Shown piece by piece: positions 1 to 64,000 of a DNA stretch of 64,000 nucleotides (within the stretch, counting starts at the first letter, position 1; each line of letters opens with the position of its first letter). Position numbers and translations under genes: made by a program. The stretch is from Lyophyllum atratum (lineage: Eukaryota > Basidiomycota > Agaricomycetes > Agaricales > Lyophyllaceae): positions 1 to 64,000 of the forward strand of contig JACGCN010000015.1 in assembly GCA_014905825.1 (NCBI GenBank). The letters are read 5' to 3'. The notes under the pieces are model-generated. The model made no database searches, was not told the origin of the DNA, and saw only the letters and a program-made list of their open reading frames with translations.

Positions 1-804
1 GCATCTGGCTCAAGGTTGAAATAATCATTCCATTTTCCTAAAGTCCAGCCAGGTGAAGTCGATTGAGACGCAACATCTCTAGAAACGTCAAACTCCTGTG
101 TCACTGTGGCCGTCGTAGCTTACCTATGACTTCCACGGGCGTATCCTCACCAACTAGCTCAGCGACATCGTCGACCGTGAAGTCTATTGGAGGCATCTTC
201 ATACCAAGACCTCCGGGCTGCTCTATAACGATGGGTTCTGTCATAGCACTGTCGTCTTCCTCGAGCCAGTGCAGTCCTACATCCTCTCCATTAAGCCGCT
301 TGAAAGGGCTGTCCTTGATAGACTTCTCTTCCAAGATCCGTATCCACCGACGCGGATCTGACTCTAGCCCAGCATTCAAATTTGCATAGTCACGCTGGGT
401 CCGTTTCCTGACCGATTTACGGGCAGGGGCTTTGAATGTGATTGATAACCCAGGGTTTGAATCCAAACAGGCTTTACAATACCTGCATGCACATCTCAGT
501 TGGAAAACAGAGTAATAGGAAGATACAAGACACACCATTTATCGACAGTTTCGACATCACCACCGCTACCCGCACATCTCCAGTGATACCATGTCATGCA
601 GACGTCGCATCGAATCCATTGCTCCTTGCTAAAAGCGTTGTGGAGATTATCAGAACCCGCTGGACAGGAGGGACAGGTCTCGTGGTCGTGTTTTACGGGT
701 TCAGGGACTGGCGCAGCGACCGAGGCAGAACGACTGGAATGTGGAGACGGTTCAGGAGATTTCTGCGCATTATTACGCGTAGAGCGGCGTCGTCCGCGAG
801 CCAT
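1..804 (-). CDS. JmjC histone demethylase JHD1 (5' part; PHD finger and start of JmjC domain)
   Basis: Three exons are readable: 804-536, 482-124 and 76 to the left window edge, with introns 535-483 and 123-77 (47 nt). The start MARGRRR at 804 gives a basic, Ser/Pro-rich tail. A PHD finger follows: CPSC, then WIRCDVC, WYHWRC and, after splicing, DKWYCKAC. Next comes a linker with RKRTQRDYANLNAG and then FTVDDVAELVGEDTPVEVI. Splicing the 47-nt intron gives VIDVASQ followed by SPGWTLGKW, the characteristic entry into the JHD1-type JmjC domain. JHD1 enzymes are nuclear Fe(II)/2-oxoglutarate dioxygenases that remove methyl groups from histone H3 lysine 36; the PHD finger reads histone tails. The catalytic HxD...H residues lie beyond the edge and cannot be checked. 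Everything visible is intact. A hAT transposon sits 76 bp upstream of the start codon. Confidence 0.9.
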
Positions 805-887
805 GGTTGTAATCGTTTCACCAGGGTTCAAATTCAAAGTTGAAGTTGAGCCATGCGCGTGACCGCCGGCACTGGTTGCAGTTCGCC

Positions 888-3800
888 TAGGGTTGTGGAA
901 AAAATTCCCAGCCGGTTTTTGACCCAGTAAATTACCGTGCCGGTTCTGGGGGATTTATTTACAGGTTATTTACAGGTTATTTACCGGTCATGTGACCAGA
1001 TCATGTGATCTTTTTCCGCGACCATGGGGAGATGATCTCCGCAGAATTCTGCGATTTCTGAGCCAGGGATGAATCAGTTAAGCTCAAATCAAGGTGGATA
1101 ATATTTAATATATACTATAAGAGTGTATGGCCCATTTTTTTTCGAACTGCCGAGCGGTTGAACATAGTAAACTGTGCAGTACTCGTGTAACAAACAGCTA
1201 AGCGGCCATTCACAACTCGAGAACATAGTCCTCATCCTGCCCTTGCTTCATTGCTGCATTGTCTAAAGCTTTCACAACTTCAGAACTTGCCTCCTTCACA
1301 ACCTTTTGGTGCAGAAGCACTGATCCAAGTGACTTTGATAACATGTTGATCAGGGAAGCCTCGAGGTCGTCTGCTGGCTCAGTCGGTGTAGGAGGCTCAT
1401 CCAACCACTTGTCGTCCATATCATCTAACACTTCTTCTTTGATTTTCTGCTCTCCAGGTTTCGCTTCAAATCGGGCTGATGGATTAGGATTGGAATGTAT
1501 CCGTGGCTAGAAAACTCGATGAGCGATAGAAGACTCCGGAATCTAAGGTGAGATTCATTACCTTTCGTTCCGCTTGGTAGAACTGCTTTATTTGAGTCAT
1601 TGATGTCATTGACCCAACCTTGAGCTGTGAGCGTAACGCCGGAGACATCCATGTAAAGGTTGACACTGTCCGTTCTTCAGGCATTGAGTTGACGCGAACC
1701 GCGTGAATTTTCAGTGCAAGCGTCTATCCACGCGTGAATTTTCGAACAATGAAGGGGCCGGAATGCTTACTGGAAGGACATCTCCAAATTCCTGACCCTC
1801 GATGGATCTCCACCAACTCATGATACCCATTTTCTTGCGGTATGGCTGATTGTATGGGTACTGGTGTCGAGCATACCTCTGGACCTCATCAAGAAGTCGT
1901 TCTTTAAAATCACGTCCCAGTCCCTTCCATTTTGTGAGTCTGTCCTTGCGACCGAATTCAATTTCGTCCTTCGCAGCCGCCGAGAGGAAATTGACAACAC
2001 GTTTGAAGGCCGTCGGGTATGGAATACCAGTGTAGTCGACTCCATACGCAGGAGGAGGAATACTCGATTCATGTTTGAAGATGTCAGAAGTCAGATACAC
2101 TGTATCATGGATGTCAATTATGAAAGAGATGTGGAGGCAAAACAACACACGGGGATGGAGGTAAGTGCCGGCTAGATAGACAGTCGCACTGTCAGAAAGA
2201 TTTCCGTCCCCAAATACCTGGTTGTGACGATAGTTCAGTATGCCAATGATCTCGTTTTGAACATCCAGTGGGATTTCTTGGTCTGCATCTCGCAAGACAT
2301 CCCGCGTTGCTTGAAGTATCGCATGCCAATATGTATAAACATCACCTGGTGAAGCCTCATTTGCTTCGAGATGCGTTAGAGCTGTGATCGCCGGTTTTCC
2401 GATGTCGATTAATTGCCCAAGTCCTGTGGCAAATTTTGAAGCGGGTCGAGAAAGGCGTTCGCCAGGAAATTCTTTGAAGTAATCTGCGAACTCCTGAATT
2501 GAAATTGTGTTAGAAGAGGTAAGTATACTTCAACGGCATTCCTTACCCCAAGACTGAATTTACCACGATCAACAACCATCCTTAGAGCTCGTATGTTTCG
2601 TTGCACAGACTGAGCAGACAGAATGATGGTCCCAAAACGAGTCTTGCCAATCGTTTCCAGACCACGTCCGATCCCGAGTACAGACTTGGCATAATCAAGC
2701 TCAGCATTGCCGAGATGCGAGAGATGGAATTTAGCAATAACTCCTCGTATCACGGAAATAACCTGTGGTGTCATGCGGAGTCAGTTTGGACGGTAATAGG
2801 AATTGGAATGACAATGAACCATTTTGAAGAAGTCGATTGAAACGATATTTTTGATTGTGTTGCTGATGTGGTGGCAAATATCTGGTAAATTGAACATTGT
2901 CGGGACCTCGTCGACGAGTAACTCCCTGCATAGACGGGTATTGCCAGTGCTATCGCACACAGCAGAGCAGAATCGCCAGCGTCCAATTTTGTCCATAATC
3001 TGTCAATGTCAGATAAGATTAGATGTGTACAAATGGGGACATTATACGTACTTCGAGAAGCCAAGTCTTCAACCAGACCGCCGTGTGGGAATCCCGCGTT
3101 GCCTCCCTCCCTTCAACAAAGTACACTTTACGGTCCTCGGTGGAGATATGCAGCGTCCAAAATGCCTCCCTGCCCCTCGATGTTCCACCATCACACGAAA
3201 TTGTCAAGTTTTCCGCCACTTCTAGGAGCTGATACATCTTCTGCTGTACTGCTGCTGCCTCTGCCGGAATTTGATCGTCTTCGAGTTTGGTGCGCGACGC
3301 TGGGAGATACTTCGGATCGAGGCAAGTGAGCGCCTCTACCCATTCAGGCCTTGATGCAAGTGACGTAGGAAGTCCCCCTGCACAGAATAATTTCACGAAG
3401 GCAAGATCTGCTGCGCGGTGTCGATCGTGTCGCTTTCTGAAAGTGGCATCTTGGAACGACTTGTGTTTCGTCAAAGGTAAGTCTTCACTGATTCTATCCT
3501 TGGCCGGGTCAACCACAGATACCTCCATCGGAGCTTTTTCGACTGCAACCTCGGCCTGAACAAGCTGTGATGGCGCTCGTGAGGCCGCCGTTTTTTCTCG
3601 CTTTGTCTCGTAGCTCTTGGGAAAGGTAGTTGCAGTTACGGGCATGGCGAAGGACTCGCGAGGAGTTTCGATTCGAGTAAGTGTTTCCACACCTTTTTGC
3701 AATGCATCGATAGATGTGTTTAAACGGTTCGGTCTCCTTATAGCACTTCTGGAGGAGCTCATCGAGTATCCGCTTTGTGGGAGCTCCGACGCTGCCCTTC

Positions 3801-5615
3801 TTCTTCCGCAGCTCCTCGATATCAACCAAATGGCCAAATTCGACGTATCCTTCTTCAACATCGACGTCGTCATCGCCTGGGCCGCTTTCTGCATCATCAT
3901 CTTTATTCCATCCGCTTCCATCTTTGCCAAGGTCCTCCGCCGTTTGAGTATCATCACCGCCGACTGAGACCCTTGGCCCGCTGCGACTAACGGAGGTAGA
4001 GTGGCTCGGAAATAGCTTTGTTTGGATGGTGTTACCCCCAGGTATGTGCCCCTTGATGCGCTTAGTGCCGCAGTTCATTCCGTTTGCATTAACCGATTCA
4101 ACAGGCCTTTTCTTGGATTTAGTTGTCGATGGCTTGCTGGTAGACGTCGGGTGGAACTCGGAAGCGATGGGAACGAAGCCTACCGATGGCCGTATCGGGC
4201 CCTGAACACCGGGGGTCGAGCAGGAGACAGACAAGTTTGGTTCCTTCATCTTCGGTGAGTATTTCTGCTTCATTCGCAGCGGTCTCAAAGCTTACCTTTT
4301 CATGAATTAGCCTAATGATCTTCATTAGCATCTCCGCCCGACCGCCTCGCACGGCTGTTCCATTTTCTAGAAGCTCTACGTCGAATGGGAAGAACCACAA
4401 CGCCACAGCATTCGCCGAGAAGATCGAGCACGAGAACCCGTCGTTTTGGCGCGTACATGGAAGGATCCCAAGTCCAAATGATGCTGCGCCGTCTAAGGAT
4501 ATTCCGATCCACCAGTGAAGCGCATCGAGAAGCTCCAGCGGCGCCGGAAATCCAAGTGGGTCCCCGTATAGAATTTCCTGTTTTGTCCAGTTAATCACAA
4601 CCGCTATCCAGTGGTTTCCTCTCGGCTCGTCGACACTTGGCATGACAGTGCCGTTCCCCTCCAGACGAATACACGCAAACAATGAAACCTCGGTCCGTGT
4701 TCCTTCTCTCAGTTCAGTCCCAACTCTCCGCATCGACTGACATGATCTGTCCATCAGGTATCCGTCGCGTGAATGCCGGAAAACAACCATTAGCTTCTCG
4801 GTGAAACCCTGGTCAAGAGCAAGTGCCGCAGTCATCCCTCTCCCTTCCAGCTCCGCATTGAGAACAGCAGTTATCAGGTTCATCTCCGTCGAGCTCAACC
4901 AATCATCTGAAGCGAACCGCACCAATCCTAGCGAGTTACCATCCATGCTCCGGGGTAGATCATATTTCCACGGCAACTTGGTGAGTGACTCCATTGCCTG
5001 CTCGGCACCCTGTTTGCCTAACCACTGTTTTGCAGCTATCCATCGTGCTTTAGCATCCATGACCTCGTGTACCGCCTTCCAATACCCGACAACCCACATC
5101 GACAACTTCATTTGGGTCCCATCGTTCATGGGGTATTCAAACGACACATAGCCGCTTTTCGAGGCCTCTTCTGCACGCGTTAGTAGCTCGATGACGTCAG
5201 CTGAGCTCGGGATCGGCAATTTCAAGAGTGCGCGCGCAGATACGGGGTTATCAATGATGCTCGGGATGCGCGTGAAGATATTAGGACTGTCGAGATTTGG
5301 CGGGTTGCACTCATTTGGAGTGGGGAATTTGAGGAGGTCAAGAACATTGAGATCGTGAGGTGGTAGTATTCCTCCATACAGGTAGCCTGGAGGTAGAGTG
5401 GCCATGAGGTGAACACGAGTAGATACAGCTCGACGGCGCACGCGCAATATTGATAAAATTTGAGCTGGATCCCGCACGTGACCCGGTAAATTACACACGT
5501 GAGATAGGTAAATAACCTGCCCCCAACTGGGCTCAGTAAATTACCAGTAATATACCAGTAAATAACCGGTAAACAATCGTTTGGTAAAAAACTGAAGGTT
5601 TTTTCCACAACCCTA
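888..5615 (-). mobile_element. hAT DNA transposon 1, 4.73 kb, with 8-bp target duplication
   Basis: The ends are inverted repeats: TAGGGTTGTGGAA at 888 and its reverse complement ending at 5615, matching the hAT terminus rule YARNG. The 8-bp target duplication AGTTCGCC is perfect at 880-887 and 5616-5623. Both subterminal regions (about 920-1015 and 5465-5580) carry many short copies of GGTTATTTAC / GTAAATTACC / GTAAATAACC plus CATGTGA/CACGTGA boxes, probably transposase binding sites. One gene fills the interior on the minus strand. The perfect target duplication and largely open transposase argue for fairly recent insertion. Confidence 0.93.
1210..5402 (-). CDS. hAT transposase with N-terminal Ulp1 (C48) protease-like domain
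   Basis: Start MATLPPGYLYGG at 5402. The first exon (5402-4296) holds a Ulp1-like cysteine protease fold at roughly residues 190-390: WLSSTEMNLI, then NHWIAVVINW (His), YGDPLG (Asp) and CTRQNDGFSCSIF (Gln and Cys). A 46-nt intron (4295-4250) joins it in frame to a linker, then a BED-like zinc finger (C-C-H-C, around 3660-3720). Next come hAT RNase H-fold segments: ENLTISCDGG, then CSAVCDSTGNTRLCRELL, VPTMFNLPDICHH, VIRGVIAKFHLSHLG and GKTRFGTIILSAQSVQRN. The hATC dimerisation region follows: VYLAGTYLHPR, MSWWRS, MPEERTVSTFTW, FYQAERK and an acidic tail ending DYVLEL at 1210. The only clear defect is a one-base excess in an A6 run near 3600. Ulp1-like domains cleave SUMO or similar isopeptide bonds; what this one does for transposition is unknown. 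Confidence 0.85.
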
Positions 5616-5623
5616 AGTTCGCC

Positions 5624-6039
5624 GCTCATCACATGACCATAAATTTGAGAGTCCGATCATAATGGATTATGGGGAGTCCTCAGTCCTAGGGATCAGCTGG
5701 TGAACGCGCGCTCTCGCCCGCAGAACCTGCTACTTTCCAGCTCTCTCTTCTTCACTGTTTGTTGTTCACGCGTTTTAAGCATGTTTCGCATTCGTCAAGT
5801 TCAATGGGGTAGGAAAGCAAGAGCCCGTCCGTGAGACACCTTTGACCTGCCATCAAAGCACCATCGATGGAGCGCCAAAACGCCTTTGACATGGCGATAT
5901 GGTATCTATATACCGTAAGACTGTGTGTAGCTCTAGCAATGTCGATTACGGCATTCAAATTCTATATATTTCTCAGTGATTAATTTGTCAAGCATAGTTA
6001 TGGTGAAGTACTACTGTATTTTTCTATCCCTGGAGCTGA
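5624..6039. other. Unassigned sequence, displaced JHD1 upstream region
   Basis: No convincing gene or repeat is seen. Because it directly follows the right target duplication of hAT element 1, this stretch would have been the original upstream DNA of the JHD1 gene before insertion. It may hold displaced promoter sequence, which is inference from position only. Confidence 0.4.
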
Positions 6040-6416
6040 CTGCACAATTTGGCGAGGTTCTGCCATATGTTCCCCTGCAGGACTTCTGGCATATGTCAAC
6101 CATATTTCTTCTACCTGGCAGTCATGGCACCCTCATGCCATATTGCGCATTATGGTGAGATCCGACCATATTTCTCTCTGCAGGGCTTCTGGCATATATT
6201 CACCATATTGAGTTTTACTGGCAAATATGGTGACCTCAGGCCATATCTTGTATTATGGTGAGATACTTCCATATTTTGATACACAGAGAAATCTGGCGTA
6301 TGTTCACCATATTTTATCTAGCTGGCAAATATGGTGAGCTTCTGCCATACTTCGGTATACGGAGATGTCTGGTGTATTTTCACCATATTTTATCTGGGTA
6401 ACGCATACCATGCAGC
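6040..6416. repeat. Minisatellite of about 103-bp units, left block
   Basis: Degenerate tandem units contain CTGGCAAATATGG, GCCATAT, TTGTATTATGG and TTCACCATATT in fixed order. The same unit forms a better preserved block at 15826-16325 on the other side of the copia element, so the two blocks are one array split by that insertion. Units are rich in CCATAT/ATATGG palindromic pairs. Open frames across it are by-products of the repeat. Confidence 0.75.
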
Positions 6417-6421
6417 CATAT

Positions 6422-6698
6422 TATAATCCTAGTCTAAAGGACACGCAGACAGATGATCTCAGTGTCAAGAAGGAAAGAACAACTCAATTGTTATACCTAA
6501 AGGATACGCAGACAGATCTACATGCATGAGTGTCAGGCAAGGAAAAGAAAGGAGGACGAGGCAATAAGCATATACGTACGATCTCAGTGTCAAGAAGGAA
6601 AGAACAACTGAGATTGGAGGAAGTGAAAACGGTCGGTATATGCTAAGAAGTCACGTGCGCAAGTAAACGAATATGATGATAAGCTCTATAGTACAACA
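6422..6698 (-). repeat. 3' LTR of copia element 1
   Basis: Direct copy of 15544-15820, same length. On the minus strand it begins TGTTGTACTATAGAGC and ends GGATTATA. The target duplication CATAT lies just outside at 6417-6421. The two LTRs differ at scattered bases, so insertion is not recent. Confidence 0.9.
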
Positions 6699-6748
6699 CA
6701 ACCCCATCAGTGTATGAGTGACCGAAAAAAGAGATAAATGATGTGGAA

Positions 6749-9150
6749 TTATGGTAGTCGAACAAGACCGAGTGCAGCGACAAATTTGTGATGTGCGGGG
6801 AGAGGTAGGAGTTTGGTGAGAATATCGGCAGTCATGTCCGTCGTCGATACCCATGTTGTTTTGAAAGAATCCGAGAGCAAGTGTTCGCGAATGAAATGGT
6901 AGCGGATGTCAATGTGTTTCGAGTGTTTCGATGTGCTGTCTGAGTTGGCGATTTCGATGGAGCTTTGATTATCACAATATAATGCAAAAGGTCGAGAAAT
7001 GGGGAGACCAATCAATGTGAGGAATAATCGAATCCAGATAGCTTCCTTCATCGCGTGTGCCATCGCCATGTACTCAGCTTCTGTTGACAAAAGTGCTGTA
7101 CTACGTTGTTTGACCGCTGACCAGGACACAAGGCTCGAGTACATGAAGAATACATAGCCCGAGATGCTGCGTCGATCTGATTCGTCGGATGCCCAGTCGG
7201 CATCAGTCATGCCACAATTGTGCGGAAGTACGAGGCACATCGATGGTCCAACTGGCTCTTGAGCAAAGTTGTACTCAAGTGCATAGTCCGCTGTGCCAAC
7301 GAGATATCGAAGTACACCTTTAGCAGCAAGAAGATGGGCTCGGGTAGTATTTGAGTTAAATTGGCCAAGTGACATCATTGTGAATGCTAGATCCAGTCGC
7401 GTGCAGAGGCTGAGATACAAAAGACTCCCAACGAGGCGTTGATAATGAATCTTTATTTCAGAGTCTGGAATTTCGGGTAGGGAATTCAGCGGAGGATCAG
7501 GGAGACATTGGAGTTTATGGTGGAGCAGAAGTGAAGTTGGATGAGCGTCGGTAAGATTGTATGTCGAAAGTAAATCGTTAACATAGCCTTTCTGCGACAG
7601 AAGGAGCTTGCGATTAGGGCGATCCCGGTCGATACAGATACCAAAGTAGAGGGAGGCCATGCCAAGGTCCTTGACTTAAAAACGCTCGTTCATCTTCTTC
7701 ACTATCCAATCACATAGAGGACGAGAATTGGTGCTGCCGAGTCCATCGTCGACGTGTACTGGTAAGACGATGAACAGTTTGTTACCACTGGTAGGCATGG
7801 GAATGGATGAGTCGGGTGGTGATGAAAAACGTCCCCAGAAAACCGCATGGTCCACTTCGCAACAGATAAGTCCAATGCCTTCGAGTACGCTTCGTAGAAG
7901 CGTGTACCATTCATGCGACGACTGTTTAAGACCGTAAAGAGCTCGATGAATGCGATAGACCTGAGTTTTGTCTGCTTCTGGAAAACCAGGGATTTGCTTG
8001 CAATATATCTCATGTGATAAGGGAGCGTTGAGAAACGCTGTTTTGACATCGAAAGTGAATAGTTCGAGATCATGTAACACGGTGTAGGCCAGGACGATGC
8101 GTATGCTGGTAAGTTTGGCGACTGGTGCGTAAGTGCTGCCATAGTCGTCGGGTCCCTGGCTAAAACCTTGTGCCACTCGTCGAGCCTTCTCTTTCCCTCG
8201 GATAACAGATCCATCTGGGTTTAGCTTGAACACATATACCCAACGGACACCAATGGCCCTGCATCCAGTAGGAAGAGTCGATGCTTCCAGAACGCCTTGC
8301 GTCCGAAGACTACCAACTTCACGTTCCATGGCTGCATGCCAAACATCTGCATCTGGGTGATGAGTCGCTTCGTAGAAGTTTTCGGGTGCGTTTGCTAGGT
8401 CGTAGACACGAGGTGTTCGAAAACGAAGCGGATCAGGTCCATAGGTGACAAGGGCCTTGTAATCAGCTAGGACAGCAGCTTCGAGAGCTGGTATATCATC
8501 GAGATCCGGAGGGAGTACTTCGGGATTTGGAATATTAGAGATTGTGACAAGCGACTGAAAGTCAAGAATAGCCAATAAACCCTGCATCAGTTGCTGTTTG
8601 GGTTGACGATTGGCTCTAAGACGAGTGAGTCGCTCATTCTGTATAGTGATTTGTTCCATGTGTGCACAACCAGCTTCAGTGGGTTTGATGGTTCTACGAG
8701 GACGCTCATGGACAGGAGGAGGAGAAGATAACGGAGGGGAAGGAGAAGGTGACGGTGCAGGAGATACCGGAGGTGACGGACTAGATGGGGATAGTGATGG
8801 TTCTGGAGTTGAAACAGGCATGGAAGTCGACGGGACGACTGCGTGAGGTTTGAGTCGACCACGAACATTCTCATTGAAAATGATGTCTCGAGAGAAGAAA
8901 TACTTCCTGTTCTGGTCCCTGACCCGCCAGCCAACACGGTTTTCTTCGTAACACACGAAAATCGCTTCAAAACGTTTTGTTGCACCTTTACCCCGAGTTT
9001 TGGCAGGATGCATCATGAAACATTGACAACCCCATACTCGAAGGTGTGATAAATCAGGCTTCTCTTTCTCCATGACTTCCTACGGCGTCATAAGTGCAGG
9101 AAGTGTAGTGGTAGGAAGTTGATTCCGTAGATATGTCCCGGTGAGAACAG
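6749..9150 (-). pseudogene. Copia pol: reverse transcriptase and RNase H (three readable pieces)
   Basis: Reading from 9150 leftwards: the end of integrase with HLRVWGCQCF, a Pro/Ser-rich linker, then reverse transcriptase (GVRWVYVFKLNPDG, KARRVAQGF, TFDVKTAFLNAPL, ALYGLKQS and the HVDDGLG active-site loop). It continues as a copia RNase H (TDADWASD, LVSWSAVKQRSTALLSTEAE, LYCDNQSS, HIDIRYHFIREH). The frame is broken by TAG inside TP*EVMEKEKP near 9083 and by TAA inside ERF*VKDLG near 7674; the parts are collinear otherwise. These enzymes normally copy element RNA into DNA in cytoplasmic particles. The product here cannot be made full length. Confidence 0.88.
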
Positions 9151-10069
9151 CATCACCGAGAAAAGATAATGGTAAGCCCGACTCGGCCATGAGTGTTTGT
9201 GCAGTATCTTCGATCGTACGAATGTATCATTCGGCTTTGCCATTCTGTTGATGAGCATAAGCTGCTGTGGTTTGGTGGACTATTCCCCGAAGATTGAGAT
9301 GTTCGCGTAGTGCTCCCGCTGTAAATTCGAGTGCTCCATCGGACCTGACTGCTCGAACTATGTTGCCTGATTTGCATTCCCATTGCGCCTCAGTGGTCAG
9401 GTAATGCTGTGTGGCCTGATCTTTCGTCGCCAATAGAGCTGAGCTGCCGAAGTTGGAGTTATCATCAAGGACGGAGTGGAAATAGGACGAGTGGCCATTG
9501 GCGAAACGCGTCGGGAAAGGGCCGCATGTATCCATGTGGAGTAGGTCGCAGATCTTCTCCGCACGACTGTTCTGTTTAATTTCTATTTTTATTTTAATGA
9601 TTTATCTTTTTATTATAAAAATAGTTAAAATAAGAAATTATTAAATTAATTTTTTTTCCTATCCAAAATGATCATATGGGCGAGATGGTTGCTTCCCAAG
9701 TATACACGGGATGCAGTGCGAGTCGGTAAAAGGACCGTCATATACAACCCCAGTTGCATAGTTCTTAGTCAATACCGCACGAGTAGCATCTCGTCCTAAA
9801 TGGCCAAGTCTGCGATGCCAAAGTTCTGGTGTCACTTTAACTCGAGGGAAAGTGGTAGGTGCGAAAGTTGGCTCAACGGCCGGGAAGGCCAATGACGCAA
9901 CGTCGTCACTGTTAGGCTCTGGCGGTAGGACGAAATCGCAGTGAAGAAAAGATAGTCGTCTGTGCACCGTAGCTGATAAAGAACTATCCCGAAGTTCTGG
10001 CGATGATTTCGGGAAAAAGATGGTGGTAGCATCCTTTTCGAAAACTAGCTTCAAGTCGTTTTCGACCAT
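9151..10069 (-). pseudogene. Copia pol: GAG-pre-integrase and integrase core
   Basis: The GAG-pre-integrase zinc region shows ELWHRRLGHLG and CIPCILGK. After an AT-rich interruption at about 9574-9660 it continues with LLHMDTCGPFPTRF (first Asp of the catalytic triad), SDGALEF (second Asp) and the AYAHQQNGKAE motif. An in-frame TGA then stands where Arg is expected (KAE*YIRT, near 9225). Integrase normally joins the element cDNA to host DNA in the nucleus. The interruption and the stop make this copy non-functional. Confidence 0.85.
9574..9660. other. Extremely AT-rich insertion inside copia integrase
   Basis: About 87 bases with almost no G or C separate two collinear parts of the integrase reading frame (PSRPYDHFG on one side, RAEKICDLLHMDTCG on the other). 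Neighbouring copia sequence is close to 50 percent GC. There is no GT...AG structure on the coding strand to make it an intron. The composition resembles fungal mitochondrial intergenic DNA, which is inference from composition only. Confidence 0.5.
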
Positions 10070-10159
10070 GGATCTGACTGATAGTAGGTTGATCGGTACG
10101 TCGGGGGCATGAAGGCAATCCTTCAGAACAAGAATGTCATTTTTGCCCTTGATGTGCGC

Positions 10160-11460
10160 TCAGAAACGGACTTCGCCATGAGCTTTAGTGTGAAGGATAC
10201 CACAGTTAGCGGTGCCGACTGGGACTGCGAGTTCTGGGTGATATGTCCAGAAGAGTTTCGCATCGCGAATAATATGTGTGGTACATCCAGAGTCCAAGAT
10301 GGAGTTGAATTGATCCGAAATCAACAAGAGTACGACCGGGGATGAAGTGGCGACGAAATCAAGATAAGGTGGAGAATCGTCTTGCTCTGATGGGCACGCA
10401 ACATACAAAGACTGCTGTATTTCAATTTGGGACTCTTCGGCGATAGGTTCGAGGGAATGTACATCTGTGTCATCGACGAAAGCTAAGGGAGGTGATATTT
10501 GTTCTGTGTCCATGTACGAGTCCGAGTCCGTGGATGCAAGATTTGCCCTAGCGTGGACTGCCTTCTTATACGCCTCACGACCCCCAACATTTCCGCCTCC
10601 TGGTGCCCAACAATCCTTGTCCCCATGTCCATACATCAGACAATTCGAGCATTGAATACGCAGGTGTGGATCAGCGGTAGCAATGGGTAAAGCTTCGTTC
10701 GTAGCAGGAGTCACATGGTCACTAGTCGTTTGGGAAGTGGTAGTATGAGGACCGCGAGTGTTGGAAGGTAGAGGTGGACGGACGGTATGTGGATTTTGCG
10801 CCGAGCACTGATTCCGTCGCCTATCGATGTCGAGGTCTAAAACCTCTTCCGTCAATTCATCAAAGCTATATGTCCCATCCGGGCCGTGAAGAACACGATC
10901 TTTGATGTTCAGGAAAACACTGTGAGTCGGAATGCCGTCGATGAACTTTTGGGTACGTTGATATGGAGTGAAATCACAAGGAGTGCCATGGAGTTGGTAA
11001 ACAAGCGCTCGCCACGCCTGAACATACGCCGGTACATTCATTATGTGACATTTCATGCTGAACAGGGAATCCTTCGCAAGTTCCGCCGCGCCGGCACTGC
11101 CAATACTGAAACGCTTCCGGAGTATGTCGAGGACATGTCGAGCAGTACGAACATTCAGGCCATAAGGAAGACCACGCTTCTGGAGAAGCGTGATAGCGAT
11201 CTCGGGGGCAAGCTTGCCGATCAGGATGTGCGACGCAATGTCGTTGTCATGCCACCATTGTGTGTACCGTTCGACGTCCTCAGTCGTAGAACTCTCATCG
11301 TAAGAAGGGGGATGCGGGACTAGTGGGATCCTCGATATCACCTTCAGAAGAATGAGTGGAAGAAGGGTGAGATGCAACGGAGGGAGGACGTGATGCGACG
11401 TGAACAGATCCAGGACGGGTTCGGGCAGAACGAATTGAATTTGAACGATGAGAAGTTAAA
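10160..11460 (-). pseudogene. Copia gag and protease (3' part of gag, interrupted by hAT)
   Basis: The longest open part (11377-10160) encodes a gag of the copia type with DVERYTQWWHDND, AYVQAWRALVYQLHGTP and QKFIDGIP. A zinc knuckle CSNCLMYGHGDKDC and an aspartic protease start NSILDSGCTTHI follow. Sequence from about 11460 to 11377 continues gag upstream in another frame (SHRSNSIRSARTRPGS). An in-frame TGA near 10158 (VRF*AHIKGKND) ends the protease frame; a CGA-to-TGA change would explain it. The 5' part of gag lies at about 14967-15330, beyond the hAT insertion. Confidence 0.85.
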
Positions 11461-11476
11461 ACTTAAGTGTGGGACA

Positions 11477-14400
11477 TTAGGATAAATGAAGTGGTCCGTC
11501 GGTGGGCCAGGTACGTGTTGTCATGACTTCCTGCTCCTCGGCATCAACATCAGGAAGTCGCGCGACAGCACGAACATCTGAATCAAGGACGAGCCCCATC
11601 AAACTCCACTCCCCAACACACATGAGCGCACGCGATGTCTCAGCAGACAAGCGGTTTCGAGTGTGAGATAACAAGATACGGCCGCGGCTGAACACGCGCT
11701 CGACATCCGTGGAAGTTGCTATAGGAAAAAAAATGTGAGGTGTAAGACACAAGTTACAACACCGGCACATACCAGGTATCGAAAGATAATCTAGTGCCAT
11801 GCGGGCGAGATTAGGCCATGATGACTTCTTCACGGTCCACCACTTGAGTGCATCGGGTACACGCTCCACAGATTGCGCGAGATACGCATCGAGCTCATCT
11901 TCAAGAGCAGTGGCGGCATTTGGCGGACCTGCGAGAGACGGGAGCTGATCAAATATGTTGGCTTCTCGTACACGATTTGATAGTTTCTGTTTCAGATGTA
12001 TTACTATCGAGTTGGTCAAATATATAGCAATCTGACGCACCTTGGGTGACGAGAGCGCCTTGTTCTCGTTCACATTCGGGTTGAATTGATCCTTGTACGA
12101 GCGATCATATTCATCACGAACTATTGTGCGTGCGGTTTCGATCCAAGCCTCATCCCATTTCGCCGTCTTGAAGTACTGCAGCTTGTGTTGCGGGTGAAGG
12201 ACTGGATGACGTTAAGCACACTTGATCAACGAATGTATACCTCTATAAGACTCACCCATAGCAATCCTATAAACTTCGGAGTCGTCGCTAAGATCGTAAT
12301 AACGATTGAGGGTCTTCTTGGCAAGGCCTGCAGCCACTCGAATCGCAGGTTCGTACTTCTCGTCTATAGATGCATCCGTTAGGACCTCATCAATGTGATC
12401 CATCGCTGGTATTACAGTGGCGAGGGAGGGGGTCCCGCGGGAGAAGAATAATGTCGCGTCCTTGAAAACCTAGTATGCGGCATGAGCTTGGTGGTTGGCA
12501 AACGTTGAAGGGAAGCAAGGTAAATGGGCGCCAGAACAGCAAAGTCCATACTGTCGGTACCCATCAAGGAGTCGGCCGCTGTACCCATGCAGTCAGTGCA
12601 CAAAAGGCAATTGTGTGCCCACGAGCACCCACAGGCACCCACCAGCCCCCGGATCGAGAAATCCGCCGAACGCCCGCTGTCAGCGCTCAAACACAGCTCT
12701 CTCACTTACCTTCAAGACGTCTGCCAGCTGTTTCGCCAGCTCCCATTCCTCCCCCGATAGTTCATACTGCCGCAGGCCATGGTCCTTCTCGCGCTTGCTC
12801 GTCAACTTGTCGATTGCGTCACGATACTCGAGGGCAAAATTCAACATGTCATAAGTTGAGTTCCATCGTGTTTGAACGTCTCGCGGCATCTTACGCAAGT
12901 TTTTCTCCAGGTCCTTCAGCACCTCGAACCATGCAGGGAGAAGAATCGTGGAGGAGTGGATGATAGCGAAAGAGACCTTTCGAAGCTATGTAGACAGCGA
13001 CATATATGAGTACTAGCTTGATTGTGAGACGGGTCTGACTCACCTTCACCAACAGAAGCTTAACAGGACGGATACTCGCATCGAGCTCAGCGCGGTCTGT
13101 TGCTGAGAGCTTGACATGCTCTACCTCCCATAAGTCGACGTCATCTTCATCATCACCATCGTCGGTTTCCCCTGTAGCAAGCCGCTCTTTCAACGCGTCA
13201 ATCTGCATCTGCAGGTCATCAAGATCTGTACCCTCCGCAAGTGTACGCAACTCCTTTTCAGCCTCATCTAGTGCGGCATCGGCTTTATCCTTTGGGACAT
13301 CGAACTGACGCACAGCCCTTTTTGCAACCAGGCTTACGATATGATTGAAACACCTTATCAGGTTCGCCTCCCCAGGAAACTCATCGATTAGTTTCTCCAA
13401 CTCGTTGACCATGACGATGTTGGGTGAAGCATTGTCGCAGGAGACTCCAAGAAGCTGCGAGCTTACGGTGAGCATGATCAACACTCATCCGCCGCAGATA
13501 ACTTACTTTATCTGCTACGCCGAATCTTTTTAAGATTGCAGCCAGCTCAGACGCGAGCGTTTTCCCGGTGTGTGAGCGAGCGACCTCGACGAAGTCAAGT
13601 AAAAATTTCTTCGCACTTCCCTCTTCCTCGAGATGCACAGTTACTGCTAGGAACGCACGATGATTCGGCGACGTCCAACAATCTGTTGCAAGGCTTATCT
13701 TGCCCTCATATTCCTGTGAGTCCATGTCAGTTATGTTTAATTTATTTATTGTTCTGATTACTTACTTGGAGCATAGATGCCACTCGCTCGCTCGTCTTTT
13801 TGAATACAGCCTTCACGTCGCGTGATACAGTAGAAGGTGAGGGTATATATATCCCTGGGCGTCCCGTCTTCATCAAACATTTAAATCCACGATCATTCAC
13901 TAGCTCCATGGGCCTCAAGCTTTCTGACATCCAGCGCACGTATTCGGCCCTTCACGATGGTCAGACTTTTTTTATGAATATAGAAGCGGGGACATACCTA
14001 GCCTCTGTGCGGTCATGGGGGCGCGTCGAGTATGTCACACCACCCCTTTACCCTTCTTCTCAAACGCGAGACTGATGTTCCCATTTCTAATTCTTCTAGA
14101 TGTGATGCCGTCTCGTATCTCCGTCGCATTTGCTGCTTCATCGGCACCCTCAACAACCTCGTCACCCCAACACTTCCGCGCATGCTTCCGTAAGTTTCCC
14201 GTGGAGTTTTTGTCGCTTGTGTGTAGGAAGCGTCTGACTTCCTTGCTCTTGCTCTTGCAGTACTTCGCGGCACACCTGAAGACGTGACACTTGCGGCCTC
14301 CATGATACTGCACTTCAGGCATTGCCTCGAAGAAACCATAGATAGGGCGGGTCCAAGTTTTCGACAGCTTTTCTAGTATTCGGCGTCAGTTATTCGGAGG

Positions 14401-14747
14401 TAAGCTCTTCCTTAGCGAGATCAATGCGCACCTAACTCCTTTTCATCAGTCACCTCGTTGTTGCCCTGAACCTCGGTTACTTCATCACCATCAACTTCCA
14501 TCTCGATATCATCGTCGTCCCCGCCTTCGACGGTCGATAACTCTTCTTCGAGATCATTGTCGGCTTGCGCTGGAGTCCCCTTTCGTGACCTTGAGACTTT
14601 CTTTGCCGGCTTCTTTTTTGCGGCGTTCGCGGCATCGATAACCTTTGCTTTTTCAGTAGGCTTTATTACTCGCCTTGAGGTAGATGTAGCAGAGGATTTA
14701 GGTGTTGGTGACTTTGTGCCGTTGCGATTGCCTGAAGCGCGTGCCAT
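11477..14747 (-). CDS. hAT (Ac-like) transposase with BED zinc finger
   Basis: The start MARASGNRNG at 14747 opens a Lys-rich then acidic N-terminal region. A BED finger follows (HVFRCAAKYCKSKS, GNLRKHARKCWG). The RNase H-fold catalytic domain shows ISLATDCWTSPNHRAFLAVT (first Asp), GVSCDNASPN (second Asp), NLIRCFNHIVSLV and DVQTRWNSTYDML. Later pieces are ATLFFSRGTPS and MDHIDEVLTDAS. The hATC dimerisation region has ALKWW, MALDYLSIP, ATSTDVERVFSRGRILLS and NRLSAETSRALMCVGEWS. Several short introns interrupt it, plus one of about 240 nt (12711-12472). I saw no unavoidable stop, so it may encode a working nuclear transposase; exact splice sites are not all resolved. Confidence 0.82.
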
Positions 14748-14966
14748 GTTGATGACTTGTATGATATGTCTTGGGTTGAAAAATTGTTATTCTAGTAGAT
14801 TATGCACGTGCTTGGCTTGCACGCGTGGTACTTCATATTTGTCTGACCCGTACCCGGCCCTCGGGTCCGGGTCAGAGCAGGGTAGGAAAAGTTATGACCC
14901 AGACCCTGACCCGCGCGGGTGAGCAGCCTGTACCCGGCCGGGTAGCTGTACCCGTGCGAATCACTA
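11477..14966 (-). mobile_element. hAT transposon 2 (Ac-like), nested in copia gag
   Basis: A complete-looking transposase gene lies between two parts of the copia gag. On the minus strand a plausible left end is TAGTGATTCGCACGGGTAC starting at 14966, which fits YARNG and is followed by repeated ACCCGG/CCGGGT motifs typical of Ac-like subterminal regions. No matching right end or 8-bp duplication was found near 11460-11477, so the right end is probably deleted or very degraded. The boundaries are therefore approximate. Confidence 0.7.
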
Positions 14967-15330
14967 GCCGGTGCATGGAGAACGGGTGAAAAATGATTAT
15001 TGGTTCGTGAGGGAGAAGGGGTGGGAGGAATAAACGTTTGATGTAATGGATGGAGCCACTCAGGTGGACGAGGAAGAGGTTTGGAACGAGGATTGTATGC
15101 AGTAGGGGATACGAGGGTATTACTAGAGTCAAAGGCACGTAACTGAGAGAAATTATTAATCAGAGAACGAACGTAGCGGTCCACGGACTGGCGTTGATAC
15201 GGGGAATACTGGTCGGAGGTCGGATGGGCGAACATATGCGCATTTGCAGGAGGCTGACTCGAAAAAGATAGTGTTGCCAAGGTGGCCGTGAACTGGTCGG
15301 TGTGAACGTGTGATCATGTTGATTGGAGTC
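14967..15330 (-). pseudogene. Copia element 1 gag, 5' part
   Basis: The frame at 15280-14967 reads MATLSFSSQPPANAHMFAHP, then YSPYQRQSVDRYVRSLI and a Pro/Ser-rich stretch ending at HFSPVLHAPAS, where the hAT terminal sequence begins. An upstream frame holds MMHNDSNQHDHTFTPTS, so the true start is uncertain. It is the N-terminal part of the gag continued at 11460-10160. Confidence 0.6.
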
Positions 15331-15529
15331 GTTATGCATCATGGAATGAGGAGATAATGAACGGGCGACGGCTCGAGGCGTCAACCGAGGCAAATGTTGG
15401 GGAACCGATCGATCAATCGTCGGGTAACAAGAGGTAAGGAAAAAATGTAGTGGAGGCGGCCACAACATGTATGAAAAATGAGTGAGTTGTCTTCTTCAAC
15501 ACAAGAGGACTATGTGTACCCCTAGAAAG

Positions 15530-15543
15530 GGATGCCCATAACC
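15530..15543 (-). promoter_or_regulatory. Primer-binding site of copia 1 (internal tRNA-iMet type)
   Basis: Directly after the 5' LTR the minus strand reads GGTTATGGGCATC. This matches the complement of the anticodon-loop region of initiator Met tRNA, the half-tRNA priming used by Drosophila copia, rather than the tRNA 3' end. Confidence 0.6.
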
Positions 15544-15820
15544 TATAATCCTAGTCTAAAGGACACGCAGACAGATGATCTCAGTGTCAAGAAGGAAAGA
15601 ACAACTCAATTGTTATACCTAAAGGACACGCAGACAGATCTACATGAATGAGTGTCAGGCAAGGAAAAGAAAGGAGGACGAGGCAATGAGCATATACATA
15701 CGATCTCAGTGTCAAGAAGGAAAGAACAACTGAGATCGGAGGAAGTGAAAATGGTGGGTATATGCTAAGAAGTCACGTGCTCAGGTAAACGAATATGATG
15801 ATAAGCTTTATAGTACAACA
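15544..15820 (-). repeat. 5' LTR of copia element 1
   Basis: Direct repeat of 6422-6698 with the same ends. Target duplication CATAT follows at 15821-15825. Contains internal repeated blocks AGGACACGCAGACAGAT and CAAGAAGGAAAGAACAACT present twice in each LTR. Confidence 0.9.
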
Positions 15821-15825
15821 CATAT

Positions 15826-16325
15826 CTTATACGCTCACTAGCAGATATGGTACCTTCAGGCCATAGCTTGTATTATGGTGGGTTTCTGCCATATTTTGAT
15901 ACACGGAGAATTCTGGTGTATGCTACCATATTTTATCTCGCGGGCAAATATGGTACCTTCACGCCATATCTTGTACTTATTATAGTGGGTTCCTGCCATA
16001 TTTTAGTATACGGAGAATTCTGGTGTATGTTCACCATATCTTTTCTCGCGGGCAAATATGGTACCTTCATGCCATATCTTGTATTATGGTGGGTTTCTGC
16101 CATAATTTAGTACACGGAGAATTCTGGTGTATGTTCACCATATTTTATCTCGCGAGCAAATATGGTACTTTCACACCATATCTTGTATTATGGTGGGTTT
16201 CTGCCATATTTTAGTACACGGACAATTCTGGTGTATGTTCACCATATTTTATCTCGTGAGCAAATATGGTACCTTCAGGCCGTGCTCTCAAAGGTGTATA
16301 TTCACCATTTTTTCTATATTGGGAA
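15826..16325. repeat. Minisatellite of about 103-bp units, right block
   Basis: About 4.5 tandem units, each with GGCAAATATGGTACCTTC, GCCATATCTTGTATTATGG, TGGGTTTCTGCCATA, CACGGAGAATTCTGGTGTA and TTCACCATATTTTATCTCG. Units differ by a few bases, one by a 5-base insertion. It continues the block at 6040-6416. The open frames running along it are repeat-derived, not a gene. Confidence 0.85.
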
Positions 16326-16624
16326 TTCTCCCTGGCATATTTCCTCCGGTGATGGTCATCGAGTATTAAGGGATTGATGTCGGTTGAGTTCCTTCTCAGT
16401 TTAGATCCATTTAGACTAAGTTGGCTTCGGACACACCCCAGGAGTCGTGATACCCTTCTTTGTCTCCAACCACACCCAACCAGGTTTTAAGACCAAAGTA
16501 TTTCCTCCAAGCTTTCACCTCTGGTAAGAGATATATATATTCTTCAGCAATAGCAAACTTATGATAGCTATGACCAGACATGCAAGATATATACTTCAAT
16601 CGTGCCCTTGACGAATGGCGCCTG
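16326..16624. other. Unassigned spacer
   Basis: No supported gene. A 62-codon frame on the minus strand has no recognised motif. Confidence 0.3.
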
Positions 16625-16839
16625 TGTAATTAGACGCTGGGTCTGACCACTAGAGCATTGAGTGTAGAGAGACGCGCAAGACAAAACAGCAACGAGAACT
16701 GTATTGAAATGTAAGATGAAGGTACAAAAGACGCGTCTATCTATATATATAGGTGTGACAATGTAATAGTAACGTGATCATGATCATGTCATCGTAACGT
16801 GGATGTCAGTAAGTTGGAGGTAAGTGTAGCACACTTACA
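16625..16839 (-). repeat. 3' LTR of gypsy element 1
   Basis: About 215 bp, TGTAAGTGTGCTACACTTAC at the start and AGCGTCTAATTACA at the end on the minus strand. It shares CTGACCACTAGAGC, ATCTATATATA and AGTAAGTTGGAGGTAAG (plus-strand reading) with the LTRs at 38244-38449 and 47068-47191. A purine tract precedes it at 16841-16859. Confidence 0.8.
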
Positions 16840-16879
16840 CTCGCCCATCCCCTCCCCAAAAAATTCCCCACTATGGAAG

Positions 16880-19110
16880 AATCCCAAGGCAGTATCTGGA
16901 TGTTAGTTATGTTCCTTCTTCCGCTTCTCCTTCTCCCACTGATCAAGTGCTGCTGTGTCTTCCATGTCCTTTGCTGGACGCCAAAGATCGTACTCCGGTC
17001 CGTAACCGGTCCAACGAATAAGATACTGCTTCTGTCGGCGGTACTTCCTTTCTTCGACAATATGTTAGACAAAATATTCCTCCATGCCGTCTTGAGTCAC
17101 GACGGGTCCGGGTTTTGCCAGTTGGCGTAGAAGGTAGGATGGATCGTCATGTGCTCGGGTAACTCCAAGGTATATGAAGAGGATTTTGGATGAGATTTGA
17201 TAACCGTGAACGGTCCGTCGAAACGTGGCATGAACTTTGCAGCCCGTCCGTCTTCTTTCTGGACGTATTCACCATGACGGTTGATGGTCGATAATAAGAC
17301 CTTTGCGCCAATCTCATATGGTATCTCTGGTGCTCGGCCCAGATTTGCGTAATGCGCCTGGACCATCTTCGCTGCCGCTAGGTTATCCATAGCCTCGAGG
17401 AAATCCATTTGGATGCCCTCGATCAACTCAAGAGCTGCTGCACGCTCCTTCTCCTTCGGTGGAACAGCGATGAGAACAATGTTGGGAATTATCCGGGGAG
17501 AGAAACCGGACCAAAGTTGGAAAGGCGAAAATCCTGTTGAGGCATTTACGGTGTTTATTATGTGGAATCCAGTACTTTACACTCCCCCACCTAGTCCGGA
17601 CTCTTAGGACTCCTAGGAGTCCGATCGGAAGGTCCTAAGACTCCTAGGAGTCCGATCGGACTCTTAGTATCACTACTATATATCAGTAGTTCTATACAAA
17701 TTCTGTCGTCGTCCGATCAGACTGTCCTAGGACTCCGATCGGACTCTTACTAGTCTTTCAATTTATAAGGAGATCAATAGTTCTATGCAGGTTGTCTTCT
17801 AATCCGATCGGACTGTCCTAGGAGTCTGATCGGACCTTGCTATATATAAGCATTATTCTTACTCTTAGTATCACTACTATATATCAATAGTTCTATACAA
17901 ATTCTGTCGTTATCCGATCGGACTGTCCTAGGACTCCGATCGGACTCCTACTAGTCTTTCCATTTATAAAGAGATCAATAGTTCTATGCAGGCTGTCTTT
18001 CAATCCGATTGGACTGTCCTCGGAGTCCGATCGGACTTTGCTATGTATAAGCACTATTCTTACTACTGACAAGAGATTTAGTGGTTCTATATAGAATTTG
18101 TCACTGTCTGATCGGACTCCCAGGACAGTCCGATCGGACTTCTACCGGACTTGAACTTAGCAACAATTCAATAGATGTTAAACATAGTCAGATATAAAAG
18201 TATTTACATGTCCTCCTCAACTTCCTGTGCCTCGTCATCTTCCTCTATATCTTCAGCACTTTGTTGCTGCTTTCCGACTGGTTTTGATCGACATGGAACC
18301 GCACACATTGAATGACAGTCTTGTTCGATTGTTCCGAAAGGCCGTCGGTTTGAGGATGATAGGCGGACGAGCATTTGTGTTTAACGCCCGCGAGGTCGAG
18401 GAGTGCCGACCAGAATTCACTAACAAAAAGTTTGCCTCGATCCGTTATGATGTTATCAGGGAGGCCGTTCTCGCAGTACCACTCCTGTAAGAAAACCGCC
18501 GCGAAATCTTCGGCAGTCTGAGTTGTCTTGCAAGGTGCAATTCGAACCTCGGCCGCAGCATGACACGTCATCGTGCACAGCTGGTCGAAACCTTCGTCAA
18601 TGGGAAGAGGTCCTACAAAATCCAGGGTGACAGATGAGAAGCGGGAGTCGGGAATGGGAAGTGGGTGAAGGGGGCCACGAGGTTTTGTTGTCGAGTTTTT
18701 ATTTCGCTGACAATCGCGACAGGAGGGGATGTATGCATTGACCAGGTTCCTTCTCATGTTGGGCCAATAATATGATTTCCGACGGGCTGCATAGCATTTG
18801 TCTCCGCCAAAATGCCCCAAGGTGTCGTGGGCCATGTGGAAAAGGTTTTCGCGAAGATCCTTGTACTTAGGTATGACGAGGCGATCCCCGATGTAGATAA
18901 GCTCGTCCTGGACCTCCACCCCAGATGACAGGGTACCAGCCTCCTCGTCTTCGAGGATTCACTTTGTGTATTTGTCAACCTGGTAGCCGCGCTTAATGTT
19001 CTTGAGGATGTTAGATTTGTCGGAGACATCAAATATGGCGGAGATCGTTGTCGCCGGACTTGGTTCTGTGTATGAATTTGGAAGGCACGACAAGGCGTCG
19101 GCGACCGTAT
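16880..19110 (-). pseudogene. Gypsy integrase and chromodomain (broken)
   Basis: From 19110 leftwards: DNTVADALSCLPNSY (end of RNase H), then an in-frame TGA where the related copy has Arg. The integrase HHCC finger follows (HDTLGHFGGDKCYAARR, CRDCQRNKN), then LDFVGPLP (Asp), NIITDRGKLF (Asp), YHPQTDGLSEQSNK (Glu). The frame breaks at the inserted palindromic block, resumes with INTVNASTGFSPFQLW and continues to MTIHPTF. The chromodomain is readable in another frame: EEYFV, a TAA, HIVEERKYRRQKQYLIRWTGYGP in two parts and YDLWRPAKDMED. Chromodomains of this family direct integration to heterochromatin. The copy is dead. Confidence 0.85.
17583..18277. repeat. Inserted block with AGTCCGATCGGACT palindromes and 201-bp tandem units
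   Basis: This block splits the gypsy integrase, and about eight codons of integrase are missing at the junction. It contains more than ten copies or near-copies of the palindrome AGTCCGATCGGACT, many next to CTAGGAGT/ACTCCTAG. A larger unit repeats with a 201-bp period, starting at 17670 and 17871 (both TCACTACTATATATCA). At its right end the minus strand reads an acidic peptide QQQSAEDIEEDDEAQEVEED followed by Met and a stop, as if the 3' end of some gene plus its trailer had been inserted. No family was recognised. Confidence 0.65.
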
Positions 19111-19111
19111 T

Positions 19112-19305
19112 ATCTCGGGGGGCATGGTGGTCGTGGTGGTTGTGGTCGGTAGTTGTGGTGGTCGTGGTCGTGGTGGTCGTGGTCGTGTTGGCCGTGGTCG
19201 AGTCTCCCTGGTCGTCCTGATCGCTCCCGGCGGCGGCAGCGGTGGCAGGGGATGGTGGTGGTGGTTGGTTGTGATGGTTGTGGGTAGTGACGTGCGATGT
19301 GGCAG
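19112..19305. repeat. GGTCGTGGT-type microsatellite
   Basis: Plus strand is dominated by GTGGTGGTCGTGGTCGTGG repeats, grading into GGTGGTGGTGGTTGG. It marks the point where gypsy element 1 loses homology. Frames through it encode low-complexity Val or His/Asp runs and are not genes. Confidence 0.85.
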
Positions 19306-19366
19306 TCAATGTGCACAACGCGTGAGCGACATTCGCGCCCCGCTGGAAGTAGCCGGGAGGTGAAGG

Positions 19367-19504
19367 GGTCTTAATGTACAGAAAGCCTTTGCTAGAATCG
19401 GTTTAGACATAAGAGCAGCTGAGTGTCTCATCACAGTTTTACCTGATATGCGCTGGGAGAGTGAGCCAGACGATGAGCACGAAAATGACAACGACATTCA
19501 ATAA
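19367..19504 (+). pseudogene. C-terminal fragment of an unrecognised protein
   Basis: An open frame without a start codon reads GLNVQKAFARIGLDIRAAE, then CLITVLPDMRWESEPDDE and ends HENDNDIQ with a stop at 19504. The amphipathic then acidic composition looks like a real protein tail rather than random sequence. I do not recognise the family. Its upstream part is cut off by the microsatellite and gypsy fragment. Confidence 0.35.
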
Positions 19505-20820
19505 CTTAGCATGGCCAATGCCTCAGACATTGCAGCCATATGATACGATTTTGGCACTACAGAACCACCTTCCTTGCACTATCTAGTGCGCCTTGGGCCC
19601 TATTGACAGTATTTGTAGCTTTCGTCCGCAAGCCTGAGAGCATATTCAGTGACTCACACAAAGTAGTTACTAGCCATACCTTTCGCAGCAGACGACATTT
19701 TCTTTGGCTGTTTTGCCATAACCTCTTTATATTTTGCTTGCGCCACGGCCAACTGGACTTCCAGTAAGCTAATCTTGCTCTTTAACTTTGTAATTTCTAT
19801 ACACACATGAGTATGGAAATAATCTTCAGCAGTGGATATATACATACTCTCCATGGGTTTCTTGTTGAAATGTGACGGCCAGGAATGTTTACAAAATATG
19901 GCAGTGGAATAGTATATTCCGTCTGGATGGTCATGCGCCAAGATCTCAACCTTGCAATCAGAACAATTATCCCACCAAATCTGCACATGCGGTGCACCGC
20001 GTCACCACACCTTGTCCTGATCTTGTATGATTTAATTGGAAGAAGTATGCACATCGTACAGATAACTTATCATCCTAATCTGGACCTTCAATTACCAGTC
20101 CTATGTACTGAACTGAGGTTGGAAATATTGCCGTCCATCCCAATCCTTTGTCAATGCCCGTAATCGATCCTACTTCTCCTATGATTCCGTCAGTAGACAG
20201 ATCATGACTTTTACCACTCGAAACTGGGCTTTGCTGCTTCTATAACAATTTGATGATAGATGGAAGCTTGTCCCAATCAAAGGGGCAAGCAACACTGAAT
20301 CAGACACACACCAAAACAGGAACGAGTTCTATTTGTTGAGAGTCTGTGCAGAGATACGCGTAGCAGTATGAAAGATGGGGAAAAAGGGAAGGAAGGAAGA
20401 AAGAGGTAAGGCGGCGGGTATAAATGAGGACACTGCCAAGCATGTATCAATAGTGTATGTAATCCAGGATTACAATAGAGTTCTGAACAATGTTGTCCTC
20501 AATGTGGCCCTCCCCTTCATTACTATCAGTTTCACTGCCATCGGTTTCGACAGCGCTGTCTGATTCAGTGTATGTCACTGTGCAGAGGCCTGGGAGTATT
20601 GAGCTTTTGAGTCAGAGAATGGTGATGCCTTTGACGAGGATTGCGGGTGGAAGTCCGACGGGAGGGAACGGGGGGGATTATCGGTCTCCATGTCAAACTC
20701 AATAGCGGCTGTGCCTGTGGTGTGTGGCCCATCTTCGACAGCAATATCTTGTGTCGAGGGTTCATAAATGCAGGAGTCAGGCGGACTCTTCAGACGAGTC
20801 CAGAAGGGGGGACATAGGCA
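19505..20820. other. Unassigned region
   Basis: No gene supported. A 110-codon minus frame at 19986-19654 with LKSKISLLEVQLAVAQAKYK could be a coiled-coil fragment but has no other support. Confidence 0.25.
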
Positions 20821-20823
20821 TTG

Positions 20824-21080
20824 TTACGGATATGACTGCTGTGGGGAAACCTGTACACTAGGCTTGGAACTGGAAAGTGCAGCATTCTTCTGTGTTTTTA
20901 GCTGGCGACAACGTCGCTGTTGCTCCCGGTTCTTTTCTTTCACCTCGGGATGCCTATGAATGTTGAGTTAATTAAATATGTACAATGAGAATATGATACA
21001 TACTTCTGATAATAGCGCTGATATTCTGTCAAGCCGTCTTTTCCTTTCTTCAGTGTAGCCTGGGTGTTATCTGTAGTCAT
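20824..21080 (-). CDS. Small basic hypothetical protein, two exons
   Basis: Exon 21080-21004 and exon 20953-20824 join across a 50-nt intron with good GTATGT and CATAG ends, giving EYQRYYQKHPEVKEKNREQQ in continuous frame. The protein starts MTTDNTQATLKKGKDGLTEY, is about 68 residues, strongly basic in its middle (NREQQRRCRQLKTQK) and Ser/Gln-rich at the end. The middle is likely helical and could bind nucleic acid. No family is recognised, and it may be the start of a longer transposon-borne gene with other splicing. Confidence 0.4.
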
Positions 21081-22320
21081 ATCTGGACTTTGAGTTTCCC
21101 ACTTCCAAGTTTGAGGTTGTGCAACCGGCGCGCGAAAAAGGTGGTAGAAGGTGGTATTCTTATGTTTCCGACTTGGTGCTATTCTTGTGGTAGTGTACCG
21201 TGATTTCCCACTAATTTGAAGCCCATTTCCTTGTACGCCACACCCATATGCTAAGTCAGAAACAGGAAGCACGCGAATATCAGCAACGCATCAGCAACCT
21301 TAAGTTGGAAACAGGCGAATATCAGCAACCGCACGCATCAGCAACCTTAATTTTCTAATTTGCCGAGACCTCAATCTCAATTTTGATGATCCCAGCCATG
21401 GTGAGTGACCTCATTCTTTAAATTCACTTCGTTAGTCTCCCACCTTTTTGTCCCAAACAAATTCAGGCATTATCTCGGTGTAGTTTCATGGTATATACTT
21501 CCTACATATGTTAGATACATACCCCGAGGATTTAAACGACTTCAGACGCAGTGAATGAGCCTCAACACTTGTCCGTTTCGACGCTGAGGCGGCGTGAGAA
21601 TGTCCTGGCAAACCCCGGTATGTCAGCAATGCGGCCATATTCTTCATTGCTTTCTGCCACCACCGTGCAGCCCTGCCCCTTCACCCAGCCCCCAAAAGGC
21701 TCTCAAGAGCCTCAGGTAAGTGTCCCACCTACTCTACATTGCCTTTTCACTCATAGTTCGTTACTAATCATCTGGCATTAGGTGTTATCTTACAGATTCT
21801 GTTTCATCAACAAGTGTCAACACTATCTGCTTGTGCAGCGCTCCGGGATCAAAGGCCAATGGAAAGCGCGAGGGGCAGGACACAAGACGGCAGACCCCAG
21901 CTGGGGGAGAGCTGCCCAGGTGCGTCAGAATACCCCCTGCCACAATTGCCCCTCTCTAACCAGCCACACACACCCTAGGCTGTCCGGCGCCTGTGAGCCC
22001 GAGTTATTGCGCTCCCACGCACCCACTTCCCGCTGCCCGCAGCCGTCGCCACCACCTCCTCATTGTGGACGATCACAACCAATCGCCGTCATGCGACCAT
22101 ACTTCTGGGCTTTCCCAGGGTTTGTGCGACCCCCTATCCCACTTCCCTCACCCCTCCCGCCATCACTTCACCATAGCTGTCGCCGCCGCTGGTACCTAGT
22201 CCTTCTGATTGCCGGACTTTGGGTACCGAAGGCTACTGGGGTGGTCACGGTGCCCTCCCCAAACCCCTTTGAGTGTGCGTAGACTGCAGGAAAGTGTTGC
22301 ACAGACCTGCAGTCTTCTCC
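21081..22320. other. Unassigned region
   Basis: Contains Pro/Ser/Thr-rich short frames on the plus strand and GTAAGT...TTAG pairs (for example 21716-21781) that look like introns, but no domain or convincing start-to-stop model emerged. Confidence 0.25.
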
Positions 22321-22521
22321 ATCCCCTATATATCTGGGTTTGCCCAGCGTACATGTGACATCCCGAACAGCCCACCTGGGTAAATGGGTAGTGGGGCTGC
22401 TGGATGCTCCGATGATCGATCGATCGTAAGTTTTTTTTCTATATCAGCACATGGTTTTCCTGATGATTGGCTTGATAGCTGTTCTAGATATAAGCGATGG
22501 CGGGATTTCAAGCCGACCAAC

Positions 22522-23084
22522 ATGGCCTCCACCTGCCCCAACTCCAACTCGCCACTCGTCGAACACAGTGGTGACGACGCGCTGCCATCTCCAGACACCA
22601 CCGACTCTGACTCCGAGGGAGAATATTCTTCTTCGGATTCAGATGACTCCGATGGTAAGTCTATACTATCATTGATCTGTCATAACACCTTTACTGACTT
22701 CCATTAGCCCGACTCGCGGGCTTTGCCCACTGCACGTTTTGCGGTGCAAAGCAGTATTCTCACACTCTACTCGACTATCGAATCCGCGACCCCCGCCTCA
22801 TGCTCCGTGTGACACCTGTTGGAAACATCATCTGTCACATTGGCGGCGACCGTGCAGTGGTCAACCTCTACTGTGGCCGTGATCCCACCAAATTCCTAAT
22901 ACCCTTTGTGGAAATAATCAACAACATCCTCTGCTTCACGTGGATCTGCTCGGTGTGTTTGCAGAAGGCATTCATTGTAGTCGTACCCCTCAATGATGAG
23001 AACTGGGGAGTCGATGGATACAAGGGGGCCCAGAGACAGAGATTCGTGCCATTCTCTCTGGACGGCCCGCAATGCGTAGATTAA
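22522..23084 (+). CDS. Hypothetical protein with acidic Ser-rich N-terminus, two exons
   Basis: The model starts MASTCPNSNS at 22522 and runs through an Asp/Ser-rich stretch (TTDSDSEGEYSSSDSDDSD). It splices a 53-nt intron (22655-22707, GTAAGT...TTAG) into ARLAGFAHCTFCGAKQ, then VGNIICHIGGDRAV and NLYCGRDPTKF, and stops at 23084. CTFC could be half of a zinc site. Part of the second exon overlaps an equally long minus-strand frame at 23426-22896 that carries NFKLIYALRAVQREW and SPVLIIEGYDYNECL, so which strand is real beyond about 22896 is unsettled. No function is assigned. Confidence 0.35.
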
Positions 23085-23159
23085 CTTGAAATTGTCTATT
23101 TTTATGTCTACCAAACAATTTACCCCTCGACCAAGATCAACGACATATGTAAGTCCATG

Positions 23160-23325
23160 GCTTCCCGCTTCCTCGGTTTTCTGAATTTCCAATGCACTCG
23201 TAGGCTCCACATGCCATCTATTGGTATCAGGCGGCTGTCTACACCTCTTTTTTTGAATCTCCAATGCACCTGTAGGCTCCACATGCCACCTATTGGTATC
23301 AGGCGGCTGTTTTCCCAGCCAAGCG
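23160..23325. repeat. Tandem duplication of about 70 bp
   Basis: Two copies of CCAATGCAC(C/T)(T/C)GTAGGCTCC followed by ACATGCCA(T/C)CTATTGGTAT and CAGGCGGCTGT stand in tandem. On the minus strand the duplication is in frame within the 23426-22896 open frame. Confidence 0.8.
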
Positions 23326-23644
23326 CTAAGCATGAGGGGTGCTAAGAGCCACGCCGCTTGCAGTGATCCATGATGTTCCATGATGTAGCCTTTTCCCTGA
23401 TCAGGCAACCACTCTGGTTTTTCCACAGATCTCGCGTGGGGGGCTGAGCTGGGTATAGGGCTCGTGTCGCGCTGGCTGATCTGTCGCTGGATTCCCCTAT
23501 TACACCGGCTCCTTATTTTTTTTGCACTGAAATTTATGGTATGTCATCGCTGTAAATATTGGTGGGCGTGCTGACTATAAAAATAATTATGGCCACAGGA
23601 TTCCAGAATATCCCTCCCTTCCCCCCTTGTGAGTTCACCTCCCT

Positions 23645-23810
23645 CCGTGTCGGGTCTTACCATAGGCCCTACGGCATAGAGGGTGCTGCCATCCCTGTGT
23701 GCCGGGCCTTACCATAGGCCCTACGGCATGCAGCGTTTCACTCGAAGTCTAGCCTCGTCCACCTCCCTTCTCACCTCTGCATGCTGGGCCTGACCATAGG
23801 CTCTACGGCC
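23645..23810 (+). repeat. Three copies of a 25-base motif ending CCATAGGCYCTACGGC
   Basis: Copies at about 23647, 23697 and 23784 share GCCGGGYCTTACCATAGG and CYCTACGGC. Three more copies occur at 34065-34145. Spacing is irregular, so this is not a simple tandem array. Confidence 0.7.
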
Positions 23811-24159
23811 GCTGCTCATGACTGATGCTTGCCCACAGGATGACAGTGATATAACCCCTGCCCACGCTCACAGCTATGAGTAAGGTATACCTGCTGCTAC
23901 CATTCTCATTCCAGCACTTACTCGCTTGCATGTTGCAGACGCGCTCAGGGACTGTCTTCTCCTCGTCAGACTTTACACTCCGAGGCTGTGACGTTCCGGA
24001 TACACTGCTGCTGCAGCTGGCGGTTTGTCAATGCTGCTTTAGCGCTATAGAGCCCTTTACTAAATACTTAACAGGCTCAGCCCGGAGCCCTATTTGCGCC
24101 GTACGACTGCCATCAATTGATGGCAGCCCGTATGTTCCTATTCTATCCATGGCCCATCC

Positions 24160-24960
24160 TGGAGTGCAGTCAACAACCGCTCGCTTGTCGCCCGCTGAGC
24201 AGTGCATGGCTGATAGGAAGGCTGCAAAGAGGGCACCAGGGACAAAGCTTTCTAAAGCAATGCATGCTCAAACACCAGCAGAAATTGAGGAAATGCACAA
24301 TGTGCCGTATTTGAATGCAGTTGGCTCTTTGCAATACCTTTCTACAATGACCCGCCCCGACATTTCCTATGCAGTGTCATGCTTAGGTCGCTTCAATTCA
24401 TCTCCTGGACCGAAGCACTGGGCTGGAGTCAAGCATTTGTTGCGCTATTGCAAAGGCACACTTGATTACAAGCTGCATTACAATGGTAGTCTGGGCACAG
24501 AGCTGTTTACCACATTCTGCGATGCTTCTCATGGTGATTGCCCGGATTCTGGACGCTCTACTGGATATCTGACAACACTTGGTGGTGGAGCAATTGGCTG
24601 GAGCAGCAAATTGCAAACCTTTGTTGCGCTTTCAACAACTGAAGCAGAGTACATTGCTGCAGTTGAAGCTGGGAAGGAGATCCTATGGATGCGCAACATT
24701 TTGCATGAGATGGGCTACACAGTCAAGGAAGCCTCTCCCCTCATGATTGACAACCAATCCGCTCTCAGTGTCACCAAGAACCCCGAGCATCATGGGCGCA
24801 TGAAACAGCTTGATCTCTGTTATTTCTGGCTTAGAGACGTTGTAGATGCACGCAAAATTGCGCCTCATCACATCCCTGGCACTGAACAAGTGGCAGATAT
24901 ACTTACTAAACCCCTTCCTCTTCCAAAAGTCCCTCTTGTTTACTTATTATTTCTTGACTT
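24160..24960 (+). pseudogene. Copia RNase H domain fragment
   Basis: Recognisable copia pieces in order: VPYLNAVGSLQYLSTMTRPD, SYAVSCLGRFNSSPGPKHW, LLRYCKGTLDYKLHY, FCDASHGDCPDSGRSTGYL (catalytic Asp), WSSKLQTFVALSTTEAEY (Glu), MIDNQSALSV (Asp) and IPGTEQVADILTKPLP. The frame is open and joins an unrelated upstream frame, so there is no true start. RNase H would remove element RNA during reverse transcription. It is the 3' end of a pol gene whose other parts are missing. Confidence 0.85.
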
Positions 24961-24985
24961 GGAGATATACTGGTTCAGGGGGGAG

Positions 24986-25297
24986 TGTCAGAAACACCTT
25001 CTGGGCTATCTAATCTCGTTCCCAACCTATCTCCCATCAACCATCTTGATGGTTGTTACTCTACAGCATTCCTGCGTTGCAGGCTGTGTTGGTTGCATCA
25101 CCATCTTGATGGTGACTTACTACACTGCCTGTTGACCAGATCAGTTTCCTTAGCTACCATCTAACCAGTGCACACAGCCTTCTTGTGCACAGTATATATA
25201 GTAGATTAAATTGACCTGAAGTCCCCAGTTTCTAAGTTCGGACTTCAGGTCAGTTCCTCAATAAACTAGTCTAACTTCGGACTTCAGCTTGTAGGTG
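24986..25297 (+). repeat. Partial 3' LTR of copia fragment B
   Basis: Begins TGTCAGAAACACCTTCTGGG. It contains two copies of the hairpin-like CATCTTGATGG, a TATATATAG box, and repeated CGGACTTCAG motifs that are also in the solo LTR and in the LTR at 31358-31638. The last 50 or so bases are missing. Confidence 0.85.
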
Positions 25298-25623
25298 CAT
25301 AAGGGACCAGATTCACCCTCGCCGGATTCACACGTGTTCGACAAGCATCGGGCTCCTTCGCCGTTGTTGTCCATCGTCTCTACCCCGCCGGCTAGCAGTG
25401 TCCTCGGTTCCGCCCTAGCTTCACCCAAACTCCCTGGTTTACTACCTTCGTTGCCTCCATCACATTCGTCCCGTCAATCTGCCATCGTCCGCCAGTTTTC
25501 CCCAAACCTCCATCGCCCGAACCTCCTTCGCCTTCACCTCCATCGCCTTCCACGACTTTGTCTTCATCGTGTTCCTCGCATTCATTCCCCATCTTCTCAG
25601 TTTCCAAGCCTATCACGTCCACC

Positions 25624-28097
25624 ATGTCCACCGACTTGTCTTCCTTCGCTACTGTTGAACATGTCCACCCCTCCAAATGTCCTTTGTTGTCCGCAGGGGA
25701 TCTTACTCCTGAAGTCGTCCATCGGTTCGAACGCACGTGTTGCAATTTCTTTGAACATAAGGAAGTCAAGCCGGCCGACCAGGTCCGCAAGATCACTGCT
25801 GGTTTTGTTGATGACCGAATTGCCGACTGGATCCAGAACGAACACGAATCCCTTGTAGCGCTCACCTTTCCTGCTTTCATGGCTCGCGTCCACGAGAATT
25901 ACTTGCATGACGATTCGGAGCGCATGCTCCGCCGCAAGATCACTGCTTCCGTCCTCGTGCCACCCAGATTGTTTTGGGATTGGTTCCAGGAGATTCTCAA
26001 AACAACTTCATGCTAAAGAATACCAACTCGTTCCTCGACGACAACGCCCTCCGTCCTCGCATCAAATCTGGCATCGACAAAGAGTTGGACAAGTTGTACA
26101 CCCAGGAGAAGGCGAACACTGAAGTCTCCCTCAAGGACTTCGTCGCCGCTGTGCGCAACTGCGATACGAAACGCCGCACGGATAACAAACGTGCCCGCGA
26201 TGCAGTCGACGCCTCTCGTGCTGCGGATGCTTCTTCTTAGCAAACGCCAGGCCCTGTCGGGCACGTCTCGCAATGCCAACTCCACCGCCTCTGCTACGCC
26301 CGCTGCTACTAAATCCAAGTCGAACTTTCCCCAACGTAAACTTTGCCTCCTGCCTTTGACCGACACTCAGCGTACATACCTCGACCACGTCTCTCGCACC
26401 TGTCCCACCGGTTACCCGAACCCAGACACTTTCGCATCCTCTTGCTCGCACGCGGCTCATGTGGCCACCACGGCGGATAACCCCGCATACGTCGCTCCCA
26501 CTCCAGCCGCCGCTGTTGTCCCCGTTGCGGCCACGACATCTTTCACGACCACCGCATGGGCAGACGAGATCACCGCGGTCATGCCGAGCAACACTTCGTT
26601 CCAAGCTCCTTCTACTGCTATCGATTCGGATGAAGAGGCAAGTCCTGTCCCTCATCGTGCCACCCATCTTCTTTATCATTGCACCATGAATGGGCCCGCC
26701 CAATCGTTACCTGTCCCCATCATCTCGCTCTCTGATAACAGTGCTCATCTAACGTTGATTTCTCCAGAGTTAGTATCCCATCTCGGCCTATCGGTTTTCA
26801 CGCTAAAGACCCCCGAACTCGTATCCGTCGCAATGTCATCGCCTTCAGCTCCCAAGACCGTTTCTTCCTTATCGTCCTACGTCAAACTATCCGTGACCTC
26901 CACCGACGGCCAATGGCACTCATCGCTCCCGGTCTACCATCTCCACGACAGTCGCACCGCCAGTGGCGCCGCCTTCGGCGCATTCGAAATCCCTGACGAC
27001 GACTTAATCTCGAATTGTATCAACAGCGTTCTCGACACGACAGGCTTCTTGCCTTTAACTCGATCGTTACCATGACCTGTAGGTTAGGCTCTGACGTCCA
27101 GATCGTACCGTCCCGCACCGATATTTCTGCTGCCGATTTTGCGCTCCTGTTCTTCGAACACTGGTTTTGCGAGAACGGTCTCCCTCTCGAAATCATCTGT
27201 GATCGAGATAAACTCTTCGTCTCGAAATTTTGGAAGGCTCTTCATGTCCTGACTGGTATAGACAAAATGTCGAGCTCGTACCACCCACAGACCGACGGCG
27301 CAAGCGAACGGTCCAACAAGACTGTAAACCAGGCACTTAGATATCACATTGACCGAAATCAGTCAGGCTGGGTTCGCGCCCTCCCTCGAGTTCGTTTCGA
27401 CATAATGAACACCGTTAACAAGTCCACAGGCTTCTCCCCTTTCCTAATTGTGCATGAGTCCCCGAGTGATCCCTCCCGTGTTCGCCGCACCCGACCGTTG
27501 CCCAACTAAGGAAGAGGATCTCGCTTGGTCCGTGATTGTCCAGTTGGAACGCGACCTCACTGAGGCCAAGGATAATCTCCTTCAAGCCAAAATAACACAG
27601 GACGCGCACGCTAACAAGCTTCGCGGCGAGAACCACAAGTTCAAAGAGAACGATCGTATTATGATATCGACCGCACACCGCCGACAGGAATACAAGAAGA
27701 AGAACAATGGAAAGGCTGCGAAGTTCAGGCCAAGATCGACGGGCCTTACACCATAATGAAGATCAACTTACAAAATTCTACCGTCACCGTTAACATGCCC
27801 AATCGCCCGAAGGCTTTCAACACCTTCCATTTCTCCGAGGTCCTCCCCTTCCACGAAAACGACCCCAACCTCTTCCCAGCTCACCAACTCGCGGAGCCGG
27901 GCCCTGCAGTGGTCATTGACGGCGAAGACGAATACCTCGTGGACAAGATCATTGACTCCCGCGTTCGCGGACGCGGGATGCAGTACCTCGTCACCTACAC
28001 CGGTTGGGGTCCTGAAGAAAACCGCTGGCTCTCTGGCTCCGAATGCGCCGAAATGGAGGCGCTCGACATCTGGTTGGCAGGACAAGGTCTTGGGTAG
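25624..28097 (+). pseudogene. Gypsy gag-protease-integrase-chromodomain with internal deletion
   Basis: Gag starts MSTDLSSFATVEHVHPSKCP and shows CPLLSAGDLTPEVV and FEHKEVKPADQVRKI, with a frameshift near 26000 before LKNTNSFLDDNALRPRI. A protease-like region (LLYHCTMNGPAQSLPVPIIS, LTLISPELVSHLGL) ends near 27060. It is fused to integrase sequence lacking the first catalytic Asp: FNSIVTMTCRLGSDVQIVP, ICDRDKLFVSKFW (second Asp), YHPQTDGASERSNK (Glu). Frame changes near 27480 and 27756 lead to the chromodomain EDEYLVDKIIDSRV, QYLVTYTGWGPEENRW and ALDIWLAGQ. The result is a deletion derivative unable to copy itself. Confidence 0.85.
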
Positions 28098-28230
28098 TTT
28101 ACTCTTTTCCTTCTATCCCTGCCACCGGTAGCTTTCCCACAGGGTTTTGACGCACCCGACTGAGCAGTTTTACCTACCTCGCTCCTTTTTTCCCTTCCAT
28201 CCCATAGCTTCTTTTTTCTGGCGGGGAGGG

Positions 28231-28424
28231 GTGTAATCCTGCAGATCACTTACATCCTCCCGCACACTGATCGAGACTTACGTAACGCACACACCCATTC
28301 GACACTCACATATATTCACCTCACCTCCGCTTCCTCCCACATCTCATCTCTCGTACCCTGCCTTTGCTCTAATCAATATTCGCCATTCCCTTTCATTTGG
28401 TGCGTTCCTATCAGTTAGTGTTGT
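28231..28424 (+). repeat. Probable 3' LTR of gypsy element 3
   Basis: A purine tract GGCGGGGAGGGG precedes TGTAATCCTGCAGATCACTT, the expected position of a gypsy 3' LTR. The right boundary near 28424 is set only by the start of copia sequence and no second copy is available. Confidence 0.5.
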
Positions 28425-28426
28425 CC

Positions 28427-31011
28427 CTATCCAAGGGGCCTTCCATAGACGTATGCAAGGCATCCCCAAACTCGAAGATGGCTAACATCTGGTTTGCACT
28501 TATGCCAGCCTTGATAAGGCGTCATTGGCTGAGGCGCAGTAGGGAGACGGTTTAAAGCATGTATCTGAGCGCCCAGACACCATTCCCAAAATGACGGGGG
28601 CAAGCCAGATTCATTAAGCATCGCAGTAATGTCATCAGCCAGAGTCCTGTTGGTGCGTTCTGCAACACCATTCTGCTGAGGACGATTACGCGTGGTATGG
28701 CGGCGCTGAATGCCACATTCATTGGTAAATTTAATGAATGCATTGGACATGTATTCCCCACCCTTATCCTCCTGCAGCGCTAGAATTTTCGCATCGAAAT
28801 GGTTCTCTGCGTACACTTTGAAGGTCTGGAATGCAACCAATGTATCGCTTTTTTGCCCAATACCCATCGCAGCTTTAAAGCTGGTGCAGTCATCTATGAA
28901 TGTAACGCAGTAACGACTGCCTTGCTGTGAGGTAACCAGCAGAGGACCATGGAGGTCACTGTGGATCAATTCAAGTTGCTTAGAAGCACGACTAGGTGAC
29001 GAGGGGAAAGGATTTGAGCGCATTTTGCCAGCCAAGCATGGCTCACAAATTGGATCAGGCTTCTGAGATGATTTTAACGCAAGCCCAGTCACCAGCTCAT
29101 CCTTGATCATCTTCTTGACATGTGCATAATTAGGAACGTTCAAAGCTGGGCGGAGCTCGCAGACGCAGCTCGTAGCACGCTTAGCCATCAGCTGACATAA
29201 CATAAATTTTGATCTCCCCTGAGAGCGAATGTCACGCCCGGTTCAAATCTTTATCTGTGATAGATCTGGACTCCCTCCTCATCGACTATCTTCCATATGG
29301 CCTCGAAGACACACAGGAAAATCTCGTAGACTACTTCATACTACCTATGGCAACTTATAGAAAAAATTCACCACCCCAAAACCTCGAGAAATGCTTGCTA
29401 ACCCTAACCCTAAGATGTGGAGACCATTGCTCTCCTCGAGGAAACTCGTTATTTTCACGGACGCCCGCCTGTCCCAAAGACAGGGTAACTAACATAGACT
29501 TGGCTTGGGAATTTTCGAAGTGTGTGGAAGTGGCTTCAAACGACTCTAAATGGCGGCGTGCAAACGGACGACGTATGGGACGCGTTCATCACCGGGTCAC
29601 GGTGCGGACTCTAAATCTATCTTATGTCAGCTGATGGTTAAGCGTGCTGCGAGCTGCGTCTGCGAGCTGCACCCAGCTTTGAACGTCCCTGTTGTGATGT
29701 GCAAAGCGACGATGCCATAGGTTCAGATCAAGGGGAAGCATCGAGGTAATGCCTGCTCTCCGAAACTGGTTCAGTGGATCCATCCAAACGTGCAGAGTTG
29801 TTGGAGTTAATGGATGCACAGAACAACTTCTTTCCATCTAAACCGAAATGCATGGCTTTAGAATCAATGTGGATATGATAGCCTTCATTTCGAGTTAAGT
29901 ATAGACAGGATAGAAGGTTGTTTCGGAGTAAGGGGACATGCAAGACGGTAAACTCTATAGCTCTGAGCTCCTTGCCATTGACTATTGGCTTGAAAACTAC
30001 AGAACCAACTCCAGCTGAATAAATAAGCGTGTTGTCTGCTAACCTGATTGGAATGCGACAGGGGGTATAGTTGCGAACCCAATTTTGGTGGGGCGTCATG
30101 TGAGTAGTGGTGCCTGTGTCTGCAATCCAATCAAAGTCAGCATGGAGCTGAAGCGGAGTAGAGAGATCAGAATGATCTGGGAGACGAGTACTTGCATTTC
30201 CGGCAAATTCCTCCGGGGCGTCCTTGGCTGCATTAGCCTGTTCTGAGCGCTTTTTCTGGCGTGGCCTTTGTGCATTGTCTTTAGCCTGCTTCTGTGCCCT
30301 TTGGTAAGCGAAGCATTTAGTCACATTATGACCAGGTTTGCCACAGAAGTCACAAATTGCATTGACCAGGGCTGCAGCCATGGCAATTGTGGAGGCAGAA
30401 GTGTCTGCAGCGCGACGACATCGTTGGGTTTCCTCTGTAACAAAGGCTTGCTGAATGGTAGCCTTGTCGAGTTTGTCAAGAAGGAGGAGAGACAAGGTGA
30501 GGTTGGAGAACTCTTCAGGCAGAGATCTAACATGGAGGCTAGCTCACTGTCCAATTCGTCAATGCTGAAGGAAGCGGGGCGCGAATCCTTGATGTGACGC
30601 AATGCCAGGTCAACTCTGTTCATAAGAGTTTGAAGTGACTCCTCTTCCTCCTTTCTGATGGAGAATAAGTCGGGCATTAAAACGCTTTTGCAGATGCACT
30701 TTCTCTAGTGCTTTCCACATCTGCACAGAGTCATCAGAGATTCCTTGAAAATGAATCCTCTGGTCAGGCTGGACCATTAAGTAGATGTGACCAGCTGCCT
30801 TCTCAGCTAGCAGTTCCCAGGCATCGACGGCAGCATGGTCCGTGGAGGTGCGGGGTGATGACACAGCAGGCAGAGTAGATTTGCCTGAAACGATGCGCCA
30901 GAGGCCCTGGGACATCAGCCAGGCTTGCATTTCACCTGACCAGGTGGGATAATTGGTAGCATCAAGTTTGGCAAAGCCAAATTTGGTGGTGTTGGAATTG
31001 GATGATGACAT
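28427..31011 (-). pseudogene. Copia gag-protease-integrase (frameshifted, truncated)
   Basis: Gag starts MSSSNSNTTKFGFAKLDATN at 31011 (NYPTWSGEMQAWLMSQGLW), shifts frame near 30660 and continues with LQTLMNRVDLALRHI. The zinc knuckle is CDFCGKPGHNVTKCF and the protease start is DWIADTGTTTHMT. GAG-pre-integrase reads LNLWHRRFAHHN, is broken by the inserted element, and resumes YAHVKKMIKDELVTGLALKS and PICEPCLAGKM. Integrase shows ELIHSDLHGPLL (Asp), QEDKGGEYMS (Asp), RPQQNGVAERTNRTL (Glu) and HLRVWGCLAYVYGR, then homology stops. Confidence 0.87.
29132..29690. mobile_element. 559-bp non-autonomous element with 70-bp inverted ends
   Basis: The two ends are inverted copies over about 70 bp: AGGAACGTTCAAAGCTGGG at 29132 and, read inwards from 29690, AGGGACGTTCAAAGCTGGG, both followed by AGCTCGCAGACGCAGCTCG and ending CATCAGCTGACATAA. 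About six mismatches separate them. It cleanly splits the copia frame between AHHN and YAHV. The flanks suggest at most a 3-bp target duplication (AAC/AAT on the minus strand). The interior contains a 141-codon frame without recognised features and TAACCCTAACCCTAAG. Confidence 0.8.
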
Positions 31012-31343
31012 GATGGCGCTTTGGGGTGTTCTGAACACTATGAATCAAATGGAATACAACCAAGTTCCAGCAATAATGAGCTGGCAGGGTTCCAATTTGA
31101 GCCTTCAGGAATGTGTGCAGCAGAAAAGGCGAGGTATAGTAAATGTAGGTATGTGCTGACTTCCCAGTTGTGACACCTCCCAGATCAACGGGGTTACCGG
31201 GATATTTCTGAGGTAGGTTATAAGCAACACCTACTAAAGGGTAGGGGCCCAACAGTTGGAAGGCAAAGTAACTAAAGGGAGCTGTGCACACACTATAAAG
31301 GCAAGTGAGAATCAAAAAAAAATCGAACTAAGCTCTTAGAGCG

Positions 31344-31357
31344 CGGGGCCCATAACC
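31344..31357 (-). promoter_or_regulatory. Primer-binding site of copia A (internal tRNA-iMet type)
   Basis: Immediately after the 5' LTR the minus strand reads GGTTATGGGCCCC, an excellent complement to the anticodon-loop region of initiator Met tRNA, as in Drosophila copia. Confidence 0.7.
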
Positions 31358-31638
31358 TGTTAGAACAGGCAAGCGCAGGGATGTCAGGTTAGACAGCTAC
31401 AAGCTGAAGTCCGAAGTTAGAAACTTGTATATTGAGGAACTGACTGATCTAGTCACCTGAAGTCTGAAGTTAGAAACTGGGGACTTCAGGTCAATCTAAT
31501 CTACTATATATACTGTGCACAAGAAGGCTGTGTGTTCTGGATAGATGGTAGCTAAGGAAACTGAACAGTAACAACCATCAAGATGGTTGATGGGAGATAG
31601 GTTGGGAACGTTAGATAGCCCAGAGAGCGTTTCTAACA
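31358..31638 (-). repeat. 5' LTR of copia fragment A
   Basis: 281 bp; on the minus strand starts TGTTAGAAACGCTCTCTGGG and ends GCCTGTTCTAACA, so it has TGTTAG/CTAACA inverted tips. Shorter than the 362-bp solo LTR by internal deletion. Contains GTATATATAGTAG, a likely TATA region. Confidence 0.9.
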
Positions 31639-32895
31639 TTTGATTATTGACCTGGAAGGAAGAGTCTGCAGAGTAGTTCGGGAATGTACATGGTGCCAAC
31701 GAAGAAGAAGAAGATGCTGGTATGCATCCGGAGGAAGAGGGAATGGACAACAATGGCTACAATGACGCGAAACGTAAGCAATTAGTTGAAGAACTATGGG
31801 TATCGCAACATTACTGAATATATATACGGTAGATATAAGATACGGGTATGAAGAAACAGACAGGTTAAAGATCAGACCCAGAAGTAACTGTATCCCAATC
31901 AGGGCTATGCTCTCGAATCCCGTGCCTCTGACGCTTTGTAAGGTAGGGGACGTCCATATCCCACCTACATCACATGACGTTACTTCTCTGTGACATCACT
32001 GCCAAATTGAGAACGCGACCTTTGTGAACATGCAAGATAACGAATTCAGCCCTCTCAACACCAATCTCTTGAAAATCGGATTCCAGATTAAGTTCTATTT
32101 ACATGTCCTTGGTTAAGATCTCGAATATCATACAGTGGATATCAAAATTGAGAAAGAAGTATATAAAATAAGCAAAAGTATTTCCTGCAGCTGATGTAGC
32201 AGAAACCCAAGCCATAGCACGCTCGCCTGTTGACTTTTAATGATATGGGATACTCTTTAGGGTGTTTACTACACACACACTTCCTTTCCCAGCTGCATCC
32301 TCAACTCGTGGTTTGTTGAACACGCCTATGACCCTTCCCTCAAAGCTTTTGAGAAGGTTCAATACTGCCTTTCCGTTGTGTGGCAAACTGCGCGTCATGA
32401 GGGTGCAATGCAAGATCTCGAGAGGTGCGAGGGCAGACCTCGTTCCTCCACCATTGTTTCGGCTACTAGTAATTTGTAAGGCGATATATTTATAATCGTA
32501 CCAGTACACGGGTAGCTTCAGTATATATTTAATGCAAATCTGGGGACCGATTGTGTCCGTTCTATCTGAGTATTGTGTACCGCGCCCTATCATGGTACAC
32601 AGGTCGCGTTTTGACGGATTTGGCCTTGTCACGAATGGCACGTGACGTTAGTGGGATATGGACGTCCTCTACCTTAGGGCGAGGAGAATTGTTATTCTCA
32701 ATGGCGGCAATCTTTTCTCGGGCTTGTTTGGGACCCCATCTTTATTGTTATCTCGATGGCGGCAATCTTTTCTCGGGCTTGTTTGGGATCCCATCTTTAC
32801 CTTAATCTGCTTACGCAATTCCAGGTTGATGTGATGTTCATTCTGGGCCTTCTGGGCTGCGAGATTAAAAGATTAGGAAAGGTAATAAATAAAGA
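31639..32895. other. Unassigned region with one 57-bp tandem duplication
   Basis: No supported gene. A 134-codon minus frame at 32641-32237 lacks motifs. At 32698-32803 two copies of ATGGCGGCAATCTTTTCTCG followed by GGCTTGTTTGGGA(C/T)CCCATC stand in tandem. Confidence 0.4.
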
Positions 32896-32897
32896 TT

Positions 32898-33540
32898 AGA
32901 AAAGAAAATATCGTTGAATTTCCAGCAGAGTATCGGCAAGCGAACACTTCCTGCGGAAGCTTTGCAATGGTTTTGCGTGCATTTTCCACAGCATCACGGG
33001 ACAGTCACGCTGAGACCCTGGTGTCATCAATTTTATGATGTTCGCAGGTTGAGATGCTGGTTCGAGACCCCATGCATCAGCATTTTCACAACCACTTGCG
33101 TCATTAGCAAAGGACCGCTCTCGTCCAGGCGTCAGAGGAGCAGCTGGCAGACTCTCCTTTAACAAATTAGGGTCGATATTGCTATTGTCATCAGGAGGTT
33201 GATACCAGACTGTCTTCTGACCCTGTGGTCCGAGAGCAGTGGTGACCACGATGAGAGTGATGTTCGGACGAAAAGCAAAGATACGATGAAGGGTGGGGAA
33301 GAACGGAAATTCCCGCTCGATCTGTTCTTAAATTGTCAAGGAAATCGAAATACGGTGACGCACTCCATATATCGACTGCATGTTGAGGTCTCGACACAAG
33401 GGCCATCCCCCATGTAGAAAGAAAGAGTTTCTTCATTTCTTTGCGAGCTGCTATCACTATCGACGCCTTCTCCCGTTTGACGCAGTCGTTTGGCATTCTC
33501 GTAACAGTTGGTGAGGCTGCAACCATGGTCATCAGAGGGC
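32898..33540 (-). pseudogene. Fragment of an unrecognised protein
   Basis: Joining adjacent frames on the minus strand reads FPFFPTLHRIFAFRPNITLI, then VVTTALGPQGQKTVWYQPPD and SLADTLLEIQRYF. The upstream part (TEG followed by Ser-rich sequence) is in another frame. The composition and the LHRIF...RPNI...TTALGP pattern look like a real protein family rather than chance, but I cannot name it. No intact start-to-stop model exists here. Confidence 0.35.
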
Positions 33541-35997
33541 ACTAAATACAGACTGAAAAGAAGGTCTTACCTTTCAAGCTTTCCCTTGACATGGAACCGA
33601 CGCGATGAGGGATAGGACGGACACGATGAAGGATGGAACAGGAGTTCCAACGGCACGATAGGGAACACCATTCTGCCAGATGTTTCAACATGGTGGGCAT
33701 CACGCGTTCCCACGTGCCATAACGTCGGTGTCACACATCATCATCCTCCGGGCATATTAGCATGGCTTCATCGCGCACCATATGCAATCACTTCCTATCC
33801 CATCATCAAGATGAAATTTGGGTACCTCGGCTCCGGGTAACCGCCATCGACCATTTCAATTTTGCATCAGCAACTGTGTTGCTCCGCAAGTACGTTTCTC
33901 CACAACCCCTATGACTTAAAAACAATTAGTTTATTTTAGGACGACGAGATCGGCGATTGGAACGTGCACATCGGGTGGATCAAGTCTCGTATAATGAGAA
34001 ATATGGGTTTCTCTTGCCATATCTCTCCTACGCCCCATACTCTGTAGTGAGTATTCCTTCTGCTTGCCGGGTCTCACCATAGGCTCTACAGCCATGGTCT
34101 CACCATAGGCTCTACAGCCATGGTCTTACCACAGGCTCTACAGCAGTGTGCCCCCAGCTCCTCCTTTCCTCTCTACACTGCTTTGCACTTTCCTTTGACA
34201 CTGACTTGTGGCTTGCACTAGGATTACACAGTGGAATCAGGGCCTGTTCGGCAACCCAACCTGGGCCAGGTTTGGAGCCAGGTTTGCTTATATAGACATC
34301 ATGTGACTGTTTCGGAAATGACTGAACGCGTGTCGTGTCACTGTTGTGTTGTCAATTTCTGTCCGCATGTGCTTGGGTGAGCTTGGTTGGGAGTTTCAAG
34401 AAAATTTTCAATTGAATCTTTAAATTATCTTCCTGTTCACTCTGGCTTCTCAAATTTCACGTGGGACAAGGAAAGCATGGAGCTGAACTGACCAATGGCC
34501 CATCATTTGAGGGCAGCGCACATACCCCTGGACCACCCACCTCAAGCGCCCCCTCTCGGTTGCATGTTCCTTTATCCCATGAGGAGCAGCGTAAGGATGC
34601 TAAGAGAGCACATAGGAGTTCTGCTCGGGTCACCGCCGCTAAATTGTGTACCCCCTACACTCGCATCACTGCTGCTTCACATCCTGCTGCGGCTGCATCC
34701 GCACCACCAATGTCCAATGACACACCAATTTGCTTATTCAACATCAATGCCCTGTCATTTCAAAGGTCAAAAAGTGGAGCATGGATGGGTACATGCACGA
34801 AGCCGACAGTTCAGAAATTTCATTGGCGCCTGACGTGGAAGAGTTGTTGTCTCATGGCTTTGGATATGTCCGTTTTGCTGTGTGTGCATTGTCTCACTTG
34901 AGCACCACAGAATTCCAAAGTGCATATATGATTCGCAGGATTGTGGGTTCATTACCCTCGCTGGTCGTCCCTCCCAGAAAGTCTGATCGACTGGGAGATG
35001 TGGCCGGGAACCTGGACCACGAACCGCAGACCACTTTGATTCCTAACAAGGCCCAATACTGGCAAGCATTGTCATCGTATGCCACATCGTCAAAGCTGCC
35101 TTGCTCGCTGTTGTCCCGCCCTTCCTCCGCTTTGCGTTAACAGCAATAGTCTTCGCGTCTTATGGCTGGTAATGTTTTATATCCTGATGTCTAGCTCATA
35201 GGAACAGAGCTTGTGTACAGCCAATGGGGGCTCTAAGGGTTAAAGGTGCTGATGACCCCCAGGACCCCCCACTGTAAAGATATACAGTATTGTATCGGTA
35301 TTGTATATTGATGTTCGGGTCTAGATGAGAGGGTCTGGTCTAGGCTAAGACTTTTATATAAGAAATTGAGAGGGTTCAAAAAGGTGCAATGGCCTCGAGA
35401 GGTCATATCTGAATTGTTGATGTCGCCGTCGACAGCACCCAGCCGCCAGTGTTGACAACGACAACACCGACACGACGGCTGGACGGCGGACGCTGACAAC
35501 ACGTGAGCTGAGAATCAACATGCACATGCATTTGCATAGCCACAGGTCTGTGGCCAGGTTCGCCAAGCGGTCCGCCAAACCTTGCTCCCAGTCGATCAGA
35601 CGTCCTAATGTGGTTGCCTCCATGGAGTGGGCTTGAGACGAGGGCCTGCAGAAGCAATTTATATCTGCTGATTCTGTTCACCACTGGTGTGGGGACTTTG
35701 TTGCTCTGGCTACCGGGACTTCGCATGGTGGGGACAAAAGGTATGCTTCGCTCACATCTCCTTTATCCTTTGTTATGCTCATCACCATCACCAGCAACCA
35801 AGAAATCTTGAGCACACACCATCGCATGGTCATCTTATCCAGCATCTCCTCAGCGATAGAAACATCCAGTGTATTGCGGGCTTCCAGTCCAGTATGTCCG
35901 CCTATAATCATATTCTACTCCTACTCACTCCACTCCTTAGGTGCCTTTGCAGTGTTTTCTCCTAAACTCTATGGCCACTATGCTACGGTGTTGAGGG
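33541..35997. other. Unassigned region
   Basis: Plus-strand frames at 34461-35140 (VKKWSMDGYMHEAD, VRFAVCALSHLSTTEFQSAY, IPNKAQYWQALSSYA) may be remains of a gene but show no domain. 34063-34145 carries three copies of the CCATAGGCTCTACAGC motif also found at 23645-23810. Nothing else is supported. Confidence 0.3.
34063..34145 (+). repeat. Three tandem copies of the CCATAGGCTCTACAGC motif
   Basis: Copies spaced about 30 bases: TGCCGGGTCTCACCATAGG, ATGGTCTCACCATAGGC and ATGGTCTTACCACAGGC, each followed by TCTACAGC. Same family as 23645-23810. Confidence 0.75.
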
Positions 35998-36359
35998 TGT
36001 TAGAAACGCCTTCTGGGCTATCTAATCTCGTTCCCAACCTATCTCCCATCAACCATCTTGATGGTTGTTACTGTACAGCATTCCTGTGTTGCAGGCTGTG
36101 TTGGTTGCATCACCATCTTGATGGTGACTTACTACACTGCCTGTTGACCAGATCAGTTTCCTTAGCTACCATCTAACCAGTGCACACAGCCTTCTTGTGC
36201 ACAGTATATATAGTAGATTAGATTGACCTGAAGTCCCCAGTTTCTAACTTCGGACTTCAGGTGAGTAGATCAGTCAGTTCCTCAATAAACCAGTTTCTAA
36301 CTTCGGACTTCAGCTTGTAGCTGTCTAACCTGACATCCCTGCGCTTGCCTGTTCTAACA
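35998..36359 (+). repeat. Solo copia LTR with perfect target duplication
   Basis: 362 bp, TGTTAGAAACGCCTTCTGGG to GCCTGTTCTAACA, flanked by GAGGG at 35993-35997 and 36360-36364. No internal element sequence lies on either side. It is the footprint of LTR-LTR recombination of the same copia family as fragments A and B. Confidence 0.95.
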
Positions 36360-37589
36360 GAGGGACCTTTACGACAACGACCCCAGCCTCCAACATAACT
36401 TCCATAATTCAGTCTTCCCTGCCTGCACATTTAATTGTGGGCCCCACACAAGCACACGACGACATATTGACTTCGGAAATTGGCCATCGGGTCAATGCAT
36501 CATCACTGCAATGGGACACTACGATTCCACGAAAGGCGGTCATCTCGTCTTGTAATTGCTGAAGCTGGTTATTGAGTTTCTACCGGATTTGACCATCCTT
36601 CTTCCCTCTGGCATCGTAGAGCACGGGAACATTCCAGTTCAATCATAGGAACGACACCTTTCATTCACTCAGTATGCAGCTGGTGAACTCTTTAGGTGGG
36701 TGGCATATAATTTCCAGACTGCTAAGTCACTTTTGGAGGAGAAGGGAGAGGGTAAAAGATGGGCGGATATTGATGGAAAGAAGGATGAGCACTGATTGGC
36801 AGGGATTGACCTTTTTTCGAAAAGGGGTGAGTTGGAACAAGACAGAGCAAAGACCTTTGGTAGGAAGAGTATCTCTACACTAGTTTCTAAATGTCATTAT
36901 GTAATTTATTTGTCGCTGTACCATTTGTCCTCTCATGTCAGCCTTCAAGTGGCAATGGAAATTATGTCTACTACTTCTCCGTGGGCTCAAGAGGAGAAAC
37001 TGTCAAGAGCTGAGCAGTAGTGGTATATGAGGGTAATGATATTGGAGGGGAATTGTGGAGGTGCCTAAAGGATATACAAAACAACTGCTCTCACATTGTG
37101 GATTCCAAGGCCATGCTTCAGAAGTTACTGAGGGTGGAACTGGCTGACAATGATCACGATGACCATGAAATTGGCGGTAATGCTGTGGATGCAAGTGAGA
37201 GCGAACCAGCATCTGATCGAATGTAGAAATTTCTGACACTCTTGATCCCTGTAACGCTGATGAGCCAAAGCAGAAATGTGACCTCAAAAAGTGCTGCTAT
37301 TTCCTACCTACCAATTTTACCAGCTCTTTGGGCTGCTCTTGATACGAACATTATTTACTACGCGTGGTGCAAGCTTTGCAGAGAGCCTCCACCACTCGAA
37401 TGGCTGGATCACTGCTCCACACATCCATCCTGCCCAATGCAAATATATGGCTTAACTATACACTGGAAATATTGTGAATGTATTCAAGATTTCTTTATGA
37501 TGAATTTGTCCACTATATTTCATATAGTCAAAATAGAAAGAAATTCAAAATAAATACATAATATGACTGCTCAACATAGTTGTATTATA
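36360..37589. other. Unassigned region
   Basis: A plus-strand frame at 37020-37226 (MVYEGNDIGGELWRCLKD, KAMLQKLLRVELAD, acidic tail) is gene-like but unrecognised. No other feature is supported. Confidence 0.25.
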
Positions 37590-38243
37590 TAAAGGGGACC
37601 TTCACAATATAATCAAGATTTTTCTCATCAATATATTGTCATTTGCACCCAGTGATGGACATTCAGCCCGTAGTTTTCTTTGCGGGTAAAATAAGCATCC
37701 CCATTCAGACTTGGATGTCGATATAGCACCACAATTGTCCTCCTACATCAACCAACCATCTTGCCATGCCCCCCTGAAGCCAAGCTGATCATCAATCCAC
37801 CTCTTCTCCCTCTCCTTCTCCTCTGTGGTAAGCTTCTGAACAAAAACCTCCTGAAGAGATTCAATTGCCTCAAAGCAACGGTGCATAAAGTTCTCCACGG
37901 AGCCCTCCGAATGGCCAGCCATGTGTGCAACATCTTGGATAGAGGCTCTGTTGCCATACCGGCCCAGGCGATAGAGAGTGATTGTAAGTTGCACCTCAAC
38001 AGGTGCCTGAGGGACAATCAAATTGCTGGTGAACACAAGATGATGCTCGATAAGCGAGAGGATGGTTTGAAAGATATGCGGGGAAACATGAAGCATCTGA
38101 GCAAAGCGATTGTGATCCTGCGGGTCCTGACCATACTCCCATACCAGGTGTATCTGCCCAGCTTTGGGAACTCGATGATCATGCCATTGAACTGATTACA
38201 GGCCTCCTCAAGGCTTTGATAAGGTGTGAAAATGTTACGGGAG
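37590..38243 (-). pseudogene. PIF/Harbinger transposase, main part (split by gypsy 2)
   Basis: The minus strand reads NIFTPYQSLEEACNQFNGMI, then after a frame change RFAQMLHVSPHIFQTILSLI, VPQAPVEVQLTITLYRLGRY, GNRASIQDVAHMAGHSEGSV, FEAIESLQEVFVQ and GAWQDGWLM. This is the helix-turn-helix region and entry to the DDE nuclease of HARBI1-like transposases. A frameshift at the expected VDGT (first catalytic Asp) is followed by TIVVLYRHPSLNGDAYFTRK and ENYGLNV in another frame; homology then ends. The first 21 codons lie at 47252-47192, on the far side of the gypsy insertion. Confidence 0.85.
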
Positions 38244-38449
38244 TGTAATCAGATGCTAGCGTCTGACCACTAGAGCGTTGATGATATAGAAATGTGCAGA
38301 CAAAACCGTAACGAAGTCTGTATTCAAAAGTAAAGTGATGATACAAAGGTGCATCTCTATCTATATATACATGTGACTGTAATGGTAACGTGATCGTGTC
38401 ACCATAACATGGTCCTCAGTAAGTTGGAGGTAAGCGTGCTACGCTTACA
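38244..38449 (-). repeat. 3' LTR of gypsy element 2
   Basis: 206 bp; minus strand starts TGTAAGCGTAGCACGCTTAC and ends TAGCATCTGATTACA. Close relative of the LTR at 16625-16839. A purine tract (GGGGGAGGATGGGC, minus strand) lies just inside. Confidence 0.9.
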
Positions 38450-38519
38450 CTTGCCCATCCTCCCCCAAAAAATTCCCCCATCTCAGAAGAATTAGAGAAG
38501 TACCAGATGTCAATTAGCA

Positions 38520-40145
38520 CGCAGAGTTTTCTTTCACTCCCACTCGTCCAGGGCCGCTGCATCCTCCATGTCCTTCACAGGCCGCCAAAGGTCATATTCT
38601 GGTCCGTATCCGGTCCGCCGAATAAGATATTGTTTTTGCCTTCGATATGTGCGTTCATCGACAATTCGCTCCACGAAGTATTCCTCCACGCCATCTTGAG
38701 TAACGATGGGTCCAGGTTTTGCGAGAGTTCGGGATGGGAAGAGAACATTGTCGTTGTCTTTGTATGGTTGTAGAAGTGCAGCGTGGAACATTGGGTGTAT
38801 AGTCATGTGTTCAGCCAAGTCCAGAGTGTAAGAGGAAGATTCGGGATACACTTTGATAACGGTGAAGGGCCCGTCGAAACAGGGCATGAACTTTGCAGCA
38901 CGTCCGTCCTCCTTTTGGACGTACTCTCACCTGCCGGGCAATTCACCGTAGACAGTAAAACTTTCGTCCCGACTTTGTAAGGGATCTCAGGGGCGCGACC
39001 GAGGTTCGCGTAATGAGCCTGTACCATTTTTGCGGCCGTCATATTGTCCATTGCTTCAAGGAAATCCATTTGTGTGTTGTCGATCAAGGCAAAAGCCGCT
39101 TTACGCTCTTTCTCCTTTGGGGGAATATCGACAGGCATAATGCTCGGAATCACCCTTGGAGAGAAACCCGAGCGAAGCTGGAAAGGCGAGAAACCCGTGG
39201 AAGCCTTCACAGTGTTCATGATGTGGAAACGAATAACGGGCAACACGTGAACCCATCCTGCTTGGTTGCGGTCGACATGGAAACATACGCATTGAATGAC
39301 CGTTTTGTTAGATTGCTCGGAAAGTCCATCCGTCTGGGGGTGGTAGGTGGACAAATGTTTATGTTCAACGCCGGCAAGGTCAAGTAAAGCCGCCCGGAAC
39401 TTGCTAACAAAAAGCTTGTCTCTGTCGGTGATGATGTTGTCGGGCAGCCCATTCTCGCAGTACCACTCCTTGAAGAATATTAAGGCAAAATCCTCCGCCG
39501 TCTGTGTCGTTTTACACGGTGCGATTTCGTACTTCCGCGCCAGCGCGGCAGGTCATTGTATACAACTGGTCAAAACCCTCGTCAAGCGGAAGAGGTCCGA
39601 CAAAATCCAGGGTAATGGACGAGGAATGAGAGTCGGGTATGGGTAGGGGGTGAAGCAGTCCGCGGGGTTTAGTCGTCAAATTCTTGTTGCACTGGCAGTC
39701 TCAGCACCCTGGAATGTAGGCATCGACAAGATTCCGTTGCATGTTAGGCCAATAGTAGGACTTAGCATTTATCGCCCCCAAAATGTCCATGGCTGTCGGG
39801 GGCCATGCGGAAGAGGTTTTTGTGGAGGTCCTTGTATTTCGGGATGACAAGCCGTTCTCCGACGTATATTAGCTTGTTTCAGACCTCTATTCCGCAAGAA
39901 AGTGTTCCGGCTGCATGGTTGTTGAGGATTCTCTTTGTACATGCATCGATTTTGTATTCCCGTTTAATGTTCTTGAGTATATCTGATTTATCAGTGACAT
40001 CAAAAATGGCAGAGATGGTGGCGGCTCTGAGTATGAGTTGGGGAGTCGTGATAATGCATCGGCGACCGTATTGTCCTCGCCGTGTATGTAGTGTATTCGT
40101 ACTGAGAAAGATATTCCATCCACCGGGCTTGAGGTGTCCATGTAG
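38520..40145 (-). pseudogene. Gypsy integrase and chromodomain (broken)
   Basis: From 40145 leftwards: DNTVADALSRLPNSY, KSDILKNIKREY, the integrase finger region in several frames, then YHPQTDGLSEQSNKTVIQC, FHIMNTVKASTGFSPFQL and KMVQAHYANLGRAPEIPYK. The tail is FDGPFTVIKVYPESSSYTLD, MTIHPMFHAALLQPY and the chromodomain EEYFVERIVDERTYRRQKQY, then GYGPEYDLWRPVKDMED. Several frameshifts make it inactive. The chromodomain here lacks the stop seen in gypsy element 1. Confidence 0.85.
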
Positions 40146-40146
40146 C

Positions 40147-40350
40147 CGTATTATAATGTGGTCCACAAATTGTGCGTGGCCACATTGTTATGTACCAGCC
40201 ACCTCACCAAAGCATGGTATTGTTTTAATGTGACCCTCTTAGCATTATAATGTGCAATTCTCAGATGACCCCTTGCATTTTAATGTGAGTTCACCTGTTC
40301 TCATGCCTCCCAGAAACACTGGATATTTTTGCCACCCCATATTATAACTA
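40147..40350 (+). repeat. Cluster of TATAATGTG-like motifs
   Basis: Six related motifs in about 200 bp: ATTATAATGTGG, TTGTTATGTACC, GTTTTAATGTGACC, CATTATAATGTGC, CATTTTAATGTGAG and ATATTATAACTAG. An inverted copy, ACATTATAAT, lies at 46674-46683 beyond the Helitron hairpins. Function unknown; they could be terminal binding sites of the inserted element. Confidence 0.5.
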
Positions 40351-40557
40351 GGGAAGTACCGGCTCGTGCTGGCAGAACCCTTGCTTGCCAATCGGTGAGA
40401 AAAACTTGCGATTCACTTGTTCTCCATTAAGTTGAAGAAAAGGCAAGGGTGGATTGGAAACTAGGTATTGTGCAAGGTGTCAGGTAGCGAAAATTACTAT
40501 GGTAAGAGTGCAATAAGGATAAGTAAGTAGCTATGTCACTGTGCGCGAGGCCAATGA

Positions 40558-40956
40558 TCACCCACGCTGTCTTTTTGACGCAGCCATTGGATCCATGTGG
40601 CATAGCTTGCGTTTATGAGGCGCGACTTGAGCCTTGGGCTTAGGTGGGACCAGCACTCGGAGGTTGACAACATTGGCGACATAGGTGTCCGATAGGTCAC
40701 CCTTGATGAACCAATGGCTGAGGTTGAGATGGCAGATGACCACGGCACCCTGCAAGTTCTCGCGGTAGGCTGATGGTTTAAGGAGCCTTCCGTTCATGTC
40801 ATACGCAGGTAGAGGGTTGACGCAGTGCGTGTCCACCATTTCTGCCAGTGCGTGCTTCGCGGCATCATACACTGCAGGCCAATTATCAGTTTTGTGATCT
40901 GGGGAGGTGTCTGTGCAGAAAATAGGATAATCATCACTTTGTCTGAGATTTGTCAT
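40558..40956 (-). CDS. Helitron accessory protein, conserved but uncharacterised
   Basis: A 132-codon frame, divergent from the Helitron genes, starts MTNLRQSDDYPIFCTDTSPD. It shows DNWPAVYDAAKHALAEMVDT, NPLPAYDMNGRLLKPSAYRE, LQGAVVICHLNLSHWFIKGD, VVNLRVLVPPKP and a basic tail ending SKRQRG. From memory, proteins with this pattern (NW...AL, LPAYD..G.L..P..YR..L.GA.V...F.L.HW) recur in Agaricomycetes near repeats. No function is known to me. The start may lie further upstream across an intron. Confidence 0.55.
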   Translation of the reverse strand: MTNLRQSDDYPIFCTDTSPDHKTDNWPAVYDAAKHALAEMVDTHCVNPLPAYDMNGRLLKPSAYRENLQGAVVICHLNLSHWFIKGDLSDTYVANVVNLRVLVPPKPKAQVAPHKRKLCHMDPMAASKRQRG

Positions 40957-40994
40957 TCAGAGCTTGATAGCAGACCACCATCCACGACGACGCC

Positions 40995-42206
40995 ATGGCC
41001 CTCCCCTGGCCCCTTGCGGCATCTGTTCTCACTATCAAGGAACTTTGCAGCATCTGCAAAGGAGTCATAGCTTTATCGTGCGATGACGTGACACATAAGA
41101 CCTCACTCATCAAAGCAATTTGTAAAAGGGGTTCAGCGGAACTCTTGGAGGTCATACACAAAGAAGCGACGTCGAAGCAGGAAGCACGTATTAGGGAGCA
41201 TGAGCAAGTGGCGACGAAACGGAAGCGGCAGCTGGCAGATGCTCAGCAGGCTACACATGTTGCACGGAGGATAGAGGAGCGAGTGATGGATTGGCAGGAG
41301 GAGCATGATGTATCGAAGTTCATGGAGCTTCCCAGTACAGACGAAGTGAAGGCATGCTATCATGCGTTCTACAATGCGACATCATCTCGTGCTCTTGCGA
41401 TGTGCACCTGTGCGGTTTGCGCGAGCGAAGTCAGTGTCGAGAAGGACAAAGTGTCAACATTGGCCATGAACGAGATTCCAAATCCCCATCGTTTGGTTCC
41501 GAAGAATCCTCACCCAGCCCATGAACTGTTTGAGGGGAAGTTGCTGAATGCTGAGGGTGTACATGTCAGCGAGACATCCACCCTAGTCAAGATCTGTCGT
41601 AGTTGCCTCGAGGACCTGAAGGCAAACTGTGATAGGCCTCCGCGGCTCAGCCTAGCAAACAATCTTTGGATCGGACGGGTACCGTGGCAGCTGGAAGTTC
41701 TTACGTTCCTGGAACAACTTCTGATCGTGCAATTGTATCCTCGCGTGTATGTGTTCAAGCTATTCCCGAAGGTAGGACATCAGCAGGATGCATCAACACT
41801 TCAGCGGGGCATGAGGGGTACAGACCGTACAGTCAGTACGTTTGACCTGGATGCGCAAGGAGCTGCGTCTATGATCTCAGGCAATCTCATGCCTCGACCA
41901 GCAGCAATTCTTGCTTCGGTGATATTGGTGACATATATTGGGCTGGGAGATCTTCCAAAATGGTGGTTGCGCAGTACGTTCTGTGTGCGGAGGCAGTTCG
42001 TGTATGACACTTTGCGGTGGTTGAAGGAGAACAACAAATATTATGGTGACGTAGAGATTGATGCTCAGCGCATAGCCTGTCTTCCGGAAGATGACGTTCC
42101 AGTGGAGATTACCAGCCTTGTTCGTCATTCGACAGATACGGAGATCGTAGACCAGGAGAGTGCAGGTTATGTACTGGTGGTTGAAGAAGAAGTGAACGGT
42201 GCGTAA
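40995..42206 (+). CDS. DUF6570-domain protein of the Helitron
   Basis: A 403-codon open frame beginning MALPWPLAASVLTIKELCSI. The first third is a charged helical region (KRKRQLADAQQATHVARRIE). The rest carries AMCTCAVCASEV, then VKICRSCLEDLKANCDRPP, LSLANNLWIGRVPWQLEVL, TFLEQLLIVQLYPRVYVFKL and ILASVILVTYIGLGDLPKW, the pattern of DUF6570, which sits upstream of the Rep domain in fungal and animal Helitrons, often in the same polyprotein. The CxxC pairs suggest a zinc site. It probably continued into the Rep frame through introns at about 42206-42410. It appears uninterrupted. Confidence 0.8.
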   Translation: MALPWPLAASVLTIKELCSICKGVIALSCDDVTHKTSLIKAICKRGSAELLEVIHKEATSKQEARIREHEQVATKRKRQLADAQQATHVARRIEERVMDWQEEHDVSKFMELPSTDEVKACYHAFYNATSSRALAMCTCAVCASEVSVEKDKVSTLAMNEIPNPHRLVPKNPHPAHELFEGKLLNAEGVHVSETSTLVKICRSCLEDLKANCDRPPRLSLANNLWIGRVPWQLEVLTFLEQLLIVQLYPRVYVFKLFPKVGHQQDASTLQRGMRGTDRTVSTFDLDAQGAASMISGNLMPRPAAILASVILVTYIGLGDLPKWWLRSTFCVRRQFVYDTLRWLKENNKYYGDVEIDAQRIACLPEDDVPVEITSLVRHSTDTEIVDQESAGYVLVVEEEVNGA

Positions 42207-42379
42207 TATTCATTCAATTTCTTGTTGTGATTTGTTGTAATTGATGGGCGTCTTGCAGATCGTTCAGTAGGTGCGGAAGTTGGTGAGTCAGGACGAGAGG
42301 AGACGGTAGTTCATGCTTCAGAAGGTAGGCTTTTGACATTGTAATCTGCACGTCATGCTTACATTGTGTCCACAGGAGT

Positions 42380-44172
42380 CGAAGATGGACCTCATGTCGT
42401 CCTCTACAAGTGACAGGCACAATTGATACAGATCTATCAAAGTTATCAGCGAACGAGATGATGCTTTGGGGACTGGCCAACTTGTGGAAACAAGGCAAGG
42501 AAGGTGGCTATGCTGTGCGCCATGGTAAACAGCCAGTGAGGGACTTTGGCAGGGCGCAAGGCGAGGCAAGTGTTGACGTCAATTCACCCAACTTCTTCGT
42601 CAATTCACCCAACTTCTTCGAACGGGCGTTCCCATGTCTGTTCCCGTATGGCGTGGGCGGAATTGAAGCATACCGGGAAGTCAACGTCGACTTCATGGAC
42701 CATGTGCGGTGTGGGCTTTGCAATATCATGATCGACACTTCTGAAGACACGAGACATTCCCCTTCGTTGCCTTTGGAATCTCGCAGCGCCGCAAGGCAAC
42801 TTCCGCACGTGTTCAGATGCAGCGGAAGGAGTTTGAGCAAGATGCGCATGTAATGTCCACGATTACGGTGTCGATGCTGAAGCAAGCGGAGGAAGAGGAG
42901 GCCAAGAAGCTTCCCATCTCAAATCCTGCCATTAGGCTCATGCGAAAACATGTTCATGCCACAGCCGGATGTGTTCCTGGCTCATATCAGTCCCGTTACC
43001 AACTGCGAAGCCAGATTTGGTCAACATCAATTATGCTCAATCCTCCTTCATTGTGGATCACTATTAATCCTTCCGACATCCACAACCCTATCGCGCAGGT
43101 GTTCGCTGGTGAAGATATTGATCTGGACAACTTTGTGTCAGGTATTGGACCTGATTCAGAGAAACGTGCACAGAACATTGCTTGGGATCCATATGCTGCC
43201 GCCAAGTTTTTCCACTTTCTCATCCGCACGGTGCTTGAACTGGTTTTTGGAGTGGAAGCCACAAAATTTCATGTGAAAAGCAGGACAGGTATATTTGGCC
43301 GAGTCACGGCATATTTTGGGGTGATGGAGTCACAGGGAAGAGAGACACTACATCTCCACCTGTTATTGTGGCTGTTGCATGCACCAAATGCAGATCAATT
43401 ACTTGAGCTGCTAAAAAGCAAAGAGTTCCGACAACGCATCGTTGCATATATACACGCCAACCTTCAAGCCTATCTGCCAGGCCTCGACTCAGCTTCGAAA
43501 GTGAAAGCTGTCGCATGGGATAAGGATGTTGGATACAACAGGCCTCCGAATCCTGATGCTGTTGACTACGAAAAGCAACTCCAGGACTTCGAGTTCCGTC
43601 TAGCTAGGACAGAGCAAGTGCACACCTGTCAGGTTCGACGGTGCCTGGTTCCCGACAGAAATGGTCACTATCGATGTAAACGCCATGCACCGTTCAAGAT
43701 TTCTGTAGAGGATTTTGTGGAGGAAGATGGGAGTTGGGGCCAGAAACGTCTCTACGAGTTTATGAATGGCTGGGTCCCAGGAAGGTGTAATAATGACGGG
43801 AAACTGTTGACAAACGGGGAGTTTACTCGAGATGTGACGTTCTACACCACATGTTATTTGGCGAAGAAACAGGGTCACTCGCACAACCTCTCCGCAATCA
43901 TGGCCAAGGGCTACACTTATCATCTGGATCAATTGAGCCGCGGAACCGCTAGCGTGTATGTCGATGGCCTTTGCGATGTCCAGCGATTACTTCTTTTCCG
44001 TCTGGTGCACACTATCAACAGGGAGCAGGAGCTTGCTGCACCTATGGTGATGTCGTACCTCATGGGATGGGGTGATACATACAGATCACATCATTATACC
44101 CCTATATACTGGTCTTCGTTCGTCGGAAGGCTTTTCGGGACTTTTCCCGAACTACAAAAGTCGACAATGTGA
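42380..44172 (+). CDS. Helitron Rep (HUH endonuclease) domain
   Basis: After VTGTIDTDLSKLSANEMMLW and FPCLFPYGVGGIEAYR (with a 21-bp in-frame duplication VNSPNFFVNSPNFF) the frame changes near 42830. A 451-codon open frame follows with SLWITINPSDIHNPIAQVFA, HFLIRTVLELVFGVEATKFH, GIFGRVTAYFGVMESQGRET and LHLHLLLWLL, whose HLH is the HUH metal site. Later CQVRRCLVPDRNGHYRCKRH is a zinc site and FYTTCYLAKKQGHSHNLSAI places two Tyr three residues apart, the expected nicking Tyr pair. Rep normally nicks and rejoins DNA at Helitron ends. Confidence 0.82.
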
Positions 44173-44614
44173 GTATTCCATTCGAGTGGGTGAGACATTG
44201 GAGACTGACTATTGCGTACAGGCCTGCTGCTGTGACAGGTGAGCGCGAGCATGTGCAGAAAGACAACAAGGCAGAAAGGAACGGCGATGACGCGGAGCAA
44301 GCAGAGGTATGTATTCATGTGCCTGCATTGAAGGACATGATGAACTGATAAATTTCGTAGAATGGGAACGAGAACGTTCAGCTTGACTTCGATTCAGCAG
44401 GGAACCTGTTCGCAAGGTGTCAAGTCACGGATTACTGCACACGTGGAACAGCGCTGGATGACTCAAATGTCATCGAGTTCTTTGTGGATACATACGAAGA
44501 GGATATTGGACGCGGAAATACGGTGACGACAGATGAACTACAGCACCACGCGGATGATTCCATCAAGAGGTTGATGATTCCAGCAAGCAGCGAGGGCGGC
44601 ATGCACACACTCGA

Positions 44615-45495
44615 GTGCGCTATCTTCCTACACATCCGAAATATCGACGTCATCAGCGGGTGATGTGCAGCAATGGCCATAACAACTTACCGAATTTCAT
44701 CAGGCGATATTTTCCAAGGCGCGATGATCCTGACAGTCGGCCGTTCTACTGTGCGAGCACGTTGATGCTGCTGAAGCTGTGGCGTAGTCTCGGTAATGAT
44801 CTCAAGGCGGCAAATGAGACATGGGAGGAAGCGTTCCAGAAATTAGTGGCGTCACCTGAGGCTCGGTCGAAGCGAGTTGGGGACATTCTTTGCGGAATCC
44901 AATACTTCCACGAATGTTGACTGATAACATTGAAACAGATCTGGATGTCACGAACGGGGCAAGAGGAGAAATTGTCGATATCATACTTCATGCAGACGAG
45001 CCACCAATCAGTAACTCACCTGTGGTGTTCCTACAGTACCCTCCTGCATACGTCCTAGTGAAGCTGACACGAACACGGGCTAGGACACTGGAAGGCCTCG
45101 ACGAACATGTGATACCTGTGGAGCCGGCAACGACTTCATATTGTATCAAAATGGACGCGCATCGAAATAAAACTGTGGTGAAAACAGTGCGCAGGCGCCA
45201 GTATCCTATGACAGGAGCGTATGCCTTTACGGATTACAGATCCCAAGGCCAAACCCTGCCATATGTTATCATCAATATTGCATCACCTCCAACCGGCACA
45301 CTTACATTGTTCAATCTTTACGTCGCGCTTTCACGCAGCTCAGGTCGATCTACGATACGCCTGCTTCGTGATTTCGATGATGCGTTGTTCAAGGTGTCGC
45401 ATGATCCAACACTTATGATGGAGGATGACCGGATGGATAAATTGGATTCGGTGACAAGAGGATGGTACGAACATATTCTACAACGAATTTCATAA
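44615..45495 (+). pseudogene. Helitron helicase remnant lacking ATPase motifs
   Basis: The first frame (44615-44931) carries PDSRPFYCASTLMLLKLWR, ANETWEEAFQKL and GIQYFHEC, which normally precedes the helicase domain. It runs directly into TDNIETDLDVTNGARGEIVD, PVVFLQYPPAYVLVKL, GAYAFTDYRSQGQTLPYVII and LFNLYVALSRSSGRSTIRLL, the C-terminal end of a PIF1-type helicase. The Walker A and B motifs and everything between are absent, several hundred codons. The element can therefore not unwind DNA by itself. Confidence 0.85.
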
Positions 45496-45499
45496 ATTT

Positions 45500-46630
45500 A
45501 TACACTTCGTTGTTGCTTTTGAAGTCAACTCTGTTCGTGCGCACCCACTTCTTGAAGTTTATTTCGAGCAACACCGTATCGGAATGGGCGTGCACATATG
45601 CCATGTAAGTGTGCGTGCATGATGATGAGGTGGAGGAATATAGAAGTGAGAGGCAAGTGAGAGATGCAGATAGCTTTGATACGTCGGAGGCCTGCTGTAG
45701 CATTAGATGTCCATGACCATGCAGTATGTGGAAGAAGACTATAAAGCGCGGAAGTATCCAGCAGCTTTGTAAGGAGCAAAGAAGGAGAGCAGGGTGGGTG
45801 GCCGTGAACTTTTTTAGGGCGAGCGTCTGCGGTGGGGCATAGAGGGCAGGAGGTCTATCTGTTCAAAAGACATTGCACAATCAAAAAGCATGAAGTACTG
45901 CGACAGGGATGACCATGTACCACATTCTCCCTCAGAATAAGTTATATACAAATTATTGACTTATGTGTCCTTTATGACGAGGTAGGAAAGGTCGTCGTTG
46001 GACGCCGTGAGGTTCTCAGCTGTTTGGGAGAGGTTATCGAAAGGGTATCTTTAAGAAACAGAGGCACGTGGAATCAAAGAACCGTGTTTTGGACATGTCC
46101 AAAACACGTAAACTTGGCATACACGCAGTTGCATTGTTTGCGACTGTGACTGACAGGCGTTTGGTAGGTCTGCTTGGGCAAGCACAATCGGAAAGTGCAA
46201 GTGTTCAAGGTCTGTGCTGGCCTCCGGCGCAGCATTTGATAAGCCACAGACCCGGTCGTCCCCTACGAACGCGGCAGAGCCACAGACTAAGTAGGGGGGA
46301 GGTGGAGGGGGGAGGGATGGAAGAACGGTACAATTTGATACTGAGAATTACAAGGACACGGTGTGGTTTGTTTGGTTCTATATACTTTTCATGTGTGCTG
46401 TCTGTCAACTTGCGGTTTACAACTGAAAAATGCTGGAAATCCGAAGATGGTAGACCTTTCGGCGTTGTGAGGCATATTATTATCAGGTCTGAGGAGTGCT
46501 ATGCTATGGTGGGGGACAGACAGGTGGAGCCCCGCGTTGGGAGTTACGTTGTGCGTAGCGCACTATAAATTGGAATTTTCTCTCGGCAAATTCCGGTGAG
46601 TCAGGATCTGCTTTCATTAAGGGGGTCCCA
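45500..46630. other. Helitron 3' region without recognised gene
   Basis: A 166-codon plus frame at 46068-46568 has no domain and unusual composition; I do not support it as a gene. The region precedes the terminal hairpins. Confidence 0.3.
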
Positions 46631-46633
46631 GAA

Positions 46634-46669
46634 CCCTTGCAAGCAAGGGCATGTCAAATCACATGACAT
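46634..46669 (+). repeat. Two consecutive hairpins at the Helitron 3' end
   Basis: CCCTTGCAAGCAAGGG (7-bp stem) at 46634-46649, then ATGTCA...TGACAT at 46651-46669. Hairpins near the 3' end act as replication stop signals in Helitrons. The CTRR end expected about 10 bases downstream is not obvious. Confidence 0.55.
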
Positions 46670-47067
46670 CTTACATTATAATTCATATCGCGGTCTTAAT
46701 GCTTTTGGCTTATATCACAACAAGAGTAAATACAAATAAGCAAGCATTAAATGCCCTGTAAAGCAGTATTAGCCTTCAAGGATATCATTTTCTAGCCTCT
46801 CTGACTATTTTCCTGTAGGTAAGGCATTGCAGCTGGCAGGATATGGTGTCCAGATAGATTGTGGTTAAAACGGGTGAGGATCACCAGGGCGTGGCGATGT
46901 GTTGACCAATACGCGAGAAGGTGATTTGGCGGGGACGGCGGGAAGGGTTGAAGTTATGGGTAAGGTTAAAACTGGGGGGTGTATGCGTTCGGGTATTTAT
47001 GGAAGGGCATTTTGGATCGTCTTTATACAAGGCGGGTGCGCTGATCCTTGGTACAGGGGTTCTTGAG

Positions 47068-47191
47068 AAAAGTAAAGTGATGATACAAAGGCACGTCTCT
47101 ATCTATATATATGTGTGACTGTAACGGTAACGTGATTGTGTCACCATAATGTGGTTGTCAGTAAGTTGGAGGTAAGCATGCTACGCTTACA
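47068..47191 (-). repeat. Truncated 5' LTR of gypsy element 2
   Basis: 124 bp matching the outer part of the LTR at 38244-38449 (AAAAGTAAAGTGATGATACA to GCTACGCTTACA). The inner half is missing. Followed by target duplication GGGAG at 47192-47196. Confidence 0.88.
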
Positions 47192-47252
47192 GGGAGAGCA
47201 TCAGGGCCAGATAGGTGTTAATGAGCTCTTGGTGTGCCTGCTCAGTAGCCAT
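47192..47252 (-). pseudogene. PIF/Harbinger transposase, first exon part (start codon side)
   Basis: The minus strand from 47252 reads MATEQAHQELINTYLALMLS and one Arg, then meets the gypsy target site. It continues in frame at 38243 with NIFTPYQSLEE after removal of gypsy element 2 and one copy of GGGAG. This fixes the start and the order of events. Confidence 0.8.
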
Positions 47253-47347
47253 TATTGCGGGGAGAACGACTTATCGATGGTAAATCATGATGCTGTAACG
47301 CTCACAGCAGCGTTGAGATAGGTCTCTCAATTACATGACGAGCTGCG

Positions 47348-47800
47348 TAGTGTTTAAAAGTCCAGTCACCGTGACTGAAAATGACTGGACTGTAACTGAT
47401 CTGTGACTGGTAATGACCGGACTTCCAGTCCTGTCATCCTGGAATGACTGGTGCACCAGTCCAGTTATTTTTATAATCTGGAATTCTGCGTAACTGAAAA
47501 TAACCGGTCGCGACCGGTTTGTGACCGGTCATTTCTATACATACTATATACCTGATCATAGCACTTCAGGCAGCCCCTAGAGATACCTTCTTAGGGTAGT
47601 TGGTCCCACTGTGAAAGACTAGCCTAACAGGGTCTGGGACCATGGTCTGGTCCCAAGCAATCTGGTCTTCCCACACTTAAGGAGTGGGCTTCCCAGTTTG
47701 GGACAGCCCAAGCTGTCCCAACAGGGTATGGTCTTCCCATCTCAGGTCTTGGGCTGGACCAAAGGTGTGGGCGAGACCAGATATGTCACGTCACGCTTTA
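47348..47800 (+). repeat. Left terminal inverted region of KDZ element
   Basis: The outer 180 bp are dense in ACTGG/CCAGT and ACCGG/CCGGT motifs (TGACTGGACTGTAACTG, GACCGGTTTGTGACCGGTC). The inner part, from GGCAGCCCCTAGAGATACC onward, is a close inverted copy of 59160-59425. Confidence 0.8.
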
Positions 47801-47802
47801 TG

Positions 47803-48030
47803 GTCCTGCCCATGGTGCGCCTGGTCCCGCCCCACGGCGCCTGGTCCTGCCCATGGTGTGAGTGGTCCTGCCCATGGTGTGAGTGGTCCTGCCCATGGTG
47901 TGAGTGGTCCTTCCCATGGTGTGCGTGGTCCTGCCCATGGTGTGCATGGTCCTGCCCACGGTGTGCATGGTCCTGCCCATGGTGTGCGTGGTCCTGCCCA
48001 CGGTGTGAGTGGTCCCGCCCACTTATCCCT
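47803..48030 (+). repeat. Subterminal array of about 21-bp GGTCCTGCCCA units
   Basis: About ten units of TGGTCCTGCCCATGGTGTGAG with small changes (GTGCG, GTGCA, CCACGG). A related array lies at 58545-58835 near the other end. Both strands give repetitive open frames; they are not genes. Confidence 0.9.
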
Positions 48031-48296
48031 TATACCAGCGTGTTTGATAAGATGTTATATAGTCACTAAAATATTAGTACATATTTCAAGTCTACGCAAT
48101 TACCTTTAAGTCCAACTTGTCCTTGAGATTTAAATCGGAAGTCATTCAGACATAAATTGACATAATCATGGATTGCATATAATAACTACAGACTACATAA
48201 GACATAGACAACTACATAAGACATAGACAATACAAAATGAAGTAGAAGTAACAGTGATCATAGTGGGGAACATCGAGAATCAGGTAAATAAATCAA

Positions 48297-50665
48297 CTAT
48301 TGGTCATAATACCCGTTCTCATAATCGTCAAGCGCGTATCCTTCGTCTTCTTCCCGCTCGGGGTAAATGTTGTGGTGCGAAGGGCCGGCTACGGGTTGGC
48401 GCGATGCTGGACGATGCCCATTCTCCGTGGCGCGGCGTGGAATGGGAGCCACTGGACGGGAAGTACGTGGAGTGAGGTTGACTTCATGTATTTTCCGCTT
48501 CTTGGCTGGGCGCTCCGCCATTCCCGGGTCAGGCCTGTTTGTGATTTGAGCTGGCGGGTAGCGCGAAGTGGTTACCGGGGGACGAGACGCTCGTGGACCA
48601 GGAATGGGAGGAGGTGGACGATGAATCCCGACGGGGGCACGTGACGATGGCTCAGACGGATGCTGCCGCGGTACGGCTGGGGTGTGATCCTCATGGGCGC
48701 GTTTGCGAGACTGGAGCTCGTCGCGGCTCGTGGTTGCTCGGGGTTGCTGTTCGCGATGTTCCGCAGGCCCCAAGTGTGCTCGTTGCACCCGTCGAGCATC
48801 AACTCGAGGAACAGGCTGACGAGGCTGAGCATAATCACCCTCAGTTTCGAACTCCAAGTCGGACCCAGTGTCGGATGGCTCTTCGGGAATGGTGACTGGT
48901 GGGCGACGAGCCCCGCTCTTCGATTTCGCAAATGTGTTGAGGAACTTTGTCGAATCCGAGACTTTGAGAAGTACCGTTCGGTCGGTGTCCACGAGGAGCG
49001 GAATGTCTGCCTGGTTTGCGCCCTGACGTTGCTTGTCGGCTAAGGATTATGAGTATAGTTTCTATCCACATAACGACAGGAGAACATACCTTCGGACCAC
49101 GGGATGACCCGAACGACGTCTTGAGAATTGGGCGAGTCCGTACGAGCCTTTACCATTTCTTCTAGAGGCTTTTGCTTGAGTTTCTTGAAGTTGAAGTCTG
49201 GACCGAGCGCAGGGAGATCGGCGTGCCAGCCGACGAGGCACATCTGGGACGTGTATGCGAAGTCACACCAATCCTTCCATCTCATCACCAGGACGCTTGC
49301 TTCTTTGTCCGAGAGTTTAGCACCAATGATACCCCCTGCGAGTTATTTAGTTAGATGTAGCACCATTAGATAGACATCAAAATGACGCACCAATGTCACA
49401 ACGCAGGTATTCGCCGAGATTACGACGAAAGCGATCCCTGGGCGGGCCATCGTCTATCAGTTTTGGGACAAATCGCCCTTTGGCGACTGCCCGTTCCCGA
49501 TCGCGCAGATCCTTGTGCCTAAAGGTAGCATGAGCGAACTTGAGTCACTAGACGGACTGAAAGTACATACTTGAACATTCCTTCGTAGTCCGAAGCCTGC
49601 TGTGTCAGTACGGTCGAATACTCTGCGCGTAACTCCTTGTATTCGTCTGATCCGCCCCAAGCAACACTCGCCGTGGCGCCATGAGCATCCCGCTCAGTGT
49701 CGATGAGCCAGCCAAAGACTTGGAGATTGTATTGGTCCCTGACTTGGCGACTCTGTTGACTACAAATAAGAATATGGCACGACGGGAGTTTCGAAGGGCT
49801 GACCATTTTAATGAACGGGTCGAGGATGCGGCTCGTCAGAGCTGGCAAGTTGCCCTTCTCCCTCTTTTTTTCGACGTAGAGGTTGATACCGTTATCATAC
49901 CAGTCGAGAACCTCCTTTCTGAAGGCGGTCATGTCTACTTGAGGATCGTCCTTACGCTTCTGCCAATCCTCGCTGAGAATTGCGACCCAGTCATCCTTGG
50001 ACACTATAATGTTGATAAGTATATGTTCGGTGATGCGATTAAGAAAGACTTACTGTCGGGATCATGCTTTATGTCTCCGAACTCCCCATACCAGGCCTGA
50101 AACGCATTCCATGCGTTCATCTGGCGAGGTCGTTTGACTGTCTCTCCGACCACCTGTTGGAATAGGCCGACCGGCTTTCCGTACTGCGTCGACAGTGCCT
50201 CGAGCTTGGCGAGGTACTCGCGGTAGGCGGCGACCGCAGAATCGGCCGCTGCCTTCGGTAGTGGGCCTGATGTGTGTGAGGTACTGTCGGAGTCGACCTC
50301 AGGCGACTTCTTCGGGGGCTTGGCCTTTCTTTTTGCCTTTCTTTAAAGCCGTCAAGCGAGGGGGGGAAGTAGGCTGTGCGTTGCCGAGGAAGTCCTGCTC
50401 GTCCTCTGCGTCCTGTTCCTCCATGGACAGACTGACGGCACGTCCTCGTCGGCGGCGACGGTCACGATCAGCCTGTCGAGCAGTAGCGGTAGTCTCGTAA
50501 TCTGATGCGCTGGGATCGCTCTCAACCGGTGTGTTAGGGTGATCTTCCTCGATGTCAACCCCGGCTGCGCCCTCTTCCTTTTCACTTTCGCCTTCCTCGT
50601 CCTCCTCCTCTTCCTCCTCCTCCTCCTCCTCCTCCTCCTCCTCCTCCTCCTCCTCCTCCTCCTCC

Positions 50666-50697
<32 letters not shown>

Positions 50698-51426
50698 GTC
50701 CTCTTCCTTGTCCTCGTCCTCGTCCTTGTCCTCGTTCTGATCCTCCTCGTCGTTCTCATTATTTTCCTCCTCCTCATTCTCCGCTCCTTCGGCATGGTCG
50801 GATGGGATGTCCTCCTGCAGGTCATCAATGGGGTTCGCCCCCTCAGAAGGCACGAGGTCGAGCGGTGATCCCCGGGGCGTTCCAGGCTCGCCAGATTCAG
50901 CACCGAATTGAGCATGGAGCTTCTGCTGCCAGACGCGACCGGACACGAAATGACGATCGTCGTCCTGGTCCTCATTGGCCACTGGCTTGGATGCGTAGGT
51001 ACGCGGGCGCGGGCGCGGGCGCTGACCATGTGGAACCGGTGGTGCAACACCAACTGCTGTTTCAACGGGTGGCGGACTGTCGTCGTGGGAAGGCGAGGTG
51101 GCGGAAGTGGGAGGGGGGTTATCAGGAGGCGGATGCTGGGCATCAGAATCGGCGGAGGAGTTGGTTGTGGGTTTAATGGGCGGGGGAGCGGGCAAAGGAG
51201 TTTCGTTGTTGTTGGGCGGCGAAGCACCTGAATTGGCGGCAGATGACGCGTTGAGAGCGTCGCTCAACCCATTCGTGGACGAGACTGGGGCTGGGTTCGA
51301 CGCAGGGGCCTTCTTCCGTCTATTGGCGGCCCTTGGAGGATTAGGAAGCGCTTCCAATGGGCCCTGCCTATTCGAGCGAGTCTGTCGCGGCGTCTGCTTA
51401 TTGGAGCGAGTCTGTCGCGCCGGCAT
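48297..51426 (-). CDS. KDZ cargo gene 1: acidic, largely disordered protein with possible HMG-like segment
   Basis: Start MPARQTRSNKQTPRQTRSN at 51426, a basic tail, then Pro/Ser/Asn-rich sequence and a long Glu tract encoded by a CTC/CTT repeat at 50590-50760. Beyond a frame change near 50310 (a C5 run, indel or intron) it reads RPRQMNAWNAFQAWYGEFGD, VSKDDWVAILSEDWQKRKDD and MTAFRKEVLDWYDNGINLYV, then WGGSDEYKELRAEYSTVL, DRFRRNLGEYLRCDIG, MRWKDWCDFAYTSQMCLVGW and VVRVIPW. The tail is Arg/Pro-rich with NGYYDQ before the stop at 48297. MNAW...WYG resembles an HMG box loosely. It contains no TET/JBP motif. Probably nuclear and chromatin-associated, by composition only. Confidence 0.65.
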
Positions 51427-51559
51427 AGATGTAGGGTAGGTTGAATGTAACTGTAGAGTGTAGAATTGAGATGTGGGGTAGCAAGAAAGTGAAAGGGGGC
51501 GGGAACGAGGACTGGGACGTACCACGCGGTCGCTTACTACCACTGGCCAACATGATTCC

Positions 51560-52235
51560 CATTATCTCCCTTTTTAGGCGCCTGGCCAGGCCAATGCGAA
51601 CGTCGATGTTCCACCCGAGTCGCGGTTCCTAAATTAGCATAATTGTCGGTTAAGAACAATGGCGTCGAGACATGGCCACTACGAACCTTTTAAATAGAGC
51701 GCAAGTCTCGGCCGTCGAGCAGTTCCCCCAACCTGCTACTGCTAAGCCATCGTCCTCTGATCGCAAGTCATATCGTTCCTATCGTCGGTGAGCTCTAGCA
51801 ATTTAACGCCAAGGGCGGGTACTCACTTGGTCCCCAGTATCCTCAGTCCGCCAAGTCTACCAATTTTTCTGGTAAGTTTCATGAAGTCGGTCAATCAGCA
51901 CGCGTACTTACCCATTCTCATATTCCCCTCCCATTCAGCATCGTGCACTCGACGCCGCCGTTCTGATATGTCCTATTAGCCAGGTACCTGTCAGCTTTCC
52001 CTCATCTTATTCTAATTCACTGACTTACAGTGCTCTATTCCTTCAGTGACAAGTTAATAAATCCTATGTAGTTTTCACCCTAAGTCCACCAGCGTTGCAA
52101 AATGTAACATAGATTGATATACGGTAGCTATTTCTAACGTAGTGTACGGTAATGTAGTCTATTGTAGTCTACTTGAAGGGCTGGTGGTGGTGCGGAGTCA
52201 AGAGGTGAGTGAGTGTTTGGACTTGTCGAGTGACG
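51560..52235. other. Intergenic region between divergent KDZ cargo genes
   Basis: The two cargo genes are transcribed away from here, so it should contain both promoters. Repeated GTAGTCTA/TGTAGTCTAC motifs lie near 52140-52170. No gene is supported. Confidence 0.4.
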
Positions 52236-52463
52236 AGTTGGCCCAGCACGTTTGTTTAGGGTAGACATTTGGCACGTGGTGTTGGCCCAGCGTCCCGAGT
52301 CCCGAGGTTTGGATTTGTGATGCGACAGCTTGGGCCTGCCACGTGTCCAGACCCATCGCGCCTGGGCCTGGCGTCCCGAGGGCCCGAGGTTTGCATTTGT
52401 GGTGCGACACCTTGGGACAGCACGTGCTAAATGTCTACCCTAAACAAACGTGCTGCGCCAACT
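52236..52463. mobile_element. 228-bp MITE with 42-bp inverted ends
   Basis: Ends AGTTGGCCCAGCACGTTTG and, inwards from the right, AGTTGGCGCAGCACGTTTG, both followed by TTTAGGGTAGACATTT and GCACGTG. The interior has a direct repeat built on CGTCCCGAG...GAGGTTTG.ATTTGTG.TGCGACA. No clear target duplication was found. It sits 117 bp upstream of the Spt5-like start codon. Confidence 0.85.
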
Positions 52464-52579
52464 GATGGCGCCTGGCCGGACTTAGAATATTTCGCTCTTG
52501 ACGTGGTACCACTACCATCCCTGCCCGCCGTCCCTATGGCCGTTTAATACACTTAGAATAGACAGTATTTTATAGTAGG

Positions 52580-55158
52580 ATGGACTCTAATGAAGTGAAT
52601 GCCGTCGTCGCTGGGTCTAACGACGGCAAAATGTTGTCAAATGAAGACATGCACGACGATATTGGTGAAGTAAGAAACTTCATGAGCAGTCAATAAAAAT
52701 GTATTCAATGTTACTACAGAAGTCAGTAGACCAACGAACGGGTCAAAAGCGCCCGCGCATCGAGGAGGTATGCGACAAGTCATGCCAGGCCTCAAAATCC
52801 ATACTCACACGGCACGAAGCAGGACGTGAGGCGATTTCTGAGCCTGGAGGCCGAGGTACACGACGAGAGTGAGGAAGACGATGATGATGAGGAGTTAGGT
52901 GCGTACTGTATACAGTGTCCCCGAGACAGACCACTAAGAACGCCCTTTAGATGATTTCTTGGAGGAACAGGAACCCGTAGTTGCCGACAGTCGCGTCTCC
53001 CACCGCCTGCTCTATCGTGAGCATATTCGCGCGTCCGCTGAAGGCGACTGGATGTCGTTTTTGACTCGTGCTCACGAACGGGCGCACGACAACAAGCACG
53101 ACAACAAGCACGATTATGTTGACGACGAAAGTTTGTTGGATGTCCCAAGGCCGCAGTTGTGGAGGGTAGCGGTGAAGGTCAGTTTATTGAAGTCATATGT
53201 TGTACTGGTTACTGACCATTTCCCAGCCGGGCTATGAAGAAACGGCGGCTTTCATCTTGATGGCTAAAATCATCCGAGGTGGGTGTCGCTGGGCGGTAAA
53301 GTCCATCGTTGGCGAAGTTTCTCATCCCGGCTGGATTGTCATCGAGGCTACCACCGTCAGCGACGTCGAATCAGCATGTCAAGAAGTATCCAACGTCTAC
53401 CCACAGCGGATGCACATCGTTGCCCCCGAGGATGCGTCGGTCTGGATAAAGGAGCCGACATTATTCACGCCTCGCAACCAGTCTTGGGTACGGCTTTCAC
53501 GGCACCCGTATCAAGGTGATCTAGCCTACGTTCGGGAGTTCAAACACGGGGGGGGTACATACGGCGCTGATGTCCTGGTCGTCCCTCGGCTCAGACTAGA
53601 GCGCAGGCTGACTCGTCCTGTAAAACGTCCACGAAGTAGTCGTCCGGATCAGGCGCTGTTCGATGAGAAGAAAGTCATAGGGGTCTGGGGAGAGAAGTCG
53701 GTCGAGAGGAGGAATCAAGTTCTGCTGTTCAAGGGTGCAGTCTACTTGGATGGATACCTGTCATTCGTCACGAACGACTTTTATCCAGAGGAAGCCATAC
53801 CGACTTCGGACGAAATCGCTCTCTTTCGAAACGCTCGCTGCATTCCTCGAGATGTCTTTCAAAGAACCTTGGAGATGATGTCTAGGCATCAATTGGTACT
53901 CGGGGACTCGGTTATAGTTGCGAACGGGGAGTCGCAGGGTGTCTTCGACGTAGTCGAAAGTCTGACTGGCAACGAAGCTGTTATTCGTACAGTACCAGAT
54001 AAATTGCAGTTGGCGGTATCGATTGACTCCCTACGAAAGGATTTCCGTGTCGGGGACCAAGTCAAGGTCACCATCGGAACACTCTCAGGTTCAACGGGGT
54101 GGGTGGTAGCTGTGACACCGGAAATGCTGACGTTGTACGATCATAAGGCGAAGAAACATGTCAGTCCTTTCACCTACTTTTGCTTAGTATCCATCTCACG
54201 TCATTTACACAGATGCAAGTCCCGTACAATTGCGTTCAATTCTTCGAATTACCTTTCATAACGCACTCAGGTGAACCTTCGCATCACAACTCCAGACTTG
54301 AGTTTCCGAAGGATCCTCATCGTCATCTCGTCGGGCGGCATGTTCGAGTCATGAGAAACCACCAGCTCAAGGCCTACGAAGCCATCATCAAGTCTACGTT
54401 AGAAGGCAACAATGTCCTTATTGAAGTTCAAGCGACGATGAGACAGGAACGCATCAGCCTCTCGCATCTAACGTTAATGTACGTTTCGTCGACTCGGTAT
54501 AGAAATATGTTGACCGCTACTTAGCAACGACTCCCATTTCACGCCATTGAGCATCGAGGAGATGACCCGCCGGCAATCCATATTATCGGGGATGGTGATA
54601 CCCCAGTCTACCCTTCCTCTTGTGCCATCAACGCCCCTCCCGCCCGGCACCAGTGTGGCATTCAGCCCTGCATGGGATCCCTCCTCTCGAACTCCAAGTG
54701 CAAATTCGTCCTTCCGTATGGTATTCCCATTTGCTTCTCGTTGACTATCTAATCAGCTCTTTTGCACAGCTTACAGCCCTTGGATGGAATCACCCCTTTT
54801 CGCCGGCAAACGAATCAAAGTCCAAATCAACAACACCAAGGCTGTTCTTCGTGACCCCGGTTTCAAAAACGGGGATTACGAGGACAAACGGGGACTGTGG
54901 ATCGGGACTGAAGGCAATCAAGCTAAAGTTCTAATCCATATGGAAAGGCTCTTGGTGCCGGACAAGTATGTACGTCCAATTCGGCCGGAAATCAAGGGTG
55001 AAATGGTTACCGCTCTCGATGGTGTTTGGATGGGTAAGGAGTTCGTGGTCATGGAATTCGGAAAGGACCAATGCGTTGTTCGCGACCGTACAATGAAGAG
55101 AGACTCCAAGACTTACATTCGCCTGGCCACGAGCACCTTAGTAGTCATATGTCCTTGA
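52580..55158 (+). CDS. KDZ cargo gene 2: Spt5-like protein (NGN and KOW domains)
   Basis: Start MDSNEVNAVVAGSNDGKM at 52580. Four short introns with good ends restore QRTGQKRPRIEE, DVRRFLSLEAEVHDESEED, DDFLEEQEPVVA and PQLWRVAVKPGYEETAAF. The acidic N-terminus and the NGN fold (VKPGYEETAAFILMAKII, HPGWIVIEATTVSDVESACQ, EVSNVYPQRMHIV) match Spt5, the RNA polymerase II elongation factor. KOW-like motifs follow: VLGDSVIVANGESQGVFDVV, FRVGDQVKVTIGTLSGSTGW and HLVGRHVRVMRNHQLKAYEA. The C-terminal part has GLWIGTEGNQAKVLI and ends LVVICP at 55158. The Ser/Thr CTD repeats of true Spt5 are not obvious. It is probably a transposon-borne Spt5 paralogue; the role is not known. Confidence 0.75.
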
Positions 55159-55287
55159 GCCTTGTCTACAATACATTGTATATACCAGTTACGTCGTATG
55201 TATACCATTTATAATGAGACACGTTTTACAACTTCCCCCGCCTCACTCTTCGAGTGGGGCTGGCGTGAACGGAGGATAATCCCGGTC

Positions 55288-55413
55288 ATTCGTATATCCG
55301 GAGCAAGTCATTGTTCTCCTTCATCGGAGAAATTGATGTGGCGGCCACGCATTCGTATATCCGGAGCAAGTCATTGTTCTCCTTCATTGGAGAAATTGAT
55401 GTGGCGGCCACGC
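55288..55413. repeat. 63-bp tandem duplication
   Basis: Two near-identical copies of CATTCGTATATCCGGAGCAA followed by GTCATTGTTCTCCTTCAT, GGAGAAATTGATGTGGC and GGCCACG. Lies between the cargo gene and the KDZ transposase. Confidence 0.9.
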
Positions 55414-55596
55414 GGATATGGGAAACAATGGGCAGGCGGGTGGCCATCCGCGTTTGGAACTGCCGAACGCCACTGAGCCGATAGGGGATGGCTGTTGGCC
55501 ATCTCGCGAGCGTGGAGTGGCGGCGCGTCCTATGTCACTATTCTACTGTATCTACCATTCGCAGTCTCGCCATCTCTGTTGCCCTCTCCGCTTGCG

Positions 55597-58483
55597 ATGC
55601 GTCCTAAGCTCACCAAATCAATCAAGAGCGCGGCGTCAAGCCCGCGCACGCCTAAATCATACACACCAGTCCCTGGACCGGGTCGTCCTCACCATCTTAC
55701 GCGTCCCGATGGTATTCGTCCCTTGGTGTACCTCTCTGGTGGAGATACGCTCATCCAGCACCCCAATCTGCCAAGGATACCGGGGCAAATAGGCTTCGCT
55801 GGTGACCGCCCGTTCGACGGCAGAACACGTCGTGCTCCGGTCGCAGATCACCTGGACGATGCAGATCCCTTTCACTTCGAGCCTGATGTCATGTTCGACT
55901 CCACCGTTGCCCCTGGCTTTGATCCCCTGCAGTCACGCCACCGAAGGAAAAGGGCAAATCAGTCGCAGCGATGGCTCACGGAGGTCATTCCTGCCTTGAT
56001 TCCTCCCTATATGGAAGTTCTCAGTAAGACACAGTCTTTGCGGCTGCGTGCCAAATCCGAGTTGCGGTGCACGTGTGGTAGTCCGGGTAGGAAGTTGGAT
56101 ATGGTCGTGCTGCGGTTTTCGAGTGAGTTACCAGTCTTTCCTTGGGATTGGCTTCTGCTAACAGTGTCTCCTAGCTCTCGAATCTCTTAGCGTCCAGATA
56201 TGCGAATGTTCCCCTGCGGCAGTGCAGCTGATGAACCGAGGCCTATTTCCCTGCTCGCCCGTGGCTCCAACTCTGGCTGTGGACCTACTAGTTCTCGACT
56301 TCGTCACCCGACTTTTCGTCCATATGCCACCGAATATCACGGCGTGGTGCCAGACCGTTGAGGAGTTCCTCGGTCCTCAAGGCTATAAGCTCACAACACA
56401 AGTAAGTTTTCTCACTCTTCGTTATCATTCTAATCTCATGCTCGTATCGTACCGCCAGGATTCACTACGGCGGCGGTTCTCCAACGCGTTTCAGTGGTAC
56501 AACACGCTTCAGGATGCCACCGCGAAGTATGTGGATAGTAAATTGTCGCAGGCCCGGCAGGCCGCCACGCGCCTTCACGACGGTGCTCAAGAAGACCGTC
56601 CATCGCTGGAACATGACACCAACGACGGCAGAGACGATATCCCCACTTCCGCCATTCCATCTCCTTCACGTAGCTCCGCCCCGCCAGCCCCATCCTCAAA
56701 TCCAAGAACACCAACTCGACAAGCTACGGTTGAAGACGTCGACGACGAGGAAACCCCCGTTCCGTTACGTACCGCACCTAAGAGGCGACGGCCAGCAGCA
56801 GATCTCGAAGACGAACATCCTGTCGCCGTTCCTTCCCAACCTTTCCCACATCCCACGCCTCGTGAGCGGCCCAGTGATTACTTGCGCGCTCGGTGCCCCC
56901 TTTGTTTTGGTGGCGAGTTCCCCCGATGTGCTGATACAGAGTGAGTGTCTTTCTTGTCGGCCATGACTGTTCATTGACATCCTCGATAGCCCAGGCAGTC
57001 CAGATGCCATAGTTTGCATTGATGCTTGCTTCACCCAGAAACGGAACAAGCAGGCGCGGGACCCGGAGCGCGCTCATCCGCGGACTGTATTCGTGCCCGA
57101 ATCCGATGCAGATCGCATGGCTCAGTACGTCGAGAGGGTTCGCCCGCCGAAGGCACCAAAGCCACCCAAACTGCGGAGACGGCGCTGCAAGAGGCTGGAC
57201 AAACCGAAGCGTGCCTTCGCCGTGAGTGGGACGCCCAAGTAAAAGCCCAAACGAAACCCCTGCCGCGTAAGTCATTTGGAGCCCTAATATTAGATGTAGT
57301 CTCACGACGTTACTGCAGGTCGCTCTAAGAACCAAGGCAAGAATGCAGTCGAGGAGGCCATCCGCTTACGGAAAGCACGTGACATTCTGCAGCAACGCGT
57401 CACCAATCTCGAAGACGAGATTCTAGACCCATCGGCGGACACTGTCGCAATCAGTGGCGTCGAGGCGCAGTTGGCTATTGCGCGCCCAAAGCTGCATGAC
57501 GCCGAACTTAGACTCAAGCACCAGGAGCGTGCTCTTGGGGTCGATGATCGCGCCGAATTGATCCAACTACTTGGCAATTCATTTATTGCTGCCCGTATGA
57601 ACGCGCTTGCACTTAAGGTCCGGCTTCGCGAGCGACTGCGGGCAAGGAAGTTTGAGATGGATCGGGTTGAGCGATCATTTCGCAAACAAGTCAACGGTAC
57701 GTCATCAAGTTGCTTGCTCAGTCTCACAAAATCTAACTACCGTACAGAGCAAAAGATCCATGCTCACACTGAGGCATCGGTTCGGAGACGTGATCCTAGT
57801 GTCCAGCAGTTGGCGCGCGACTACAATAAGCTTTGCGAAACAATGGCATCACTGATCACTGCTAATAAGGCTCCCACTGGCGCCACCTGTCCACCTCGAA
57901 TCGAGATGAAGGGGCTATTTGCGCTCGACGTCGACGACGAGATATGGCAAGATGTTGGGCTTGCTGATGACACGCCTCTTGAGCCACCACTTTGGCTATC
58001 CGACGATGGGGTGCGCAGTGGCATCAAAGCTCGACTGGAGCTTGATCGATGCACGGAAGAGGAAGCGCGGCTGCGGCACGAACGACGCGCTCTTCAGTTT
58101 TGGTTTCAAGAAGAGTGGACGGTCATTACTGCAGCAATTGAGAGTACTGGTATGTTTGCAATTGCTTACATTTCTAGCTTGGCTAACATTTTATTATAGA
58201 CTTCCTACCCCTCAAATATCAATTTGAACAGAGGAAGCAAGATCTCCTTCGTCTTTGCGCGACATGGGAATTGCCGCTGCGGTCTCTTGATGCCGGTCGT
58301 GATGCACTCCGAGATTGGGGTCCGACTCCGGAGGAGCTGCTTCAAGCAAGAGCTGATCAGGTAACGGCCGCAGTAGTGGATGAGGATGATGAAATTGGAG
58401 ATGATGTTATTGATGTTGATGATTACCTAGTAGAGACTCTCGATGCCTTCGATATCGCAGCAGCTTATCGCGATAAGTTGTAA
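55597..58483 (+). pseudogene. KDZ transposase lacking its catalytic core
   Basis: Start MRPKLTKSIKSAASS at 55597. The CxC region reads LRCTCGSPGRKLD, VQICECSPAAVQLMNRGLFP, CSPVAPTLAVDLLVLDFVTR, GPQGYKLTTQ and DSLRRRFSNAFQWYNTLQD after splicing two short introns. Then CPLCFGGEFP and DAIVCIDACFTQKRNKQ contain the first catalytic Asp. Shortly after VRPPKAPKPPK the frame passes into EAGQTEACLRREWDAQVKA and, after an intron, NQGKNAVEEAIRLRKARDIL, which in complete KDZ proteins follow the catalytic domain. The roughly 400-residue stretch with the remaining acidic residues is missing. The helical C-terminus (ERALGVDDRAEL, YRDKL) is intact. Confidence 0.85.
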
Positions 58484-58544
58484 TAGTTATTGTGAAAATA
58501 TATCAACTTAGTCCTGAACCGGGTGATCTAAATTGGGCAAGACC

Positions 58545-58835
58545 ACTTGTTGCTCACCTCCTGCCCTGGTCCAGCCCACTGCCTCCCTGGTCCGGCCCAC
58601 CTCCTCCCTGGTCTTGCCCACCGCATCCCTGGTCCGGCCCACCTCCTCCCTGGTCTTGCCCACCGTCGCCTGGTCTTGCCCACTGCCTCCGCGCTGGTCT
58701 TGCCCACCGCCCCCTGGTCTTGCCCACCGCATCCCTGGTCCGGCCCACATCCTGCCATGGTCTTGCCCACCGCCCCCTGGTCTTGCCCACATTTTCTCTG
58801 GTCTTGCCCACCACCTCCCGTGGTCTTGCCCAAGT
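58545..58835 (+). repeat. Subterminal array of about 20-bp GGTCTTGCCCA units
   Basis: About fourteen units alternate GGTCTTGCCCACCGCCYCC and GGTCCGGCCCACCTCCTCC. Related to the left array at 47803-48030 and in the same orientation, although the outer ends are inverted. Confidence 0.9.
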
Positions 58836-59159
58836 CTATACACATTCTATATATCGGGAATGCTTGTAAACTATTTTTACTTGTACATAACATGCTATCA
58901 ATAACTACAAAGGAAGGAAGGGTGTTGGAAGACTATAAAGATGTCCTTTCCAAACTCTAGAATAGTTTGTTGCCATAATGGCTCTACCAGTTTAACAAAT
59001 AACATGAAAATGTATCTCTAGTTCTGTAACCTGTTTGAAGTTCTTGATCACAGCACCCAGTCCCCTTAGACATCTCTCCAGCATTTTGGCAAGAGAAATT
59101 TCAAAGCGTTATATTGTGACCTAGTGTATCACTAATAATATATGCATGATATATGCTGG

Positions 59160-59843
59160 GCAGGACCACACAGGCTGGGCAGGACCACAAAGCGTGACGT
59201 GACATATCTGGTCTCGCCCACACCTTTGGTCCAGCCCAAGACCTGAGATGGGAAGACCATACCCTGTTGGGATTGGGCTGTCCCAAACTGGGAAGCCCAC
59301 TCCTTAAGTGTGGGAAGACCAGATTGCTTGGGACCAGACCATGGTCCCAGGCCCTGTTAGGCTAGTCTTTCACAGTGGGACCAACTACCCTAAGAAGGTA
59401 TCTCTAGGGGCTGCCTGAAGTGGATCATAGCCTGCTATAGGGGTTAAAAATGACCCTTGGGTCAAATAAATCGGATGAGAACTGAATGTGCTATGGCCAA
59501 AAAAATTTCGGAACACCGAGTTTGAGTGCAGACTGTACTAAGCATCTTAATCAGCTCATATCTCAGTCAGATCTCATTGGATTCTCACGACCCAGGGTTC
59601 ATCCGAAAGGTGGAAGCATACTCTACATTATATGTAACATATCTAACCGGTTATAACCGGCTTAGGACCGGTTTTCGTAAAACTGGTCAAAACCAGTCAT
59701 AGAACTGATTGTGACTGATGGTGACTGGTCACCATCAGTTCAGTTCGGTTTTTTGGAGTTTTAAGCATCACATGTGACCGGTTACGGTCCGGTCTTGCCT
59801 AATTTGGTGAAAAAACCGGACTTGACCTGACTTTAAATCACTA
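59160..59843 (-). repeat. Right terminal inverted region of KDZ element
   Basis: 59160-59425 is an inverted near-identical copy of 47545-47815 (CACGTCACGCTTTRTGGTCC, GGTCTTGGGCTGGACC). 59640-59843 carries CCGGTTATAACCGG, GACTGATGGTGACTGGTC and similar ACTGG/ACCGG motifs, matching the style of the left end. 59430-59640 is not shared. Confidence 0.8.
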
Positions 59844-59851
59844 GAGCCGTG

Positions 59852-60535
59852 ACCGCAACCATGACAGTCACGGCTCAACTTTGAACATAGCTACTCTCGT
59901 GGGCGAGGTCGCAGTTTTCAGGTACTAGGGTACCACTTTGTGTTCTGTGATCTGACAACAGACTCAGCTTGCAGGTCAATCTATCTATTCAGCAGGCTGA
60001 AATCATTGGCGCAGTTGATGAACATTGTTTATTCTCTCTAGTATGTCACATTTGCATCCAACTTGGCAGACCCCATCTCTCGTGGCGAGTTAGGTGCTCC
60101 ACACCTTCATCTTCCTCTCTGCTTCCCTGTTTCTCCAGAACTATCACATCATCTTCATCATGTCGTGCCATAACAAGATATTATCCTGTGTGGTGGCCCA
60201 TGTCTATGCAGCTTCCAGTGCTGTTCATGTTAATGCATCCCCAGTGGGCACACCATGAGCGTCGCAAGCGTTGATAGTTGAAACCAAAAAGGCTCAGTCT
60301 TCCGTTGGTGTCTGGGCCACCACTTCCTCAATCACCCCTCCAGTTCTTTGACCTCGCGTCCCAGCTAGCGACAGGCTTCCCTCCTAGGTTTCATCTCATA
60401 CTTTCAATTTCGGGGCTGCACTTTTTCGGCTTGTTCTCCCAAAATACATGTTCAGTTGTTTATTACTCTTCTCAATTCCCTTGCGCCGGATACACGGAAA
60501 GAATTATGGATCTGGCCTGTTACGTTTTCATTAGT
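59852..60535 (+). other. Open sequence upstream of TR-GAG element
   Basis: A frame at 60278-60535 ends LACYVFIS exactly at the TR-GAG target site and continues in frame at 61933 as SVMRFQFQNPHV after removal of the element. It may be part of the decayed gene that carries the tyrosine recombinase, but no domain is seen here. Confidence 0.3.
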
Positions 60536-60691
60536 TGATGAAAGTGCTGGTGTGTGCGACCACCTCGCGCACACGTGATCTTGCGTACATACTATATTTG
60601 TTGTTTGCCACGTCTGTCTTCTCTCAAGCGTTCCGACGGGGTACAGAATATACCAGATCGTTCGGCTTGTATTGGACGCGAACTTTCTACA
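60536..60691 (+). repeat. 5' LTR of TR-GAG element
   Basis: TGATGAAAGTGCTGGTGTG to GCGAACTTTCTACA. Contains TACATACTATATTTG as a possible TATA region. Confidence 0.93.
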
Positions 60692-60783
60692 GGAACGCTT
60701 ATATCTTACTCTGTCAGTCTATCTGGTGGCGGTCGAGTCACTGCTTGCTATCTGCTTGTCTCTCTTTCTCTCCCCGGCTCGAA

Positions 60784-61623
60784 ATGGCTATTGACACCGA
60801 GACGTCGTCATCGAGATTCGCCAACCTAAACGAGGCTAATTACTCCGAATGGGTCATTCGCATGGAGGCCGAGCTCATCCGTAAGGGTCTCTGGGATCTG
60901 GTTGTGTTTGAACAGGAGCCCGGGGCAGCAGAGGAGGAGGTCGAAAAGGCACGTGTCGCGTGGCAGAAGAAGCGGACAGCGAAGAAGATGGCGGAAGCTC
61001 GGGCTGAGATCATTCTGCGGGTGGAGGACTCCCAGTTGTCACACATGCGAAGCAGGGACCCGATGGAGATCTGGAGCAGTTTGGCCCGGGTGCACGTTGC
61101 GCGAGGGTTTGCGACGCGGCTTGCGTTGCGGCGGCAGTTTCTGCGCCTGATTAAGGGCGCGGATGAATCGATGGCGACCTGGGTTGGTCGGGTGAAGAAG
61201 TTTTCATTCCGGTTGGAGGACATCGGAGTGGCGGTAACGGACGAGGACCGGATTTTGGCCCTCACGAACGGCTTGGACGACACGTACAATTCTTTTGTCA
61301 TCTCCTTGGACAGTACGCCAGCAAACCAGCTCATGCTTGAGCATGTGGTGGATCGCATGTTGAATGAGGAGGTGCGGCGCGGAAATCGGGATCAGGTGGC
61401 CGAGGAAAAGAAGGCTGAGAGTGCGTATATGACGACGATGAGGACATCGAAGGGCACGCGGCTGGATCGAATTCAGGTTCAGGGGCCAACAGGGCATGTT
61501 GGCGCTGCGGGGAGATTGGGCATATCAAGCTATTTTGCACGAAGGAGCCACCGACGAGGGAGGAGAAACAGAAGGAACAGGCAAATTTGGCTTGTACGGA
61601 CGTCAGGGAACTCAGGGACTTAG
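60784..61623 (+). CDS. Copia-type gag (UBN2-like) of the TR-GAG element
   Basis: Start MAIDTETSSSRFANLNEANY at 60784. Features: YSEWVIRMEAELIRKGLWDL, HMRSRDPMEIWSSLARVHVA, LRRQFLRLIKGADESMATWV, FRLEDIGVAVTDEDRILALT, NGLDDTYNSFVISLD and MLEHVVDRMLNEEVRR. This is the standard copia gag order. The zinc knuckle CWRCGEIGHIKLFC lies one frame off (near 61497), so a single-base shift separates it, and the open frame ends at 61623 without it. Gag normally assembles the cytoplasmic particle that packages element RNA. Here it could package its own RNA for enzymes supplied by another copia element. Confidence 0.88.
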   Translation: MAIDTETSSSRFANLNEANYSEWVIRMEAELIRKGLWDLVVFEQEPGAAEEEVEKARVAWQKKRTAKKMAEARAEIILRVEDSQLSHMRSRDPMEIWSSLARVHVARGFATRLALRRQFLRLIKGADESMATWVGRVKKFSFRLEDIGVAVTDEDRILALTNGLDDTYNSFVISLDSTPANQLMLEHVVDRMLNEEVRRGNRDQVAEEKKAESAYMTTMRTSKGTRLDRIQVQGPTGHVGAAGRLGISSYFARRSHRRGRRNRRNRQIWLVRTSGNSGT

Positions 61624-61774
61624 GGCGCGAATGCGGGGTTGGGGAGGTATATTGATTTGAGGGGGTGCACCGGACGTCAGGGAACTCAGGGACTTAGGGC
61701 GCGAATGCGGGGTTGGGGAGGTATATTGATTTGAGGGGGTGCACAATCATGTGCGCAAGGTGGTCGAGGGGGTG

Positions 61775-61927
61775 TGATGAAAGTGCTGGTGTGTGCGACC
61801 ACCTCGCGCACACGTGATCTCGCGTACATACTATATTTGTTGTTTGCCACGTCTGTCTTCTCTCAAGCGTTCCGACGGGGTACAGAAACCAGATCGTTCG
61901 GCTTGTATTGGACGCGAACTTTCTACA
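61775..61927 (+). repeat. 3' LTR of TR-GAG element
   Basis: Same ends as the 5' LTR; it lacks three bases (TAT) after GTACAGAA and has C for T in GATCTCGCG. Confidence 0.93.
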
Positions 61928-62108
61928 TTAGTTCTGTGATGAGATTTCAGTTCCAGAATCCTCATGTATGCCTGCTTCAGAAATTCTTCTATCCCTATTT
62001 TGTGCTTCTTGGGCGGGGCGGACCTCTTGTTCAACAGTTAATGGCTGACTTGATGGCCTGCGCTTTTGGCACATTTTCCATGGTGCCCTCTGGTTTGGTA
62101 GACAGTCT

Positions 62109-62860
62109 GTGTTGATGCTGGGTCAGGTCAAGAAAGGCATGTCAAAGATGGTCCCAGAGTTGTCCAGGAGGCCCCTGCATCCTCCATCCAGTAACCATTG
62201 CACACATGCATGTCCTGTTCAAAGGCCTCGACCTCACCAATCTCTTCGATTGCTGCTGTTTGGGCTGTCGTGCCAGTGGTCCTGCTGTCAACTCGGCGAG
62301 CTCATTGTCCCAGCTGCGTCAAAATTTGATCCACGTTATAATGTTTCTTGTAGTGCACAGGTTCAGTTCTGGTCTGTGCCCAATGGGAAAGAACATCTTT
62401 CCTTTCATGTTCCTTGGACCGAGACTACAGTGTTCGCTGGGGCGCGCATAGTCAGCGTCGACAATGGCACCATCATCAGCCCCACATTAGCTCTTCATCA
62501 TCATCTTTATACAAACTCCTTGGTCCTACATATAGCTCCAATGTTTGCGTACAAGATATCTGACTTATCTTGGGCTCCTTTAACACAGGGTGACTTCCTC
62601 ACTCGTTGTAATACTGTGTGGCATGCTGGGGACCTCGGGGAGTTGAGTGGCCATTGCTTCCAAATTGGTGGGGCAACAGAATATCTCCTGCAGGGTGTTG
62701 CACCCGACATTGTCCAGGTTTTGGATCGCTGGCATCTTAGGCATTTCTGGAGTATTGGAGAAAAATCGAGGACATTCTACCTGTTTTTCTGTCAGGTGAA
62801 GCTCTTATCTCTCGTCTTAGTTTATTACGCTCCTCGATGGAGAGCTTTAGAGTTAATAAT
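62109..62860 (+). pseudogene. Tyrosine recombinase (Crypton/DIRS-like), decayed
   Basis: The plus frame shows CCQLGELIVPAASKFDPRYN, the region of the first catalytic Arg, then VPWTETTVFAGARIV, ISPTLALHHHLYTNSLV, MFAYKISDLSWAPLTQGDFL, SGHCFQIGGATEYLLQGVAP and DIVQVLDRW. A single-base shift then moves the reading to AFLEYWRKIEDILPVFLSGE, which holds the catalytic Tyr. Active relatives have Arg at CRLGEL and at HSFRIGG; here both are Gln (CAA), so both catalytic Arg are lost. Tyrosine recombinases of this type mobilise Cryptons or DIRS elements. The N-terminal core-binding domain is not recognised upstream. Confidence 0.78.
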
Positions 62861-62869
62861 CGGCTGCCC

Positions 62870-63244
62870 AAGTAGTTTGTGTGTTTTATTTTCGCTTATT
62901 CAATTATTTTGCAAGTTCTTTTCCAGCCTCGGATGGGTGAGTCGCGAACACCTTCACGACTGTGGTTGGCTGGTAGGTTCGTCATTTGTTGTTCACGACT
63001 AACTCAAAGCTCGAGGTCGTGTTTCTTTAGGATCAAAATTTGCAATCTGGCCGAAAGCGATTGCTCACTCATCTCTTACATATTCTTTTGTGACTCGATA
63101 TTCACGAGCAGATTGGAAGCTGAGGACATCAAAATTTGGGGCGCAAAAGCTGAAAGAGTTAAGTCCAGTTCCGGTTGCAAACCCGGTTCATGTAATCGGA
63201 CCTCCTAAGTGGAATTGTATGGTTTAGAGTTAGGCTTCTTGGAG
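62870..63244. other. Unassigned spacer
   Basis: No gene, repeat or terminal structure recognised. Confidence 0.3.
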
Positions 63245-63991
63245 GCACATGCCGCTGACGCTTCTCGGAAATGCGGCGGGCTTCGTCAAGGTGACGAGTG
63301 GCCTCGAGCCAGCACCTGAAGTCAACAACCTTGTGAGTCTCCTTGTCAAAATAATGTCAGCAAAAGTTTGGGATCTAAGCCAGCCTCGATCTTCTCTCTC
63401 AGCTGGTCCTTTGCATCATCGAACCAATACAGAGTGCCAGCCAACAACATGTTCATTGACTGCATCTCCGTAGCCCAATCCCAAAATTTAAATGGAGTGG
63501 ACTTGTGGTTCCAACGAGAAGACAGGATTTTGATTCTAAGCTTGGATGGCCAGTCCTCAGGAAGGTAGTTGGTGTGCAACTCGGTCATGAACATGTCAAA
63601 AGGAAGGACGAGGATACGAGCAATCACCTGAGATCCAGCTGCAAAGATGACTATTGTGAATCCATGTAATGCAGTGGTGGACGCAATCTGGCACCTTAAT
63701 GTTCTTTACTTCGAAAAAATCAACACATCTGTTGTCATAATCTTTCGCAACTTGGGGAGTGAGATCCCCTGCAATAAGACTTGGAAGCTTCCCATCTTTG
63801 ATCTCGCATGAAGCCAAGGGCATGAAAAAAGGAGTCATAATGTGATTCTGGTTGCGTATGCGAGGTGGCGATGAGTCGGAGGACAAAGAGGATGATGACG
63901 AGGATGGTGTAGAAGAAGGAGGCAATGGATTGTTCAACTGGTTTGGGGACAGCGGTGGTGATGGGGAATTGGAAGGCAGGGAAGGTGTCAA
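63245..63991 (-). pseudogene. Ty3/gypsy gag fragment, running off the right edge
   Basis: The minus strand starts MTPSLPSNSPSPPLSPNQLN, a Pro/Ser-rich leader, then GKLPSLIAGDLTPQVAKDYD and NRCVDFFEVKNIKVPDCVHH. In a second frame it reads ARILVLPFDMFMTELHTNYL, STPFKFWDWATEMQSMNMLL and DQLREKIEAGLDPKLLLTLF, and in a third DKETHKVVDFRCWLEATRHL and ARRISEKRQ. This matches gypsy gag as in element 3 (LSAGDLTPEVV, FFEHKEVKPAD). At least two frameshifts are present. The LTR would lie beyond the right edge. Confidence 0.78.
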
Positions 63992-64000
63992 TAGTGTTTT

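Follow-up and report, generated by a model that had tools for sequence, protein, structure and literature searches.

The described mobile elements closest to the locus analysed here are the KDZ (Kyakuja-Dileera-Zisupton) DNA transposons, above all the Zisupton-like ones, and the fungal transposons that carry TET/JBP genes. Kyakuja elements are described as having 7-bp target-site duplications (TSDs), CA..TG ends and no terminal inverted repeats (TIRs), and 8-bp TSDs are reported for Zisupton and one Dileera family (PMC12730594). The TET/JBP-carrying elements offer a precedent for chromatin-related cargo that crosses superfamilies (KDZ, EnSpm/CACTA and others), and a term search of the main text of that report returned no mention of Spt5, KOW, NGN or elongation (PMC12730594). 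The 64,000-nucleotide stretch of Lyophyllum atratum DNA considered here (the window) contains a transposon of a family, named A, that shares with KDZ elements the KDZ catalytic domain, CxC1/CxC2, TIRs and an 8-bp TSD, and differs from them in carrying an Spt5 paralogue and an acidic orphan gene, with no TET/JBP-like match inside. Its cargo also differs from that of the TET/JBP-carrying transposons, being related to a Pol II elongation factor instead of a methylcytosine oxidase.

The element occupies positions 47562-59422 (11,861 bp, no strand assigned) and is a KDZ-superfamily cut-and-paste transposon, its extent as a mobile unit being given by its ends, TSDs and unoccupied targets. Its TIRs (left, 47562-47832, plus strand, starting with CACTTCAGGCAGCC; right, 59158-59422, minus strand), delimited by alignment of copies and of one end against the other, agree at 258 of 271 columns (~270 bp at 95%), in line with the long inverted ends reported in the original prediction. 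The eight TIR matches in the L. atratum assembly pair up into four family-A elements (window, C92, C66 and C75), and alignments of the window element to its three sisters end no more than a few bases away from 47562 and 59422. Perfect 8-bp TSDs flank all four copies, GATCATAG at 47554-47561 and 59423-59430 (both plus strand) in the window and GTCTGGAT, GGAAATCG and CAAAGAAA in the others, the chance of each being 4^-8. A search for empty sites, proposed at the outset as a check, found unoccupied copies of all four targets. Independent repeat fragments mimicking one element are ruled out, since the eight TIR matches make four elements with matching TSDs. The 8-bp TSD agrees with the Zisupton/Dileera-like KDZ criterion; despite CA..TG ends, this TSD and the ~270-bp TIRs set family A apart from Kyakuja. 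Subterminal arrays of 21-bp units with the core TGGTCNNGCCCA lie at 47801-48021 and 58550-58832 (both plus strand) and are putative transposase binding sites; the window holds 30 copies of this core, which was picked only after the repeats had been seen, where 0.21 would be expected over its whole length, and 29 of the 30 fall within the element's terminal and subterminal zones. The C75 copy is an internal-deletion derivative, and the cargo lies inside the mobile unit in three of the four copies.

The sequences immediately outside the element, 47348-47561 and 59431-59843 (both plus strand), are the left and right parts of an older TIR repeat of ~630 bp split by the insertion, as judged from joined-flank matches and inverted similarity. 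The joined flanks match at least 22 other places at 84-95%, uninterrupted over the junction (best 40 of 65 candidates), the matches beginning at window positions 47342-47350. As this query ended at 59710, the placing of the right end at 59843 depends on the two repeat ends resembling each other in inverted orientation, a similarity that is weak and above chance (score 76 versus a mean of 32 and a maximum of 55 in 200 single-base shuffles). The imperfect repeats GAGCTGCG/GAGCCGTG, initially read as the target duplication, are part of this older repeat, the true TSD being the perfect one given above. That a single 12.5-kb transposon ends at 47348 and 59843, as first suggested by the weak inverted similarity and imperfect 8-bp repeat of these outer stretches, deserves practically no credence and is refuted by the borders of the sister copies, by the TSDs and by the occurrence of the outer repeat without insert at 22 places (best 40 of 65 candidates). 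The original prediction had itself named terminal regions that turn out to be independent copies of a smaller repeat as evidence against it; this holds in part, the outer ends being a smaller repeat split in two.

The transposase gene (55597-58483, plus strand) is broken in the window copy, where the N-terminal CxC1/CxC2 and C-terminal parts remain and the catalytic core is gone; the N-terminal cysteine cluster still matches CxC1 (1.1e-8) and CxC2 (3e-7). Aligned with the copies on C92, C66 and C75, the window gene lacks 688 bp, with the deletion junction at 57167-57171 (no strand assigned), and this deletion accounts for the absence of PF18758 from the window copy. On C92, the only family-A copy from which a full reading was obtained, the transposase reads as 1,071 aa with the KDZ domain (PF18758, 202.5 bits, 8.8e-60) and both CxC1 and CxC2, and PF18758 is also matched in the copies on C66 and C75. 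The window gene is the KDZ relic it had been taken for.

Both non-transposase genes anticipated between the ends, one Spt5-like (NGN/KOW) and one for an acidic protein, are found inside the element. The Spt5-like gene (52580-55158, plus strand) has eight exons (52580-52669, 52720-52767, 52823-52898, 52951-53177, 53227-54159, 54213-54478, 54525-54715 and 54770-55158) and an intact frame of 739 aa that encodes an NGN domain, KOW domains and a single C-terminal-repeat unit at residue 594. The NGN match is over the cut-off (5e-10) and that to KOW2 just below it (1.3e-6), KOW models exceeding the cut-off in the relatives P0005 and P0009. A solved Spt5 structure is matched by the window protein at 1.5e-29, and for the 94%-identical P0001 copy the predicted structure (mean pLDDT 61, TM-scores near 0.2) gives a match at 1.3e-27 to Spt5 from elongation complexes of Pol II. 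The cargo NGN shares the GxIxxEA stretch with host Spt5, and its C-terminal repeat comprises one unit (SPAWDPSSRTP) versus four in the host protein; among outgroup Spt5s, P0011 gives five matches and P0015 likewise has one unit, so that a single unit is not special to the cargo. Reading frame and splice sites are intact in all three family-A copies that have the gene, and it is thus no pseudogene; neither is it the host Spt5, which sits on C13 and C78 and forms a separate group in the tree. The acidic orphan gene (48297-51426, minus strand; hand-made model with exons 50054-51426, 49571-50003, 49391-49518, 49090-49335 and about 48297-49039) is broken in the window copy, its frame stopping in exon 1 after 375 aa. 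A profile search gave no Pfam family above the cut-off for its protein, and the search for relatives returned one, in the same genome only, for residues 405-622 of the C92 reading.

Besides the two host copies, the assembly contains at least 20 diverged Spt5-like places, all such own-genome counts being lower bounds. The host pair is 97% identical, which suggests that both haplotypes are present in the assembly, and the Spt5-like places are thus not all independent loci. Ten of the 20 sit in elements of three kinds, A (three), A2 (three) and B (four). Nine are in no recognised element (C24, four of C, two of D and two of F), the D places adjoining a response-regulator gene, and the D gene could be fixed in the host; the E place has a CACTA-type transposase 8 kb off and no closer element link. 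A2 elements combine CxC4 (5.5e-48) with a TET/JBP-like and an Spt5-like gene, the latter frameshifted near the C-terminus on C72. No PF18758 match was obtained in A2 copies, so that their KDZ nature rests on CxC4 together with the 8-bp duplications seen in both copies checked. Family B is a 40.5-kb CACTA-type element, likewise with Spt5-like and TET/JBP-like genes, whose transposase matches DUF4218 below the cut-off (4.6e-4). Its copies are nearly identical and an unoccupied site exists; in the one copy of four checked for this (C60), CAC..GTG-type ends CACTGCGGGCAT..ATGCCCGCAGTG are flanked by a 3-bp TSD, TAA/TAA.

The TET/JBP-like proteins of A2 and B are 36% identical to each other, and H.D and then a later H and R are invariant, which we take to be the TET/JBP motif. 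The Tet_JBP domain itself is matched below the cut-off in the A2 protein (4.9e-5) and gives no match in that of B, a PDB profile search with these proteins returned chance matches only, and their structure model was unusable (mean pLDDT 29). The B frames are broken on C63 and C67. With one family-B protein as query, no match lies within 47562-59422, in agreement with the original prediction that the element has no TET/JBP gene, and the sole match in the window is broken (36367-36843). The contrast with TET/JBP cargo that this prediction implied thus holds for family A and fails for A2 and B, in which the two genes ride together.

Alignments indicate that the Spt5-like gene has moved between elements with different transposases, recently in the case of A and A2. 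The window block 52345-55240 (plus strand) is 94.5% identical to positions 113976-116865 of the A2 element on C72, A and A2 have no DNA match outside this shared block, and neither A2 nor B elements contain a match to the transposase of C92. A tree built without D_C82, A2_C119 and A_C66, and from an exon-5 set that also omits C_C122, A2_C65, B_C67, B_C63, A_C24 and the second host Spt5, places the cargo Spt5s in one group apart from host Spt5 with support 100/100. For exon 5, dN/dS was computed for 13 chosen pairs among 15 sequences and is 0.25 for B versus E (dS 0.94), 0.12 and 0.17 within C (dS 1.5-1.6) and 0.28 for B_C60 versus B_C119 (dS 0.07). Close copies are less telling, with 0.43-0.51 on 20-22 changes for A versus A2, 0.63 on 12 for the D pair, 0.16 on 6 for A_WIN versus A_C66, and two replacement and zero silent changes between A_WIN and A_C92. 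The values between the diverged Spt5-like families (0.12-0.25) indicate purifying selection.

Protein searches place the cargo group in several genera, a restriction to few genera being provisional because only the 7,990 and 7,988 candidates with most shared words were scored. In Tephrocybe (P0009), the Spt5-like gene is followed by a KDZ transposase 46% identical to that of C92 over 393 columns, and in Tricholomella (P0004) by a CACTA-type transposase (2e-17). The original notion of a KDZ transposon with Spt5-like cargo is therefore upheld by three of four copies and by recurrence of the adjacency in another genus, and corrected in its 12.5-kb borders.

We consider it rather probable that the transposon-borne Spt5 paralogue, cargo of this KDZ element, is an elongation factor that keeps the elements transcribed. 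Related copies in different kinds of element within one genome suggest that elements use Spt5 to stay switched on, and the cargo may, as originally supposed, protect or tune element expression in silent chromatin. The protein would (i) bind host Spt4 and RNA polymerase II via NGN and KOW, as Spt5 does, (ii) help to keep the polymerase engaged on genes of the elements themselves when these are being silenced, transposase thereby still being made, and (iii) through its single C-terminal-repeat unit, be uncoupled from part of the host control of Spt5. In Schizosaccharomyces pombe, pausing of Pol II is described as able to bring about heterochromatin assembly, which Spt5 is reported to restrain (PMC6075038, PMC10659198); a truncated Spt5 repeat domain is described as enhancing RNAi-independent heterochromatin (PMC10659198), so that the one-unit repeat could point against an anti-silencing role.

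That the cargo protein instead competes with host Spt5 for Spt4 or polymerase and, short of a full repeat, keeps chromatin or silencing factors from being recruited to the nascent transcripts of transposons, would be interference and not help to elongation. Such action would fit an NGN kept with its GxIxxEA stretch beside one repeat unit versus four in the host, yet we hold it unlikely, considering that a shorter repeat array is described as promoting heterochromatin in S. pombe (PMC10659198) and that the long KOW region retained seems beyond what mere competition needs. Somewhat more doubtful still is a captured host copy, useless to the transposon and carried by chance. Dispensability of the cargo is indicated by C75, which is without the gene; 109 KDZ-domain matches were found in the assembly and an NGN match lies within 12 kb only at C66 and C92, so that KDZ elements generally do not need it, and nine of the 20 diverged places are assigned to no element. 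On the contrary, purifying selection between families, the single cargo group across several genera, its adjacency to KDZ and CACTA-type transposases in other genera, and the recent passage of the complete gene from one element to another with an unlike transposase count against a useless passenger. A role in the transposition complex through DNA or RNA binding by KOW, outside transcription, is very improbable: in two genera the gene lies upstream of a co-oriented KDZ transposase, but elements with differing transposases and ends have it in common, and it is missing from most of the genome's KDZ-domain loci.

Returning to an elongation factor that serves the elements, we propose more tentatively that the Lyophyllaceae Spt5 paralogue may be a mobile anti-silencing module passed among KDZ, CxC4/KDZ-like and giant CACTA-type transposons, sometimes with a TET/JBP-like gene alongside that would clear DNA marks while Spt5 drives the polymerase. 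If true, this would be a eukaryotic counterpart of plasmid-borne RfaH-like factors. With this family one can ask directly whether elongation is the step at which transposons evade silencing, and with the cargo pairs whether erasers of DNA marks (TET/JBP) and elongation factors act together; family B, with both genes, near-identical copies and an unoccupied site, makes such a test practical.

Among the titles and abstracts of the best-matching open-licence PMC papers, none was found to describe a transposon with an Spt5 gene, and the nearest parallels are of three sorts. Second Spt5s with non-housekeeping roles are described in plants (SPT5L/KTF1; PMC3111484) and Paramecium (Spt5m/Spt5v; PMC8934623); these are host genes, whereas the L. 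atratum paralogue is many-copy transposon cargo. In bacteria, RfaH, LoaP, UpxY and the plasmid-borne ActX are presented as duplicated NusG/Spt5 members tied to foreign or mobile DNA (PMC7819879). The cargo Spt5 would act like such specialised paralogues (RfaH, ActX) and differs in being a eukaryotic multi-KOW Spt5 on cut-and-paste transposons, with no known cis recruitment site. VANC of the Arabidopsis VANDAL transposons is a transposon-encoded counter to silencing, the role proposed here for the cargo, and its targets often form tandem repeats, as family A likewise has tandem arrays; VANC causes loss of DNA methylation, and the likeness is one of role (PMC5735166). Escape from silencing would be a purpose that the cargo Spt5 shares with transposon-borne TET/JBP and plant VANC.

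A genome search (64.8 Mb, 151 contigs) with the left inverted end of the KDZ-superfamily transposon gave eight matches, two for each of four elements, here family A: the window copy (C57:47562-59422, 11,861 bp) and those at C92:291345-308057 (16,713 bp), C66:771937-784403 (12,467 bp), and C75:950619-956875 (6,257 bp). The terminal 30 bases (CACTTCAGGCAGCCCC...) are identical at the start and end of all four, and each copy is flanked by its own perfect 8-bp duplication (GATCATAG, GTCTGGAT, GGAAATCG, and CAAAGAAA). When the two flanks of each element, with a single duplication copy between them, were matched to the genome, unoccupied targets, being copies of the target sequence and not necessarily the same locus, matched straight across the junction in the four cases: C75:939945-940509 for the C75 copy (100%), C75:284977-285536 for the C66 copy (99%), C69:272828-273299 for the C92 copy (98%), and 22 copies of a dispersed repeat for the window copy (84-95%). 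Since the window target is a copy of this ~630-bp repeat, the borders of the original prediction, a 12.5-kb element at 47348..59843, are explained: those ends belong to the repeat holding the insertion, as the 22 copies matching across the junction indicate. Its two halves lie at 47348-47561 and 59431-59843, with the right end resting on the inverted similarity of the repeat ends, and the imperfect duplication GAGCTGCG/GAGCCGTG is an old one belonging to it. Further along the window, two 113-bp direct repeats (60536-60648 and 61775-61887, 99% identical, 1,239 bp apart) enclose a reading frame that on visual inspection resembles gag, together with a perfect tandem duplication of 74 bp (61597-61744), all perhaps forming a small LTR-type insertion.

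Family-A copies differ internally. The C92 copy contains two extra inserts, one of 520 bp within intron 5 of its Spt5-like gene and another of ~3.6 kb between genes, and the C66 copy is devoid of ~105 bp of the transposase gene. The C75 copy derives from an internal deletion, which brings together window positions 50275 and 56575 and has removed the Spt5-like gene. Among the four, only the window copy misses the 688 bp holding the KDZ core, at 57167-57171, and its transposase gene is broken; the eight exons of the C92 gene yield a single 1,071-aa protein with KDZ (8.8e-60), CxC1 (2.5e-8), and CxC2 (9.7e-7) matches. Arrays of a 21-bp unit with core TGGTCNNGCCCA, probably representing transposase binding sites, lie inside both ends of the window element, which holds 29 of the 30 window matches to this core (0.21 expected for the whole window). 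Other tandem arrays, at window 6063-6395 and 15840-16281, have units of 76-104 bp with common motifs CCATATTT and are perhaps subterminal repeats of other transposons. Regarding the acidic cargo gene (48297..51426, minus strand), a model built by hand stops after 375 aa in the window copy and 622 aa in the C92 copy, and therefore neither reading is complete; a search for relatives yielded a single one, within this genome.

The Spt5-like gene of the window (52580..55158, plus strand) comprises eight exons and seven GT..AG introns of 46-55 bp, encoding 739 aa free of stops. Neither the frame nor the splice sites are disrupted in any of the three family-A copies with this gene (window, C66, and C92). 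The protein gives NGN (5e-10) and KOW2 (1.3e-6) matches, its closest solved structure is Spt5 (1.5e-29), and a recorded L. atratum protein, FPV67DRAFT_1676929, is 94% identical to it. The AlphaFold2 model of P0001, the copy 94% identical to the window protein, has a mean pLDDT of 61, with values of mostly 70-90 across the NGN-KOW core. It matches Spt5 chains from elongation complexes of Pol II (E 1.3e-27), with global TM-scores of ~0.2 and rmsd of ~30, the agreement being therefore at domain level only. The NGN stretch GxIxxEA, which we take to be the Spt4-facing part, is common to host and cargo Spt5.

Host Spt5 is present in two places, on C13 and C78, 97% identical to each other, and the C13 one (C13:582300-585300) has four C-terminal units of type TPAWNASSRTPNPYA. 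One such unit appears in the window protein. Among the cargo-type relatives P0001-P0010, nine out of ten likewise have one, in degenerate form in P0002 and P0009, while P0010, a partial sequence, has none. As for ordinary Spt5s, five unit matches are found in P0011 and only one in P0015, so that a single unit is not peculiar to the cargo. In a 24-row tree, cargo proteins form one group (100/100) separate from host Spt5, with a tool warning of long branches meeting.

A PF03439 profile search of the genome returned 22 places, 2 host-type and 20 diverged, with 10 of the latter within elements, 1 probably so (E), and 9 unplaced (a degraded one on C24, four of family C, two of D, and two of F). The Spt5-like gene has been exchanged between elements. 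Family A2 (C72, C119, and C65) has in common with the window element only the block 52345-55240, 94.5% identical overall, which spans the gene together with 235 bp on its upstream and 82 bp on its downstream side; identity is 96.3% in exons, 94.7% in introns, 91.4% upstream, and 82% downstream. With simple repeats masked, no further DNA match between A and A2 elements was detected save a 47-bp inverted piece at the block edge, nor any match of the C92 transposase in A2. A 47-bp inverted pair (window 52236-52282/52417-52463), on the left border of this block, may lie where the exchange took place. The A2 element on C72 ends at C72:106335 and ~127207, and, when identical ends are required of the C72 and C119 copies, the duplication that fits these two is 8 bp long (GAGCCCTC, GAACTTCG). 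A2 is termed KDZ-like because it contains the CxC4 cluster (5.5e-48) but no PF18758 match in its copies. All three A2 copies carry a TET/JBP-like gene, so named, here and in family B, by sub-threshold Pfam match and conserved residues only; an A2 relative on C130 has CxC4 and a TET/JBP-like gene without an NGN match.

Family B is CACTA-type. Its C60 copy (C60:97753-138213, 40.5 kb), from which base-level borders derive, shows ends CACTGCGGGCAT..ATGCCCGCAGTG, TIRs of 426 bp that are 92% identical, and a duplicated TAA, and C89 holds an unoccupied site for it (98%); the C63 and C67 copies are nearly identical and the C119 copy is diverged. The Spt5-like gene and a CACTA-type transposase occur in all four, as does a TET/JBP-like gene, which is broken on C63 and C67; a transposase of this type also lies 8 kb from E (C67:643942). 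In the window, a degenerate TET/JBP-like frame with three stops is seen at 36367-36843 (plus strand), outside the family-A element. The D gene (C64:452793-454004) lies beside a response-regulator gene, as seen on C64, and is 98.8% identical to a C82 copy, perhaps from the other haplotype. Within 9 kb no inverted ends were detected, and this gene is possibly fixed in the host.

The window element is a mobile unit with an intact Spt5-like cargo under selection between families. By simple Nei-Gojobori counting on exon 5 (~300 codons), dN/dS is 0.25 for B versus E (dS 0.94), 0.12 and 0.17 within family C (dS 1.5 and 1.6), and 0.28 between the C60 and C119 copies of B (dS 0.07). Values are less clear for A versus A2 (0.43-0.51 on 20-22 changes), the D pair (0.63 on 12), and the window versus C66 copies (0.16 on 6). 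Window and C92 copies differ by two replacement changes and no silent ones, exon 5 is identical in the C72 and C119 copies of A2, and dS is saturated for A versus B and A versus host.

Related proteins were found in Tricholomella, Tephrocybe, Termitomyces, and Sphagnurus, two further matches, P0011 and P0015, being ordinary Spt5s. The predicted protein P0009 (Tephrocybe rancida) has an Spt5-like part followed by a KDZ transposase, in the same order as the window, its KDZ part and the C92 transposase sharing 46% identity across 393 columns. In P0004 (Tricholomella constricta), the Spt5-like part precedes a CACTA-type transposase (28%, 2e-17). Both probably reflect adjoining genes fused by annotation.

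Considering that Pol II pausing can drive heterochromatin assembly (PMC6075038) and that Spt5 restrains heterochromatin via its C-terminal domain (PMC10659198), a transposon-made Spt5, which would bind Spt4 and Pol II, could keep the polymerase moving on the element, preventing silencing. Alternatively, it may act as a decoy, since Spt5 repeat truncation enhances heterochromatin in S. pombe (PMC10659198). That A2 and B carry TET/JBP-like genes alongside it favours the anti-silencing role, subject to the limited basis on which those genes are so named; family A is without such a gene, and thus the Spt5-like gene is able to stand alone.

No transposon-borne Spt5 was found in the open-licence literature, among the matches listed, and a term search of the PMC12730594 text for Spt5, KOW, NGN, and elongation returned none. 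As regards known systems, fungal transposons of the KDZ, EnSpm/CACTA, and other types are already described as carrying TET/JBP cargo, which also passes between transposon superfamilies (PMC12730594), and bacterial plasmids carry NusG paralogues (PMC7819879).
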